Assembly (NCBI GenBank): GCA_025869365.1
Contig: JAOZVV010000156.1
Coordinates: forward strand, 62,001-126,000
Reading direction: 5' to 3'
DNA from: Pseudonocardia sp.
Lineage (GTDB): Bacteria > Actinomycetota > Actinomycetes > Mycobacteriales > Pseudonocardiaceae
Length of the DNA: 64,000 nt
Both the position numbers and the translations under genes were made by a program. The notes beneath the pieces are model-generated. The model worked only from the letters and a program-made list of their open reading frames with translations, searched no databases and was not told the origin of the DNA. Each line of letters opens with the position of its first letter. Position 1 is the first letter of the stretch. Shown here one piece after another: positions 1 to 64,000 of this stretch.

Positions 1-654
1 GACGGGCCGGGCGAGCGCGGTGTCCCCGTGCAGGGCGGGCCCGTCGACGAGGAACCGGTGCACCCCGGCCGCGGCGTAGCCCACCTCCATGCCGGGCGCG
101 TAGCCGCACTCGGGCGCCCAGATCCCCGCCGGCCGCGTCCCGGTGCGCAGGGCCGCGTCGGCGAGGCCCGCCTCGAGCGCGAACGCGCGCACCCGCGGGT
201 CCAGCAGGGGGCCGAACGGGTGCGTGGCCGGTCCACCGAGCAGCTCGACCGCGCCCGCGTCCGCGAGGCCGCGGAACACCGGCGACCCCCCGTGCCGCCA
301 GCGCGTCTCGAACTCCGCCAGCGCGGCCGCGGAGGCCCGGTGCTCGTAGGCCGCGGGTCCCGGCAGCCGGGGCGCGGCACCGTGGGCCCGGAGCTGCCAG
401 CCGCCGAGCCAGTCGTGCACCCCGCGCAGGGCGTACGGGTCGTCGAGCTGCGCGGCCAGGACCGGGGTGACACCGAGGGTCACCAGGTCCCGGCGGCCCT
501 CGTCCGCGAGGCGGCGCAGCACGGCCGTCACCGGCAGGTACGAGTGCGCCCACGCCTGGTAGAGCCACTCCTCGCCGACCGGCCAGCGGCCGTGGTGCGG
601 GAGCCAGGGCAGGTGGCTGTGCAGGACCAGGCAGAACGTCCCGACCGGCCTCAC
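1..654 (-). CDS. GH57-family / DUF1957-like glycoside hydrolase (N-terminal part; gene continues left of window)
   Basis: Reverse-strand reading VRPVGTFCLVLHSHLPWLPHHGRWPVGEEWLYQAWAHSYLPV... ; the HSHLPW motif is typical of GH57 branching enzymes; GTG start overlaps the stop of the methyltransferase (GTGA). Confidence 0.8.
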   Translation of the reverse strand, partial: MRPVGTFCLVLHSHLPWLPHHGRWPVGEEWLYQAWAHSYLPVTAVLRRLADEGRRDLVTLGVTPVLAAQLDDPYALRGVHDWLGGWQLRAHGAAPRLPGPAAYEHRASAAALAEFETRWRHGGSPVFRGLADAGAVELLGGPATHPFGPLLDPRVRAFALEAGLADAALRTGTRPAGIWAPECGYAPGMEVGYAAAGVHRFLVDGPALHGDTALARPV

Positions 655-1409
655 GGGCGGACCGCGGACACCACGAGATCGAGGCTCGCGTCGAGGTCGT
701 CGGCAGTCAGGACGAAGTCCGCCGTCGTCACGGACCCGACGTCCGCGCGCAGCTCCGGGGGCCACTCGCCGCCGCCCACCGCGACCGCCACCTGCGCCTC
801 GACGAGCGAGCCGTGGCGTGCGTCGAGCTCGCGCAGCCGCGGTCCGTGGTGCAGCCCCTGCATCCCGACGTCCGCGAAACCCGCCTCCGCGACGAGGGAC
901 CCGAGCTCGGCGGGGGAGAGCTCACGGGTGTGGAACGGGTTGAGCGGGGTGTCCAGGCCGGGGGAGAACGTGATCCGGTTCGGCGTGGAGACGACCAGGC
1001 CGCCGCCCGGCCGGAGCACCCGCAGGCACTCGCGCAGGAACAGCCCCTGGTCCCACAGGTGCTCGATGACCTGGAGCGACACGACCACGTCCACGGAGGC
1101 GTCGGCGAGGGGCAGGGCCACCAGGTTCGCCCGGGCCACCCCGACCGCGGGGTAGCGGCGGGCGACGTGCGCGGCCGTCACGACGTCGTAGTCCAGCCCG
1201 ACGACCCGGTGCGCGACGCCGGCCAGCAGGTTCGCCCCGTAGCCCTCCCCGCAGCCGGCCTCCAGGACCGTCGCCCCGGCGCACCGGGACAGCTGGGCCG
1301 CGTACACGGCCTCGTGCCGGCGGAACCAGTAGTTCTCCTCGGGGATCCCGGGCACGGTCCGTTCGCCGGTGAGGGGGAGGCCCGGGAGCGCATCGGCGGA
1401 GAACGTCAC
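651..1409 (-). CDS. class I SAM-dependent methyltransferase
   Basis: VLEAGCGEGYGANLLAG SAM motif, VVSLQVIEHLWD, LRPGGGLVVSTPN; C-terminal part of ORF 651..3050. Confidence 0.85.
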   Translation of the reverse strand: MTFSADALPGLPLTGERTVPGIPEENYWFRRHEAVYAAQLSRCAGATVLEAGCGEGYGANLLAGVAHRVVGLDYDVVTAAHVARRYPAVGVARANLVALPLADASVDVVVSLQVIEHLWDQGLFLRECLRVLRPGGGLVVSTPNRITFSPGLDTPLNPFHTRELSPAELGSLVAEAGFADVGMQGLHHGPRLRELDARHGSLVEAQVAVAVGGGEWPPELRADVGSVTTADFVLTADDLDASLDLVVSAVRP

Positions 1410-1652
1410 CTCGTCACGGTGCCAGGACGGTCGGTCACCTCGACCTCCGGGGCCCAGTACCGCGTTCCTCCGACGAACGGCCGAATGTTCTGTGCGATCG
1501 GCCGATATTTGCGGGAGCGGCCGAAAAATCCGTTCGGACTGTAACTCTGATCTCGCCTGCTCCGAGCCAGATATAGGGATTGGTTGCATGCTCGGGGTGG
1601 GGGCGGCGCAGCGCCCGGTGAATGACCATGAATCATCTGCGGGGGTGGATGC

Positions 1653-2777
1653 ATGATCGCGAAATCGTTCGCGCGTATCGCGGTGATCGGATTCGGGTAC
1701 TGGGGGAGCAAGCACGTCCGGGTTCTCGGCACCGTGCCCGGTGTCGACGTGACCGTCGTGGACCCGGACCTCGACCGGCTGGCCGACGCCGTGTCGCACT
1801 ACCCGACGGTGCGGACGGCGAGTCACCTCGCCGCCGTCGCCGACGACCTGGACGCGGTCGTGATCGCGACGCCGCCGTCGACCCATCACGCCCTGGCGGC
1901 CGAGGCGCTGGCCGCCGGGCTGCACGTGATGGTGGAGAAACCGCTGGCCACCTCGGTGAGCGAGGCCGAGTCCCTCGTCGAGGCCGCCGAGTCCGCGGGC
2001 CTGACGCTCATGGTCGGGCACACGTTCGAGTACAACCCCGCCGTGCGGCGCCTGCGGGACATCGTCCGCTCCGGGGTGCTCGGCCGGATCCTCTACATCG
2101 ACGCGGCGCGGCTCAACCTGGGCATCTACCAGCGAGATGTCAACGTCATCTGGGATCTCGCACCGCACGACATCTCCATCGCCTCCTACGTCCTGGACGC
2201 GATGCCGATCTCGACGGCCGTGTGGGCCTGGCGCAACGTCGGCCGCGGACATCCCGATGTGGCCTATCTGCGGCTGGACTTTCCGGACACGCATGCATTC
2301 ATCCACGTCAGCTGGCTGAATCCGGAAAAAGTTCGGCGAATCACGATCGTCGGTGAGCGGCAGATGGTCGTCTACGACGATCTCTCGGACAACGAACGCA
2401 TCCGCATCTACGACATCGGTGTGGATCCGGACGTGACCGATTCCGAACCGGCGACCGGCAACATGCCGATGAGCTATCGGACCGGCGACATCACCTCGCC
2501 GTACCTCCCGTTCAGCGAGCCGCTGATGGTCGAGGACCAGCACTTCGTGCAGTGTCTGCGCGGCGAGGCCGTTCCGGACACGCCGGGTCGGCGCGGCCTC
2601 GACGTCGTCCGGGTGCTCGAGGCGACCGATCGCGCCCTGGCCACGGGGTCCGCCACGTGGGTCGGGGACGACCGGGGCGTCCTGCCCGGCGGTCCGGGCG
2701 TGCTGGACGAGCCGGACCTGCGCCGGATCCCGGCGCAGGAGCGGCGCAGCCTCCCGCGTCGATCGGCCCGATGGTGA
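1653..2777 (+). CDS. Gfo/Idh/MocA family oxidoreductase
   Basis: IAVIGFGYWGSKHVR Rossmann motif, VMVEKPLATSVSEAE, WDLAPHDISI. Confidence 0.9.
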   Translation: MIAKSFARIAVIGFGYWGSKHVRVLGTVPGVDVTVVDPDLDRLADAVSHYPTVRTASHLAAVADDLDAVVIATPPSTHHALAAEALAAGLHVMVEKPLATSVSEAESLVEAAESAGLTLMVGHTFEYNPAVRRLRDIVRSGVLGRILYIDAARLNLGIYQRDVNVIWDLAPHDISIASYVLDAMPISTAVWAWRNVGRGHPDVAYLRLDFPDTHAFIHVSWLNPEKVRRITIVGERQMVVYDDLSDNERIRIYDIGVDPDVTDSEPATGNMPMSYRTGDITSPYLPFSEPLMVEDQHFVQCLRGEAVPDTPGRRGLDVVRVLEATDRALATGSATWVGDDRGVLPGGPGVLDEPDLRRIPAQERRSLPRRSARW

Positions 2778-3958
2778 GCCGCCCGCCGGTGATCGGCCGG
2801 GCGGTGGCGGTACCGCCGGGAACCCCGGACCAGGGTGTCCCGTTCCTCGATCTCGGGTCCGATCTCGCGGACTCGGCCCGGCTGCGTGCCGAGCTCGACG
2901 AGGCGTGGAGCCGCACGGTCGGGAGCGCGCGGTTCGTCGGCGGTCCGGAGGTCGCGGCCTTCGAGGCCGAGTTCGCCGAGTACTGCGGGGTGGCGAACTG
3001 CGTCGGGGTCGGGAACGGGACGGACGCCCTGGAACTGGTGCTGGCGGCACTCGGTGTCGGACCCGGTGACGAGGTGGTCGTCCCCGGGGCGACCTTCGTC
3101 GCCACGGCCGAGGCGGTGGTCGGGGTGGGGGCCGTGCCGCGCTTCGTCGACGTCCGCCCGGACACCCTGCTGCTCGACCCGGCCGCGGTCGAGGCGGCGA
3201 TCGGGCCCCGCACGGTGGCGGTCGTGGCCGTGCACCTCTACGGGCAGGTGGCCGACATGGACGCGCTCGCCGTGGTGACCCGGCGCCACGGCCTCGCCCT
3301 CGTCGAGGACGCGGCGCAGGCGCACGGGGCGCGCCTGTCCGGCCGGCGGGCGGGCTCGATCGGCGTCGCCGCCGCGTTCAGCTTCTATCCCGGCAAGAAC
3401 CTGGGTGCGCTCGGCGACGGCGGTGCGGTCGTGACCGACGACGACGCGCTGGCGGGCCGCGTCCGCCGGGCCGCGGACCACGGGAGGTCCGGAAAGGATC
3501 GTCACGTGCACGTGGTGCCGGGGCGCAACAGCCGACTCGACGGCCTGCAGGCCGCGTTCCTGCGGGTCAAGCTGCGCGGGCTCGACGACGCCAACGCGGC
3601 GAGGGCGGCGGCGATGGCGCGCTACCGCGCGGCCCTGCCGCCGGGCTGCGTGCCCCTGGCCGTCCAGCCCGCCGCGGAGCCCGTCCACCACCTCGCGGTC
3701 GTGCAGGTCGAGGACCGGGCGGCCGCGACCCGGGCGCTGACGGCGGCGGACATCGGCTGGGGCCTGCACTATCCCGTTCCCTGCCAGCGCCAGCCCGCGT
3801 TCCTGCGCGACGGCCGTCGGCCGGAGACGCTCCCGGTCGCCGACGCGGCGGCCGAGCGGGTCCTCTCGCTCCCGATGTTCCCCACCCTGACCGCGGAGCA
3901 GGTGGGCCGGGTGTGCGCGGTGCTGGCCTCGGTCCCGGCGCTCGGGGGTGCGGCGTGA
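2771..3958 (+). CDS. DegT/DnrJ/EryC1/StrS family aminotransferase
   Basis: VGNGTDALELVLAALGVGPGDEVVVPGATFVATAEAV; EDAAQAHGA; FSFYPGKNLGALGDGGAVVT (PLP-lysine motif). Confidence 0.92.
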   Translation: MVSRPPVIGRAVAVPPGTPDQGVPFLDLGSDLADSARLRAELDEAWSRTVGSARFVGGPEVAAFEAEFAEYCGVANCVGVGNGTDALELVLAALGVGPGDEVVVPGATFVATAEAVVGVGAVPRFVDVRPDTLLLDPAAVEAAIGPRTVAVVAVHLYGQVADMDALAVVTRRHGLALVEDAAQAHGARLSGRRAGSIGVAAAFSFYPGKNLGALGDGGAVVTDDDALAGRVRRAADHGRSGKDRHVHVVPGRNSRLDGLQAAFLRVKLRGLDDANAARAAAMARYRAALPPGCVPLAVQPAAEPVHHLAVVQVEDRAAATRALTAADIGWGLHYPVPCQRQPAFLRDGRRPETLPVADAAAERVLSLPMFPTLTAEQVGRVCAVLASVPALGGAA

Positions 3959-4788
3959 ACGCCCTGCGGGAGGGCCTGCGCACGCTGCGGGTGCTCACGG
4001 TCCCGACCACCCCGCCGGTGCTGATGTACCACTTCTTCGGCGAGCCCCCGGCCACCGGTGACCCGTTGCGGCTCTTCGTCGGCAAGGACGAGCTCGCCGC
4101 TCAGCTCGACGACCTCCGCGCCCGCGGCTGGCGGCCGCTGGACCTCGACGGCTACCTGGCGGCGCTGGCCGGCGCACCGACCCCGCGCCGGTCGTTCCTG
4201 CTGACCATCGACGACGGCCACGAGTCCGTCGTGGACGTCGCCGCCCCGATGCTCGCCGCGGCGGGCGTGCCGTCTGTGCTGTTCGTCTGCCCCGGCCTGC
4301 TCGGTGACCGGGCCCGCTGGTCCGAGCACTACCCGGACGAGCCGCTGGCGGGCGTCGAGCGGATCGGGTCGCTGCCGGCCCAGGGCATGGAGCTGGGCGT
4401 CCACGGCCTGGACCACACCCGCCTCGCCGCGGTCGACGCCGAGGTCCGCCGCACGCAGACCGCGGACGCGCGGGCGCTGCTGCAGACGCTGACCGGCGTC
4501 GACGCCCGGTCCTTCGCCTACCCCTTCGGGACCCACGACGCCGACGCCCGCCGGGCCGTGGCCGACGCGGGCTTCGAGGTGGCGTTCGCGGTGGCCCGGG
4601 AGGCGGGCCGGTTCGGGAGGGACCGGGTCTACGTCCGCCGCGGTGACCCGTTGCTGCTCTTCCGGTTCAAGCTCACCGCCGGGTACCGGATCCTGTCCAG
4701 GACGGCGGGCCGGGTGCCGCGGTTGCGGCACTGGGCCCGCACCGTGATCGGCGCCGCGCGCGCCGTGCTGCCCGGGAGACCACGGTGA
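3955..4788 (+). CDS. polysaccharide deacetylase family protein (NodB-like)
   Basis: LMYHFFGEPP, FLLTIDDGHESVVDVAAPML, ELGVHGLDHTRL, FAYPFGTHD. Confidence 0.88.
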   Translation: MNALREGLRTLRVLTVPTTPPVLMYHFFGEPPATGDPLRLFVGKDELAAQLDDLRARGWRPLDLDGYLAALAGAPTPRRSFLLTIDDGHESVVDVAAPMLAAAGVPSVLFVCPGLLGDRARWSEHYPDEPLAGVERIGSLPAQGMELGVHGLDHTRLAAVDAEVRRTQTADARALLQTLTGVDARSFAYPFGTHDADARRAVADAGFEVAFAVAREAGRFGRDRVYVRRGDPLLLFRFKLTAGYRILSRTAGRVPRLRHWARTVIGAARAVLPGRPR

Positions 4789-5414
4789 CCCCGGTCCCGA
4801 CCGGCCGGATCGTCCGGGTCCTCGACGTCGTCGTCGCCTCCCTGCTGCTGGTCCTGCTCAGTCCCGTCATGCTGCTCGTCGCGGCCGGGATCCGGCTGGA
4901 GAGCCGCGGGCCCGCGCTGTTCCGGCAGCGGCGGGTCGGCCGGGGTGGCCGTCCCTTCACGATGCTCAAGTTCCGGACGATGTCCGTCGGCGCCGACGAC
5001 CGTGGGCTGCGGGACCTGATCGGCCGCGAGCTGCGGGGCGAGGACACGGTCGTCGACGGCAGCTCGAAGCTCGCGGGGGACTCGCGGGTCACCACGCTCG
5101 GCAACCTCCTGCGGCGCTCCAGCCTCGACGAGCTGCCGCAGCTGTTCAACGTGATCCGCGGCGACATGGCGATGGTGGGCCCGCGACCGTGCCTGGAGTG
5201 GGAGGCGGCGCTGTTCCCGCAGGAGTTCCTGCCGCGCTTCGGGGTGCGGCCCGGGCTCACGGGCCTCTGGCAGGTGAGCGGGCGCAGCCGGCTCGGCACG
5301 CTGGACATGCTCCGCCTCGACGTCGAGTACGTCCGGACCCGTTCGCTGCGGGTGGACCTGCTCATCCTCACCCGGACGGTCCCGGCCCTGCTGCGGGGGA
5401 ACGGTGCCCGATGA
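4785..5414 (+). CDS. initiating sugar transferase (polyprenyl-phosphate hexose-1-P transferase family)
   Basis: LLSPVMLLVAAGIRLESRGPALFRQRRVGRGGRPFTMLKFRTM... SLDELPQLFNVIRGDMAMVGPRPCLEWE...RPGLTGLWQVSGRS. Confidence 0.95.
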   Translation: MTPVPTGRIVRVLDVVVASLLLVLLSPVMLLVAAGIRLESRGPALFRQRRVGRGGRPFTMLKFRTMSVGADDRGLRDLIGRELRGEDTVVDGSSKLAGDSRVTTLGNLLRRSSLDELPQLFNVIRGDMAMVGPRPCLEWEAALFPQEFLPRFGVRPGLTGLWQVSGRSRLGTLDMLRLDVEYVRTRSLRVDLLILTRTVPALLRGNGAR

Positions 5415-6391
5415 CCACGCTCTTCCTCGCCACCACCGGCGGGCACCTCACCCAGCTGGTCGCGCTCGCCGAGCGCATCCCGCCGGACCGGGGCGAGGTG
5501 TGGGTGACCCACGCCAACGAGCAGAGCCGCTCCCTGCTCGACGGCCGGGACGTCGTCTACCTGCCCTACGTCGGCGTGCGGGACGTGCCCGGCGTCCTGC
5601 GCTGCGTGCCCGTCGCCCGGGAGCTGCTGCGCCGCAGGCGGCTGACGCGGGCGGTGTCGACCGGCTCCGGGATCGCCCTGGGGTTCCTGCCCTACCTCGC
5701 CGCCCGGGGCGTCGACTGCCACTACATCGAGAGCGCGGCCCGCGTCGGCGGCCCCTCGCTGACCGGGCGGCTGCTGCGCCGGGTCCCCCGCGTGCACACC
5801 TACACCCAGCACCGGGGCTGGGCCGATGACCACTGGCACTACGGCGGCAACGGGTTCGACGCCTACGAGGCGACGCCCGCGGTCCGCGGCCCGGTGCCCG
5901 GGTCACCGCTGCGGGTGGTGGTCACCGTCGGCACCGCCCACGAGTTCCCGTTCCGCAGGCTGTTCGTCCGGCTGGCCGGGCTGCTCCGCTGCGGGGGTGA
6001 GCTCCAACGCGCGGTGGGACGGCCGGTGGAGGTGCTCTGGCAGAGCGGCGGCACCCCGGTCGACGACCTGCGGATCGACGCCGTCCCGTTCCTGCCGGCG
6101 ACCGAGCTGGCGGCGGCGCTCGCCCGCGCGGACGTCGTCGTCAGCCACGCGGGCACGGGCTCCGCGCTGGCCAGCCTGGAGGCGGGCCGGTTCGCGGTGG
6201 TGGTGCCGCGGGAGGCCCGGCTGGGCGAGGCGGGGGACGACCACCAGCGTGAGCTGGCCCGCGAGCTCGACGGGCGCGGCCTGGCCCGGCACCGGGAGGT
6301 CGGCACCCTCGGCGTCGACGACCTGCTGGAGACCCTGGCCACGTCGGTGCGCCGGGTGTCCACGGTCCCGGCCTTCGCCCTGAGGACCTGA
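5411..6391 (+). CDS. PssD/PssE-like fused glycosyltransferase (Alg14-like N-half, GT28 C-like C-half)
   Basis: TTGGHLTQLVALAERIP ... YIESAARVGGPSLTGRLL ... VVTVGTAHEFPFRRL ... DVVVSHAGTGSALASLEAGRFAVVVPREARLGEAGDDHQRELA. Confidence 0.85.
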   Translation: MTTLFLATTGGHLTQLVALAERIPPDRGEVWVTHANEQSRSLLDGRDVVYLPYVGVRDVPGVLRCVPVARELLRRRRLTRAVSTGSGIALGFLPYLAARGVDCHYIESAARVGGPSLTGRLLRRVPRVHTYTQHRGWADDHWHYGGNGFDAYEATPAVRGPVPGSPLRVVVTVGTAHEFPFRRLFVRLAGLLRCGGELQRAVGRPVEVLWQSGGTPVDDLRIDAVPFLPATELAAALARADVVVSHAGTGSALASLEAGRFAVVVPREARLGEAGDDHQRELARELDGRGLARHREVGTLGVDDLLETLATSVRRVSTVPAFALRT

Positions 6392-6392
6392 G

Positions 6393-7466
6393 GTGTCCCG
6401 CACCGTGCCCGGGCCCCCGGCGACGCGGGCCGCGGAGGTCGACCCGCGGACGGACCCGGCCTGGGAGCTGCTGGCCCGCACCGGCCGGGGGAGCCTGTTC
6501 ACCTCCCCGCGGTGGATCCGGGCGGTCTGTGGCACCTACGGGTTCACCCCGCACGCGGTGGTGGTGCGCGACGCCGCGGACGAGCCCGCGGGCGGGCTCG
6601 CCTGGGTCCCGCTCGACGATCCCCGGGGCGAACGGCTCTCCAGCCTGCCCTTCTCCGACCACGCCGATCCGCCGTGCCCGGACGCCGGAACGTGGGCGCG
6701 GGTGCTCGACGCCTCCGGGGCCGCCGCTGCCGGAACGGCCCCGTTCGTGCTGCGCTGCTTCTCGGACTCCCCGGCGGTCGGCGACCCCCGGCTGCGCACG
6801 ACGGGCCGCGTGGCCTGGCACGGCACCCGGCTCGACGCGTCCCCCGGCGAGCTGGCGGCCCGGCTCGATCCCTCGGCCCGGCGCGCGGTGGCGAAGGCGG
6901 AGCGCTCCGGCGTCGTCGTCGACCTGCGGGGCGACCTCGACGCGGTCCGCACGTTCCACGGCCTGCACGTGCGGCTGCGCAAGGACAAGTACCGCATGCT
7001 CGCGCCGCCGCTGGAGTTCTTCGAGCGGATCTGGGCGGAGTTCGCGCCGCCCGGCCACCTGACCACCGCGCTGGCGCTGCTCGACGGCGAACCGGTGGCC
7101 GGCGCGCTGTTCCTGCAGTGGAACGGCACCCTGTACTACAAGTTCGGCGCCTCCCGCCGCGAGCATCTCGCGGCCCGGCCCAACGACGCCGTCTTCTGGG
7201 CCGGTATCCGGCACGGCCTCGACCGCGGGCTCGTTCTCCTCGACTGGGGCATCAGCGACCTCGACCAGCCGGGCCTCGTCGCCTTCAAGCGGAAGTGGGC
7301 GTCCCACGAACGGAGCGTGCTCACCCTGCGAGCCGGGGCGCCGGACCCCGGGGACACCGCGTTCGGGACGGCCCTGGCCGAGCTCACCCGGCTGCTCACC
7401 GACGCCTCGGTGCCGGACCCGGTGACCGAACGGGCGGGTGCCCTGCTCTACCGCTGGTTCTGCTGA
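6393..7466 (+). CDS. GNAT / FemAB-like acyl- or aminoacyl-transferase
   Basis: DPSARRAVAKAERSGVVVDLRGDLDAVRTFHGLHVRLRKDKYRMLAPPLEFFERIW ... LLDWGISDLDQPGLVAFKRKWAS. Confidence 0.75.
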   Translation: MSRTVPGPPATRAAEVDPRTDPAWELLARTGRGSLFTSPRWIRAVCGTYGFTPHAVVVRDAADEPAGGLAWVPLDDPRGERLSSLPFSDHADPPCPDAGTWARVLDASGAAAAGTAPFVLRCFSDSPAVGDPRLRTTGRVAWHGTRLDASPGELAARLDPSARRAVAKAERSGVVVDLRGDLDAVRTFHGLHVRLRKDKYRMLAPPLEFFERIWAEFAPPGHLTTALALLDGEPVAGALFLQWNGTLYYKFGASRREHLAARPNDAVFWAGIRHGLDRGLVLLDWGISDLDQPGLVAFKRKWASHERSVLTLRAGAPDPGDTAFGTALAELTRLLTDASVPDPVTERAGALLYRWFC

Positions 7467-7485
7467 CCCGGCCCGGCACGAGGGC

Positions 7486-8748
7486 TCAGCCCTCGAGGGT
7501 CCGGCGGTGCGCCGCGAGGAACGTCCGCCACCACAGCACCGTGGCCACCCCGCCCGCCACGGCCTGCGCGATCACCGCCGCGAGGACCCCGCCCTGGTAG
7601 CACGCCAGCGCGACGACCACGAGCATCAGCGGGGCCGCGATCGCGCGGACCCGGAAGGACCGCGCCGCCTCCCCGATGACGCGCAACCCGGTGGTCGCCC
7701 CGAAGTTGATCGCCGCCGTCGCGAACACGAAGGCGAGCGGGAGGATCAGGGGGCGGGCCTTCGCCCACACGTCGTCGAGCAGCAGTTCCCCCAGCGGTGC
7801 CGGGACGAGGTAGACCATGAGGCACAGCAGCATCACGGCCGCGGCCATCAGGACGGACCGCCGGAACATCCGGCCGGGGAACTCCGCGGGCGTCGTGTCC
7901 TGCGTGCGCCGCGCGAGCTGTACCAGGAACACCGACACACCGGCCGTCAGGACGTTGACCGGACCGAGGGCGACCAGCGCGCCGCGGAACGCGGCGGTGG
8001 CGCGCAGCCCGGCCATCGCGGTGATGAGGAAGACGATGCCCTGCTGCAGCAGGGCGATCAGGGCGTAGTCCCCGAGCATCGGCAGGATCATCGAGCGGTT
8101 GCCGCGCAGCCACGCCCATCCGGCCCGCGGGCCCGGCCGCCACCGCAGCCGGATCGCGAACACCACCCCCGCGACACCCCCGGACACGACCCAGCAGGCC
8201 AGCACGGCCGAGGGGGAGATGTGCTCGTGGGGCAGCAGGGCGAGTGACCCGAGCGCGCCGACGAGCCAGAGCAGGTCGTTGGCCGAGGCCAGCCACGGCG
8301 ACCCCCGCCAGAACGCGATGTAGCGGGCGACGTCCTGCAGGAGCAGGAACGGCAGCCCCGCTCCGAGCACCAGCAGGGCGCCCATCAGATGGCTGTGGCC
8401 CAGCACGCTCCAGGCCAGCCAGGAGCACAGGGTGAACAGGAGACCGAGGGCGAACGCGGCCGAGACGGCGCGGTCGACGACCTCCCGCCTGGTGTCGGGC
8501 TTCGAGAGCAGCAGGGGATCGCCCACCACGGCGCGGCCGATTCCCACGCACACGAAGTAGGTGGTCATCGCGACGCTGACGATGCCGAACCCCTCGATGC
8601 GCAGCAGGTGGGCGGCGAACAGCGAGACGAGGAGGTTGGTCAGGCTGGACAGCCCCTGGTCGACGATGTTGCCCAGCAACCGCATGGTCTGGGCCCTCGT
8701 CCGCCTGCGGGGCTCCTCGCCCGCGGCCTCGCCGTCGCGAGTGTCCAT
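7486..8748 (-). CDS. oligosaccharide flippase family protein (Wzx-like)
   Basis: Multi-spanning membrane protein: QTMRLLGNIVDQGLSSLTNLLVSLFAAHLLRIEGFGIVSVAMTTYFVCVGIGRAVVGDPLLL; polysaccharide locus context. Confidence 0.75.
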   Translation of the reverse strand: MDTRDGEAAGEEPRRRTRAQTMRLLGNIVDQGLSSLTNLLVSLFAAHLLRIEGFGIVSVAMTTYFVCVGIGRAVVGDPLLLSKPDTRREVVDRAVSAAFALGLLFTLCSWLAWSVLGHSHLMGALLVLGAGLPFLLLQDVARYIAFWRGSPWLASANDLLWLVGALGSLALLPHEHISPSAVLACWVVSGGVAGVVFAIRLRWRPGPRAGWAWLRGNRSMILPMLGDYALIALLQQGIVFLITAMAGLRATAAFRGALVALGPVNVLTAGVSVFLVQLARRTQDTTPAEFPGRMFRRSVLMAAAVMLLCLMVYLVPAPLGELLLDDVWAKARPLILPLAFVFATAAINFGATTGLRVIGEAARSFRVRAIAAPLMLVVVALACYQGGVLAAVIAQAVAGGVATVLWWRTFLAAHRRTLEG

Positions 8749-8774
8749 CGCTCAGCCGACCCCCCGGACGGCCA

Positions 8775-9902
8775 TCAGACCAGGACCTCGTCCTCGAGGA
8801 ACCGCAGCAGCTCCTGTGGCCCGCAGCGCCGCGGGACGCCGAGGACGAGGCAGCGGGCCCCGGACGTGGACAGGCCCGCCTCGACGACGGACGCCGAGTC
8901 CCGGGCCATCGCCTCCGGCGTCGGCCACCGGGGGAGGGGACCGGCGGCCTGGACCGCGGCCAGCCACAGCCCCAGCGGCTCCAGCTCCACCTGCAGGATC
9001 GCCGCGGCGATCGTGGCGAGCCCACGCGGCGTCGAGCGCTCCAGGGTGAACCGCGCGGAGTCCGTGCGCCTGAGCTGGACCGCGTCGGTGACCCGGCCGG
9101 ACACCACGGCCGGGCCCCGGCCGTCCGCGAAGAGGTCCCCGCCGTGCACCCGCCGCCGGACGCTGCGCGCGCCGAGCAGGTGCCGGCGGAGCTCCCAGTG
9201 GAGCCGGTCCGCCCGGGACCGGCCGTCGAGCAGCGCGCCGCGGAGCGCCGGCTGGGCCTCGACGTTGGCCGGGAACACCTGGACGCGCTGCGGCGTGCGG
9301 TGGGCGACGCCGGACTCGTCGAGGAGGGAGAGGTCGTCGGAGAGGAACCGCCAGGCGCCGGTCCCGAGCAGCTCGAGCAGGGCGGCGGTCTTGCCGACGC
9401 CGCCCCACGCCATGAACAGCGCGGTCCGCTCGCCGTTGGTCACGGCGCTGGAGTGCACCCACGTCTGGCCGAGCGGGATCTGGGCGAGCTGCACGGCCTG
9501 GTCGAAGACCGTGTACGCGAAGCGCTTGGCCAGCCGTGCCGCGGCGTCGTCGTAGGACTGGTCGAGCACGCGGAGCGCGCCCCCGAGCAGCGGGTTGCGC
9601 CACCAGCCGGGGGCGGAGCGGACCGCCACGTCGAGGGAGGACCCGTCCCATCGCAGCGAGTGCGGCAGGTACCGGTCCCGGACCGCCACGACGTCCGGGC
9701 CGACCCGGAACCGGTCCATCTCCACCGCCCCGGGCGCGGGCCGGACGGAGGTGCCGAACCGGAAGCGGATCCTCCCGGTGCACCCGGCGGGGCCCGGCGC
9801 CTGCCGGGCGAGCTCGGCCAGCGCCGCCTCGGAGATGAGGTCCCGGCCCGAGAACTCGATCTCCAGGCGCCCGAGTCCGACTCGCCGGGGCTCCGGATCC
9901 AT
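8775..9902 (-). CDS. HPr kinase (HprK)-like P-loop protein
   Basis: WVHSSAVTNGERTALFMAWGGVGKTAALLELLGTGAWRFLSDDLSLLDE; ATG at 9902 preceded by GGAGGA. Confidence 0.65.
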   Translation of the reverse strand: MDPEPRRVGLGRLEIEFSGRDLISEAALAELARQAPGPAGCTGRIRFRFGTSVRPAPGAVEMDRFRVGPDVVAVRDRYLPHSLRWDGSSLDVAVRSAPGWWRNPLLGGALRVLDQSYDDAAARLAKRFAYTVFDQAVQLAQIPLGQTWVHSSAVTNGERTALFMAWGGVGKTAALLELLGTGAWRFLSDDLSLLDESGVAHRTPQRVQVFPANVEAQPALRGALLDGRSRADRLHWELRRHLLGARSVRRRVHGGDLFADGRGPAVVSGRVTDAVQLRRTDSARFTLERSTPRGLATIAAAILQVELEPLGLWLAAVQAAGPLPRWPTPEAMARDSASVVEAGLSTSGARCLVLGVPRRCGPQELLRFLEDEVLV

Positions 9903-10110
9903 GATTCCTCCAGGCCGTCGTCCCCCCTGATGGGAGATCGATCCGGCGCCGGCGGACCGGCGCACTTCCCACGCATCTCCCGCGGGCCGGCCCCGACGAA
10001 TGGCCCACATCCGTACGTGATCGAGCGTAAGGGGCGGCCGCAGCCTGTCAAGGAAGAATTCGACATTCCTTTCCCGGCATCGCGGGAGTGATCGGGACAA
10101 GGTCGGGCAT

Positions 10111-12837
10111 TTGCCGGGCAATGCCGAGTTCGATCATTTGTCGGTGCCTGTCGTGCTAGGTTTTCTCGTCGTGGCGGAAGTCGTGGTCGAGGGTGTACCG
10201 CCGGGCGGGAGAAGCCCGTCGGACGGACCCGTGGTCGCCGATCTCCTGGCGGATCTGCGCGAGATCTGTGAACGGCTGGCCACGTGCGTGCGGCTCGGCC
10301 AGGTGCTCGACGCGTTCCTCTTCGCCGCGGGCGCGGTCCAGATCGTCGAGGACCACCTGCAGCGCGATCCGCTGTCCCTGCGCCGCTCCGCGAAGTACCT
10401 CGGCGGCCCCGCGGCGCGGGCGCTGGGCGCGGCGGCGACCGTCGTCGACGTCGCCGGTCGCCGCCCGGCCACCCGGCGCGCGCTGGCCTGGTGCGCCGAG
10501 GCCGTCACACTCCGGGACCTGCTCGCCGACGGCGTGGTGCGGGACGGTCCGGCCGGGACCGTGCGGCTGCGTGCCGAGCACCTCCTGATCGAGCACCTCC
10601 TGGCCGGCCTCGACGGGCTCCCGGCCGGCACGGACGCGGAGGTGCTGCGGCTCCCGGCCTGTTTCCGCGGCCACGGGCTGCTCCCCGCGGACGCGGTCCG
10701 GCTGGCCGAGGAGTACGCGCCGTCGGTCCGCGGGCGGGCCGCCCTGGTGCTCGGGATCCGCACCTCGGGCAGCTACCTCGGACCCCTGGTGGCCGCGGCG
10801 CTGCGGGCCCGCGGGGTCCGGGCCCGGGCCGCGTCGACGCGTCCCGGGCAGCCGCTGCTCCGGGCCGACGCGCTGGTGCTGGCCGAGGTGCTGGCGGACG
10901 GTGGCGCGGCCGCGGTGGTCGACGATCCGCCGAACACCGGCGGTTCGCTGCTCAGCTCGGCGCGGCTGCTCGAGGAGCACGGGACCCCCCGTGACGTGAT
11001 CACCCTGCTGCTGCCGCTGTTCGGCGACGCGGCCCCGCCGGTCCTGTCCGGCTACCGGCGGGTGGAGTTGCCGTTTCGCCGCTGGGCGGTGCACGACCTG
11101 CTCGAACCGGAGGTGCTCGCCCGGGTCCTGGGCTCGCTGTGGGGCGAGCGGGTCCTGCGGGTGGAGCAGGTCGAGCAGGAGGCCGTCGGGGCGGGCCGCC
11201 GCCATCTCGCCCGGGTGGTGCGGGCCGAGCTGGGCGGCGGGCAGTGGCGCCAGGTCGTGGTCTCCGGCGCGGGGGTCGGATACCTGGGCCGCTACTCCCT
11301 CGCGGTGGCGGCTGCCGTGCCCCGGCACGTCGCCAGGACCTACGGCTTCCGGGACGGGCTGGTCCTGCGCGAGTGGCTCCCGGGATCGGCGAGGGTGACG
11401 GCGGCGAGCGTGGCCGACGCCGCCGGGTACGCCCGCTACGTCTCGGACCGGGCCGCCGCGATGCCGGCGGTGCGGGACCGCGCCGCCGGTCTGGCGGGCC
11501 GGGAACCGGCGTGGGAGCAGGCGAGCAGGCTGCTGCAGCGGGGGTACGGCAGGTTCGGGGTCGGGCTGCGGCTGCCGTTGCTGGACCCGGCCTTGCGCCG
11601 GTTGCTGAGCTCCCCGCATCCGTCGGTGATCGACGGTGCCACCGGCCTGGACACCTGGTTCCGGATCGACGGCGAGCTCCGCAAGGTCCGGGCGGACGAT
11701 CTCGCCTTCGGCAACCTGGACCACGCCTGCTACGACGCGGTCTACGACCTGGCGGGGGTGGATCCCGGGTCGCCGGACGGCGCCTTCGTCGCCGCCCTGC
11801 GCGCCGCCCGTCCCTCGGATCCGGAACGGTTCCTGCTCTACGAGCTCGTGCACCTGCAGGACCCGTTCACCGGCTGGTCACGGGACCGGCGGGCATCGGC
11901 GCGGGCCCTGCAGCGCTACCTCGCCGGGGTCCTCCCCGCCCCGCCGCCGTGCACCGGGCCCCTGTGCGCCCTGGACATCGACGGCGTCCTGGAGTCCCTC
12001 GCGTACGGCTTCCCGGTGATCACGCCGACGGCGGTGGAGGCGGTCCGCGCGCTCGCGCACCACGGGTACCGCCCGGTCCCGGTGACGGGGCGCAGCGTGG
12101 CGGAGGTGCGGGACCGGTGCTCGACGTTGACGCTGGCCGGCGGGGTGGCCGAGTACGGGTCCGTCGTCTACGACCACGTCCGGGGCGTGACCGAACAGGT
12201 GGTGGGGGACGGGGACCGGGCGTTGCTGGACCGGCTCCGGGACGCGCTGGCCCGCGCGCCGGGCACGCGGGTGGAGGAGGACCACCGCTACAGCGTCCGC
12301 GCCTACCGCAGCGGTGCCGCCCGGGGCCCGGTGCCGGTCGAGGTGCTGGACGCGGCGCTCGCCTCGCTGGGCCCGACCCGCAGCCGGCTGCGGGTCGTCC
12401 CCGGCCGGTACCAGACCGATGTCGTGGCCGCGGCCGTCGACAAGGGGCAGGGTCTCCGGGCGCTGGCGGAGCTGCTCGGGCGGGCCGAGGGGGCTCCCCC
12501 CGCGGTCCGGCTCGCGGTCGGGGACACCCGCTCGGACCTGGCGATGTTCGCCGTCGCCGAGCAGTCCTACGCCCCCGCCAACGCGGACGCGGACGTGCGC
12601 GGCTCCGGCGTTCCGGTGCTGCGGCAGGCCTATGCGGCGGGGGTCTCCGCGGCGGTGTCCCGCGTCCTGGGCCACCGGCCGGGCCACTGCCGGACGTGCC
12701 GGACCGGGCGGCCGCCCGCGCGCACGCGGCTGCTTCTGACGATCCTCGACGCCCCCCGGGCGGGGCGCGCCGGCCTACCCGCCGCCACCGTGGCACTGGC
12801 TGCCGAGGTGGCCGCGCGGCGTCACCTGCCCACGTAG
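10111..12837 (+). CDS. multidomain protein: phosphoribosyltransferase-like N-terminal, kinase (APH)-like middle, HAD-like phosphatase C-terminal
   Basis: LVLGIRTSGSYLGPLVAAALRARGV and VVDDPPNTGGSLLSSARLLEEHG (PRPP-loop-like); YGFRDGLVLREWLPG + NLDHACYDAVYDLAG (APH-like); CALDIDGVLES (HAD motif I), VAAAVDKGQGLRAL and VRLAVGDTRSDLAMF (HAD motif III/IV). Confidence 0.65.
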   Translation: MPGNAEFDHLSVPVVLGFLVVAEVVVEGVPPGGRSPSDGPVVADLLADLREICERLATCVRLGQVLDAFLFAAGAVQIVEDHLQRDPLSLRRSAKYLGGPAARALGAAATVVDVAGRRPATRRALAWCAEAVTLRDLLADGVVRDGPAGTVRLRAEHLLIEHLLAGLDGLPAGTDAEVLRLPACFRGHGLLPADAVRLAEEYAPSVRGRAALVLGIRTSGSYLGPLVAAALRARGVRARAASTRPGQPLLRADALVLAEVLADGGAAAVVDDPPNTGGSLLSSARLLEEHGTPRDVITLLLPLFGDAAPPVLSGYRRVELPFRRWAVHDLLEPEVLARVLGSLWGERVLRVEQVEQEAVGAGRRHLARVVRAELGGGQWRQVVVSGAGVGYLGRYSLAVAAAVPRHVARTYGFRDGLVLREWLPGSARVTAASVADAAGYARYVSDRAAAMPAVRDRAAGLAGREPAWEQASRLLQRGYGRFGVGLRLPLLDPALRRLLSSPHPSVIDGATGLDTWFRIDGELRKVRADDLAFGNLDHACYDAVYDLAGVDPGSPDGAFVAALRAARPSDPERFLLYELVHLQDPFTGWSRDRRASARALQRYLAGVLPAPPPCTGPLCALDIDGVLESLAYGFPVITPTAVEAVRALAHHGYRPVPVTGRSVAEVRDRCSTLTLAGGVAEYGSVVYDHVRGVTEQVVGDGDRALLDRLRDALARAPGTRVEEDHRYSVRAYRSGAARGPVPVEVLDAALASLGPTRSRLRVVPGRYQTDVVAAAVDKGQGLRALAELLGRAEGAPPAVRLAVGDTRSDLAMFAVAEQSYAPANADADVRGSGVPVLRQAYAAGVSAAVSRVLGHRPGHCRTCRTGRPPARTRLLLTILDAPRAGRAGLPAATVALAAEVAARRHLPT

Positions 12838-13910
12838 CCGGGCGAGAGGTAGTCCGCCCCGGCGACGCCGTCGGGCACGAAGTCGCCGTCGGGCGGCGGT
12901 CCCTTCCGCACCGAGCCCGAGACCTGCGGGAGCCCGGGGAAGGTCACCTCGGACCCGTCCGGGGACACCGAGGACAGGCAGCTCTGGACCGGGTTCGGGG
13001 CGTCGTCGAGGTTCGTGGCGCTGTTGGGCGGCCACACCGAGTCACCGAGGCCCCGGCCGCTGCGCGGGGTCACGTAGACCTCGTCCAGGCGCACCGATCC
13101 GGCACTGCTGCAGGTGTTCGACCCGGTGACCAGCCACATCAGCCAGTTGCCCGCGGTGGAGCTGGTGGAGGACACGTTCGCGTTCTTCACGATCTCGGTC
13201 CCGATCGGGGCGAGGTCCGGCTGGATGTGCAGGCCCTGGTAGTTCGTCGCCCCGGTGAGCCGGTCGATCCGCAGCTCCTTCAGCCCGCCCCAGGGCTGTA
13301 CGACGTCCGCGTGGTTCCCCTGTTCCGAGCCGGTCAGCCCGGTGATCCGGACGTTCTCGATCTGCAGGGTGGCCAGGGGCGCCGCGGCGTCGATGCCGTC
13401 GCCCTGCCCGCTGTCCTTGTCGTCGATGAGTACGCCCTCGATGTGGATGGTGCCGGTGGTGTCCGCGAAGTAGAGGGCGCGGTGCTCGGGTGCGTCCCAC
13501 GGGGGCGGCTCGCTGCCGGTCGAGATGTGGCCGCCGATCATGACGATGTTGTGGCCGCCGCGGATGAACGTGTCCCCCTTGCCGGTGCGCGGGATCTTGA
13601 GGATGTAGTCCTTGGCCGGGTCCAGCATGGTCGTCGTCATGCCGGCCTCGAGCTCGACCGTCTGGGGGTCGTTCAGCACCGGGGGCGCCCAGGTGAGCCG
13701 CGGAGCGCCCGGTGCGGCCGACGGCGGCGGGGCGGGTCCGGGTGCGGGCGGGGGCGGGGGCGTGCCGGTGGTGCAGGCGGCCAGCACCACGGCGGCGGCG
13801 GCCAGCCCGGTCGCCGTCTGCAGGAACGCGGGCCGGATCCGCCGGCCGGTGCGCGTCCGAGGGCGCTCCGCACCGGGGCGCCCCGGTGCGGACCTCGGTC
13901 CGGATGTCAT
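12822..13910 (-). CDS. secreted lipoprotein with predicted right-handed parallel beta-helix
   Basis: Signal peptide and lipobox ATGLAAAAVVLAACTTG followed by a Pro/Ala linker; GGHNIVMIGGHIS...LYFADTTGTIHIEGVLIDDKDSGQGDGIDAAAPLATLQIENVRITGLTG. Confidence 0.65.
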   Translation of the reverse strand: MTSGPRSAPGRPGAERPRTRTGRRIRPAFLQTATGLAAAAVVLAACTTGTPPPPPAPGPAPPPSAAPGAPRLTWAPPVLNDPQTVELEAGMTTTMLDPAKDYILKIPRTGKGDTFIRGGHNIVMIGGHISTGSEPPPWDAPEHRALYFADTTGTIHIEGVLIDDKDSGQGDGIDAAAPLATLQIENVRITGLTGSEQGNHADVVQPWGGLKELRIDRLTGATNYQGLHIQPDLAPIGTEIVKNANVSSTSSTAGNWLMWLVTGSNTCSSAGSVRLDEVYVTPRSGRGLGDSVWPPNSATNLDDAPNPVQSCLSSVSPDGSEVTFPGLPQVSGSVRKGPPPDGDFVPDGVAGADYLSPGYVGR

Positions 13911-13980
13911 GGCCCACCTCGTCTCGTCCTCGATCCGCCGGGCCGGGCCCTCCTCGGCGGGGCCACGGCCCCCGGCGGGA

Positions 13981-15639
13981 TCACGGTTCGGTCTCCGCGG
14001 TCGGTTTCGTGCGCGGGACCCGGCCGTTGCCGCTCGGGACGGGGTCGAGGGCCTCGGCCTCCCGCGGGGCCGGTACCTCCGTCCCACCCGGGTCCTGCGG
14101 GGCCCGGCCGTTCCGGTCGGGCGGCTCGGGGATGCTCGGTTCGGGGATGCTCGGCTCGGGGGTACCCCGCTCGGCGGTCGTCGGCTCGGTGTTCGTCGGC
14201 TCGGTGTTCGTCGGCTCGGGGGTGTTCGCGTCCGCAGGGGGCGTCGCGGCCGTGGTGCGGGCGCGCCGGGCGGTCCGCGTCCCGGACGGGACCATCGTGA
14301 GCACGGTCCCGATCAGCGGGGCGCCGACCGCCCGCAGGGTCTCGACGACGGCGTCGACCTGTCCGGCCGCGCGGGGGCGGCCGTGCCGCACGACCAGCAC
14401 GGCGCCGTCGGTCAGCGGGGCGACGGCGGCCGCGTCGGCGACCGGGCCCATCGGCGGGGTGTCCACCACGACGAGGTCGTAGTCCTGGCGCACCTCGTCC
14501 ACGACCTCGGTCAGGTCCAGCAGCGCGGTGACCCGGCCGGTGTCCTCGTCGCGGACCCGGCCCGCCGCGAGGACGTCGACGATGACGTCCTCGTGCCGGT
14601 AGGACTGCAGGGCCTCGGCGAGGGCGGACCGGCCGGCGAGCACGTCGGTGAGGCCCGGCGACTCGGCGAGCCCGAACAGCGTCGAGACCTTCGGGGTCCG
14701 CAGGTTCGCGTCGATCACCAGCGCCGTCCGGCCCGCACCGGCGGCGGCGATCGCGATGTTGCACGCGGTGACGGTGGTGCCCTCACCGGCCGTCGCGGAG
14801 GTCATCGTGACGACCGTGCCCGCCCGCGCGGTGCCGCCCCGTGCGTGGCCGCCCCGGAAGTTCAGGGCCGTCCAGATCTTGCGGAACGCCTCCGGCAGCG
14901 GGGCCCCGCCCGTGTAGGCCGTGACCAGCGGGGATCTCCGCACGGCCCGCACCGCGGGGACGGACCCGAGCGTCGGTGCCCCCGTCAGGCTCCTCAGGTG
15001 GCCGGGTGCCCGCACCGAGGTGTCCACGGCGTTGCGGAAGAACGCCGCGACGAGGCCGAGGAGCAGCCCGACCACCCCGCCGAGACCGATCATCAGGGCG
15101 CGGGACGGGGAGACGGACGAGGTGGGCGCCATCGCGGGCTGCACGATCTGCACCGTGACCTGCCCGGAGCCGGCCTGCTGCAGCTGCTCGACCAGCCCGG
15201 TGAACTCGCTGGCCACCGCGTTGGCGATGGCCGCGGCACGGTCCGGGGACCGGTCCGTCACCGCCGCCGTGATCACCATGGTGTCCGGCAGCGCCGTCAC
15301 CGCCATGCGGTCGGCGAGCTGCGCGGGGGTGTCCGGGAGACCCAGCGACGTGATCACGGCTCCGGTCACGCGGTCGCTGGACACCAGCTGCACGAAGGAC
15401 GGCATCCGGTCCTTGGCCAGCTGGTTGGCCTCGTAGGCGGACTCGCCGGTCGGCGTCGCCGGGGCCGACGGCGTGGCGGTCGTGGTGGTCGACCCGGAGA
15501 CGTACATGGTGACCTGTGACGAGTAGTCCCGGGGCAGCAGGAAGGTGGCCGCGGCTCCTCCGAGCAGACCGAGGAGAAGGCAGCCGACGATGAGCAGCCG
15601 GCGTTCACGCAGAACGCGCAGAACATCATTGACGGTCAC
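13981..15639 (-). CDS. Wzz chain-length determinant / BY-kinase-like ATPase fusion (degenerate Walker A)
   Basis: MTVNDVLRVLRERRLLIVGCLLLGLLGGAAATFLLPRDYSSQVTMYVSG (Wzz); TSATAGEGTTVTACNIAIAAAGAGRTALVIDANLRTPKVSTLFGL and VVVDTPPMGPVADAAAVAPLTDGAVLVVRHGR (CpsD/CapB-like). Confidence 0.88.
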   Translation of the reverse strand: MTVNDVLRVLRERRLLIVGCLLLGLLGGAAATFLLPRDYSSQVTMYVSGSTTTTATPSAPATPTGESAYEANQLAKDRMPSFVQLVSSDRVTGAVITSLGLPDTPAQLADRMAVTALPDTMVITAAVTDRSPDRAAAIANAVASEFTGLVEQLQQAGSGQVTVQIVQPAMAPTSSVSPSRALMIGLGGVVGLLLGLVAAFFRNAVDTSVRAPGHLRSLTGAPTLGSVPAVRAVRRSPLVTAYTGGAPLPEAFRKIWTALNFRGGHARGGTARAGTVVTMTSATAGEGTTVTACNIAIAAAGAGRTALVIDANLRTPKVSTLFGLAESPGLTDVLAGRSALAEALQSYRHEDVIVDVLAAGRVRDEDTGRVTALLDLTEVVDEVRQDYDLVVVDTPPMGPVADAAAVAPLTDGAVLVVRHGRPRAAGQVDAVVETLRAVGAPLIGTVLTMVPSGTRTARRARTTAATPPADANTPEPTNTEPTNTEPTTAERGTPEPSIPEPSIPEPPDRNGRAPQDPGGTEVPAPREAEALDPVPSGNGRVPRTKPTAETEP

Positions 15640-15843
15640 GATCCGCTCCGTGCGGTCGTCGGATCAGTGGACCGGAGTCTAGGCATTTCCGGGCGCCCCG
15701 GCCATGGCCCGTGGAAGGAATCCGGGAAAGTGATCACAGGTGAATTCCGGCCTTTCGGGAATCGGACGGAGAATTGGTCGAAGCTCCTTCGCGACGACAG
15801 CGCTCGGGAGTATCCTGCGTTCGCTCGCCGGAGAGGGGGGACC

Positions 15844-17454
15844 GTGTCGATCCGGCTCCGATCCGTGGCGCCCCGCTCCGGGCCACCGCGATCCCGCCCG
15901 GCCCCGGGGTGGTCGTCGCGCCGGCCCGCTCCGCGGTCGGTCCTGCTGCGCGTCGCCTGGAGCGTGCTGGTGCTCGGGGCGGCCGCGGCGGCGGCCGCGA
16001 GTCCCGACGTCGCCCTGCCCGCCGTCGGCGCGGTCGTCGCCCTCGTCGGCGTGGTCGCGCTGCCGCGGACCACCGTGGGCGTCACGCTGCTGGCGATCCT
16101 GTTCGTCCGCACCCTCGAACACCTCACCGGGATCCCCGCCCTGGGCTATCTGGACGAGGTACTCGTCGTGGTCTGCGTGCTGGTGCTGCCGGTGCGCCGG
16201 CTGGCGCTCGGCCTGCGCCTGCGGCCCCTGCCCGGGCTCGCCTTCTTCGGCGTCTTCGCGGTGTTCGGCCTGGTGAGCGGGGTCGTCGCGGGTGCGGCGG
16301 CGTCGACGGTGCTCGTGGGCGGTTTCCTGCTCTGCAAGGGCTGGCTGCTCGGCTTCGCGGTCGCGCAGGTCGACTGGGCGGAGCGGCACCTGCGGGCGGC
16401 GGCCCGGATCGGGGCGGGTGTCGTCGTGGTGTCGCTCGTCGCGGTCGTCGCGAACCTCGCCGCCCCCGGCGCCTGGGCCGCGGTGCTCGCCACCGGCGGC
16501 GCGGTCGACGCCAGGTTCGGGATGTCCTCGCTGATCGGCCCGTTCGTGCACCCGCTGGACCTCGGGGCCGTCATGGCGGCCGCGGCGGTCACCCTCGCGG
16601 CGTGGCGGGCCACGGTGGGTCGGAGCGCGTTCACCCTCGTGCTGCTCGTCGGCTCCTGCGTGGCGACCCTGCTCAGCTTCCGGCGGACCGCCGTCACCGG
16701 CCTGCTCGTGGCGCTGAGCTGGCTGCGCCTGCAACTGCGGGACGTGCGGGTACTGCTGGTCGCCGTGGTGGCGCTGCCGCTGCTGGGCTTCGTGCTCGCC
16801 GCCCCGCTCACGACGCTCGCGGACCTCACCTACGACGACTACGTCGTCGGCGGGGACTCGGCCGCCCGCACCGTCCTCACCCGGGACGCGGCCACCCTCG
16901 CCGTGGAGCGCTTCCCCCTGGGTGCCGGCTTCGGCCGGTTCGGGTCCGAGACGGCGTCGACCACCTACAGCCCCGAGTACATCGCGCGGAACTACCCGGC
17001 GATCCACGGGCTCGGCACCACCCCGACGACCGGCCAGTTCCTCGTGGACACCGAGTGGCCCGCGCTGATCGGGGAGACCGGCCTGCTGGGCGCGGCGGCG
17101 TTCCTGGCCGGGCTGGTGGCGGTGTACCGGTGCGGCCGCGCCCTGTGGCGGGCGGACGGCGCGCCCCTGCTGCGCTGGGTCGGCCTGGCCACCGCGGGCC
17201 TGGTGGTGGTGTCGTTGGTGGAGTCCGTGGCGACGGTCGTGTTCACCGGCCCGCCCGCCTACGGGCCGCTCTTCGTGCTGGCGGGGGTCGCCGCCGCGCT
17301 GCGGGATCGCCCGCGCGCGGAGGTGCCGGAACCGGTGCCCGGCGGTCCCGTTCCTCATCCGACCCGGTCCTCGCCCCAGGGGGCCGGCCCCCGGGCGCCG
17401 AGCAACAGCCCCCACTCGCGCTCGAACATGCGCACCAGCACCGGCACCGAGTAG
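15844..17454 (+). CDS. O-antigen ligase / Wzy-like polymerase family membrane protein
   Basis: Many hydrophobic segments; DSAARTVLTRDAATLAVERFPLGAGFGRFGSETASTTYSPEY...TEWPALIGETGLLGAAAFLAG; GTG start after purine-rich GGAGAGGGGGG. Confidence 0.75.
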   Translation: MSIRLRSVAPRSGPPRSRPAPGWSSRRPAPRSVLLRVAWSVLVLGAAAAAAASPDVALPAVGAVVALVGVVALPRTTVGVTLLAILFVRTLEHLTGIPALGYLDEVLVVVCVLVLPVRRLALGLRLRPLPGLAFFGVFAVFGLVSGVVAGAAASTVLVGGFLLCKGWLLGFAVAQVDWAERHLRAAARIGAGVVVVSLVAVVANLAAPGAWAAVLATGGAVDARFGMSSLIGPFVHPLDLGAVMAAAAVTLAAWRATVGRSAFTLVLLVGSCVATLLSFRRTAVTGLLVALSWLRLQLRDVRVLLVAVVALPLLGFVLAAPLTTLADLTYDDYVVGGDSAARTVLTRDAATLAVERFPLGAGFGRFGSETASTTYSPEYIARNYPAIHGLGTTPTTGQFLVDTEWPALIGETGLLGAAAFLAGLVAVYRCGRALWRADGAPLLRWVGLATAGLVVVSLVESVATVVFTGPPAYGPLFVLAGVAAALRDRPRAEVPEPVPGGPVPHPTRSSPQGAGPRAPSNSPHSRSNMRTSTGTE

Positions 17455-18470
17455 CGCTCGCGCACCCGTTCGCGCCCCGCCGAGCCCAGTTCGGCCCGCG
17501 CCGCGGGGTCGTCGAGCAGCCGCAGCAGGGCGGTCTCCAGCGCGTCCGTGTCGCCCACCGGCACGAGCACCCCGCACCCGTCGAGGAGCCGCGCCACGTC
17601 CCCGACCGGGGTCCCGACGGTCGCGCAGCCCCTGGCCATGGCCTCGAGCAGGAACATCGGCAGCGCCTCGTTGCGGGACGGGAGCACGGCCACGGCGGCC
17701 CGGGACGTCGCGGTGAGGGCCGCGGCGCGGGGCAGCGTCCCCAGCAGCACGGTCGCGGGCGGGAGGGGGAGCCGCGCGATCTCCGGTTCGACGGGCCCGG
17801 CGACGAGCAGCCGCCAGCCCGGTCGGGCCGCGGCCACCGCCGGCCAGGCCGCCCACAGCACGTCGGCGCCCTTGCGGGGGCCGACCTCCCCGGCGAAGAG
17901 GACCACCGGGTCCTTGGCGGACTGCACCGCGGGCACATCCACGCCGTTCGCCACCGTGCGCACGGGGGCGTCGGGGCCGAGGGAGGCCCGGACCAGCCGG
18001 GCCGCCTCGTCGCTGAGCACGAAGACGACGTGCGCGCGGCCCAGGACCGCCCGGACGAGCCGTGGCCGGCGCTCGGCGTCGCGGCCGAGCATGCTGCCGT
18101 GCAGGTGGATCCCCACCGGCAGGCCGCTCGCCCGCGCGATCGCGGCGAGCAGACCCTCGCGGAGGAACGACCCGCCGCTCGACACGTGCACGACCACGGC
18201 GTGCGGGGGGCCCGCGAGGCGCAGCAGCGGGATCCGCAGCGCGCACACCGCCGCCCGCCACATCGACGAGCGGCGCCCACGGCCCAGCGTCGAGGCCATC
18301 GCCCGTACCCGCAGTCCCTCGAACGGCCAGGTCAGGTACTCGGCGAGGACCTGCGCCATCCCGCCGGGCACGTCCCCGTGCACCCCGATGTGCACGACGA
18401 CCGGCAGGTCCGCGCGCCGCGCGCGGGGTCCGGGTCGGGTGCGGGGTGCGGGGACGAAGACCGGCCTCAT
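17355..18470 (-). CDS. glycosyltransferase family 4 protein
   Basis: VVVHIGVHGDVPGGMAQVLAEYL ... VVLFAGEVGPRKGADVLWAAWP ... PSRNEALPMFLLEAMARGCATVGTPVGDVARLL. Confidence 0.9.
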   Translation of the reverse strand: MRPVFVPAPRTRPGPRARRADLPVVVHIGVHGDVPGGMAQVLAEYLTWPFEGLRVRAMASTLGRGRRSSMWRAAVCALRIPLLRLAGPPHAVVVHVSSGGSFLREGLLAAIARASGLPVGIHLHGSMLGRDAERRPRLVRAVLGRAHVVFVLSDEAARLVRASLGPDAPVRTVANGVDVPAVQSAKDPVVLFAGEVGPRKGADVLWAAWPAVAAARPGWRLLVAGPVEPEIARLPLPPATVLLGTLPRAAALTATSRAAVAVLPSRNEALPMFLLEAMARGCATVGTPVGDVARLLDGCGVLVPVGDTDALETALLRLLDDPAARAELGSAGRERVRERYSVPVLVRMFEREWGLLLGARGPAPWGEDRVG

Positions 18471-19690
18471 CCCGGCACCGCGGGCACGTGCGGGCGTCGC
18501 CGCTGCCGGACGACGCGCCGGACCGTCCCGACCGCCCGGCGCGCCGTCCGGACCGTCCCGACCTGGGTCGCCAGGTGCAGGTGGTAGCGCCATCGCGGGT
18601 AGCTGCCCCGTCGCCGCCACAGGTCGTAGGCGAAGGTCACCGGGTCCACCGCGGCGGGATCCGGGCCCAGGTGCGCGTCGACGTCCTCGAACCAGGCCAT
18701 GCTCCGGCGGGCCGTGTCCTGCACCGGGCCCAGTACCGCGCGCCGGTGCCGGTCGAAGGCCCCCAGCCGCTCGTCGAGCCCCGTGGCGTCCCGGGGGAGC
18801 AGGGCGGCCAGCTCGATCGCGTCGCGCAGGGCGAGCTTCGTACCGGAACCGATGCTGAAGTGCGTGGTGTGCGCGGCGTCGCCGAGCAGGACGGTGCGCC
18901 CCCGGCACCAGGTCGCGTTGCGGACCTCCCGGAAGCGGTGCCACGACGCGGGTTGCTGGCCCGGCATGCGGTCGAGCAGCCCGTGACCGTCCAGCGGCCC
19001 GGCGAAGATCTGCTCCAGCCGCGCGATGTGGGCCCGCGGATCCGTCCCGTCGAGGCCGAGGCCCGCGCGGACCTCCGGGGAGCACTCGACGATGCAGGTG
19101 CTCAGCCGGTCCGCCGACGGGTAGGCGTGGAACCAGATCCAGCCGGCCGTGGTGCGGGCGAACGCGAAGGTGAAGGTGTCGAAGACCTTGTCCGTGCCGA
19201 GCCAGATGTAGGAGTTGCGGCCGAGGGTCCCCGTGGCGCCGAACTCGTCCGCGTGCCGGTCCCGCAGCCCGCTGTGGACCCCGTCCGCGGCGACGACGAG
19301 ATCGGCGTCCGCGTCGGCCACCCGCTCGTCGGCCGGGGTGTCGAACCGGACGTCCACGCCGAGCTGCCGGGCGCGGTGGGTCAGGATCTCGAGCAGCCGC
19401 CGCCTGCCGATGCTGTAGCCGTAGCCGCCCAGGTGCGCGGCCGGATGCCCGTCGATCAGGACGTCCTGGCCCTGGTAGACCACCGCGTCGCGCCGCAGGG
19501 TCGCCGCGCTCTCGGGGTCGTTGCGGTAGAGGTCGTCCAGCAGGTCGTCCCAGAACACGACGCCCCAGCCGCTCGTGGCGCTCTCGGGATTGCGTTCGAG
19601 GACCGTGACGCGGTGCCGGGGGTCCCGGCGGGCGGCGAGGATCGCGAGGTAGAGCCCCGCCGGCCCGCCGCCGACACAGGTGATCCTCAT
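18467..19690 (-). CDS. FAD-dependent monooxygenase
   Basis: MRITCVGGGPAGLYLAILAARRDPRHRVTVLERN (GxGxxG), DADLVVAADGVHSGLR, RGRTVLLGDAAHTTHFSIGSGTKLALRDAIEL. Confidence 0.9.
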   Translation of the reverse strand: MRITCVGGGPAGLYLAILAARRDPRHRVTVLERNPESATSGWGVVFWDDLLDDLYRNDPESAATLRRDAVVYQGQDVLIDGHPAAHLGGYGYSIGRRRLLEILTHRARQLGVDVRFDTPADERVADADADLVVAADGVHSGLRDRHADEFGATGTLGRNSYIWLGTDKVFDTFTFAFARTTAGWIWFHAYPSADRLSTCIVECSPEVRAGLGLDGTDPRAHIARLEQIFAGPLDGHGLLDRMPGQQPASWHRFREVRNATWCRGRTVLLGDAAHTTHFSIGSGTKLALRDAIELAALLPRDATGLDERLGAFDRHRRAVLGPVQDTARRSMAWFEDVDAHLGPDPAAVDPVTFAYDLWRRRGSYPRWRYHLHLATQVGTVRTARRAVGTVRRVVRQRRRPHVPAVPG

Positions 19691-20895
19691 GCCGGCACCT
19701 CCGTCCGTGGCCCGGTCCGCCGGACCTCGCGCAGCAGGGCGCGCGCACTCTCCAGCGCGTGCCTGCCCGCGGGCGAGCGGAGGACGAGGTCGTAGCCGGC
19801 CCGCAGCGGACGCGGCGAGATGAGCTCCACGGCCTGCGGGTAGCGGAAGGGCGTGCCGCCGAACGTCAGCTTCGGCTGGTCGACGGGCAGCCAGCCCTCC
19901 GGTGGGGGCCCGTCGCCCGCGTCGAGGGCGTCCAGGGTGGCCGGGCGCAGGCCGCCGAAGTCGAGCCAGCGCAGGCCCGCGGCCTTGCCCCAGCGGATGA
20001 TCTCCCAGCGGATGGCGGCCGGGACGCTGAGCCGGCCGGCCTCGCCGGACCGGTCGAAACCGGTGAGGCGGCCGCGCACCATGCCCCCGCACCGCGTGAC
20101 CAGGTCCGCGGCGACGGGGACGCCGTCGACCTCGCCGACGAACAGCTCGGCGTTCCCGGTGGACGCGAGCTCCCGGTAGAGCGTCCGCACGTAGCCGGCG
20201 GGGAACGCCGAGTACCCCTGCTGCGCGGCGGTGTGTTCCATCAGGTCGGCGAGCAGCGGGACGTCCGCCTCGCCTCCGCGGCGCACCCGGACCCCGCGCC
20301 CCTCCCAGCGGTTGGTCCAGGAGCGCAGCCTCCGGCCGAACCGGCCGCGGATGACGTCGAGGTCCTCGCCGAGGTCGATCCGGATCGAGCCCGCCGGCGC
20401 GATGCCGGCCCCGGACGGCCGGAAACCCCGCGCGAGGAGCGCGGCGGAGAGGTCCGCGCCCGCCTCCGGGGGCTGGACGAACAGTGCCCTCGTGTCGCGG
20501 GCCACGGGGCCGGCCAGCACGTCCGCCAGGGCACGGACGATCTCCGCACGGCCGGCCGTGCCGGGTGGGACCACCGGGCCGTAGGGCACGTAGGAGACCC
20601 GCCCCAGTACCGGGACGCGGCGGTCCAGGAGCTGCGCGCCGCCGACGAGCTCGCCGTCGCGTTCGGCGAGCACCCACCGGGCGGAGAAGCCGGACAGGCC
20701 ACGGACCCGGGTCCAGGCGCTGAGCTGGGTGACGTCGGTGCCCGGCGTGCGCTCGACGAGCGCGTCCCAGGCCGGTCGCCCGGCCGCGTCCTGGCGGGTG
20801 AGCACGTGCAGGCGAAGCTCACCCGGGCCCGGTACGGGCGCGTCGGGCCGGTCGTGATCTTGTCGGTCGCGGGGTCGCACCCTCACATCGGTCAC
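19687..20895 (-). CDS. GNAT / FemAB-like transferase (peptidoglycan-bridge type)
   Basis: WDALVERTPGTDVTQLSAWTRVRGLSGFSARWVLAERDGELVGGAQLL ... RLRSWTNRWEGRGVRVRRG ... LRWLDFGG. Confidence 0.78.
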   Translation of the reverse strand: MTDVRVRPRDRQDHDRPDAPVPGPGELRLHVLTRQDAAGRPAWDALVERTPGTDVTQLSAWTRVRGLSGFSARWVLAERDGELVGGAQLLDRRVPVLGRVSYVPYGPVVPPGTAGRAEIVRALADVLAGPVARDTRALFVQPPEAGADLSAALLARGFRPSGAGIAPAGSIRIDLGEDLDVIRGRFGRRLRSWTNRWEGRGVRVRRGGEADVPLLADLMEHTAAQQGYSAFPAGYVRTLYRELASTGNAELFVGEVDGVPVAADLVTRCGGMVRGRLTGFDRSGEAGRLSVPAAIRWEIIRWGKAAGLRWLDFGGLRPATLDALDAGDGPPPEGWLPVDQPKLTFGGTPFRYPQAVELISPRPLRAGYDLVLRSPAGRHALESARALLREVRRTGPRTEVPA

Positions 20896-21066
20896 CTCCG
20901 AACCCCGTCGCGGGGAGGCGCGGACGAGGCACTGTGGAGCTCGCGAGGCCGGGAACGGCTGTTACCCGCACCACACGTACGGTCCCGGGCCGGGTCGCCT
21001 AGGGGCGACGTGTCGCCGACGCCCGCGCGGGATCAGGGCGCCGAACGGTCCACCGCCCGCCTCCGG

Positions 21067-21411
21067 TCAGCCGGAGGTCCTGTCCTTCAGCCGCGGGTCC
21101 GGTCCGGGGTCCCCGGAGACCGTCACCACCCCGCCCACGGTGGAGTTGAGCCAGGCGAGCAACGTGTGGTCGTCGAGGGTCAGCGGCACCGCGGGGCCGA
21201 ACCAGGAGAGCTGGGCGACGGGCCGGTGGGCCAGCGCGTCGTCCAGCAGCAGCGCGAGGCCGTCCGTCAGGAGGACCGTCACCCCGTCGTGGCTGACCTC
21301 GCGGGTCCCCGGCTCGGGGGCGGACCGGTCTGCGCCGGTCCGCACCACGTAACCCTGTCCGGTCCGGTCGTCGTAACCCGTCACGAGCACGGCAGCCTCC
21401 TCGCTCCTCAC
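21067..21411 (-). CDS. hypothetical protein
   Basis: 114 aa ORF with plausible codon usage between a FemAB-like and a DUF302-like gene; no family recognised. Confidence 0.5.
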   Translation of the reverse strand: MRSEEAAVLVTGYDDRTGQGYVVRTGADRSAPEPGTREVSHDGVTVLLTDGLALLLDDALAHRPVAQLSWFGPAVPLTLDDHTLLAWLNSTVGGVVTVSGDPGPDPRLKDRTSG

Positions 21412-21443
21412 CGGTCCGCCCCGAGTCCGGGCCGAGCGGACGG

Positions 21444-22418
21444 CTATTGGAGCAGGCCCGCCGCGGTCCGGGCGAGTCGATCCGCCTCCGTCGTGAGTTT
21501 CACGACTGCCGGGTCCGTCGGCGGAACTCCGTACCGGGCGGCGAGCGACGCGGGGGAGGGGTGGCCGATCTGCGTGCGGTTCTGGTCGTCGACCCAGATC
21601 ACGAACCGCATCGGGAACTCGATCGCCATCGAGGGGGCGAGCTGCAGCAGCGGACCCTCCGCCTCGGGGATGTTCACCAGGACGGTGGTGGTCGGCCGGA
21701 TCGCCGGGCCTCCCGTCGCGGAGCCGGCCGCCAGGTCGACGGTCCCGGCGTCGCTGGTGGGGACGCGCCCGGCGGCGCGGGTCAGGCGGCCGGCCGTGGC
21801 CGGGACGTCCGCGCTGCCGAACACGGTCTGGAGGAACCCTGCGGAGGTGACGCCGACGAGCGGGGACGGCAGGGCCTCGGGGGCATCGCCGGTGGCGGCG
21901 TAGGCGACGTCCGCGGCACCGGTGGCCAGCGGTGTCGATGCGGCGGCGTCCGTGATCCCGGCGACCGCGGCGATGTAGTTCGCCGAGTCGTAGGTCACGG
22001 TCACGGCGCCGCCCTCGACGTCCTGCCGGACGAGATAGCGCTCGGGGAGCAGGGCGCCCGCCCGCTGGTCGAGCCGCAGCAGCGGGACCTGCGTGGCCGC
22101 GGAGCCGCCGACCACCGTCAGGACCTTGGGGAAGCCGGTGCCGGCCTTCGCGGCCTGCGCGGAGTGGTCCACGACCGTCGCGACCGCGCCGCCGTTCGCG
22201 ATGATGGCCGCCCGGAGCTTGGCGACGACGTCCGCGGTGTCCGTCCCGCCGACCCTGGTCACGGTGCCGGGGACGCGCCCGGCCTGGGCGGGGATCCCGT
22301 CCCGGAGCGCGCCGAGGGGCGCCTCGGGGTTGCCCTCACCGCACGCGACGAGTCCTGCCGTCAGCAGCAGACATGCGGCGGCGCGCCAGAGACGGGACGG
22401 TGGGGCGAGGGCCGGCAT
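21444..22418 (-). CDS. DUF302-like lipoprotein
   Basis: Lipobox AAACLLLTAGLVACGEG; KLRAAIIANGGAVATVVDHSAQAAKAG and LLRLDQRAGALLPERYLVRQDVEGGAVTVTYDS resemble DUF302. Confidence 0.6.
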   Translation of the reverse strand: MPALAPPSRLWRAAACLLLTAGLVACGEGNPEAPLGALRDGIPAQAGRVPGTVTRVGGTDTADVVAKLRAAIIANGGAVATVVDHSAQAAKAGTGFPKVLTVVGGSAATQVPLLRLDQRAGALLPERYLVRQDVEGGAVTVTYDSANYIAAVAGITDAAASTPLATGAADVAYAATGDAPEALPSPLVGVTSAGFLQTVFGSADVPATAGRLTRAAGRVPTSDAGTVDLAAGSATGGPAIRPTTTVLVNIPEAEGPLLQLAPSMAIEFPMRFVIWVDDQNRTQIGHPSPASLAARYGVPPTDPAVVKLTTEADRLARTAAGLLQ

Positions 22419-22595
22419 GGGTGCTCCGCAGGGTTCGGTCCGTGGGGAAGGGGACGAATCGCGAAGACGATAACCGGACACGGCGGTCCGACACGCGCTG
22501 TGACCAGGCCCTTCCGGGTGGCATCGGATCACTGCGCCGAACGGTCGATCGGGGCCGAACGGTCGATCGGGAAGGCCCTGGCCAGGGCCTCGGTG

Positions 22596-22730
22596 TCAGC
22601 GGCGCTTGTTCATCATCCGCTTGAGCTTCTCCTGGTTCTTCGGGTCCGACGCCAGGCGCTTGCCCTGCTCGGTCAGCTTCCGGCCCTGCGGGCTGCGCAG
22701 GAAGTCCTTGATCTTGTCCATGAGCGGCAC
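22596..22730 (-). CDS. small conserved actinobacterial protein
   Basis: (V)PLMDKIKDFLRSPQGRKLTEQGKRLASDPKNQEKLKRMMNKRR; GTG start preceded by AGGAG. Confidence 0.6.
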   Translation of the reverse strand: MPLMDKIKDFLRSPQGRKLTEQGKRLASDPKNQEKLKRMMNKRR

Positions 22731-23140
22731 GTGATCTCCTCGGTGGTGGGCGGAAATCGGGCATACCCGAGCATTCGGCGGGACAAACACGGTCGGTGCA
22801 GGCCCGCGGGGCCCCGTCCGCCCGATGCCGGTGTTCTCAGGACTCCCGTGAGCAGGCTCACCTGCGACGTCGTTTGCCCGTCGGCTACCTCGCGGTAACA
22901 ATCAGGCGGAGGACATCCGCTGCGCGGAACTGCGGGGCGGCTGGCAGAGTCGGTCCATTCCCGAGTTCTGCCGACCGGCGTCGCGTGGACGTCGTCCGCG
23001 CCGCGTTCCGCCCCTCGACAGAGGCGTGAGCGTCGCGACATGTCGACGACGTCGGGAACGGCAGTAGGTTCACAGGCGAACGACGAGCACGCACCACTGA
23101 TGGGGCGTGGCTCGCACCGGCAGGAGGTCGAAGAGGTCCG

Positions 23141-23926
23141 ATGAACATCGTCGTACTGGTCAAGCAGGTGCCGGACACCTATTCCGAGCGGAAGCTGTCG
23201 TCCGGTGATCACACCCTGGACCGCGACGCGACGGACGCGGTGCTCGACGAGATCAACGAGCGTGCGGTGGAGTCCGCGCTGCAGCTCAAGGAAGCCAACG
23301 ACGGTTCCGAGGTCACCGTGGTGACGATGGGACCGGACCGGGCCACCGACGCGATCCGCAAGGCGCTGTCGATGGGTGCGGACAAGGCGGTGCACCTCTC
23401 GGACGAGGCGTTGCACGGCTCGTGCGCGGTGCAGACGGCGAAGGCGCTGGCGAAGGTCATCGGCACGGTCGGTGACGTGGACCTGATCCTGGCGGGCAAC
23501 GAGGCGTCGGACGGCCGCTCGGGGGCGATCCCGGCGATGGTCGCGGAAATCCTGGACCTGCCGTCGCTGACCCACGCCCGTGAGCTCACCGTGGACGGTT
23601 CCACGGTGACGGTGCGGCGCGAAACCGACGACGGTGTCACGGTCCTGACCACGGAGCTGCCGGCGGTCGTCTCGGTGAACGAGAAGATCAACGAGCCGCG
23701 GTACCCGTCGTTCAAGGGGATCATGGCGGCGAAGAAGAAGCCGGTCACCACGCTGACCCTGGCCGACGCCGGGATCGACGCGTCGGAGGTCGGGCTGGCG
23801 AACGCGCTGACCTCGGTGACCTCGGCGCAGCCGAAGCCGCCGAAGTCGGCCGGTGAGAAGGTCGAGGACGAGGGCGACGGTGGCGCGAAGATCGCCGCGT
23901 TCCTGGTCTCGCAGAAGCTGATCTGA
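23141..23926 (+). CDS. etfB: electron transfer flavoprotein subunit beta
   Basis: MNIVVLVKQVPDTYSERKL...DRDATDAVLDEINERAVESALQLKE...LAGNEASDGRSGAIPAMVAEILDLP. Confidence 0.97.
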   Translation: MNIVVLVKQVPDTYSERKLSSGDHTLDRDATDAVLDEINERAVESALQLKEANDGSEVTVVTMGPDRATDAIRKALSMGADKAVHLSDEALHGSCAVQTAKALAKVIGTVGDVDLILAGNEASDGRSGAIPAMVAEILDLPSLTHARELTVDGSTVTVRRETDDGVTVLTTELPAVVSVNEKINEPRYPSFKGIMAAKKKPVTTLTLADAGIDASEVGLANALTSVTSAQPKPPKSAGEKVEDEGDGGAKIAAFLVSQKLI

Positions 23927-23959
23927 CCCGTCTCGACGAGAGAGGAAAGGGACACACTC

Positions 23960-24910
23960 ATGGCTGAGGTTCTGGTCCTCGTCGATCACGTCGACGGGGA
24001 GAACAAGAAGAGCACGTTCGAACTGCTGACCGCCGCCCGCGCGCTGGGCGAGCCGTCCGCGGTCGTCGTCGGTCCGGCCGGTACGGCGGGGAAGCTGGCG
24101 GAGGGCCTCAGGGCCCACGGCGCGGCGAAGATCTATGTCGCGGAGTCGGACTCCGCGGACTTCCTGACCCCGCAGGTGTCGGTGCTGGCGTCGCTGGTGG
24201 CGTCGAAGGAGCCGGCCGCGGTGCTGATCGGGGTGTCGGCGGACGGCAAGGAGATCGCCGGTCGGCTCGCGGTCAAGACGGACTCCGCGCTGCTCGGTGA
24301 CGTCGTCGCCGTCGGCGAGGGCCCGTCGACCACGCACTCGGTGTTCGGCGGGGCGTTCGTCGCGGAGGCCAAGGCCAACACGGCGCACCCGGTGATCACG
24401 CTGCGTCCGGGCTCGGTGGAGGTCGAGAACTCCGACGGTGCCGGTGCGGAGGAGTCGGTCGAGGTCCCGGCCGCGTCGGGTCGGTCGGCGCAGGTGCAGT
24501 CCCGCGAGCCGGTGACCCAGGGCGACCGCCCGGACCTCACCGAGGCCTCGGTCATCGTCTCCGGTGGGCGTGGCGTGGGATCGGCGGACGACTTCACCGT
24601 CGTCGAGGCGCTGGCGGACTCCCTCGGTGCTGCGGTCGGCGCGTCGCGTGCGGCGGTGGACTCGGGCTACTACCCGCACCAGTTCCAGGTCGGCCAGACC
24701 GGCAAGACGGTCTCCCCGCAGCTCTACATCGCGCTGGGCATCTCGGGTGCGATCCAGCACCGGGCCGGGATGCAGACGTCGAAGACGATCATCGCGGTGA
24801 ACAAGGACACCGAGGCCCCGATCTTCGAGATCGCGGACTTCGGTGTGGTGGGTGACCTGTTCAAGGTCGCCCCGCAGCTCAAGGACGAGATCGCCAAGCG
24901 CAAGAGCTGA
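23960..24910 (+). CDS. etfA: electron transfer flavoprotein subunit alpha
   Basis: C-terminal FAD domain [84 protein letters not shown]. Confidence 0.97.
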
Positions 24911-24923
24911 TCCCTCCCGTCCA

Positions 24924-24960
24924 CGGCGGCCCCGCACCCACCCCGGGGGCGGGGCCGCCG
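24924..24960 (+). terminator. stem-loop terminator downstream of etfA
   Basis: CGGCGGCCCCGC ... GCGGGGCCGCCG, perfect 12-bp arms 14 nt after the etfA stop. Confidence 0.65.
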
Positions 24961-24967
24961 CCGTCCC

Positions 24968-25417
24968 CCCGCGAGTCGCGCGCTGGGACCCCGCGAGTCG
25001 GGGTGTGGGAGCCCGCGAGTCGGGGTGTGGGGCCGTGCGAGTCGGGATGTGCGGCCCCGTGAGTCGGGTTCGCGGCCTCGCGCCCGTCGGGGTCGACGCC
25101 CGCAGGTGTGGGGCCCACAGCGGAGGCTTGCCGACGATCGCCGGGCGGGCTCCGGGCCAGGCATGATCGCGATCGACGCCCTACGACACCGAGTCATGCA
25201 GTCGTCGAGGCACCCGAACTCGCCAGGCCGCAGGCCCCGGCCGGCGGGGCGCTGAGCGCGACTCGCGGGGACGCAGACCGCGACTCGCGGGGTCCCAGAA
25301 CGCGACTCGCGGGGCCCCAGACCCCGACTCGCGGGGCCCCAGACCCCGACTCGCGGGCCAGGCCGCTCGGATCCACCGCGACTCGGTGACGGAAATACCG
25401 CGACTCGCGGGTTCATG
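24968..25417. repeat. 22-nt-period tandem repeat array in two inverted arms (CCCGCGAGTCGGGG... / ...CCCCGACTCGCGGG)
   Basis: GAGTCG at 24973, 24995, 25017, 25039, 25061 (exactly 22 nt apart); CGACTC at 25259, 25281, 25303, 25325, 25347 (22 nt apart), then 25379 and 25401. Confidence 0.9.
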
Positions 25418-25476
25418 TGATGGCCATGTGCCGGACGGGCACAGGGGCGGGGAGAGTCGATCGGGCTCGGTAGTCA

Positions 25477-26247
25477 GTGCCGGTGACCTCTTCACAGGTT
25501 CTGGTCAGAACCCCGCAGGCTGCGGCGACGCGGTACTCGCTGCTGCTCACCACCGACGCCGACGAGGTCGAGGCCGCCCAGCGGCTCCGCCACCTCGTGT
25601 TCGCCGACGAGCTCGGCGCGCGGCTCGACACCCCCCGCCCCGGTCTCGACGTCGACCGCTTCGACGCGTTCTGCGACCACCTCGTCGTCCGGGACGACAC
25701 GACCGGCGAGGTCGTCGGCACCTACCGGATGCTGCCGCCCGCCCGGGCCGCCGCGGCCGGCTCCCTCTACTCCGACGGCGAGTTCGACCTCGCCGCCTTC
25801 GCCCCGATCCGCTCCTCGCTGGTCGAGGCCGGCCGCTCCTGCGTGCACCCGGACCACCGGGCCGGCGCGGTCGTCGGCCTGGTCTGGGCCGGCATCGCCC
25901 GGTACATGCTGCTCACCGGCAACCGGTGGCTCACCGGCTGCGCGAGCGTCCCGCTCTCCGACGGCGGCGCGCTCGCCGCGGGCGTCTGGGACCGCGTGCT
26001 CGCCCGGCACCTCGCCCCCGAGCAGCTCCGCGTCCGCCCGCACATCCCGTGGGACGTGCACGGCGCCACCCGGCACCGACGCACGAGCATGCCGCCCCTG
26101 CTGCGCGGCTACTTCCGGCTCGGCGCGTGGGTCTGCGGCGCACCCGCCTTCGACGAGGCCTTCGACTGCGCGGACTTCCCGGTCCTGCTCGGCCTCGACC
26201 ACGCCGACGACCGCTACCTGCGGTTCTTCCTGGGCGGGGAGCGGTGA
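25477..26247 (+). CDS. GNAT-fold N-acyltransferase (OlsB / PF13444-like)
   Basis: AAQRLRHLVFADELGARLDTPRPGLDVDRFDAFCDHLVVRDDTTGEVVGTYRMLPP ... EAGRSCVHPDHRAGAVVGLVWAGIARYM. Confidence 0.85.
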   Translation: MPVTSSQVLVRTPQAAATRYSLLLTTDADEVEAAQRLRHLVFADELGARLDTPRPGLDVDRFDAFCDHLVVRDDTTGEVVGTYRMLPPARAAAAGSLYSDGEFDLAAFAPIRSSLVEAGRSCVHPDHRAGAVVGLVWAGIARYMLLTGNRWLTGCASVPLSDGGALAAGVWDRVLARHLAPEQLRVRPHIPWDVHGATRHRRTSMPPLLRGYFRLGAWVCGAPAFDEAFDCADFPVLLGLDHADDRYLRFFLGGER

Positions 26248-27137
26248 CCCACCCGACCCACCCGGGTCCCGTCCCGGACCGCCCGGCCTGGATGCCCTCG
26301 TCCCCGTGCGGCGACGACTGCCTGCCGCCCCGCGCCACCGGCCCGTCCTGGCGCCTCGCCCATCGCACCGTCGCGCTGGCGACGACGCTGCTGGCCGGGG
26401 TCGTCGCGCTGCCGTTCCTCCCGGTCCTCGGTGACCAGCGCCGGGACCGGGTCGTACGCGCCCTGTTCCGGGCGGTGCTGCGCGCCGCCGGGATCGAGCT
26501 GCGGATCGCCGCGGGTGATGATCAGGGACCGGGCTACCGCGTGCGCGACGGCCGGGGCGTGCTGGTCGTCGCCAACCACCTGTCCTGGATCGACGTCGTC
26601 GCCCTCGGCGCCGTCGCCCCGGTCCGGATGCTGGCCAAGCAGGAGATCGCGGACTGGCCGGTGATCGGCGGCCTCGCGCGGCGCTGCGGCACGCTGTTCG
26701 TCGACCGTGCGGGCCTGCGCGGTCTGCCCGGGGTCGTCGCGGAGATCACCGACGCGCTCGCCGCGGGCGCCGTCGTCGGCGTCTTCCCCGAGGGGACGAC
26801 GTGGTGCGGCTCGGCCTCCGGTCCGTTCCGCCGCGCCGCGTTCCAGGCGGCGCTGGACGCCGGCGTGCCCGTCCGGCCCGCCCGGCTCACCCTCGGGTTG
26901 CCCGACGGGCGCCCGACGACCGTCGGCGCGTTCGTCGGGCAGGACACGCTGTGGGACTCGCTGAGCCGGGTCCTGCGGCTCCCGGGCCTGGTGTGCGAGC
27001 TCACGGTGCTCCCGGCCCTGGCTCCCGTCGGGGACCGTCGGGGCCTCGCCCGCCGGGCCGAACTGGCTGTGACCGGCGGCGAACGGTCCGTGACGGCACC
27101 GGCTCCCGTCGCCGGGTGTGAGCTGGCCGCCGGGTAG
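26244..27137 (+). CDS. 1-acyl-sn-glycerol-3-phosphate acyltransferase (PlsC-like)
   Basis: [15 protein letters not shown] (NHxxxxD), [36 protein letters not shown]. Confidence 0.92.
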
Positions 27138-27255
27138 CCCGGCAGACCGGCTCGGGATCGGCGACTACCCTGGAGCCGATGACCGAGCCGGACGTACCCG
27201 CGGGGTCACGACCGCACCACCACGGGGGACAGGGTCCACGGGGGGAGCAGGGGCC

Positions 27256-28476
27256 GTGACCTACCTCGACCATGCCGCGACCACGCCGGTCCTTCCCGAG
27301 GCCCTCGCGGCGATGACGGAGGCGATGGGCCGCACCGGCAACGCCTCGTCCCTGCACTCCGCGGGCCGCCGCGCCCGCCGTGAGGTGGAGGAGGCCCGGG
27401 AGCGGATCGGCGCAGCCCTCGGCGCCCGGCCCTCCGAGGTCGTCTTCACCACCGGTGGCACCGAGAGCGACAATCTCGCCGTCAAGGGCATCTACTGGGC
27501 CCGCCGGGACCAGGACTCCCGCCGGACCCGGCTGCTGGTGTCCGCGATCGAGCACCACGCCGTTCTGGAGGCCGCGGAGTGGCTCGTCGAGCACGAGGGC
27601 GCGGAGCTGCGCCTGCTCGCCGTCGACGCGCAGGGCCGGGTCCACCCCGAGGCGCTGCGCGCCGCGCTCGCCGAGGCCCCGGACGCGAACGCCGTCGTGT
27701 CCGTCATGTGGGCGAACAACGAGGTCGGCACGGTCAACCCGATCCGCGAGCTCGCCGCCGTCGCCCACGAGTTCGGGGTGCCGATCCACACCGACGCCGT
27801 ACAAGCCGTGGGGATCCTGCCCGTGGACTTCGCCGCGAGCGGGGTGGACGCGCTCACGCTCACCGGGCACAAGCTCGGCGGCCCGTACGGGGCCGGTGCC
27901 CTGCTGCTCGGCCGGGACGTGGCGTGCACCCCGCTGCTGCACGGCGGCGGCCAGGAACGCGACGTCCGCTCCGGCACGCTGGACACGCCCTCGGTGATCG
28001 GCCTGGCCGTGGCCGTCCGGCACGCCGTGGCGGACATGCCGCGCCGTGCCGCCGAGCTGGTCCGGCTGCGGGACGACCTGGTGTCGAAGGTGCGCGAGCT
28101 GGTGGCGGACGCGACGCTGAACGGGGACCCGGGCACCGGCCTGGTCGACGGCGGCCCGTCCCGGCTGCCCGGCAACGCCCACCTGAGCTTCCCCGGCTGC
28201 GAGGGCGACAGCCTGCTCATGCTGCTCGACGCCCACGGCATCGAGTGCTCCACCGGCTCGGCCTGCACCTCGGGGGTGTCCCAGCCCAGCCACGTGCTGC
28301 TGGCGATGGGGGCGGACGAGGCGGTCGCGCGGGGGTCGCTGCGGTTCTCCATGGGCCACACCAGCTCCGACGACGACGTGCGCGCGGTGATCGACGTCAT
28401 CGGTCCCGTCGTCGAGCGGGCGCGCCGGGCCAGCGCCGGGAGCGCGCGCCGCACCGCGGGGGCGGCGGCATCGTGA
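27256..28476 (+). CDS. iscS: cysteine desulfurase
   Basis: [94 protein letters not shown]. Confidence 0.95.
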
Positions 28477-28489
28477 GGATCCCGGGGTC

Positions 28490-29569
28490 ATGAGGGTCCT
28501 CGCCGCGATGTCGGGCGGGGTGGACTCGGCCGTCGCCGCCGCCCGCGCCGTACGGGCGGGGCACGACGTCGTCGGGGTGCACCTGGCGCTCTCCCGTACC
28601 CGGGACGCGCTGCGTTCCGGCTCGCGGGGCTGCTGCTCCCGCGAGGACGCCGCGGACGCCGCCCGCGCCGCGGACGTCCTGGGCATCCCGTACTACGTCT
28701 GGGACCTGTCCGAGGAGTTCGCCGAGGACGTGGTGGACGACTTCGTGGCCAGCTACGCCGCGGGGGAGACCCCGAACCCGTGCCTGCGCTGCAACGAGAA
28801 GATCAAGTTCGCCGCGGTGCTGGAGAAGGCGCTCGCCCTCGGCTTCGACGCGGTCTGCACCGGGCACTACGCGCAGCTGGCGGACGGTGTCCTGCGCCGG
28901 GCCGTCGACGAGGACAAGGACCAGTCCTACGTCCTGGCCGTGCTCACCCCGCACCAGCTCGCGCACGCCATGTTCCCGCTCGGGGACACCCGCAAGCCGG
29001 ACGTGCGCGCGGAGGCCGAGGAGCTCGGCCTGCGGGTCGCGCAGAAGCCGGACAGCCACGACATCTGCTTCATCCCGGACGGGGACACCCGGCGCTTCCT
29101 CACCGAGCGCCTCGGCGAGCGACCCGGCGAGATCGTCGACGCCGAGAGCGGCGAGGTGCTCGGCCGGCACACGGGTGTGCACGGCTTCACCGTGGGGCAG
29201 CGCAAGGGGATCGGCGTGGACCGACCCGCGGCGGACGGGCGGCCGCGCTACGTGCTGGGCATCGAACCCGTCAGCGGCACGGTGCGCGTCGGCCCGGAGA
29301 AGGCCCTGGGCGTCTCGACGATCACCGCCCGCGGGTCTGTCTGGACCACCGGCACGGCGCCGGACGGCCCGTTCACTGCCACCGTGCAGGTTCGCGCTCA
29401 CGGCGGCCTCGCCGAGGCCGAGGTCGTCCCGGCGGCGGGCGGCGGGCTGCGCGTCGAGCTGACCGATCCGTTGCGCGGGGTCGCGCCCGGGCAGACCGTG
29501 GCGTTCTACCTGCCGGCCGCCGACGGGGACGTCGTGCTCGGGTCGGCGACGATCGCCGCCACCGGCTGA
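28490..29569 (+). CDS. mnmA: tRNA 2-thiouridine(34) synthase MnmA
   Basis: [65 protein letters not shown]. Confidence 0.96.
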
Positions 29570-29576
29570 CCGCCGG

Positions 29577-31583
29577 TCACGCGTTCCGCGGGGCGCCCAG
29601 CTCGATCCGGCCCTGCAGCCGGATGTCCCCGGCCGAGGCGCCCACCAGCACGTCGAACGTCCCGGGCTCGATCGTCCGGCGCATCCCGCGGTCCCAGATC
29701 GAGAACCGGTCCGGCGGCAACGAGATGCGCACCGTGCGCACCCGACCCGGCTCGGTGGTGACGCTGGCGAACCCCGCGAGCATGCGTTCCGGGCGGATCA
29801 CCGAGCTGACCCGGTCCCGCAGGTAGACCTGCACGATCTCGCGGCCGGGCCGGTTCCCGGTGTTCTCCACCCGGCACTCGACGACGACGGACTCGCCCTC
29901 GAGCGGGCGGTCCGGCGCGATCCGCAGGTGCGAGTACCCGAAGGTGGTGTAGCCGCGGCCGTGTCCGAGGGGGAACGTGGCGCGGCCCGGGGCGCCGTCC
30001 GGATGCGCACCGACGGCGAGCGGCAACCGCCCGCCCGGTTCGAGCCGCCCGGCCAGCACGTCCGCGAGCGCCCCGGCCGTGGCCGCGACCGGGCTCCAGC
30101 CCACCAGGACCGACGCCGTGGTCCCGGTGAGCTCGGGCAGTCCCCCGAGCCGGGTGCCGCAGTGCACCACGACGCAGCCACCCGTGCCCGCGGCCAGGCG
30201 GGCGACGTCGGTGACGGCGGCCCGCGCGTTCTCGGGGACGACCACGATCGACAGCTCGCCGGGCGACATCGCGTCCCCGCGGCCGCGCCGGGTGATCGTG
30301 GCGTCCGGCAGGCGCGTCCGCAACGCGGTGGCGAGATTCTCGGTGAGGCCGGCGGCGTCCGGGTCCCGGGGGGTGTCCTCGCCGGCCACGACAACGCCGA
30401 TCCGCACGCCCGGCCGGGACGCGAGCGGGAGGAGGTCGCGCGGATCGCTCAGCAGCACCACCGAGTCCGCGACCGCCCGCGCCGCGAGCCGGTCCGCCGG
30501 CGGCGTCGCCGGCAGCCCCGCCGGTGGCCGGACGGTCGACGCCGGCTGCGGTTCGAACAGGCCGAGCCGGATCTTCATCCGCAGCACGGCGGCCAGCGCG
30601 TCGTCGACGAGCCAGCCCGGGATCGCCCCGTGCCCGATCAGCTCCTCCAGCCGGTCCCGCCGGGTGAGCCAGGGTTCCCCCAGGTCCGCACCGACGTCGA
30701 CGCCCGCCTCGACGGCGAGGGCGATCGCCTCGGTGAACTCCGCGGTGACGCGGTGGCGCGCCGCCAGGTCCCGGACGCCCCCGAGGGCGGAGAGCACCAC
30801 GCCGTCGAAATGCCACTCGCCGCGCAGCACGTCCTTCAGGAGCCAGCTGTCCACGTGTGCCGGGATCCCGCCGTTCGACGCCGTCGACGGCATGACGGCC
30901 AGGACCCCGACCCGGACGGCGGCCGCGGCCACCGCCAGGACCTCCCCCCGCAGGGTCCGCTCGTCCCAGTGCCCGGGGGAGCCGTCGAGCTGACCGGGAC
31001 CGGCGCCGAACTGGGTCAGGACGCAGCCCACGCGGTTCGGCGGCAGCGTCCCGTGGTCCGTGCCCTGGCTGCCGCGGACGTGGGCCGCCACCATCTCCGA
31101 GGCCAGCAGGACGTCTCCGCCGAAGCACGGACCGACGTCGGACTCGAGGTCGGTCCCGGCCGGCGCGGCGCTCGGCCCGAGCAGGGCGCGCACACCGGTG
31201 GCCGCGGCGGCGTCCGCGATCGAGCTCGCGGCGCGGTGCACGGTGTCCCGGTCCCAGGTCGCGGCCATGGCGATCGGCCCGGGGAACCGCACGGATCCCG
31301 GCGTGGCGGCCATCCCGATCGGCACCACCGGCAGCCGGCGGTGCCCGGCGACGGTCCGGGCCAGGTCGCCCAGGCGGGCGCGGCACTCGTCCCGGGACAG
31401 CGGTGGCACCACGACGAAGCCCGGCGGGCCGTCGGCCAGGCCGGCCCCGGTGTCGAGCTCCGCGAGCGTGGCCGTGACCATCTGGCCGGCCTTCTCCCGG
31501 ACCGACAACCCGGCGAAGAGATCGGCCACCCGGCGATCGAGGGAACCGCGACCCCCGTGGGTGAACAGTCCCTGTGCGGACAC
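29577..31583 (-). CDS. glycoside hydrolase family 3 protein
   Basis: LSVREKAGQMVTATLAELD..., LRGEWHFDGVVLSALGGVRDLAARH, C-terminal fibronectin-III-like PLEGESVVVECRVENTGNRPGREIVQVYLRD. Confidence 0.9.
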   Translation of the reverse strand: MSAQGLFTHGGRGSLDRRVADLFAGLSVREKAGQMVTATLAELDTGAGLADGPPGFVVVPPLSRDECRARLGDLARTVAGHRRLPVVPIGMAATPGSVRFPGPIAMAATWDRDTVHRAASSIADAAAATGVRALLGPSAAPAGTDLESDVGPCFGGDVLLASEMVAAHVRGSQGTDHGTLPPNRVGCVLTQFGAGPGQLDGSPGHWDERTLRGEVLAVAAAAVRVGVLAVMPSTASNGGIPAHVDSWLLKDVLRGEWHFDGVVLSALGGVRDLAARHRVTAEFTEAIALAVEAGVDVGADLGEPWLTRRDRLEELIGHGAIPGWLVDDALAAVLRMKIRLGLFEPQPASTVRPPAGLPATPPADRLAARAVADSVVLLSDPRDLLPLASRPGVRIGVVVAGEDTPRDPDAAGLTENLATALRTRLPDATITRRGRGDAMSPGELSIVVVPENARAAVTDVARLAAGTGGCVVVHCGTRLGGLPELTGTTASVLVGWSPVAATAGALADVLAGRLEPGGRLPLAVGAHPDGAPGRATFPLGHGRGYTTFGYSHLRIAPDRPLEGESVVVECRVENTGNRPGREIVQVYLRDRVSSVIRPERMLAGFASVTTEPGRVRTVRISLPPDRFSIWDRGMRRTIEPGTFDVLVGASAGDIRLQGRIELGAPRNA

Positions 31584-31837
31584 GACGTTCCTCCTGCTGG
31601 CCGGGACGCGGAACCCTGGTCCCTGCGGACAGGTGTGTTCGGCGCAGCGACAGTCACTCCGGGTAGTTCGATCTACGGACTATCCGGAGGTTAACCGGAT
31701 CGACCCCGGAGGGGGGCGATTCACGGGTGAGACATGACGCGGAGCGTAGTTGGATGGGCAACGCGTCACCTGAACGGATCAATATCGTCACCCGGTTCGT
31801 CGAAGAGGGTGACGTTCGACCTCGCGAGGATGCCCGT

Positions 31838-32727
31838 GTGGGTTCCCCCGATCTGTTCGCGGCCGCGGCCTCCCCGACGCCGCCGCCCGACGCTCCCCCT
31901 TCGCCACCGCCCTGCGGGGCTACGAACGCCGCCAGGTCGACGAGTACATCGAGTCCGTCGAGCGCGACCGCGCCGCCCTGCGGGAACGGCTCGCCGCCGC
32001 CGAGCGGCGATGCGCCGCCGCCGAGGAGCACGCGGCCGCCACCGAGGCGGAGGCGCGGACGCTGCGCGCCGAGAGCCCGCCCAAGGCGGACAGCCCGATG
32101 GAGGACGGGTTCGGGTTCCGCGCCGAGAAGCTGCTGCGGCTCGCGGAGCAGGAGGCGGCGGACGCCCGCAGCCGCGCGAACAAGGACGCGGCCCAGATCC
32201 TCGAGCAGGCGCGCGCGGACGCCGAGACGCACCGCCACGACGTCGAGCAGACCCTCATCGCGCGGGCGTCGCTGCACGAGCAGCAGGTCGCCCAGCGCAC
32301 CGCGGAGCTCAAGGACCGCGAGGAGCAGGCCGCCGAGCAGCTCTCCGCCGCCCGGGCCGAGGCCGAGGAGCTCCGCAACGCCGCGGCCCGCGGCGCGGAC
32401 GAGCTCCGGGCCGAGGCCGAGGCCCGCGCCACGGAGATCCGGGACCGGGCGGAGGAGGCCGCCGGCCGCAGCCGCGAGCAGGCGACCCAGGAGCTGCGTC
32501 GGCTGCGGGGCCTGCACGACGGCGTCCGCAGCGAGCTGAGCCGGCTGCGCGAGATGCTGGGCCACGAGCTCGGGGACTTCCGTGCCGAGCGCCCGGTCCC
32601 GGGTCAGCGGCCGCGGCACGGTTCCGCGGGCCAGGGGGAGCGGTCCGAGCCGAAGGGCGACGAGGACGGCGGCGACCGGTCCGTCAACGGATCACCGCGC
32701 CCCGGGGCCCTGCGCTCCGGCACCTGA
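31838..32727 (+). pseudogene. DivIVA-domain coiled-coil protein with an apparent frameshift near the 5' end (or unusual start)
   Basis: Frame starting at 32098 extends upstream through ...SPFATALRGYERRQVDEYIESVERDRAAL (DivIVA motif) but has no ATG/GTG start before a TGA at ~31810; the plausible start GTG 31838 (VGSPDLFAAA) is in another frame. Confidence 0.55.
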
Positions 32728-32826
32728 GGGCCCGGGGGCCGAGCACGGTGACCCGCGGGGTCTGCCGGCGCCTGCCGGCGGTCCCCCAGGCGGAGGCCGT
32801 CCCGGTCCGGGTGTGAGACTCCCGGC

Positions 32827-33981
32827 ATGTCCTTCCCAGACGACGACCCCCTGGCCGCGGCACTCGCCGCCGCCGGCCTCGGCGGGGTGGCCCCGGGGGA
32901 GAGCGCGCCCCCGGCGCCCCGCTTCGAGGTCACCGAGAAACCCGAGCCCGAGGACACCGGCCCGGTCGAGCTCTGGTCGCCCGGTGCGGCGACGGGCGTC
33001 GGCTCGCTCCCGGGAACGGATCCGCGCGAGGCGGCCGCGACGGTCGTCGGGGAGCTCCCGCTGCTGCCGTTCCTGCCCGAGCTCCCCGCCCGCGGGGTGG
33101 GTGCGGACCCGATCGGGCGCACCGCGGGCCTGCTGGTGGATCTCGCGGTGGAGGTCGTCCCCACGGGCTGGCGGGTCACCGCTCGGCCGGGGAAGGACCA
33201 CCGCCGGGCCGTCGACCTCCTGCGCACGGACCTCGACGCTCTCGACGAGGCCTGCGACGAGCCGAAGCCGGCCTGGGTGAAGGTGCAGGTCGTGGGGCCG
33301 TGGACGCTCGCCGCCGGGATCGAGACGATGAGCGGGCACCGGATCCTCACCGACCGGGGCGCGGTGCGGGAGTTCTCCGCGAGCCTCGCCGAGGGGCTCC
33401 GGACCCACATCGCCGAGGTCACCGCCCGGACGGGTGCGCGGGTCGTCGTGCAGCTCGACGAGCCGCGGCTGCCCGCCGTCCTGGCCGGGGCGCTGCCGAC
33501 GGCCTCGGGCTACGGCACGGTCCGCTCGGTCGCCGAACCGGACGCCGCGGACGGCCTGCGGGACCTGATCGCCGCGATCGGCGCCCCGGTCGTGGTCCGG
33601 TGCGCGGCGGAGCGGCCCCCGCTGGCGCTCCTGGCGGAGGTCGGGGCCTCGGCACTCGCCATCGACGCCACCCGGCCGTCGATCTCGGGCGACACGGCGA
33701 TCCCCGCCGCGCTCGACGCCGTCGGGCAGATCTGGGACACGGGGATGCCGCTGTTCCTCGGCATGGTGCCGGTGCGCCCGATGGCGCGGGTGCCGGAGAC
33801 CAAGGACCTCGCGAAGCGTGCCTTCGACCTGGCGGACCGGCTCGGGTTCGCCAGGGCCCGGCTTCCGGAGCTCGCCGTCCCGACCCCGACCGCGGGTCTC
33901 GCGGACTCCACGCCGGACTGGTCCCGCACCGCGATGGAGCTCTGTCGCCGGGTCGGGGCGGCGTTCACCGACCCGGACTGA
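32827..33981 (+). CDS. MetE-like cobalamin-independent methionine synthase family protein
   Basis: GAATGVGSLPGTDPREAAATVVGELPLLPFLPELPARG; WVKVQVVGPWTLAAGIE; similar in kind to Rv3015c. Confidence 0.8.
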   Translation: MSFPDDDPLAAALAAAGLGGVAPGESAPPAPRFEVTEKPEPEDTGPVELWSPGAATGVGSLPGTDPREAAATVVGELPLLPFLPELPARGVGADPIGRTAGLLVDLAVEVVPTGWRVTARPGKDHRRAVDLLRTDLDALDEACDEPKPAWVKVQVVGPWTLAAGIETMSGHRILTDRGAVREFSASLAEGLRTHIAEVTARTGARVVVQLDEPRLPAVLAGALPTASGYGTVRSVAEPDAADGLRDLIAAIGAPVVVRCAAERPPLALLAEVGASALAIDATRPSISGDTAIPAALDAVGQIWDTGMPLFLGMVPVRPMARVPETKDLAKRAFDLADRLGFARARLPELAVPTPTAGLADSTPDWSRTAMELCRRVGAAFTDPD

Positions 33982-33990
33982 ACCCGCTGG

Positions 33991-34010
33991 CCACGAACGG
34001 TCGTTCGTGG
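33991..34010. promoter_or_regulatory. palindrome CCACGAACG-GT-CGTTCGTGG, candidate TetR operator
   Basis: Perfect 9-bp arms around a 2-nt centre; core GAACGNNCGTTC recurs at the TetR 5' end. Confidence 0.6.
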
Positions 34011-34030
34011 GATCAGCCGGTCTCAGCTGA

Positions 34031-34651
34031 TCAATGTCCCAGCGGGGCCTCGAGGAGGGCGAGCGCGTAGCGCGCGTGCTGCTCGGCGAGCTGGCCCCGG
34101 GAGAGCCGGCCCGCGGGCCGGTACCAGGCCGCGATCGCGCCGACCGTCGAGAGGATGGCGCGCGCGGCGTCGGCCGGGTACGGCGTGCGGAACTCCCCGT
34201 CCGCCACGCCCTGGGCGACGATCCGCTCGAAGATCGCCTGGGTCTCGTCCCGCTCCGCGATCAACCGCTCCCGGTCGTCCCCGTGCAGGTAGCGGACCTC
34301 ACTGGTGGACACCAGCATCGCGACCTGGTGGTCCACGACGAACCCGACGTACGCGCGGACGGCGTCGCGCAGCCGCGGCGCCGCCGAGTCCCCCGCGTCC
34401 TCCACGGCTCGGCGGATCCGCGCGGACAGCTCGTCGTTCGCGTGCCGGAGCACCTCGGCCAGCAGCCGGGACTTCGACGGGAAGTAGTTGTAGAGGTTGG
34501 ACAGGCTCGTGCCGGCCCGTTTGGCCACGTCCCGCATCGAGGCGCCGTTGAACCCCTCGGCGCCGAACGCCTCCAGGGCCGCATTGAGGATCGCGGCCTC
34601 GTTCCCGCGGCCGGTGTCCGCGATCAACACCTGCGAGGAACGATCGTTCAT
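34031..34651 (-). CDS. TetR/AcrR family transcriptional regulator
   Basis: AAILNAALEAFGAEGFNGASMRDVAKRAGTSLSNLYNYFPSKSRLLAEVLRHA. Confidence 0.95.
   Translation of the reverse strand: MNDRSSQVLIADTGRGNEAAILNAALEAFGAEGFNGASMRDVAKRAGTSLSNLYNYFPSKSRLLAEVLRHANDELSARIRRAVEDAGDSAAPRLRDAVRAYVGFVVDHQVAMLVSTSEVRYLHGDDRERLIAERDETQAIFERIVAQGVADGEFRTPYPADAARAILSTVGAIAAWYRPAGRLSRGQLAEQHARYALALLEAPLGH
34638..34649. promoter_or_regulatory. palindrome GAACG-AT-CGTTC overlapping the TetR start, candidate operator
   Basis: Same arms as the 33995-34006 core. Confidence 0.55.
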
Positions 34652-34667
34652 GCGGTCAGGCTAGCGC

Positions 34668-38263
<3,596 letters not shown>

Positions 38264-38425
38264 CGGATTCGTGATGTACCTCGTCACCAGCAGGAACGAA
38301 TGCGGGCCGCCACGTGCCGGCCCGGGCGGACCCGACGCCGGTGCGGATCGTCGCGTCCGGCGTCCGCCGTCGGCGCGTGCACTGACTAGGCTCCCCTCTT
38401 TCCGGGGACGAGGAGTGGGGGCACG

Positions 38426-39145
38426 GTGCTACAGGCGGTACTGAACGGTTCGCGTCCGGAGGACGCGCACCCGGCGCTGCCGGTCCTGGCCCGCCACCTG
38501 GCGCGGGACGCCCGCGCGGTGGCCCGGCTGGGGATCTCGTCGGTGCACGTGCACCCGCGTGACCTCCAGGGGCAGGAGACGATCGACCCGGTCCACGTCG
38601 GGGACGCCGTGGCGCTGATGCGCCAGGAGGCCCCGGCCATGGAGATCGGGGTCACGACGGGCCGGTGGATCCAGCCGGACCCGCGCAAGCGCATCGAGGC
38701 CGTCGTCGCGTGGGGCCGCCTCGGCGTCGGCAAACCGGACGTCTGCTCGGTCAACGTGCACGAGAAGGGCTGGATCGACGTCTGCAACGCCGCCGCCTCG
38801 GTGGGCATCGGCGTCGAGCTCGGCGTCTGGACCAGCGGGGACGCCGTGACGCTGCGCCAGCAGGGCGTGCCGCCGAGCACCGTGCGGGTGCTCGCGGAGT
38901 CCACGGTGACGGACCCGGAGACCGCCGTCGCCGAGGCCGTCCGGATCCTGCGCGCGCTCGGCCAGCTGCCGGTCCCGGTCCTGCTGCACGGCGAGGAGGA
39001 CGGCGCCTGGCCGGTCCTGGAGTACGCCGTCCGGATGGGCATCGACACGCGGATCGGCTTCGAGGACGTCCTGGTCCGCCCGGACGGCTGGCTCGCCACC
39101 GGCAACGACGACCTCGCCCGCGCCGCCCTGGCGATCCGGGTCTGA
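38426..39145 (+). CDS. beta-keto acid cleavage (BKACE, DUF849) family protein
   Basis: GISSVHVHPRDLQGQETIDP; VCSVNVHEKGWIDVCNAAASVGIGVELGVWTSGDA; LHGEEDGAWPVLEYAVRMGIDTRIGFEDVLV. Confidence 0.85.
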   Translation: MLQAVLNGSRPEDAHPALPVLARHLARDARAVARLGISSVHVHPRDLQGQETIDPVHVGDAVALMRQEAPAMEIGVTTGRWIQPDPRKRIEAVVAWGRLGVGKPDVCSVNVHEKGWIDVCNAAASVGIGVELGVWTSGDAVTLRQQGVPPSTVRVLAESTVTDPETAVAEAVRILRALGQLPVPVLLHGEEDGAWPVLEYAVRMGIDTRIGFEDVLVRPDGWLATGNDDLARAALAIRV

Positions 39146-39307
39146 GCCGAGCCGGCCTGAACGCGCCGGCTACCCGGAGAGTTCCGCAGGCAAACGACGG
39201 AGTCGTCACTCTTGGTCGGCGGTCTGTTGGTCTCGCAACAGATCTCGGGCCCAGGACGTGGGCGACACCGTGGCCGGTTGTGGTGATCGCTCAATACCGT
39301 GGGTCCC

Positions 39308-40405
39308 ATGAGTGCAGTGGGTCAGTTCGGACGCAGTCTCGGCAGCCGCGTCGGTCGCCGTGTGCGGTCCGCTGCGCACCTGCTGACGACGCCGTTGCTG
39401 CCCGACGACGTCCTCGGCACCCTCAACCCGATGTGGTCCCGGCGCGACCCGCGGGCCCGCGTCGTCCGGATCCAGCGGGAGACCGCGGACACCACCACCC
39501 TGTTCCTCAAGCCGGGTGCCCCGTTCGCGGCGCACCGGCCCGGCCAGTTCATCGGCCTCGGGCTCCGGCTCGAGGGCGTGTGGCACTGGCGTACCTACTC
39601 GGTCACCTCGCGCCCCGGTGACGAGCTGCTCGCCGTCACCGTGACGGCGGTCCCGGGCGGCAGGATGTCCGGGATCCTCGCCCACGGCACCCCCGCGGGC
39701 TCCGTGGTCGCGCTCGGCCCGGCGGCCGGTGAGTTCGTGCTGCCGGAGCCGACGCCCGAGAAGCTGCTCTTCATCACCGCGGGCAGCGGGATCACCCCCG
39801 TCATGGGGATGCTCCGCTCGCTGCCGCGGAACGCGCTGTCCGGCGCGGTCCTCGTGCACTGCGACCGCACGCCGTCGGACGTGGTGTTCGGTCCGGAGCT
39901 CCGCGCGCTCGCGGAGACCACCGGGCTGCGGCTCGTCGAGCGGCACACCGCGCTGCACAGCCGGCTCACCCCGGACGCGCTCACGGACGAGGTGCCGGAC
40001 TGGACGGCCCGCGAGACCTGGGCCTGCGGCCCCGGCGGCCTCCTGGACGACCTCGGCGTGTTCTGGTCCGAGGCCGGGGACCCGGACACCCTGCACGTCG
40101 AGCGGTTCCGCCCGCCTGCCCTGCTGGGTACCGAGGGCACCGGCGGCCGGATCACCTTCACCGCGAGCGGCATCACCGCCGACGCCGCGCCCGACACCCC
40201 TGTCCTGATCGCCGGCGAGGACGCCGGTGCCCTGCTCCCCAACGGCTGCCGGATGGGCATCTGCCACACCTGCGTCGGCAAGCTCACCGCCGGTGCGGTC
40301 CGCGACCTGCACACCGGCGAGCTGATCGACGCGGCGGAGACGCCCGGGCGTCCCGTCCGAACCTGCGTCACCGCGCCCACCGGCGACATCACCCTCGATC
40401 TGTGA
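39308..40405 (+). CDS. ferredoxin reductase (FAD/NAD-binding with C-terminal 2Fe-2S domain)
   Basis: RPGQFIGLGLRLEGVWHWRTYSVTS; FITAGSGITPVMGML; NGCRMGICHTCVGKLTAG. Confidence 0.93.
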   Translation: MSAVGQFGRSLGSRVGRRVRSAAHLLTTPLLPDDVLGTLNPMWSRRDPRARVVRIQRETADTTTLFLKPGAPFAAHRPGQFIGLGLRLEGVWHWRTYSVTSRPGDELLAVTVTAVPGGRMSGILAHGTPAGSVVALGPAAGEFVLPEPTPEKLLFITAGSGITPVMGMLRSLPRNALSGAVLVHCDRTPSDVVFGPELRALAETTGLRLVERHTALHSRLTPDALTDEVPDWTARETWACGPGGLLDDLGVFWSEAGDPDTLHVERFRPPALLGTEGTGGRITFTASGITADAAPDTPVLIAGEDAGALLPNGCRMGICHTCVGKLTAGAVRDLHTGELIDAAETPGRPVRTCVTAPTGDITLDL

Positions 40406-40452
40406 ACGCGCGAGCGGTCCGAACCGACCCCGCGCCGTCAGGAGACACGCCC

Positions 40453-41658
40453 GTGACCCTCACCGCCAGCATGCGACCCGCCCGCGCGAAGACCCGCGTC
40501 AGCGCCGCCGCGCACCTCACCGACGAGCAGGTCGAGGCCCTCGGCGCCGAGCTCGACGCGATCCGGGACGAGGTCATGGGTTCCCGCGGCGAGCGGGACG
40601 CCCAGTACATCCACAAGGTGCTGCTCGCCCAGCGCTCGCTGGAGATGGGCGGCCGCGCGCTGCTGCTGTTCTCGAAGTTCCCGCCGGCCTGGCTCGCCGG
40701 GACCGCTGCGCTGTCGATCGCCAAGATCCTGGACAACATGGAGCTCGGCCACAACATCCTGCACGGCCAGTGGGACTGGATGCGGGACGCGAAGATCTAC
40801 TCCACGAAGTGGGAGTGGGACCACGCGGACCCCTCGGAGTTCTGGCAGAAGTCGCACAACTACGAGCACCACACGTTCACCAACATCGAGGGCCTGGACC
40901 GGGACCTCGGCTACTCGGTCATGCGGGTCACCCCGGACCAGGAGTGGTCGCCGAAGTACCTGATCCAGCCGCTCACGAACCTCGGCCTCTCGCTGATCTT
41001 CGAGTGGGGCATCGCGATCTACGACATCGAGCTGGACCGGGTCCAGAGCGGCGAGAAGTCCTGGAAGGAGGCCCGGGCGAGCATCGGCAAGATCCTCCGC
41101 AAGGCACGCAAGCAGCTCGCGAAGGACTACGTCGTCTACCCGCTGCTCTCCGGCCCGTCGGCGCTGCACACGATGGCGGCGAACTTCACCGCGAACACCG
41201 TACGCAACCTCTGGACGCACGCGGTGATCTTCTGCGGGCACTTCCCGGACGGGGTGGAGACCTTCGACGAGTCCCGCCTCGACGGCGAGACCCGCGGCCA
41301 GTGGTACGTCCGGCAGATGCTCGGCTCGGCCAACCTGTCCGGCAGCAAGACCTTCCACCTGATGACGGGCAACCTGAGCCACCAGATCGAGCACCACCTG
41401 TTCCCGGACATGCCCAGCAACCGCTACGCGGAGATCGCGCCGCGGGTGAAGGACATCTGCGAGCGCTACGGCCTGCCGTACACGATCGGCTCCCTCCCGC
41501 GGCAGTACGGCAAGGTGGTCCGCAAGATCGCCCGCCTCGCCTTCCCGGGCGGCCACGAGCGCTACGGCACCCCGGTCGCGGAGCAGACCCCCCGCGTCCG
41601 CCCGCTTCCGGTGGCCCCCCGCGCCGACGCGGCAGGCCCCGCCCGCCTCGCCTCCTGA
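40453..41658 (+). CDS. fatty acid desaturase (DesA3-like acyl-CoA desaturase)
   Basis: Histidine boxes GHNILHGQWD, HNYEHHTF, HQIEHHLFPD; GTG preceded by AGGAGA (alternative GTG at 40402). Confidence 0.92.
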   Translation: MTLTASMRPARAKTRVSAAAHLTDEQVEALGAELDAIRDEVMGSRGERDAQYIHKVLLAQRSLEMGGRALLLFSKFPPAWLAGTAALSIAKILDNMELGHNILHGQWDWMRDAKIYSTKWEWDHADPSEFWQKSHNYEHHTFTNIEGLDRDLGYSVMRVTPDQEWSPKYLIQPLTNLGLSLIFEWGIAIYDIELDRVQSGEKSWKEARASIGKILRKARKQLAKDYVVYPLLSGPSALHTMAANFTANTVRNLWTHAVIFCGHFPDGVETFDESRLDGETRGQWYVRQMLGSANLSGSKTFHLMTGNLSHQIEHHLFPDMPSNRYAEIAPRVKDICERYGLPYTIGSLPRQYGKVVRKIARLAFPGGHERYGTPVAEQTPRVRPLPVAPRADAAGPARLAS

Positions 41659-41667
41659 TCCCCGCCC

Positions 41668-41725
41668 GACGGCAGGAAAGCCACCTTCGCGCCGGAATCC
41701 GGCGGAGGGTGGCTTTCCTGCCGTC
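41668..41725. terminator. large perfect hairpin between convergent genes (GACGGCAGGAAAGCCACC / GGTGGCTTTCCTGCCGTC)
   Basis: 18-bp perfect inverted arms, 22-nt loop, between the desaturase and the convergent PucR-type regulator. Confidence 0.75.
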
Positions 41726-42890
41726 ACCGGCCGTCGCGCACCCGCAGGCCGATCTCGATCTCCAGGCGCGCGGTGGGGTCGTCGAGCGCACCCCCGTACG
41801 CCTCGCGCAGGCCGGTGAGGCGGTAGCGGACGGTCTGCGGGTGCACGTGCAGTGCGGCCGCCGCCGCCGTGACGTCCCCGTGCGCGTCCAGCCAGGCCCG
41901 CAGGGTCTCCTCGCTGCGCGCCGCCGCGCCCGCGGGCAGGTCCCGCAGCGGCCCGAGGGCCTTGTCCTGCAGGTCCGACGCCAGGTCCGGGTCCGCCCCC
42001 AGCAACAGCTCGACGAGGTAGGCGTCCGCGTGCAGCAGCGCCTCGTCCGGCTCGCCCAGCAGCTTCGACGCGTGCAACGGCCACGCGGCCCGGGCCCGCG
42101 CCACCGAGCGGAACGTCTCCGCGACGGGTACGAGCGGGCCGAGCACCGCCCGCCGCCCCCGCAGGGCGCCCACCGCGGCGTCCAGGGCGGCGTCCAGCCC
42201 GCCGGCGCGCACCGCGGGCAGGATCGCCAGCCCCACCGGGTCCAGGTCCGCCGCGATCGCGCCGGGCACCCGCGCGGTGAGCTCCACCGCGTCCGGGACG
42301 ACGAGCGCGACCACCTTCGCCGGCACGCTCCAGCCCGCCGCCACGGCGAGCCGTTCGATCTCCGGCGCCGCCGTCGGGGGCCGCCGGGCCAGCGCCTCGA
42401 CCAGCGTGTGCCGCCGGGTCTGCACCGACCCGGCCTGCGACGCGTCCTCCTCGGCCCAGCCCGCCACGGACGCCGCGGACAGCTGCTCGACGTAGCCGAA
42501 CAGCGCCTCGGCCAGGGCGAAGATGGACTCCGGCGGCAGGTCCTTCGCCGCGCCGCTGCTGCCCAGCTCCTGCCACGCGGTGCGGGTGCCGATCTGGTAC
42601 GCGGCCTGCAGAGCGGCCAGGGTGCGTCCCTCGCGGTGCTCGACGCGTCCGAGCTCGCGGTAGATGCGGGTGTCCGGCAGGTCCGTGTCCGAGCCCAGCA
42701 GGGCGATGAACTGCTGCAACGCCACCGAGACGCCCTGGGTGATGCGCTCGCCGAACCGCCCGGTCAGCGGGCGGGCGTACTCCGGGACCTGGACGCGGAC
42801 CGCCGAGACGATCGCGTCCGTCGTCGCCACGAAGGCCGGGCGCAGCGCCGCGCCGACGCTTCCCGGTACGCGCGCCCAGGGTCGATCCAC
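41724..42890 (-). CDS. PucR/CdaR-type helix-turn-helix regulator
   Basis: C-terminal [58 protein letters not shown]. Confidence 0.92.
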
Positions 42891-42912
42891 GCCCCCCAGC
42901 CTGCCAGGCCCG

Positions 42913-43572
42913 TCAGCTGCCGAGCACGGTGGCGACGATGCCGGCCAGGTGGGTGAGCCGCGCCAGCTCCGACGGCCGGAAACCCGGACCGCCCGGACGC
43001 CCGACGACGAGGGCCTTCGCCGGGCCCCGGGTGCCGAACGGCGCGGCCGCGATCTCGGTGTCCAGCGCGCTCCACGGATCCGGCACCCAGTGCCGGGCGG
43101 GATCGACGATCATCGCCTTGTCCAGCGGCAGCCAGGGCAGGTCGCCGGCGCGGGTCTCGGGGGCGGCCCGGCTCTCGGCGAGCCGGTAGGAGCGCCCCTG
43201 CTCCCGGACGGCGACGATCGCCCAGCCGGCCCGGAACAGCCGCGGCACCTCCTCGGCGAGCCGGTCGAGGCCGTGGTCGGGATCCGAGGCGATCTCGTCG
43301 ACCAGCTCGAGCTCGCGGTGGGTGTCCAGGCGCCCGGTGTAGGGCCGCACGGACTCGACCTGGACACCGGGCACGGACTCCGCGGCGGTGATCAGGACGT
43401 CCGGCGGCCGGCCGGAGGGGAGCTCGACGGCGAGGTCGTCGACGGCCTGCCCGTCCGTCCGCTCGACGACGTCCACGCCGAGGATGTCGGCACCGGCACC
43501 GCCGAGCGCGGTGGCGACCGCCCCCAGGATGCCCGGCTTGTCCGGGAGAACCACCCGGAGCAGGAACGACAC
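42913..43572 (-). CDS. ACT domain-containing protein
   Basis: [38 protein letters not shown]; next to gatC as in Rv3013/Rv3012c. Confidence 0.85.
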
Positions 43573-43926
43573 GCCTCCACGCCTCCTCGTCCATCCCCGC
43601 CGTCACCTACCGTCGGCACCGGGACTTCCGGAGGACGCGCGTTCCCCACCACCGGGGAGCGCCGGCGGGGCACTGCGGGGATGATCCTGCCAAACGCCGT
43701 CGACCGACGGCACGCTGCGGCCGATCCCCGGTCCGTGGTGCGCCCAACGGCAGGACCGCCGAACCGTGTCGAGGACCGTCGGCGGCCGGGCCTAGACTGC
43801 GTGCAGGGGCCCGTCGCAGCGGGGATCGTGGCCGGTCCGGCCGTGGCAGCGGCCCCTCTCGTCCACCGAACCCGTCGTCCGCACGGACCACCCGTTCGCA
43901 CACTCTCGTTTCTCTCGAGGAGGGAC

Positions 43927-44307
43927 ATGTCCGCCGAACCCGGCACACCGTCGGCGCCCGGCTCGTCCACGGTGCCCGACCCGTCCGCGGTGTCCGACCC
44001 GTCGGCGGGGGAGGCCATCTCCCGGGACGAGGTCGCGCACCTCGCCCGGCTGGCCCGGCTGGCCGTGACCGACGAGGAGCTCGACGTCTTCGCCGGTCAG
44101 CTCGACGTCATCCTGGGCTCCGTCGCCCGGGTGGGCGAGGTCGCCGCCGAGGACATCCCGCCGACGTCGCACGCGGTCCCGCTGCAGAACGTGTTCCGGC
44201 AGGACGTCCGCCGTCCCGGGCTGAGCCAGGAGCAGGCGCTCTCGGGCGCCCCCGCAGCCGAGGAGGGCCGCTTCCGCGTCCCCCGCATCCTGGGAGAAGA
44301 AGCATGA
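43927..44307 (+). CDS. gatC: Asp-tRNA(Asn)/Glu-tRNA(Gln) amidotransferase subunit C
   Basis: [64 protein letters not shown]. Confidence 0.96.
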
Positions 44308-44341
44308 GCACCGACGACGCACTCCCTCGCGCGGAGGAGAC

Positions 44342-45859
44342 ATGAGCAGCGACCTGACCCGGCTCGACGCCGCCACGCTCGCCGAGAAGATCCACTCCCG
44401 CGAGGTGTCCGCGGTCGAGGCCGCGCAGGCGCACCTGGACCGCATCGCCGCCGTCGAGGGGGACGTGCACGCGTTCCTGCACGTCGCCGGGGAGTCGGCG
44501 CTCGAGTCCGCCGCGCTGGTCGACGCCTCGATCGCCGCCGGCACCGCGCCCGCGTCCCCGCTCGCGGGTGTCCCGCTGGCGCTCAAGGACGTCTTCGCCA
44601 CGATCGACATGCCCACCACCTGCGGCTCGAGGATCCTCGAGGGCTGGCGCCCGCCGTACGACGCCACGCTCACCTCGCGGCTGCGCGCCGCCGGGATCAC
44701 GATCCTGGGCAAGACGAACATGGACGAGTTCGCGATGGGCTCCTCCACCGAGTACTCGGCCTACGGCCCCACGCACAACCCGTGGGCGCTGGACCGCATC
44801 GCCGGCGGCTCCGGCGGCGGGTCGGCGGCCGCCCTGGCCGCGTTCGAGGCCCCGCTGGCGATCGGCACGGACACGGGCGGCTCGATCCGCCAGCCCGCGG
44901 CCGTCACCGGCACCGTCGGCGTCAAGCCCACCTACGGCGGGGTCTCCCGCTACGGGCTCGTGGCCTGCGCGTCCTCGCTGGACCAGGGCGGGCCCTGCGC
45001 GCGCACGGTGCTGGACGCGGCGCTGCTGCACGAGGTCATCGCGGGGCACGACCCGCTGGACTCCACCTCGATCGACGCGCCCGTCCCGGCCGTGGTCGAG
45101 GCGGCCCGCCTGGGTGCCACCGGTGACCTGTCCGGGCTGCGCGTCGGGGTCGTCCGTGAGCTGGGCGGCGAGGGCTACCAGCCCGGCGTCCGTGCCTCCT
45201 TCGACGCGGCGTTGCGCCGGCTGGAGAAGCTGGGTGCCGAGGTCGTCGAGGTGTCCTGCCCGCACTTCGAGTACGGCCTGGCGGCGTACTACCTGATCCT
45301 GCCGAGCGAGGTGTCGTCGAACCTCGCCCGGTTCGACGCCATGCGCTACGGCCTGCGCGTGGAGAAGGGCGCGTCGGCCGAGGAGGTCATGGCGGCCACC
45401 CGCGAGGCCGGCTTCGGCCCCGAGGTCAAGCGCCGCATCATCCTCGGCACGTACGCGCTGAGCTCCGGCTACTACGACGCCTACTACGGCCAGGCGCAGA
45501 AGGTCCGCACGCTGATCAGCCGGGACTTCGCCGCGGCGTTCGCCCAGGTGGACGTGCTGGTCTCGCCCACGGCGCCCACCACGGCGTTCCCGATCGGCGA
45601 GAAGATCGACGATCCGCTGGCCATGTACCTCAACGACCTCGCGACGATCCCGACGAACCTGGCCGGCGTGGCCGGGATGTCGGTGCCGTCCGGGCTCGCG
45701 GAGGAGGACGGCCTGCCCGTCGGGTTGCAGATCATGGCGCCCGCGCTGGGCGAGGCCGTGATGTACCGCGTCGGCGCGGCGTTCGAGGCCGCCCGCAACG
45801 CGGACGAGTCCGGCCCGCTCATCGCCCGCATCCCGGAGCTGGAGGTCGCCGCCCGATGA
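44342..45859 (+). CDS. gatA: Asp-tRNA(Asn)/Glu-tRNA(Gln) amidotransferase subunit A
   Basis: [56 protein letters not shown] (amidase signature). Confidence 0.98.
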
Positions 45860-47355
45860 GCACTCCCACCCTGATCGAGTTCGACGACGTCGTCGCGCGC
45901 TTCGACCCGATGCTCGGGCTCGAGGTCCACGTCGAGCTGTCCACGAACACGAAGATGTTCTGCGGCTGCCCCACGGAGTTCGGCGCCGAGCCGAACACCC
46001 AGGTCTGCCCCACCTGCCTGGGCATGCCCGGCGCGCTGCCGGTCGTCAACCGCACCGCGGTGGAGTCCGCGATCCGGATCGGCCTGGCGCTGAACTGCTC
46101 GATCGCGCCCTGGGGCCGGTTCGCGCGGAAGAACTACTTCTACCCGGACATGCCGAAGAACTTCCAGACGTCCCAGTACGACGAGCCGATCGCCGTCGAC
46201 GGCTGGCTGGACGTCGAGCTGGACGACGGCACGATCGTCCGCGTGGAGATCGAGCGCGCGCACATGGAGGAGGACACCGGGAAGTCGCTGCACGTCGGCG
46301 GCGCGACCGGTCGCATCCACGGCGCCGAGTACTCCCTGCTGGACTACAACCGCGCCGGCGTCCCGCTGATCGAGATCGTCACGAAGATGATCCCGGACAC
46401 CGGGGCCCGGGCGCCCGAGGTCGCGCGCGCGTACGTCACGCAGCTCCGGGACCTGGTGAAGTCCCTCGGCGTCTCGGACGTCCGGATGGACCAGGGCTCC
46501 ATGCGCTGCGACGTGAACCTGTCGCTCTCGCCGAAGGGGTCCGGCGTGCTGGGCACCCGCAGCGAGACGAAGAACGTCAACTCGCTGCGCTCGGTCGAGC
46601 GCGCCGTGCGGTACGAGATGTCCCGGCACGCGGGCGTCCTGCTCGACGGCGGCACGGTCGTGCAGGAGACGCGGCACTTCGAGGAGCAGTCCGGCAGCAC
46701 GCGCGCGGGCCGCATCAAGGAAACCTCCGAGGACTACCGCTACTTCCCGGAGCCGGATCTGGTGCCGATCGCGCCGACGCCGGAGTGGGTCGAGGAGCTG
46801 CGCGGGACGCTGCCGGAGCTGCCGTGGGAACGCCGCAAGCGCATCTCCGCGGAGTGGGGCCTCACCGCCGAGGAGCTGCGGGACCTGGTCAACGCCGGGG
46901 CGCTGGACCTCATCGAGGCCACCGTCGCCGCGGGCGCACCGGCGGGGGAGGCCCGCTCCTGGTGGGTCGCCTACCTCACCCAGCAGGCCAACACCGCGGG
47001 CGTCCCGCTCGAGGAGCTGGCGATCACCCCGGCCCAGGTGGCCCGGGTGATCGAGCTGGTCACCTCGGGGGAGCTGAACAACAAGCTCGCCCGCCAGGTC
47101 GTCGACGGCGTGCTCGCCGGCGAGGGCTCGCCGGACGAGGTCGTCGAGTCCCGGGGCCTCAAGGTCGTCTCGGACGACGGCGCCCTGATCGCGGCGGTGG
47201 ACGAGGCCCTCGCAGCCCAGCCGGACGTGGCCGAGAAGATCCGGGGCGGCAAGGTGGCGGCCGCGGGCGCGATCGTGGGCGCGGTCATGAAGGCCACGAA
47301 GGGCCAGGCGGACGCGAAGCGGGTCCGCGAGTTGATCATCGAACGATGCGGCTGA
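45856..47355 (+). CDS. gatB: Asp-tRNA(Asn)/Glu-tRNA(Gln) amidotransferase subunit B
   Basis: [61 protein letters not shown]. Confidence 0.98.
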
Positions 47356-47370
47356 GTCGACCGGGGCCGT

Positions 47371-47418
47371 GATCCGGGGGCGGGAACGGCGTCCGACGTC
47401 GTTCCCGGCCCCCGGATC
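47371..47418. terminator. stem-loop between gatB and convergent GNAT
   Basis: GATCCGGGGGCGGGAACG ... CGTTCCCGGCCCCCGGATC (one bulge). Confidence 0.7.
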
Positions 47419-47422
47419 GTGA

Positions 47423-47956
47423 TCATGCCGGCGGGGCCGGACGGATCATGGCGGCGCGCGGCCAGGCGTCCAGGCCGTGCTCGGCCTCCCGTCGGCGGAG
47501 GGCCCGCAGCTCGGGCCCGGGATCGTCGAGGTACCGGAAGCCGAGCCGCTCGTAGTAGGGCCCGTTCCACGGCACGTCCACGAAGGTCGTCAACGTGACG
47601 GCAGGGCCCCGTGCGGCCGCCCACTCCAGGACCCGCCTGACGAGCCGGCGACCGTGCCCGGCACCGGCGTGGTCCGGGTGCACGGACACCTGTTCGACGT
47701 GCCCGTTCCCGTCGACGACGTCCGCGAGCACGTAGCCGGCCACCTCGCCGCCGGTCGTGGTCACCCAGGCCCGGCCGGCTCCGGCGTACTCGCGCAGCTC
47801 GGCGAGCGAGGCGGGCTCGTCCTCGGCGACGAGGTCCATGCCGAGCGGCCGGAACGACTCCCCGGCCGCGTTCTCGATCTCCCGCAGCCTGGGCAGGTCG
47901 GCCTCGACCGCGGCCCGCAGCACGGGCCGAGCGGAGCGACACGGGCCGGGCACCAC
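47423..47956 (-). CDS. GNAT family N-acetyltransferase
   Basis: VTTTGGEVAGYVLADVVDGNGHVEQVSVHPDHAGAGHGRRLVRRVLEWA. Confidence 0.9.
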   Translation of the reverse strand: MVPGPCRSARPVLRAAVEADLPRLREIENAAGESFRPLGMDLVAEDEPASLAELREYAGAGRAWVTTTGGEVAGYVLADVVDGNGHVEQVSVHPDHAGAGHGRRLVRRVLEWAAARGPAVTLTTFVDVPWNGPYYERLGFRYLDDPGPELRALRRREAEHGLDAWPRAAMIRPAPPA

Positions 47957-48015
47957 GTCACGCTAGGTCCGGTGTCGGGGGCCGGCCAGCGAATTCCGGC
48001 CGGGCACGGGCGGCG

Positions 48016-49179
48016 TCAGCTGCGCGACTCGCCCCCGCCGCTCGGCGGCTGGATCCGGATCACCCGGTCGTCGCTCGGCACCGGCTTGCCGCCGTCCTTG
48101 TTGACCGTCCCCAGCCACAGCAGGCCGTCGGAGGCGGGTGCGGCGGCGCCCAGGCGGCCGTAGACCCCTGACAGCATGGTCTCGGGCTTCCCGGTGAAGG
48201 TCCCGTCAGGGGCCGGGCGGAGCACCGAGATCGCGGCCCCGCCCGTCAGGGTCACGACGATCACCCCGGGCTGGGCCATGCAGCCCGCCACCCCGGGCCG
48301 GTCCGGCCAGGTCCAGGCAGGGGTCGTCAGCGCGCCGGGCGTGACCCGCTGCAGGACGTCCTGGGTGCTCGTCCGGTCCGTCACCCACACCGACTGCGTC
48401 GCCGGGTCCACGCAGATCCCGCCCGGCGCCCGCAGCCCGGAGCTGAGCACGGCCGAGGCGTTCCCGGTCGACGGCCGGCCCAGCGTGTCGATCTTCAGCA
48501 CCTTGCCGGCCAGGGACGCCGCGCCGGGTGCGGGATCCCCGGCCGCCCCCGTCGCGACGAGCAACGACCGGTCGACGTCGACGGCGATCGCGCCCCGGTT
48601 CCCGGACGGCCCGCGCGGGATCCCCGTCAGCACCGGCTTGGGGGGTTCGTTCGGCGCGAGCCGCAGTACCCGGTTGTCCTCCGGCGTCGTCGCGTAGGCG
48701 TAGACGAGCTGGTCCTCGTCGTAGGTGGGGGAGAGCACGAGCCCGGTGAGCCCGCCGCCGCCGTCGGCGTCGACCGGCACGGTCGTCACCAGCACCGGGT
48801 CCAGGCCGCGGCGCACCCGGAGCACCCGGCCCGTGGTGCGCTCGGCGACCAGGGCGGACTGCCCGTCCGGCAGCACGGCGATCGCGCCGATCGGGTTCAG
48901 GCACGTCGCGACGACCTGAGGGTCCGAGTCGACGCAGCCCGTCGGCTCCGCGTCCCCGCCGCGCTGCTCCGAGCCGGTGTCGCCCGAGTCGCCCTGCTCG
49001 CCGGCGCCCGGCGGCTGCTGCACCGAGGGCGGGCCCCCGAGCTCGCCCTGGCCCTCGGTCTTCTCCGTCCAGTCCCGCGGGTTGTCGTCCGGGAAGGTCG
49101 CGCAGCCCGCGAGCAGCGCACCGAGGACCCCGACCGCGAACACGGCGCGTGCCGCGCGGGCCCCCCGGAGTGATCGCAC
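48016..49179 (-). CDS. PQQ-dependent sugar dehydrogenase-like lipoprotein (beta-propeller)
   Basis: Lipobox VLGALLAGCATF; GGGGLTGLVLSPTYDEDQLVYAYATTPEDNRVLRL; IPRGPSGNRGAIAVD. Confidence 0.8.
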   Translation of the reverse strand: MRSLRGARAARAVFAVGVLGALLAGCATFPDDNPRDWTEKTEGQGELGGPPSVQQPPGAGEQGDSGDTGSEQRGGDAEPTGCVDSDPQVVATCLNPIGAIAVLPDGQSALVAERTTGRVLRVRRGLDPVLVTTVPVDADGGGGLTGLVLSPTYDEDQLVYAYATTPEDNRVLRLAPNEPPKPVLTGIPRGPSGNRGAIAVDVDRSLLVATGAAGDPAPGAASLAGKVLKIDTLGRPSTGNASAVLSSGLRAPGGICVDPATQSVWVTDRTSTQDVLQRVTPGALTTPAWTWPDRPGVAGCMAQPGVIVVTLTGGAAISVLRPAPDGTFTGKPETMLSGVYGRLGAAAPASDGLLWLGTVNKDGGKPVPSDDRVIRIQPPSGGGESRS

Positions 49180-49235
49180 GGAATCAGGCTAGGCGGCCGC
49201 AGGTGATCCTCCGGTGAGCAGGCTACGGTCGCGGC

Positions 49236-50153
49236 ATGAGTTCGATCGTGGCCCTCGTCCCTCACGACGAGGGCATCCGGTTCCTCGCCGACGTCCCCGG
49301 CGTCCGCGCCGTGCGCTACGACCCGGAGGCGGAGCTCCCCGCCGAGGCCGCGGACGCCGAGGTCCTCGTCTCGCCGTTCCTGGCGCGCGGGGACGTCGTC
49401 CGGATCACCGACAAGCTCCCGGCGCTGAAGCTGGTCCAGCTGCTCACGGCCGGCGCCGAGGCCTGGATCGACCGCCTCCCGGAGGGGGTCGCGCTCTCCG
49501 ACGGCAAGGGTGCCCACGGCGGCGCGACGGCGGAGTGGATCGTCTCCGTGCTGCTCGCGGTGTACCGGGAGCTGCCCGGGTTCATCCGGTCCCAGGAGCG
49601 CGCCGAGTGGGACCAGCACTCGACGGACGAGCTCGCCGGCAAGCGCGTGCTGATCATCGGAGCCGGGGACGTCGCGGAGCACACGGTCCGCAGGCTCACC
49701 CCGTTCGAGGTCACGACGACGCTGGTCGGCCGCACCGCCCGCGAGGGGGTCCACGGCATCGACGAGGTGCTGGACCTGCTCCCGCGGCACGACGCCTGCG
49801 TGGTGATCATCCCGCTGACGGAGGCGACGCGTGGCCTGGTGGACGCCGAGTTCCTCGCCGCCATGCCGGACGGCGCCGTGCTGGTCAACGGGGCGCGGGG
49901 CCCCGTCGCGGACACCGCCGCGCTCACCGCGGAGCTGGTGAGCGGCCGGCTCCGCGCCGCGGTCGACGTCACGGATCCCGAGCCGCTGCCCGCGGACCAC
50001 CCGCTCTGGAAGGCGCCGGGCCTGCTGCTCACCCCGCACGTCGGCGGGAGCGTGCCGGGTGCGCTCCGCCGGGCCTACGGCGTCGCGGCCGAGCAGATCG
50101 CGGCCTACGCGCGCGGCGAGGAGCCGCCCAACCTCGTCGTCGACGGCTACTGA
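49236..50153 (+). CDS. D-2-hydroxyacid dehydrogenase
   Basis: GKRVLIIGAGDVAEHTVRRLTPFEVTTTLVGRT; VVIIPLTEATRGLVDAEFLAAMPDGAVLVNGARGPVADTAAL; DVTDPEPLPADHPLWKAPGLLLTPHVGG. Confidence 0.93.
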   Translation: MSSIVALVPHDEGIRFLADVPGVRAVRYDPEAELPAEAADAEVLVSPFLARGDVVRITDKLPALKLVQLLTAGAEAWIDRLPEGVALSDGKGAHGGATAEWIVSVLLAVYRELPGFIRSQERAEWDQHSTDELAGKRVLIIGAGDVAEHTVRRLTPFEVTTTLVGRTAREGVHGIDEVLDLLPRHDACVVIIPLTEATRGLVDAEFLAAMPDGAVLVNGARGPVADTAALTAELVSGRLRAAVDVTDPEPLPADHPLWKAPGLLLTPHVGGSVPGALRRAYGVAAEQIAAYARGEEPPNLVVDGY

Positions 50154-50220
50154 GTCGTTATCCGAAACGCCATGGCTGCACTGGTGATGCCTTTGACCTG
50201 CACGTTAGCGGCTTTGTAGA

Positions 50221-51360
50221 TCATCCGGGCCGTCCCTGGGCCGTGGGAGACGTCGCAGAGTCGCTCGACCACGCCGCATCGACGGCCTTGCGGGTCCGAC
50301 TCTCCGACCCTGGGACGAGGTGGCCGTACACCCGAATGACCATCGTCGCGTTGTCGTGGCCGAGACGCTCGGCAACCGCGACGACCGATTCGCCGGCTGC
50401 GAGAAGTACGGACGCGTAGTGATGACGGAGCGAATGCGTGGTCGTGTCGGCCGGGAACGTCGATCCCTCGGCGGCGGCCAGCTTCTGTGCGGCCGACGAG
50501 AGCACAGTGCCGTAGTACCCGTGGGCATACGGCTGGCCGTTGTTGCCCGAGAAGATCGATCCGTCCTGCAGCGGCGGGAAACGAGCGATGTGCGCGGACA
50601 GCTCGTCAGCGACGACCTGCGGGAGCGGGATCGTTCGACGCGATCGGGGAGTCTTGGGCTCCACTCGCTCGCGTGTCCCCTCGGCCAGCTGGTGCTCGAC
50701 CCGGACGGAGCGGCCAAGGAAGCCCACGTCATGCACACGCAACGCCAGTAGCTCGCCGAGCCGGAGGCCAAGGCCAGCTTGCGCGATGACCATCGCCCGG
50801 TTGCGGGCGGGCACGGCGGCAGCAAGCTCCCGAACTTGCGCCACAGTCAGAGGCACCAGCCGGGGCTGCTCACTGCGCGGGAGCGATATTCGGACGACCG
50901 GGGACGATGCAATGACCCGGTCCAGCACTGCCGCGGCGAAGATGGCCTTGAGCACCGTGACAACGGCCGCGGTACTGGACGGGGCGAGCGACTTTGACAG
51001 CTCGCCAGCCCAGGCCTGCACATCGCTCGGTCGGACAGAGACGAGCCGCTGGCTTCCGAGCGCGGTGCCCTCGAGGTGCGTTCTGATCTGCGCGTCGACC
51101 CGGCGGCGGGTGGTGGCTCGGTACGGCCGCGCCGCGGCCCACTGTCGCGCGTACTCCACAACGGTGGTGCGATCCGTCGGGTCAACCCACGCGCCGCGAT
51201 GTACGGCGGATTCCAGTTCGACGAGCCGGCGCTGCGCAACGGCCTTGACGTCGAAGCTGCCGCCGTCCTTCTCGCGACCGTCAACGCTGTAGCGAACCTG
51301 CCAGCGCCGGCCTTTGCCCTTGCGGGCCGGATCCTTCCAGCGGTCGCGGATGTGGCCCAT
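50221..51360 (-). CDS. tyrosine recombinase / site-specific integrase
   Basis: IAQAGLGLRLGELLALRVHDVGF; TTHSLRHHYASVLLAAGESVVAVAERLGHDNATMVIRVYGHLVP. Confidence 0.97.
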   Translation of the reverse strand: MGHIRDRWKDPARKGKGRRWQVRYSVDGREKDGGSFDVKAVAQRRLVELESAVHRGAWVDPTDRTTVVEYARQWAAARPYRATTRRRVDAQIRTHLEGTALGSQRLVSVRPSDVQAWAGELSKSLAPSSTAAVVTVLKAIFAAAVLDRVIASSPVVRISLPRSEQPRLVPLTVAQVRELAAAVPARNRAMVIAQAGLGLRLGELLALRVHDVGFLGRSVRVEHQLAEGTRERVEPKTPRSRRTIPLPQVVADELSAHIARFPPLQDGSIFSGNNGQPYAHGYYGTVLSSAAQKLAAAEGSTFPADTTTHSLRHHYASVLLAAGESVVAVAERLGHDNATMVIRVYGHLVPGSESRTRKAVDAAWSSDSATSPTAQGRPG

Positions 51361-51363
51361 GGA

Positions 51364-51993
51364 TCAGGCCTCGACGCTGGGGAGTTCGACACCGAGCTCG
51401 CGGGCACGGTCGACCACGTACTGAGGCACGGGCGGCTGCTTGGCGCCTGCCTTACGGATGTCCTGCAGAACGTCTACCAGCGAGTCAAGGGAGCGTCGAT
51501 GTAGGTCGTCGGTCGCCTGCTGGTCACGCTCGGCGCTGCCACGGGCGACGCGGACGCGCTGGGTCAGGTTGCGGCAGGCCTCGGAGAACTCGGCTCCGTA
51601 GTTGATGATCTGCGCTGCGCTGTCGTAGCTCGCGTGCCCCGGTTCGTCGTCGAGCGTTGCGGCTCCGATTAGCCACAACAGAGCAGACCAGGCATCAGGC
51701 TCGACTCCGTCGGCAACGGGGACTGTCTCGACAGCCCGAGGATCGGCGATCAAGGCTGTAGGCGGGACGTCGAGCGCGACCGCCAACGCCATGAGGTCCC
51801 CAACGGAGAGCGACTCTCGGAGGTTCTTCTCGAGCTTGGCCACCGTGGAACGGCTCCAGCCTGGCCGTAGCTCAGCCATCCGGAACCCAAGGTCTACCTG
51901 GCTCATTCCGACGGCTTTACGCAGTTCTGCAACCCGCCGAGCGAGGAGTCGCGTGATGGCGTCGGCGCGTTCCGGTGTCTTGGGATGTTCCAC
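51364..51993 (-). CDS. XRE family HTH repressor-like protein
   Basis: RRVAELRKAVGMSQVDLGFRMAELRPGWSRSTVAKLEKNLRESLSVGDLMALAVALDVPPTALI; GTG start at 51993 (ORF open to 52041). Confidence 0.88.
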   Translation of the reverse strand: MEHPKTPERADAITRLLARRVAELRKAVGMSQVDLGFRMAELRPGWSRSTVAKLEKNLRESLSVGDLMALAVALDVPPTALIADPRAVETVPVADGVEPDAWSALLWLIGAATLDDEPGHASYDSAAQIINYGAEFSEACRNLTQRVRVARGSAERDQQATDDLHRRSLDSLVDVLQDIRKAGAKQPPVPQYVVDRARELGVELPSVEA

Positions 51994-52001
51994 AAGGGAA
52001 C
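51987..52001. promoter_or_regulatory. dyad GTTCC-ACAAG-GGAAC, candidate repressor operator
   Basis: 15-bp dyad at the XRE 5' end; matches GTTCY-N5-RGAAC. Confidence 0.6.
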
Positions 52002-52065
52002 ACGATAGTGCCGCGTTGACTTTCGGGCAACCCCGATGCACTCTGGGATCAAGCGGGACAAAAAT

Positions 52066-52080
52066 GTTCTGCGATAGAAC
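52066..52080. promoter_or_regulatory. dyad GTTCT-GCGAT-AGAAC, candidate repressor operator
   Basis: Second copy of GTTCY-N5-RGAAC, upstream of the excisionase ATG. Confidence 0.6.
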
Positions 52081-52094
52081 CGACCGGAGGGGTC

Positions 52095-52286
52095 ATGTCC
52101 GAGCTGGACTTGATGAAGCCCGAGCAGCTCGCGGCCGAGTGGCAGGTGTCGCCGAAGACGCTGGCCAACCAGCGGTCGCGCCGCGAGGGGCCGCCGTACC
52201 TGCGCGTGATGGGGTCGATCCGCTACTCGCGGCGCGCGGTTAATGAGTGGCTGACTGCCCAGCAGCAGACGTCGGGGGCTGCGTGA
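52095..52286 (+). CDS. excisionase / MerR-like HTH_17 DNA-binding protein
   Basis: MSELDLMKPEQLAAEWQVSPKTLANQRSRREGPPYLRVMGSIRYSRRAVNEWL. Confidence 0.9.
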   Translation: MSELDLMKPEQLAAEWQVSPKTLANQRSRREGPPYLRVMGSIRYSRRAVNEWLTAQQQTSGAA

Positions 52287-52287
52287 G

Positions 52288-52566
52288 ATGAGCCCAGAAA
52301 GAAACGGGCCGCCCTCCGAAAGACGACCCGCTCCGCGTTCCTACCAGCCTGCCGGCGACCACTCCGACGTCCGCGATTCTAGCAGCGTCCGGGCGGTCTA
52401 CCTGGCTCCTGACGGTCGGCGGACCTGGACAGCGGCGTTCGTGCAGAACTGCCCGCGCTGCTCCGCGGCGCACATCCACCGCCTGCCCGACGGCTACGGC
52501 TGGCGCCGCCCGGTGTGTGGCGTCAAGTACTGGCTCGCGGTCGACGAGCTGGCGGTGGCGGCGTGA
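52288..52566 (+). CDS. small CxxC-containing hypothetical protein
   Basis: NCPRCSAAHIHRLPDGYGWRRPVCG; tightly packed in the plus-strand operon. Confidence 0.65.
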   Translation: MSPERNGPPSERRPAPRSYQPAGDHSDVRDSSSVRAVYLAPDGRRTWTAAFVQNCPRCSAAHIHRLPDGYGWRRPVCGVKYWLAVDELAVAA

Positions 52567-52823
52567 TCACCGCAACGGGGATCCAGCCCGGGCCGCTGAC
52601 CGACCAGTTCGGCCGCTCACCCCTTCACGGCCTCCGCAACGTCCAGCAGGCCCGCGATAGGGCTTGGGCCGCCAACAGGCTCGCAGGCGTGCCCATGCTG
52701 CAGGTGCGGGCCATCGCCGCGGCCGACCCGGGACAGCTGCCGGACATCGGCGTCGCGGGGCCTACACAGTGGTCGGCGCTGATCGCCGAGGCTCGTCGGC
52801 TCGTGGCGATCGAGGCGACATGA
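52563..52823 (+). CDS. hypothetical protein
   Basis: GTG start overlaps the preceding stop; ends overlapping the primase ATG. Confidence 0.6.
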   Translation: MITATGIQPGPLTDQFGRSPLHGLRNVQQARDRAWAANRLAGVPMLQVRAIAAADPGQLPDIGVAGPTQWSALIAEARRLVAIEAT

Positions 52824-54907
52824 CCGGGGGAACAGACTTCTACCAGGTCATCCTGGGAGACCGACCCGGGCGCGTATGTGTCGCAGTCGGGTTCGGTCCC
52901 TACCGGAACGCGGACGGCAAGTACAAGCACCACACTTGGGAGGAAGACCGCCGCTTCGAATGGCCGGCTCAACGCGCCGAGCTCGAGGCCTACGCCGAAA
53001 GCATCGCCGCTGGGCCCGCGGCGGACTTCTACGTCTGCCCGGCAGTGCGTCACAGCGGGGCTCGAGGTCGGCGCAAGGGCGACGCCCTGCCGCCGCTCGT
53101 CGTGTGGGCGGACCTCGACGGCGAGCCGACCGACCCGGCGCTCTTCGCCCAGCTCATCGACCTCGGCGGGTTCGTCGTCGAGTCCGGCACACCCGGGCAC
53201 CGGCACGCCTACTGGCCGCTCACCCGACCGGTCGACCTCGGCACCCACAGCCGTCTCGGGCAGGCACTCGTCGCCCGCCTGGGTGCCGACCACAAATGGA
53301 GCGACGAAACGCTCCTGCGGCTGCCAGGGACGTACTCGTACAAGAGCGGCGAGAAGGTGCGCGTCGTCGCCTCCTCGTGGAACGGCCGCAGGGTCGACCC
53401 GGAAGACCTGGCCGAGCTACTCGGCGTGGACCTCACACAAGCCCCCGGGGACAGCGGCACAGAGCCGGCGGGCGAACGTCCCGCCGTCGTCGCCGAACTC
53501 GCACCCGCCACGCTTCCGGGCCTCGTGCGCCATGCCCTCGAGCACCCCGAGGTGACGGACAGGTCGGCGGCGTGCGCCCGGGTGATCGGAGCGTGCCGCG
53601 ACGCGCACCTGACTGCCGGACAGGCGTTGAGCCTGCTGGCGACATATCCGCCGGCGCGGCGCTACCGGGATGACCGACACATGGCGGCAGACGTCGCGCG
53701 GGTCTACGCCAAGTCCATCGCAGTCGCCGCCCGAACATCCGCCATGCCGACGGTCAACCAGTTCCTGGGCCTGCCCGACAGCACGGCCCCGACCCGCTCG
53801 GAGAGCACGATGAACGGCGCCGAGTCGACCTCTGCGGAGGGCGGCGAGTCAGCCCCGGCGCCTGCTGGGGTCGCAGAAACTCCGGAACGGGTGGAGCGGG
53901 CCCGGATCGTCACCGGCGGGTCGTTCATCTATGACGCTCCACAGACCGTGCCCTCGATCTGGGGGAGAGGCGACGAGGTGCTCTGGGCCGAGGGCGAGCC
54001 GCTCATGATCACCGGCCCGACGGGCGTCGGAAAGACGACACTGGGCGGCCAGCTCGTCGCAGGCCGGCTCGGTCTCCTCGACGAGACCCTCGGCTACCCA
54101 GTGAAGCCCGGTCGCCGCGTCCTCTACCTCGCGATGGACCGCCCTGCCCAGATCGCCCGGGCGCTGGGCAGGCTGCTGCGCCAGCATCCGCGCGAGGTGC
54201 TCGACGAGCGGCTCGTCGTGCTCAAGGGCCCGCCGCCAGCGGACCTCGGGCGCCATCCCTCGGTGCTGCTCGCCCTCGCTGACGAGCACGGCGCCGACAC
54301 GGTGGTCATCGACTCGATGAAGGATGCCGCGTCGAAACTCTCCGACGAGGAGACAGGCCAGGGCCTCAACACCGCGATGCAGTATTGCGTGGCTGCCGGG
54401 ATCGAGGTGATGGCCTACCACCACCAGCGCAAGGCGACGAACGGCGCTGGCGGTGGGAAGCCGACCTCGATCTCCGACGTCTACGGCAGTGCATGGCTCA
54501 CGGCGGGCTGTGGGTCGGTCGTTTTGCTCTGGGGCTCCGCCGGCGACCTCGTCGTCGAGCTCTCGCACCTCAAGCAGCCCGCCGACAAGATCGGGCCGGT
54601 CAAGCTCTTGCACGACCACGAGGCCGGTCGGTCGAGGCTCTTCGAGAATGTCGACCTGCTCGACCTGATTGCGTTACCGGCGACGGTGCGCGAGATCGCG
54701 ATGCAGCTCAATGACGGCACAGGCCCGGTGTCCGACGCGGTCATCGAACAGACCCGCCGGAAGCTCGAGACCGCCGTGCGCCAGGGCTTCGCGAGCAAGG
54801 TTCCCAGCAGGCCGGGCGCTCCCGCGGCTTACGTCAGGGCAGGCCTCAAGGGGGTCACGGATGGGGTCACGGCCCCTTCTGAGAGCGATTGGCCCACGGC
54901 CTCATGA
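52820..54907 (+). CDS. primase-helicase-like replication protein (RepB/prim-pol-like N-term, AAA_25/RepA-like C-term)
   Basis: VVWADLDGEPTDPALFAQLIDLGGFVVESGTPGHRHAYWPLTRPVDL ... LLRLPGTYSYKSG; MITGPTGVGKTTLGGQLVAG Walker A; RVLYLAMDRPAQIARALGRLLRQHP; AYHHQRKATNGAGGGKPTSISDVYGSAWLTAGCGSVVLLWG. Confidence 0.88.
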   Translation: MTGGTDFYQVILGDRPGRVCVAVGFGPYRNADGKYKHHTWEEDRRFEWPAQRAELEAYAESIAAGPAADFYVCPAVRHSGARGRRKGDALPPLVVWADLDGEPTDPALFAQLIDLGGFVVESGTPGHRHAYWPLTRPVDLGTHSRLGQALVARLGADHKWSDETLLRLPGTYSYKSGEKVRVVASSWNGRRVDPEDLAELLGVDLTQAPGDSGTEPAGERPAVVAELAPATLPGLVRHALEHPEVTDRSAACARVIGACRDAHLTAGQALSLLATYPPARRYRDDRHMAADVARVYAKSIAVAARTSAMPTVNQFLGLPDSTAPTRSESTMNGAESTSAEGGESAPAPAGVAETPERVERARIVTGGSFIYDAPQTVPSIWGRGDEVLWAEGEPLMITGPTGVGKTTLGGQLVAGRLGLLDETLGYPVKPGRRVLYLAMDRPAQIARALGRLLRQHPREVLDERLVVLKGPPPADLGRHPSVLLALADEHGADTVVIDSMKDAASKLSDEETGQGLNTAMQYCVAAGIEVMAYHHQRKATNGAGGGKPTSISDVYGSAWLTAGCGSVVLLWGSAGDLVVELSHLKQPADKIGPVKLLHDHEAGRSRLFENVDLLDLIALPATVREIAMQLNDGTGPVSDAVIEQTRRKLETAVRQGFASKVPSRPGAPAAYVRAGLKGVTDGVTAPSESDWPTAS

Positions 54908-55025
54908 AGGGGTCACGGGTGAACCTATTACTGCAGGTCACAAGGGTCACGGTTGGGGTCACGGGGGTCACGGTCCCAAGGGTCACGGTTGCCCCCCCTT
55001 CTAGAAGGGGGCAATCCGTGACCCC
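54851..55025. repeat. iteron-like array of GGGGTCACGG-type repeats plus palindrome; candidate replication origin
   Basis: GTCAC cores at 54854, 54866, 54912, 54937, 54946, 54958, 54967, 54982; palindrome CCCCCTTCTAGAAGGGGG at 54994-55011; inverted copy CCGTGACCCC at 55016-55025. Confidence 0.65.
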
Positions 55026-55115
55026 CCTTGCTGGAGTAAAGAAAGGACAGCCCAGATCGTCCAACGTCTGGACGTGCGATGGCGACCATGTCGAGCCGCC
55101 CTGTGGCGGGGACCG

Positions 55116-55436
55116 ATGACCCGCCGCACGCCGGTCAAGATCCGCCTGCCGCGCGACCCGCTCGCACCCGCAAGGCGAGCAGTCCGCGACGCGCTCCGCC
55201 TGGCCGCACGCGGACGACCCGCAGCGGTCGAGGCGCTCGCAGTGCGGTCGGACCTCGACCCTGCTGACGCCGCGGTCGTGCGACTGCACCTCATGGCCTT
55301 CGCCGAGCGGATCCGCAGGGCTCGAGCAGCAGGTGATGCGAGAGCGGCGGACGTACTGATCGCCGCGGTCTCCGACGAGTTCGCGGGCCGCATCGACCTG
55401 ACCCCCACAGGCCAAGGCGACGAGGAGCCGGCATGA
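55116..55436 (+). CDS. hypothetical helical protein
   Basis: MTRRTPVKIRLPRDPLAPARRAVRDALRLAARGRPAAVEALAVRSDLDPADAAVVRLHLMAFAERIRRARAAGDARAADVLIAAVSDEFAG; stop overlaps the next ATG. Confidence 0.65.
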   Translation: MTRRTPVKIRLPRDPLAPARRAVRDALRLAARGRPAAVEALAVRSDLDPADAAVVRLHLMAFAERIRRARAAGDARAADVLIAAVSDEFAGRIDLTPTGQGDEEPA

Positions 55437-55684
55437 CCAAGCCTGAGCCGACAGGCGACACAGAGGCCGGTGTGCTGGCCGTCGACTTCGACCGCCGGCA
55501 CACGGCCCTCGTCGCGGCACACGACCGGATCGTCGCATCGGCACTCGCCGGCGAGACCGTCACTCGTCGCTGGGCGAGGTGGGAGGAACGCCGCGACCGG
55601 TTGCAGGTCGACATGGCCGCGACGCGCTGCGGGCACGTCGGGGGCTTGTGCGGGTCCGTCACGAGACGCCCGGCGAGGGGGTAG
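55433..55684 (+). CDS. hypothetical protein
   Basis: Overlapping ATG with the previous stop; 83 aa. Confidence 0.5.
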   Translation: MTKPEPTGDTEAGVLAVDFDRRHTALVAAHDRIVASALAGETVTRRWARWEERRDRLQVDMAATRCGHVGGLCGSVTRRPARG

Positions 55685-55850
55685 GGGGGTCTGAATCATG
55701 AACGGCACAGAGGTCAGGCGACCCCGCCCGTCAACAAAATCTCCCTCCGGAACGGATTCTCCGGCGCCCTTTTCGATCGTTAAGAGCCGTTTCCGCAGGC
55801 CAGAAGCGTTGCAGCGGCAGCAGTGTCGCTGCAGGTCCATCCGTCACGTC

Positions 55851-55921
55851 GTGACGCGGCCGTGACGCCTTGTGACGCAAACCGAGCAGAACACCGTGAC
55901 GCGGCTGTGACGGCTGTGACG
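55851..55921. repeat. helically phased GTGACG repeat array upstream of a small ORF
   Basis: GTGACG at 55851, 55862, 55872, 55896, 55907, 55916. Confidence 0.55.
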
Positions 55922-55948
55922 GTCACCCGAGCAAAGAGGAGAACTGCC

Positions 55949-56215
55949 ATGCAGGTCATCAACACCGGCCATGCCGCCGCCGAGGACGCCCTTGTGGCCC
56001 TGGCCGGCCACGTCCCGGCCGACGTCGCGATCGGCCGCCCCCTGGTCGCCACACCCGGTGATGAGGGCTCGATCCACGTCCTGACCGCTACCACGAACTG
56101 GTGGGTCTATCCCGACCACGCCGACCGGCTCGCGGTGCTGGCGGACGGCCGCGGCGAGTTGACGGAGTTCCGCGGCGGCCGGGAGGTCTCCCGCACGATC
56201 GCCGTGATCGAGTAG
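55949..56215 (+). CDS. hypothetical small protein
   Basis: MQVINTGHAAAEDALVALAGHVPADVAIGRPLVATPGDEGSIHVLTATTNWWVYPDHADRLAVLADGRGELTEFRGGREVSRTIAVIE; RBS GAGGAGAA. Confidence 0.65.
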   Translation: MQVINTGHAAAEDALVALAGHVPADVAIGRPLVATPGDEGSIHVLTATTNWWVYPDHADRLAVLADGRGELTEFRGGREVSRTIAVIE

Positions 56216-56474
56216 GATTGACCGCAAGGCCGAGCGCCATCCGGTCCGGTGGAGTCCCGCCAGTGCCAGCCGTCCCAGCTCACGCCAGGCCCGTAAGGGC
56301 TCGCGGAGAGACCGGATCCGGCTCGACTAGCCAGACTCGCCCAGCCGTTGCGATCACCTGCTGAACCACCGTCGAGCGTCCGCTCAGCGTCCGCCCGCCT
56401 CCGTGCGGGCCAGCGCCGCCAGCGCCTCCGGGGTCGGCCCTCCCATTCCTTCTGCGTTCCCAACTGGAGCGATC

Positions 56475-57680
56475 ATGCGTACCAAGTCTGAACTCATCGA
56501 GGAGATGAAGGGCGAACTGGCTGCCGCCCGGGCCATCTCTGCCAAGGCCGATGAGACCGGCCGCGGTTACACCGACGACGAGGCCGCCACGATCACGCGG
56601 CACGTCGATATCGCGAAGAACCTCAAGGCCCGGATCGACCGGATCGACACCGACGCGGCGGTCAAGTCCGCGATCTCCGAGCTGGGCAACTCGATCGGGC
56701 TCGGCGGCCCTGCGGCTCAGGGGGACCAGCGTCCTGCGTGGGCTGTGAAGGGGCGTACTCGTTCCGAGTGGGTCAACAACACTGTCGCCCAGCTGGAGAA
56801 GGCCAGCGCCCGGTTCGACGCACACGGTGAGCCCAGCGGTGCCAAGGCTGTGATCACCGGCTCCGTGGGCGTGCCGTCGCCGATCTTCACCGACATCACC
56901 AAGCTCGCGCCGACCCCGACGCGACTGCTCGACCTCCTGGTCGACCGGGTGTCACTCGCCGGGACCAATACGTTCTCTTTCCTTCGGCAGACGGTGCGCA
57001 CGAACAACGCGGCCCCTGTCGCTGACAACGCCACAAAGCCCACGTCGGTGTACACGTTCGGCGAGGTCGAGGACCGGGTGCGGGTGGTCGCGCACCTGTC
57101 CGAGGCTATCCCCGAGCGGTTCCTGTCCGACCATGCCGGCCTCGTGGAGTTCCTCGAATCCGAGATGGAAGAAGGTCTGTACCGGGCGCTCGAGGCGCAG
57201 GTGCTCGCGGGATCCGGGTCCGGTGAGAATATGACCGGGATCCTCTCGACCAGCGGCATCATCACGCAGGCGTGGAGCGCCGATCTGCTGACCACGCTGC
57301 GGAAGGCTGCGACGGCGCTCGAGCTTGTCGGTGAGGTTCCCACCGCGTGGGCCATCCACCCCACCGACGTCGAGACTCTGGATCTACTGCAGGACAACGA
57401 GGCCAGGCACTATTTCGCCGGCCCGCAGCAGCAGCTCGCGCAGACCAGCCCGGTGTGGAGCTTGCCGATCGTGAAGAGCACCGCCGTCGCGGCCGGGACC
57501 GCGGTGCTGGCGGACTGGAACTATGTCCGACTCGTGGTCCGCGAGGACACCCGCTTCGACATCGACCGGGGCGGCGACCTGTTCGAGAAGAACCAGTTCA
57601 AGGCCCGGCTCGAGGGGCGGTTCGGTGTGGCGGTGCGCCGGCCGACGGCGTTCTGCAAGGTCACGACCGTCGCACCCTGA
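56475..57680 (+). CDS. phage major capsid protein, HK97 family
   Basis: N-terminal delta-domain-like helix; PTPTRLLDLLVDRVSLAGTNTFSFLRQTVRTNNAAPVADNATKPTSVYTFGEVEDRVRVVAHLSEAIPERFLSD ... LVVREDTRFDIDRGGDLFEKNQFKARLEGRFGVAVRRPTAFCKVTTVAP. Confidence 0.95.
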   Translation: MRTKSELIEEMKGELAAARAISAKADETGRGYTDDEAATITRHVDIAKNLKARIDRIDTDAAVKSAISELGNSIGLGGPAAQGDQRPAWAVKGRTRSEWVNNTVAQLEKASARFDAHGEPSGAKAVITGSVGVPSPIFTDITKLAPTPTRLLDLLVDRVSLAGTNTFSFLRQTVRTNNAAPVADNATKPTSVYTFGEVEDRVRVVAHLSEAIPERFLSDHAGLVEFLESEMEEGLYRALEAQVLAGSGSGENMTGILSTSGIITQAWSADLLTTLRKAATALELVGEVPTAWAIHPTDVETLDLLQDNEARHYFAGPQQQLAQTSPVWSLPIVKSTAVAAGTAVLADWNYVRLVVREDTRFDIDRGGDLFEKNQFKARLEGRFGVAVRRPTAFCKVTTVAP

Positions 57681-57687
57681 CGATCTT

Positions 57688-57818
57688 CCGGGCAGGGCGA
57701 GCGCGTCAAAGTCACCGCCGCCGTTCGACCTTCATCGAGTCGGCGGAGCCAAGGCGGCCGAGGCGCTGCCTCCTTAGATCAGCGCCGATGACACCGCCTG
57801 CGCGCTCGCCCTGCCCGG
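57688..57818 (+). ncRNA. candidate structured intercistronic RNA (multi-stem) between capsid and tail-fibre genes
   Basis: 18-bp perfect inverted repeat CCGGGCAGGGCGAGCGCG (57688-57705) / CGCGCTCGCCCTGCCCGG (57801-57818) enclosing further short stems. Confidence 0.45.
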
Positions 57819-57853
57819 TTTCCATCTCCCGAACCGCCTGATAGGAGCTCGGC

Positions 57854-58765
57854 ATGCCCACATCCCTCGACACCTACGCCCCGTTCGACTCGGGTCCTGG
57901 TTCCAACGTCACCGAGGCGACATGGCGCGACTTCATGCGCCACATGCTTGGCTCGGCTAGCGGAGTTCTGCGCGGCTTCCTGAACGAGTTCTCGGTCATC
58001 GGGGACAACTCAGGCATGAACGTCAAGGTCGACACCGGTGAGTGCTGGATGCGTGGGCACTACGGCAAGTCGACCGCGCAGAAGACCCTCTCGATCGCCA
58101 CCGCGCACGCCACCCTCGCCCGCAAGGACCGGGTGATCCTGCGCGCCGACTTCACCAACAACCGGGTCGAGGTCGACGTGCTCACCGGCACCGCCGCGTC
58201 GTCGCCGATCGTCCCGGCGGTCACCCAGTCGACGACGATCTGGGAGACGTCCCTCGCGATCGTGGACATCCCCGCCGCGGACACGGCGATCGGTTCCAGT
58301 CAGGTCACCGACGACCGGGTCTACACGACAGCGCAGGGCAAGTACCGGCGCAGCACGAACCAGTCGATCCCGACGGGCGTGTTCACTGCGGTCGTGCTGG
58401 ACACGGTGGTGTCGCGCAGCGGTGACCTGCAGATCAACCCGTCGACGGGTGTGGTGACGCTGCTTCGGTCGGGGCTGTGGAGTATCTCGGCGAGCATGCG
58501 GTTCGCCGACATCGGCGGCGGCAAAGCGGAGATGCTGGTGTCGGATCCGGCGAACGTGTCAGGGGGCACCACCAGCGACATCCTCGCCGCGCAGACGATG
58601 CCTTTTGTCACCGGCAACGAGATCCACGGGTCGTGCTCGTCGCACGAGAGGCTGCCGGCAGGGAAGCAGCTCGCCCTGTTCGCCTACCAGAACTCAGGCT
58701 CCGCGAAGAACGTCATCCCAGCCGCGAACGGCACCTCTCTGTCGCTGGTGTGGGTCGGCCCGTGA
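57854..58765 (+). CDS. phage tail fibre / minor tail-like protein
   Basis: MPTSLDTYAPFDSGPGSNVTEATWRDFMRHML...SGMNVKVDTGECWMRGHYGKS...DRVILRADFTNNRVEVDVLTG; TNF/C1q-like C-terminal FTAVVLDTVVSRSGDLQINPSTGVVTLLRSGLWSISASMRF. Confidence 0.8.
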   Translation: MPTSLDTYAPFDSGPGSNVTEATWRDFMRHMLGSASGVLRGFLNEFSVIGDNSGMNVKVDTGECWMRGHYGKSTAQKTLSIATAHATLARKDRVILRADFTNNRVEVDVLTGTAASSPIVPAVTQSTTIWETSLAIVDIPAADTAIGSSQVTDDRVYTTAQGKYRRSTNQSIPTGVFTAVVLDTVVSRSGDLQINPSTGVVTLLRSGLWSISASMRFADIGGGKAEMLVSDPANVSGGTTSDILAAQTMPFVTGNEIHGSCSSHERLPAGKQLALFAYQNSGSAKNVIPAANGTSLSLVWVGP

Positions 58766-58871
58766 TGGCGATGGCCGCAGATCAGGACGCCCACGACTCA
58801 CAGTGCGGTCCCGGCCGTCCAGGACCGCAGCTAGCTAGTCGTCCCACCATCACGCACGGAACGGCTCGGCC

Positions 58872-59108
58872 ATGTCTCGTTACCGTCACCGCCGGCCCAA
58901 CCAGCACCCCGCAACCGCCGCCCGGGTTGCCATTCGTCGGCGCCGAGGCGGCAGCCCCGGCCGCGGTCCTCGCCACACCCGCGGGCGGCGCTACCACGCC
59001 CGATCTGGACGTCATGGCGCAGTGCGGGGCAGGGAACCGAGTCCGGCGGAGCTGGTTCGCGCGTGGGTGGTGGTGGCTGACCGTCCGTTGGTGAGCTCGA
59101 CGTCCTAG
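58872..59108 (+). CDS. small basic hypothetical protein (uncertain)
   Basis: MSRYRHRRPNQHPATAARVAIRRRRGG...EPSPAELVRAWVVVADRPLVSSTS; a competing frame 58477..59094 is also open. Confidence 0.25.
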   Translation: MSRYRHRRPNQHPATAARVAIRRRRGGSPGRGPRHTRGRRYHARSGRHGAVRGREPSPAELVRAWVVVADRPLVSSTS

Positions 59109-60007
59109 TGCTCGTCCGTCGTCGGCCCACAGTCGTTCTCGCCGGCGAGCACATCGTGGATCCGCTCGTCCGCCAGCTTCTCAAGCGGCCCCGGCCCCAC
59201 GGGGGGCACCGGGTCGATCGTCGAGATGGGCGGCGCGACCAACTCGACCTGCCGCTCGACGGCGGTCGGCGCCGGCGCGGGATCGCCCGATTCCCAGCCC
59301 CATCCGTCCGTGAGGCCGTCCCTCGCGACGCCGTACACCGCGACCAGGAGACCCAGGACGCCGACTACGGCCATCATCCCAGCGATGCGCGTGCTCTTCG
59401 CGTTGTCACTCCCGAGCTTCTCAACCGTCGTGTCGAGCTTCTCGACCCTCGTTTCCAGCTTCTCCACCGTCGTGTCGAACTTCTCGACCGCTCCGACCAG
59501 CTTCGTGATCGACCGCTCGAGGTCGGCCGGAGCAGTCGGGCTGGCTAGGCCTTCGAGGATCAGTTCTGCATCGGCGTCGAGTTGGGCACGCTCGGCGACG
59601 GGGAGACTGTCGAGGTCGGCTGCGACAGACTCCTCGAACTCCAGTCGTTCGGTATCCTGCTGCGCCGCCCGTCGTCGGGCTTGCTCCGCAGCCTTCATGG
59701 CAGCTTCGAGCGCTGTCCGATATCGGTCCGACCCGTCGCTGGGCCGCGACTCCAGCACGTCAGTCGCGGCCGCGATTGCGGCTTGCAGTGACGGCCGATC
59801 AACCGTCCGCAGGCGGCTGATCGAGTCGTTGATCGCTGCGACGCTCGACTTCATGGACTCGGCCAGCATGTTGTTGATGCTGGGCATCACCAGGCGGACA
59901 GAGTCCAGCATCGCTCCCTCTGATGCGGCCACGCTCCGCCTGAACGCCGCCAGCATCTCGGGCGAGAGGGGAGTGCGGTCGGGATCTTCAGGGGAGCTGA
60001 CGGTCAC
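59105..60007 (-). CDS. coiled-coil protein with one transmembrane helix
   Basis: Heptads VEKFDTTVEKLETRVEKLDTTVEKL then IAGMMAVVGVLGLLVAVYGVA; GTG 60007 preferred (ORF open to 60130). Confidence 0.7.
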   Translation of the reverse strand: MTVSSPEDPDRTPLSPEMLAAFRRSVAASEGAMLDSVRLVMPSINNMLAESMKSSVAAINDSISRLRTVDRPSLQAAIAAATDVLESRPSDGSDRYRTALEAAMKAAEQARRRAAQQDTERLEFEESVAADLDSLPVAERAQLDADAELILEGLASPTAPADLERSITKLVGAVEKFDTTVEKLETRVEKLDTTVEKLGSDNAKSTRIAGMMAVVGVLGLLVAVYGVARDGLTDGWGWESGDPAPAPTAVERQVELVAPPISTIDPVPPVGPGPLEKLADERIHDVLAGENDCGPTTDEH

Positions 60008-60437
60008 CCGATTGAGTGTAGGAAGTAGCCGGAGTGTCCGACGTGATCGGGTCACCCCGGACGCGATCACGAACCGCTCCGCCACGTCGACCGGATCCGT
60101 GATCACCCGGTCGCCCGGTATCCGGGGCATAGCGGGGTGCGCCGGCTCGTCGGGCGGCTCCGGCGCCTCACACCCGTGCGAGGTCGAAGGTGGTCGCCGC
60201 TACTCGCGGCCCGCACGGCACCCCGCGTGTTTTTCTCCCGGCTCCACGCCCGCCTCGAGGACACAGGCCCATTCACCGTCGAGGATGTTGCCGAGCGGGC
60301 GCGACGACGGGTGAACCAAGGAGCACTGGGAACGAGTCCGAGCCCCGCTTCACCCGACGGGCTGGCCCGCGAGCCGGTAACGCTGGGCGTCCGGGCGGCG
60401 ACTGTGGATCACACACCCTGTCGACACCGGAGTCCTG

Positions 60438-61013
60438 ATGCGCCGCGCCCTGCCCACCGTTTTTGCCCTCGCCGCGCTGGCTCTCGCCGGGTGCTCCAAC
60501 ACCGCGCCCCCGGCGCCCGCCGCGGCACCAATCACCGTCGCGCCGACGACACAGGCGCCCGCCGGGTTCGGGGCCAGCACGCCGACCGAACGCGGGGCCC
60601 TCCCCAAGGCACTCGGGCAGCACGCGGGGCTGACAGACGACTCGACCGGGGCGGTCATCGCGGACTTCGCGGTGACGGCGATCGCGCCGGCGAGCTGCAA
60701 CGCGGGAGCGTCGAAGCCGCAGAACGGGCGATTCCTCGCGCTGACGATCGAGGCGACCACGAAGTCCGACCCGAACAACGTGCTGGCCAACATGCAGTCG
60801 TTCGGTTCGCCGTGGGAGTTCGTCGCGGCGGACGGCCGCTCCACGCAGGCGGACAACTCCGCGGCGGCCATGTGTCACTACGACGCCCCAGTGCTCAAGC
60901 CGAACCGCAGCTACACGAGCACGGTCGTCGTCGACGTGCCGGCCGGTACTGCGGGCGTGCTGGTGTTCGACCCGGCACGCAACGGCGGTTGGGAGTGGTC
61001 GATCGCGGCCTGA
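60438..61013 (+). CDS. secreted lipoprotein (DUF4352-like fold possible)
   Basis: MRRALPTVFALAALALAGCSNTAP lipobox; NGRFLALTIEATTKSDPNN...WEFVAADGRSTQ. Confidence 0.75.
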   Translation: MRRALPTVFALAALALAGCSNTAPPAPAAAPITVAPTTQAPAGFGASTPTERGALPKALGQHAGLTDDSTGAVIADFAVTAIAPASCNAGASKPQNGRFLALTIEATTKSDPNNVLANMQSFGSPWEFVAADGRSTQADNSAAAMCHYDAPVLKPNRSYTSTVVVDVPAGTAGVLVFDPARNGGWEWSIAA

Positions 61014-61091
61014 CCGAGGAACGACGAAATCGTCTGCTGGTTCGTCTCCCCTCGAGCGGCTGAACGACCCCAACGGCCGTCTGACAGAAAG

Positions 61092-61280
61092 TCAGGTGTC
61101 GAGGTAGTGGACGTCGAGCTCGAACGAGCGAAGCTCGACGTCCTGCATGATCGCGATCAGATCGCGGGCCATCGCCTCAACCTCGCCCCGGTAGCGGGCC
61201 TGCGTCACGTGGCCGATCTCCGGGACGCTGACGTGCCAAAACTCACCGTCGCGCGATACGTCTACTCGGTAGCACATCAC
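61092..61280 (-). CDS. HicB-like small protein
   Basis: MCYRVDVSRDGEFWHVSVPEIGHVTQARYRGEVEAMARDLIAIM. Confidence 0.65.
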   Translation of the reverse strand: MMCYRVDVSRDGEFWHVSVPEIGHVTQARYRGEVEAMARDLIAIMQDVELRSFELDVHYLDT

Positions 61281-61450
61281 GGTCGTTTCCTCTCTGCCTC
61301 GCCGCGGCGGAAGACACCGACGAGGAAGTCCACCTGCTCAGGGGTGAGCGGCTTCTTCGGCGCCGCGCGGATCGCCTCGAACCTGTCCTCGCCAAGGATT
61401 GCCCGGGCCTGGGCCACGCTCATCAGCTCGGGCTCTTCGTCCTTCGTCAT
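61277..61450 (-). CDS. small AICE/phage-type protein
   Basis: MTKDEEPELMSVAQARAILGEDRFEAIRAAPKKPLTPEQVDFLVGVFRRGEAERKRP; GGGAGG upstream of ATG 61450; overlaps the HicB-like start. Confidence 0.65.
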   Translation of the reverse strand: MTKDEEPELMSVAQARAILGEDRFEAIRAAPKKPLTPEQVDFLVGVFRRGEAERKRP

Positions 61451-61522
61451 CGATCCTCCCCATTGAACAATTCGTAGACCCGACGGCCGGAGTCGACGCA
61501 GCGGAGGCACGGCCGCCAGGCC

Positions 61523-61813
61523 TTGCCTGAAGGCCCCCGCGAGGGGCGGCAAGAGGTCGTCGCCTCGCTGCGGGAGATCGGGATGTCCGTGCGAGCGATT
61601 GTCGCTGCGACCGGTCTCGACCGGAAGACGATCCGGCGGGACCTGCAGGTGGGGGAAAGGGGACCACGTGACGGCGACGGGGCCGCCCGGGATCTCGCTC
61701 TCACCGAGGCGCGGACGGTGACCGATAGCGGCGTCCGGGTCCCGCTGGACGAGATGACTCAGTTTGAGTCATCTGCGGCGGAGAAGGCCGCCCGAGATCT
61801 CGCCATCGCGTGA
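61523..61813 (+). pseudogene. remnant of an HTH DNA-binding protein (ParB-like/phage type)
   Basis: EVVASLREIGMSVRAIVAATGLDRKTIRRDLQVGER HTH; lacks a normal N-terminus and is embedded between duplicated minus-strand modules. Confidence 0.5.
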
Positions 61814-61833
61814 GACCTTGGCGGTGTAGCGCA

Positions 61834-62001
61834 TCACGATCGTTTCTGCGCGGGTGGGCCCGGCCTGGCGCTGCGGATGACAACCTCGAGAGACGCAAGC
61901 ACGGCAGGCGAGAACGGCGGCGCTTCGGCGGCACACTTTTCCGCGGCAGCGCACGCCTCGGGTCCGAGCCGAGCTCGGCGACGCTCAGTTTCGCTGGTCA
62001 T
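61834..62001 (-). CDS. small AICE/phage-type protein (paralogue of 61277..61450 module)
   Basis: MTSETERRRARLGPEACAAAEKCAAEAPPFSPAVLASLEVVIRSARPGPPAQKRS read from the reverse strand; followed by a truncated HicB-like start MRYTAKVSRDGEI. Confidence 0.5.
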   Translation of the reverse strand: MTSETERRRARLGPEACAAAEKCAAEAPPFSPAVLASLEVVIRSARPGPPAQKRS

Positions 62002-62216
62002 CGGTCCTCCCCGTTGAACAATTCGTAGATCCTACGGCCGAGGCGGACCCTACGGCCGGAGCCGACGCAGCGGCGGCACGGCCGCCAGGCCTTACCCGAA
62101 GGTGACCGTCGCTTTCCCGAGCCGTGACAGCGCCGGCAGGCCATGTACGGCCACCAGGCGCACGCGCCGACGTAGCCGACCACCAGGACTAGCGCTAGCA
62201 CGAGCAGGGTCCCCAC
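61998..62216 (-). CDS. small membrane protein with DnaJ-like CxxCxGxG zinc-binding repeats
   Basis: MGTLLVLALVLVVGYVGACAWWPYMACRRCHGSGKRRSPSGKAWRPCRRCVGSGRRVRLGRRIYELFNGEDR. Confidence 0.65.
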   Translation of the reverse strand: MGTLLVLALVLVVGYVGACAWWPYMACRRCHGSGKRRSPSGKAWRPCRRCVGSGRRVRLGRRIYELFNGEDR

Positions 62217-62246
62217 GATGCCCTCCCGGGGCGAGAACGATGGTTG

Positions 62247-62334
62247 AGCGGCAGGGCCCGCTAGGCACTAGGTCGCAGGTCAGCGGCCTGTGTCGCCGCT
62301 AGCACCGCTGCTAGGTCTAGCGGGCCCTGCCGCT
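62247..62334. repeat. 18-bp perfect inverted repeat at the 3' end of the FtsK-like gene
   Basis: AGCGGCAGGGCCCGCTAG (62247-62264) / CTAGCGGGCCCTGCCGCT (62317-62334). Confidence 0.85.
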
Positions 62335-63991
62335 AGGCGTTGATCTCGCGGCGGTGTCGCTCGAGCGCCTCGGTCACGTCGGCCCGGGAGATCCCGCGCC
62401 GGTTCTTCGGCGTGCCGTCGGGCAGCTTCGCCCACACCTGGCCGGGGGTGATCCCGAGCGGGCGCAGCGCTGCGGTGAGCTCGTCGGGGGTCATCCGGGC
62501 GTAGAGCGCCGGCTTGTGCGCGGCGAGCAGCTCGACGACGGTCTCGCGCCACACCCGCTCGTCGGTGATGGTCGCGAAGATGACGGCCAGGTCCTCGAGG
62601 AGCGACGCCTCCGGCGTCAGCGGGGACGCCTCGCCCAGCGCGTGCCCGGTGACTGTCCCGGCTCGCTCACGAGCTACCCGGGCCCGCTCGGCGACCTTCT
62701 CCGCCTCGAGGGTGTCGACGTAGTAGGTCCGGACGACGGCCGGCTCGTCGCCGACCCCGACCAGGTAGCCGATGCCCTTGTCCCGCGGGGTGAACGTCGT
62801 CGCCCTGATCCCGTTCTTATACGAGCTGGTACCCAAGATCATGTCGTTCGCGGTCTGGTCCATCACGCGGAGGCAGAACCGCACCCCGACGTTCGTCGAC
62901 ACCCCGGTCGGCAGGGACTTCGAGTCAGGGCGCTGCGTGGCGAACACCGCGATCACCGCCAGCGCCCTCCCGCGCTTAATGATGGCCTCGGCGAGCTTCC
63001 CGGCCTCGTCGCCGTATTCGCCGTGGGAGAACACCTCCTGGGCCTCGTCGACGACCAGCACGAGTGGGCGGAGCGCCTTGTTCGACCGGGCGAGTTCCGG
63101 GGTCACCTTCGAGTCCGGCACCACCGACCGCGGCAGCTTCCCGAGGACCGCGGCGCGCTTCTCCAGCTCGGCGTACACCTCGCGCATCGACGCCAGCGTC
63201 TCGGCGATCTTGTCGTCGGACACCCCGGAGACGTAGCGGTGCGCGCACCTCTCCAGCGCGGAGAGGTCCCCGCTGCCTTTGTGCTCGTGGATGCGCAGCT
63301 CGGCGTACGGATCCAGGGCCGCGGCGAGGGCGAGGACCCGGACCGCGGCGGTCTTCCCGCCGCCGGGCAACGACCCGACGAGCGCGTTGGTCTCGGCGAG
63401 CCCGATCATCACCGGGCGCTGGCGCTGGTCGGTGCCGAACGGGAACGCCCCGCCGAGCAGGTCGACTGTGCCCGTCTTGGCCAGCGGCCACGCCTTCGGC
63501 TTGACCTGGTTGAGCGGCTGGTCCCCGACCCACAGGATCAGCCGGCCCGCGTGCTGCTCCAGCGACGGCTCCGGCCACACCGCCGAGAGCGGGCGGCGCA
63601 GCCCGGACGCGAGCCGGTCCCGGCGCTCGGCGACATCAGCCACCGTCACCCCGAACGGCAAGTCGATGTCCGCCCGCCACCCGGGGCCGTCGCGGGTGAT
63701 GGGTGCGACGTAGGCGATCGAGGCGCCCTTCGCAGTCATCGCCGCGATGCCCATCGCCTGCAGCGCCCGGGTCACCACCTCCGAGGTGAGGCGGGGTGGC
63801 GCGGACGCCCGCACCGTGGCGACGTCGGTGACGCGGCGGTCCTGCGGGGTGCCGAGCTTGCCGAACACCACGACCAGCACGGCGACGTAGAGGCCCTGCA
63901 CCCAGTTCGGCAGCCACATCGCCACCACCGTCACCGCCACCAGGGCGAGCACACCCAGGGCGACGAGCGCCCCGCGGCGCTTGACCCGCAC
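62333..63991 (-). CDS. FtsK/SpoIIIE-like DNA translocase (AICE Tra-like); may start beyond window
   Basis: Two N-terminal TM segments; ALVGSLPGGGKTAAVRVLALAAALDPYAELRIHEHKGSGDLSAL; LVLVVDEAQEVFSHGEYGDEAGKLAEAIIKRGRALAVIAVFATQRPDSKSLP. Confidence 0.9.
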   Translation of the reverse strand: MRVKRRGALVALGVLALVAVTVVAMWLPNWVQGLYVAVLVVVFGKLGTPQDRRVTDVATVRASAPPRLTSEVVTRALQAMGIAAMTAKGASIAYVAPITRDGPGWRADIDLPFGVTVADVAERRDRLASGLRRPLSAVWPEPSLEQHAGRLILWVGDQPLNQVKPKAWPLAKTGTVDLLGGAFPFGTDQRQRPVMIGLAETNALVGSLPGGGKTAAVRVLALAAALDPYAELRIHEHKGSGDLSALERCAHRYVSGVSDDKIAETLASMREVYAELEKRAAVLGKLPRSVVPDSKVTPELARSNKALRPLVLVVDEAQEVFSHGEYGDEAGKLAEAIIKRGRALAVIAVFATQRPDSKSLPTGVSTNVGVRFCLRVMDQTANDMILGTSSYKNGIRATTFTPRDKGIGYLVGVGDEPAVVRTYYVDTLEAEKVAERARVARERAGTVTGHALGEASPLTPEASLLEDLAVIFATITDERVWRETVVELLAAHKPALYARMTPDELTAALRPLGITPGQVWAKLPDGTPKNRRGISRADVTEALERHRREINA

Positions 63992-64000
63992 GTTGCGCTG

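Follow-up and report, generated by a model that had tools for sequence, protein, structure and literature searches.

A mobile element of 15,649 bp with 18-bp direct repeats at both ends is integrated in the chromosome of a Pseudonocardia strain, and the reading that we prefer, and consider somewhat probable, is that of a conjugative, AICE-like element which could, by means of its capsid and minor tail protein, exploit a helper phage as well. Its boundaries, single insertion and gene content, the identity of its TraB protein and its clt-like site are established at the level of the sequence. The conjugative part of this reading is well supported by the genes present, and the element presumably conjugates; the satellite part supposes that the capsid may serve packaging.

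Boundaries and integration of the element

The window, that is, the whole stretch of 64,000 nucleotides that was analysed, contains the left attachment site attL (50155..50172), whose 18-bp core TCGTTATCCGAAACGCCA is an exact direct repeat. The earlier note had proposed extending the contig to the right attachment site, and attR, the second 18-bp copy, was found at 65804-65821, 1.8 kb past the window, with host genes beyond it. The element is complete, and the contig runs on past its right end. In the relative G328 the empty site holds a single intact copy of the core between gapless 89% flanks, and the capsid and FtsK blocks therefore represent one 15,649-bp insertion. The insertion point lies between two protein genes, with no tRNA. 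A complete prophage cut at the window edge was considered and rejected, given that the element ends at 65821 without terminase, portal or tail module. No RNA genes were detected at gathering thresholds, and PADLOC gave nothing convincing as defence cargo.

Integration, regulation and replication genes

Near its left end, 49 bp from attL, the element carries a tyrosine integrase of 379 aa (50221..51360, minus strand; PF00589 3.4e-15, phrog_1 1.6e-53) that shares 52% identity with the integrase of another such element, L056. It is followed by an XRE/Cro-C1 repressor of 225 aa (51364..52041, minus strand; PF01381 9.9e-7) and, on the plus strand, by an excisionase-like HTH_17 protein of 63 aa (52095..52286; PF12728 5.9e-8, phrog_66) and two small ORFs of 92 and 86 aa (52288..52823) with overlapping starts and stops and no family match. 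Replication is represented by a primase/helicase of 695 aa (52820..54907, plus strand), which matched AAA_25 (2.3e-14), a phrog_6012 DNA helicase (2.1e-89) and a phrog_10514 primase; neither of the models PF09250 and PF12307 matched it at E <= 0.05. Two further small ORFs of 120 and 83 aa (55074..55684, plus strand) have no convincing family match.

The capsid block and the absence of packaging genes

An 88-aa protein (55949..56215, plus strand) is encoded directly upstream of the capsid gene, and five related elements also have it upstream of theirs, at 24-48% identity in an alignment; its AlphaFold model (pLDDT 87.5) gave no structural match at E <= 0.001. The HK97-type major capsid protein itself (401 aa; 56475..57680, plus strand; PF05065 1.9e-30, TIGR01554) includes an N-terminal scaffold-like (delta) region, and its profile aligns to full-length HK97 gp5 (3qpr, 8.5e-42). 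An encapsulin was rejected, the best models being phage capsids and HK97 gp5 and the encapsulin family 3 model reaching only 1.6e-5. The capsid falls into an element-specific clade (support 100/100) that spans Streptomyces, Arthrobacter and Pseudonocardiaceae, and outside which every portal-bearing phage or prophage capsid in the comparison was placed; the L069 capsid forms a long branch of unsure placement. The same clade occurs in capsid-only elements in which no transfer module was detected. The lineage is conserved and, judging from dN/dS values of 0.07-0.16 in three related pairs within the clade, under purifying selection. Next to the capsid gene is that of a minor tail protein of 303 aa (tail tip/fibre-like; 57854..58765, plus strand; phrog_5339 5.4e-29), for which tblastn gave as best phage matches, at 34%, minor tail proteins encoded by the Streptomyces phages Bowden and Hank144. 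The PHROGs label for this protein family is 'head', as opposed to the minor tail assignment by phage matches.

The gene list of the earlier note (integrase, XRE repressor, excisionase, primase/helicase, HK97 capsid, tail-fibre-like protein and FtsK-like translocase) was borne out by HMMs and, for the tail protein, by phage matches. Its observation that terminase, portal and protease are missing also held after extension to attR, with none found in the 1.8 kb to the right of the window and no protease match in HMM searches of the element. Neither the PF04860 portal nor the PF03354 terminase had a match in the whole assembly (completeness 90%). No helper prophage was found in the genome; a helper phage could be external to it. 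No packaging site was identified in the element. The phage capsids among the matches listed are at best ~33% identical to that of the element, too little to single out a particular helper.

The middle region and the transfer module

Between the capsid block and the FtsK gene lie a coiled-coil protein of 341 aa with a C-terminal hydrophobic segment (59105..60130, minus strand), predicted from its ORF and codon bias with weak PHROG matches only, and a putative lipoprotein of 191 aa (60438..61013, plus strand), whose lipobox match is just under the cut-off and which has a homologue (27%) near the end of the Arthrobacter capsid element L077. These are followed on the minus strand by a 62-aa HicB-like protein (phrog_8245 3.7e-12) with a 91-aa ORF (61092..61552) and by a 72-aa membrane protein with CxxC motifs (61998..62216) that partners FtsK in other elements; its relatives (76% in L069, 58% in L056, 56% in the capsid-free L073) are always encoded directly downstream of FtsK. 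The 72-aa gene also has a degraded second copy at 61446-61533.

The TraB-type FtsK DNA translocase (678 aa; 62333..64000 in the window, minus strand, the gene continuing to 64369) matched phrog_1358 (1.6e-32), NCBIfam TraB (4.9e-8) and solved FtsK motors (6e-6), with a Pfam PF01580 score below threshold. It is 51-53% identical to capsid-free relatives in the family and has matches in 52 plasmids, its homologues carry N-terminal membrane segments, and its sequence identifies it as an intact TraB of the plasmid/AICE type. A phage moron was rejected as an interpretation of the gene, since none of 50,697 phage records contained a match to the protein, although distant FtsK genes (34-37%) occur 16-17 kb from portals in four genomes of the same genus. 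A clt-like repeat array (62189..62336, minus strand) starts at the FtsK stop and holds, within 148 bp, eight of the 25 CTAG motifs of the window as well as a perfect 18-nt inverted repeat (62247-62264 / 62317-62334). Such a CTAG array after FtsK is kept in 29 of 29 close family homologues (>= 45% identity), where 200 bp hold 5-10 copies and 0.1-0.4 would be expected, and is found in capsid-bearing and capsid-free elements alike. The array and its inverted repeat are thus a candidate clt site for TraB by their signature, and the conjugative route, which the earlier note thought the element might have or once have had, looks present given an intact TraB with this array directly after it. Beyond the window are a DUF2637 membrane protein (64366-65355; PF10935 3.9e-10) and two ORFs of 82-83 aa (65025-65524).

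Recurrence and comparison with known systems

Four further att-bounded elements of 10.8-15.8 kb that pair a capsid with TraB were found in another Pseudonocardia genome, a Pseudonocardiaceae MAG and two Streptomyces (L056, L079, L082 and G204), and L056 has the gene order of the studied element inside one att repeat pair. A fifth chromosomal pairing, L096, is tentative because of an assembly gap (Ns) in its capsid. The capsid pairing recurs with several TraB lineages, L079 and L096 being long branches of unsure placement in the FtsK tree. The partial phage gene sets differ, with TerS in L082, a tape measure and HNH in L079, a protease and HNH in G204 and the minor tail protein in the studied element; searches for a portal and a large terminase found neither in any of them. 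This pattern speaks for the satellite reading. Since the pairing recurs in other actinobacteria, the element looks like a real, little-studied hybrid kind.

The plasmid pWTY27 (Streptomyces sp. Y27, NC_013667.2) also pairs a capsid with TraB. Its transfer by conjugation has been shown, it moves between S. lividans strains, and it was counted among the AICEs as an excised form (Ghinet et al., 2011; PMC3218068); it has a proven clt in the same place, directly after its tra gene (PMC3583192). This 14.3-kb plasmid resembles the element in its FtsK-like tra gene with clt right behind, its DUF2637 protein, its recombinase and its HK97 capsid, which belongs to the same clade (36%). The two differ in that the TraB proteins belong to different lineages (with only a weak local match in an HMM comparison of the element's TraB group with pWTY27 TraB), and in their clt motifs, TGACACC as against CTAG. 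Furthermore, pWTY27 is a circular plasmid with a primase/polymerase and a GntR regulator and no annotated minor tail gene. The combination, called unusual in the earlier note, is indeed uncommon, since of the 27 TraB loci that were examined in the family three have a capsid, but it is not unprecedented, as the pWTY27 capsid gene was reported in 2012 and there called unexpected. No subsequent study that pursues it turned up in our literature search.

AICEs such as pSAM2 share with the element an integrase, FtsK/TraB, a clt-like site and DUF2637/spread-type proteins. Judged by the description of Ghinet et al. (2011; PMC3218068), the element has an integrase near one att site and a clt site as a sequence signature only, whereas its replication module, a primase/helicase with AAA_25 only by the PF09250 and PF12307 models, lies outside RepSA, RepAM (DUF3631) and Prim-pol. 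For the FtsK/SpoIIIE-domain Tra protein of that description, the PF01580 model itself stays below threshold, and the NCBIfam TraB model, the FtsK motor structures and the AICE-type homologues at 51-53% point to a TraB. It also differs in integrating between protein genes and not in a tRNA, and in its capsid and tail genes. The Mycobacterium candidate PICIs and phiRv1/phiRv2 are likewise small and integrated, with integrase, excisionase, primase/helicase and capsid and no full phage set; the parts of that report consulted mention no conjugation module for this type (PMC10654092), and the studied element lacks a protease. Capsid-forming PICIs and the Streptomyces satellites MiniFlayer and MulchRoom (PMC10690885) also encode their own capsid, but these bring portal, terminase and other packaging genes, whereas the element has a conjugation module and, from the capsid-forming PICI set (capsid, protease, portal, connectors, terminase, HNH), only the capsid.

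Proposed mode of transfer and alternative explanations

Following the model of Streptomyces plasmids and AICEs, the element would excise by means of its integrase and excisionase and replicate with its primase/helicase, and its FtsK pump of the TraB type would recognize the clt-like array that follows the pump gene and move double-stranded DNA between mycelia. The most likely use of the capsid and minor tail protein would be to divert an infecting or resident phage, whose terminase, portal, protease and tail would pack element DNA into particles with the shell and tip of the element. Against the preferred reading stand the failure to find a helper prophage or a packaging site, a replication gene outside the three usual AICE types, and the lack of a capsid at the remaining 24 of the 27 family TraB loci, by which conjugation does not require one. 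It is quite possible, if a little short of an even chance, that there is a class of elements with two transfer routes, TraB/clt mating and phage particles built of the element's capsid, which arose several times in actinobacteria by joining different TraB lineages to what is mostly a single dedicated capsid lineage.

The capsid could also be a phage-interference device of an AICE-like element that poisons or re-sizes incoming phage particles, or acts as a decoy, and so protects the host and hence the element. We regard this as unlikely but worth serious attention: purifying selection acts on the capsid in the absence of portal or terminase, the same clade occurs in elements with the capsid only, and satellites that re-shape helper capsids provide a precedent (PMC10945586), although the minor tail protein here, the L079 tape measure and the L082 TerS fit particle building or packaging better. 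Rather improbable is a degenerating chimera, in which an AICE gained functionless phage genes by recombination. The small number of phage genes, their variation from element to element and the degraded gene duplicate would suit such decay, but the ORFs are intact, the capsid pairs have low dN/dS, their deep clade extends over three actinobacterial groups, the 88-aa partner is conserved and the pairing with several TraB lineages is repeated.

Some viruses rely on FtsK/HerA-type ATPases for DNA packaging, and a satellite with its own capsid that used the FtsK-type ATPase as packaging motor in place of terminase would agree with an FtsK gene that converges on the capsid block of a terminase-free element. 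This is very improbable, however, as the homologues occur mostly in capsid-free elements, in plasmids and not phages, and have N-terminal membrane segments, the clt-like array accompanies both kinds, and there is no portal. A capsid element that happens to adjoin an unrelated AICE is scarcely credible and was rejected: the blocks do have different relatives, phage-like and plasmid-like, but a single att pair and a single empty site that accounts for all 15.65 kb, together with the conserved synteny inside one att pair in L056, bear out the suggestion of the earlier note that one element brings its own capsid and tail tip.

Significance

Conjugative elements and phage satellites are regarded as having distinct lifestyles. 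Should a single element of 15 kb use both, as the preferred reading of a conjugative element exploiting helper phage would have it, mating between neighbouring hyphae would be combined with longer-range spread inside particles, and simple mating and lysate assays could test where the line between actinobacterial ICEs and satellites runs. The unexplained pWTY27 capsid of 2012 is now part of a recurrent pattern, and a large group of Pseudonocardiaceae elements has gained a clear clt-like sequence signature.

Boundaries and gene content of the element

The contig bearing the window, 158.6 kb of a Pseudonocardia genome, was read past the window edge, and the right end lies 1.8 kb beyond it; the earlier note had seen about 13.8 kb of the element up to that edge. 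Both ends carry an exact 18-bp direct repeat, TCGTTATCCGAAACGCCA (50155-50172 and 65804-65821), and ilv and leu metabolic genes come after the right one. In G328, a genome of the same genus, the empty site is found, with the flanks joined gaplessly (89% identity) and a single intact core copy. Based on the repeats and this empty site, the inserted unit comprises 15,649 bp and takes in the capsid block together with the FtsK block; these are thus one insertion and not two unrelated adjacent elements, a case that the earlier note had considered. The insertion site is not a tRNA gene: a D-2-hydroxyacid dehydrogenase gene flanks it on one side and a DoxX-like gene, which we recognized from the sequence ourselves, on the other. 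ARAGORN detected no tRNA in the window.

The integrase and repressor are encoded at the left end on the minus strand, and the plus strand then encodes an excisionase-like protein, small ORFs, a primase/helicase, an 88-aa protein, the HK97 capsid and a minor tail protein, in that order. From the right end, two small ORFs, a DUF2637 membrane protein, the FtsK-type translocase (62333-64369) and a 72-aa membrane protein, all on the minus strand, converge on this block. No portal, terminase or protease was found in the complete element, and the terminase, portal and tail set that might have lain to the right of 64000 is absent there. Across the whole genome assembly (about 90% complete), portal PF04860 and terminase PF03354 gave no match. 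A degraded partial duplicate of the FtsK-adjoining 72-aa membrane-protein gene is also observable (61446-61533 against 61997-62102, 81-91% identity over 57-59 nt).

The translocase and its CTAG array

In tblastn searches, none of 50,697 phage records matched the FtsK of the element; 52 plasmid records did, Pseudonocardia and Streptomyces foremost. It shares 51-53% identity with translocases from capsid-free integrase-linked elements of the Pseudonocardiaceae. The FtsK scores below threshold with the Pfam Tra model PF01580 and matches the NCBIfam TraB model (4.9e-8). Directly 3' of its stop codon lie a perfect 18-nt inverted repeat and a CTAG array (62189-62336), with 8 of the 25 CTAG copies of the 64 kb packed into 148 bp; the background over positions 1-62,000 reaches at most two per 200-bp window. 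All 29 homologues with at least 45% identity have 5-10 copies in the 200 bp 3' of the gene, versus 0.1-0.4 expected, and such a dense array appears to mark the clt generally in the TraB-type FtsK elements of the Pseudonocardiaceae. The clt of the conjugative Streptomyces plasmid pWTY27 was mapped experimentally to 16 bp within the tra gene plus the following 159 bp (PMC3583192); its position is the same as that of the array, although the repeats are different. Given the plasmid rather than phage matches, the AICE-like relatives, the array and the position of the pWTY27 clt, we conclude that this FtsK is, as predicted from sequence, a TraB-type conjugation pump with a putative cis site.

The compared loci that show the array are L025, L032-L054, L069-L074 and L148-L150; three IMG/VR contigs also have 6-8 CTAG copies each after TraB-type FtsK genes. 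Distant FtsK-like genes (34-37%) are located 16-17 kb from portal genes in four genomes of the same genus (G204:C13, G222:C22, G182:C13 and G266:C4), and full prophages may therefore contain a pump of this kind as well.

Capsid phylogeny

The capsid aligns to HK97 gp5 over its full length, scaffold region included. A 28-capsid tree unites the capsids of portal-less integrative elements in one clade (support 100/100), with members from Pseudonocardia, Amycolatopsis, Arthrobacter, Streptomyces, a Rhodococcus plasmid, pWTY27 and one IMG/VR contig, and every sampled capsid from a portal-bearing phage or prophage falls outside it. The G204 capsid, which has a long branch, also lies outside. Pairs of Arthrobacter-type capsids inside the clade gave dN/dS values of 0.07-0.16, which indicates that the protein is maintained in that lineage; these values cover Arthrobacter-type pairs only, the element's own capsid having no relative close enough. 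The 88-aa protein upstream of the capsid occurs in five other elements, and its confidently predicted structure matched no other structure at E <= 0.001. In Pseudonocardiaceae genomes, PF05065 also matches many proteins of about 310-350 aa without a portal within 15 kb; their genes could be encapsulin-like or belong to the host in some other way.

The Rhodococcus pyridinivorans plasmid L090 (NZ_CP096036.1), 13.6 kb and circular with no annotated transfer genes, resembles an integrase-plus-capsid element in near-dimeric form.

Recurrence of the capsid and TraB pairing

Capsid and TraB lie within one att repeat pair in four further elements, from a Pseudonocardiaceae MAG (L056; 20-bp repeat, 10.8 kb), Streptomyces marokkonensis (L079; 43 bp, 15.8 kb), Streptomyces sp. 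H27-H1 (L082; 44 bp, 15.0 kb) and G204, of the same genus and with a different capsid lineage (23 bp, 14.7 kb). The partial set of assembly genes differs from element to element: a minor tail protein in the Pseudonocardia element of the window, a tape measure and HNH in L079, a small terminase in L082, and a protease and HNH in G204. Our searches revealed no portal or large terminase in any of them. The G204 FtsK block is present at the same identity in G222, and L096, whose capsid holds an assembly gap, is a tentative fifth pairing. The capsid-adjoining TraB proteins are spread over several lineages of the TraB tree, that of L082 grouping with pWTY27 TraB (100/100). Among 27 TraB loci surveyed in the family, with flanks of up to 10 kb per side, 3 have a capsid, which makes the pairing a minority form; family-wide counts of FtsK and capsid co-occurrence are "at least" values.

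L158, an IMG/VR contig of 11.8 kb, has an integrase end, a DUF2637-like protein and a TraB-type FtsK, with HNH and large-terminase-like genes on the other strand, and is by its predicted genes another conjugation and packaging mixture.

Known systems and possible function

The authors of the pWTY27 study regarded a phage head capsid on a plasmid as unexpected and suggested plasmid/phage transfer (PMC3583192), and Ghinet et al. counted pWTY27 among the AICEs, as one in its excised state (PMC3218068). Mycobacterium integrase-plus-capsid regions, phiRv1 and phiRv2 among them, are treated as candidate PICIs in another paper (PMC10654092). Capsid-forming PICIs and Streptomyces satellites also encode portal and terminase (PMC10690885), whereas the Pseudonocardia element has neither, and assignment to the capsid-forming PICIs was rejected on this ground. 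A literature search, with most subscription journals outside its reach, returned no description of capsid-plus-TraB elements as a group.

For the capsid, we lean towards a satellite role, given that satellites carry genes that shape particles or redirect packaging without portal or TerL. Phage interference by the capsid ranks next and is a doubtful reading. That FtsK itself packages DNA is unlikely, as the same gene and array are found in capsid-free elements. Of the element's predicted activities, TraB conjugation is the best supported, ahead of the inferred role of the capsid. Since it has an integrase and a putative clt-like feature, with a replication type other than the standard ones of AICEs, the element would work like an AICE and is not filed as a canonical one.
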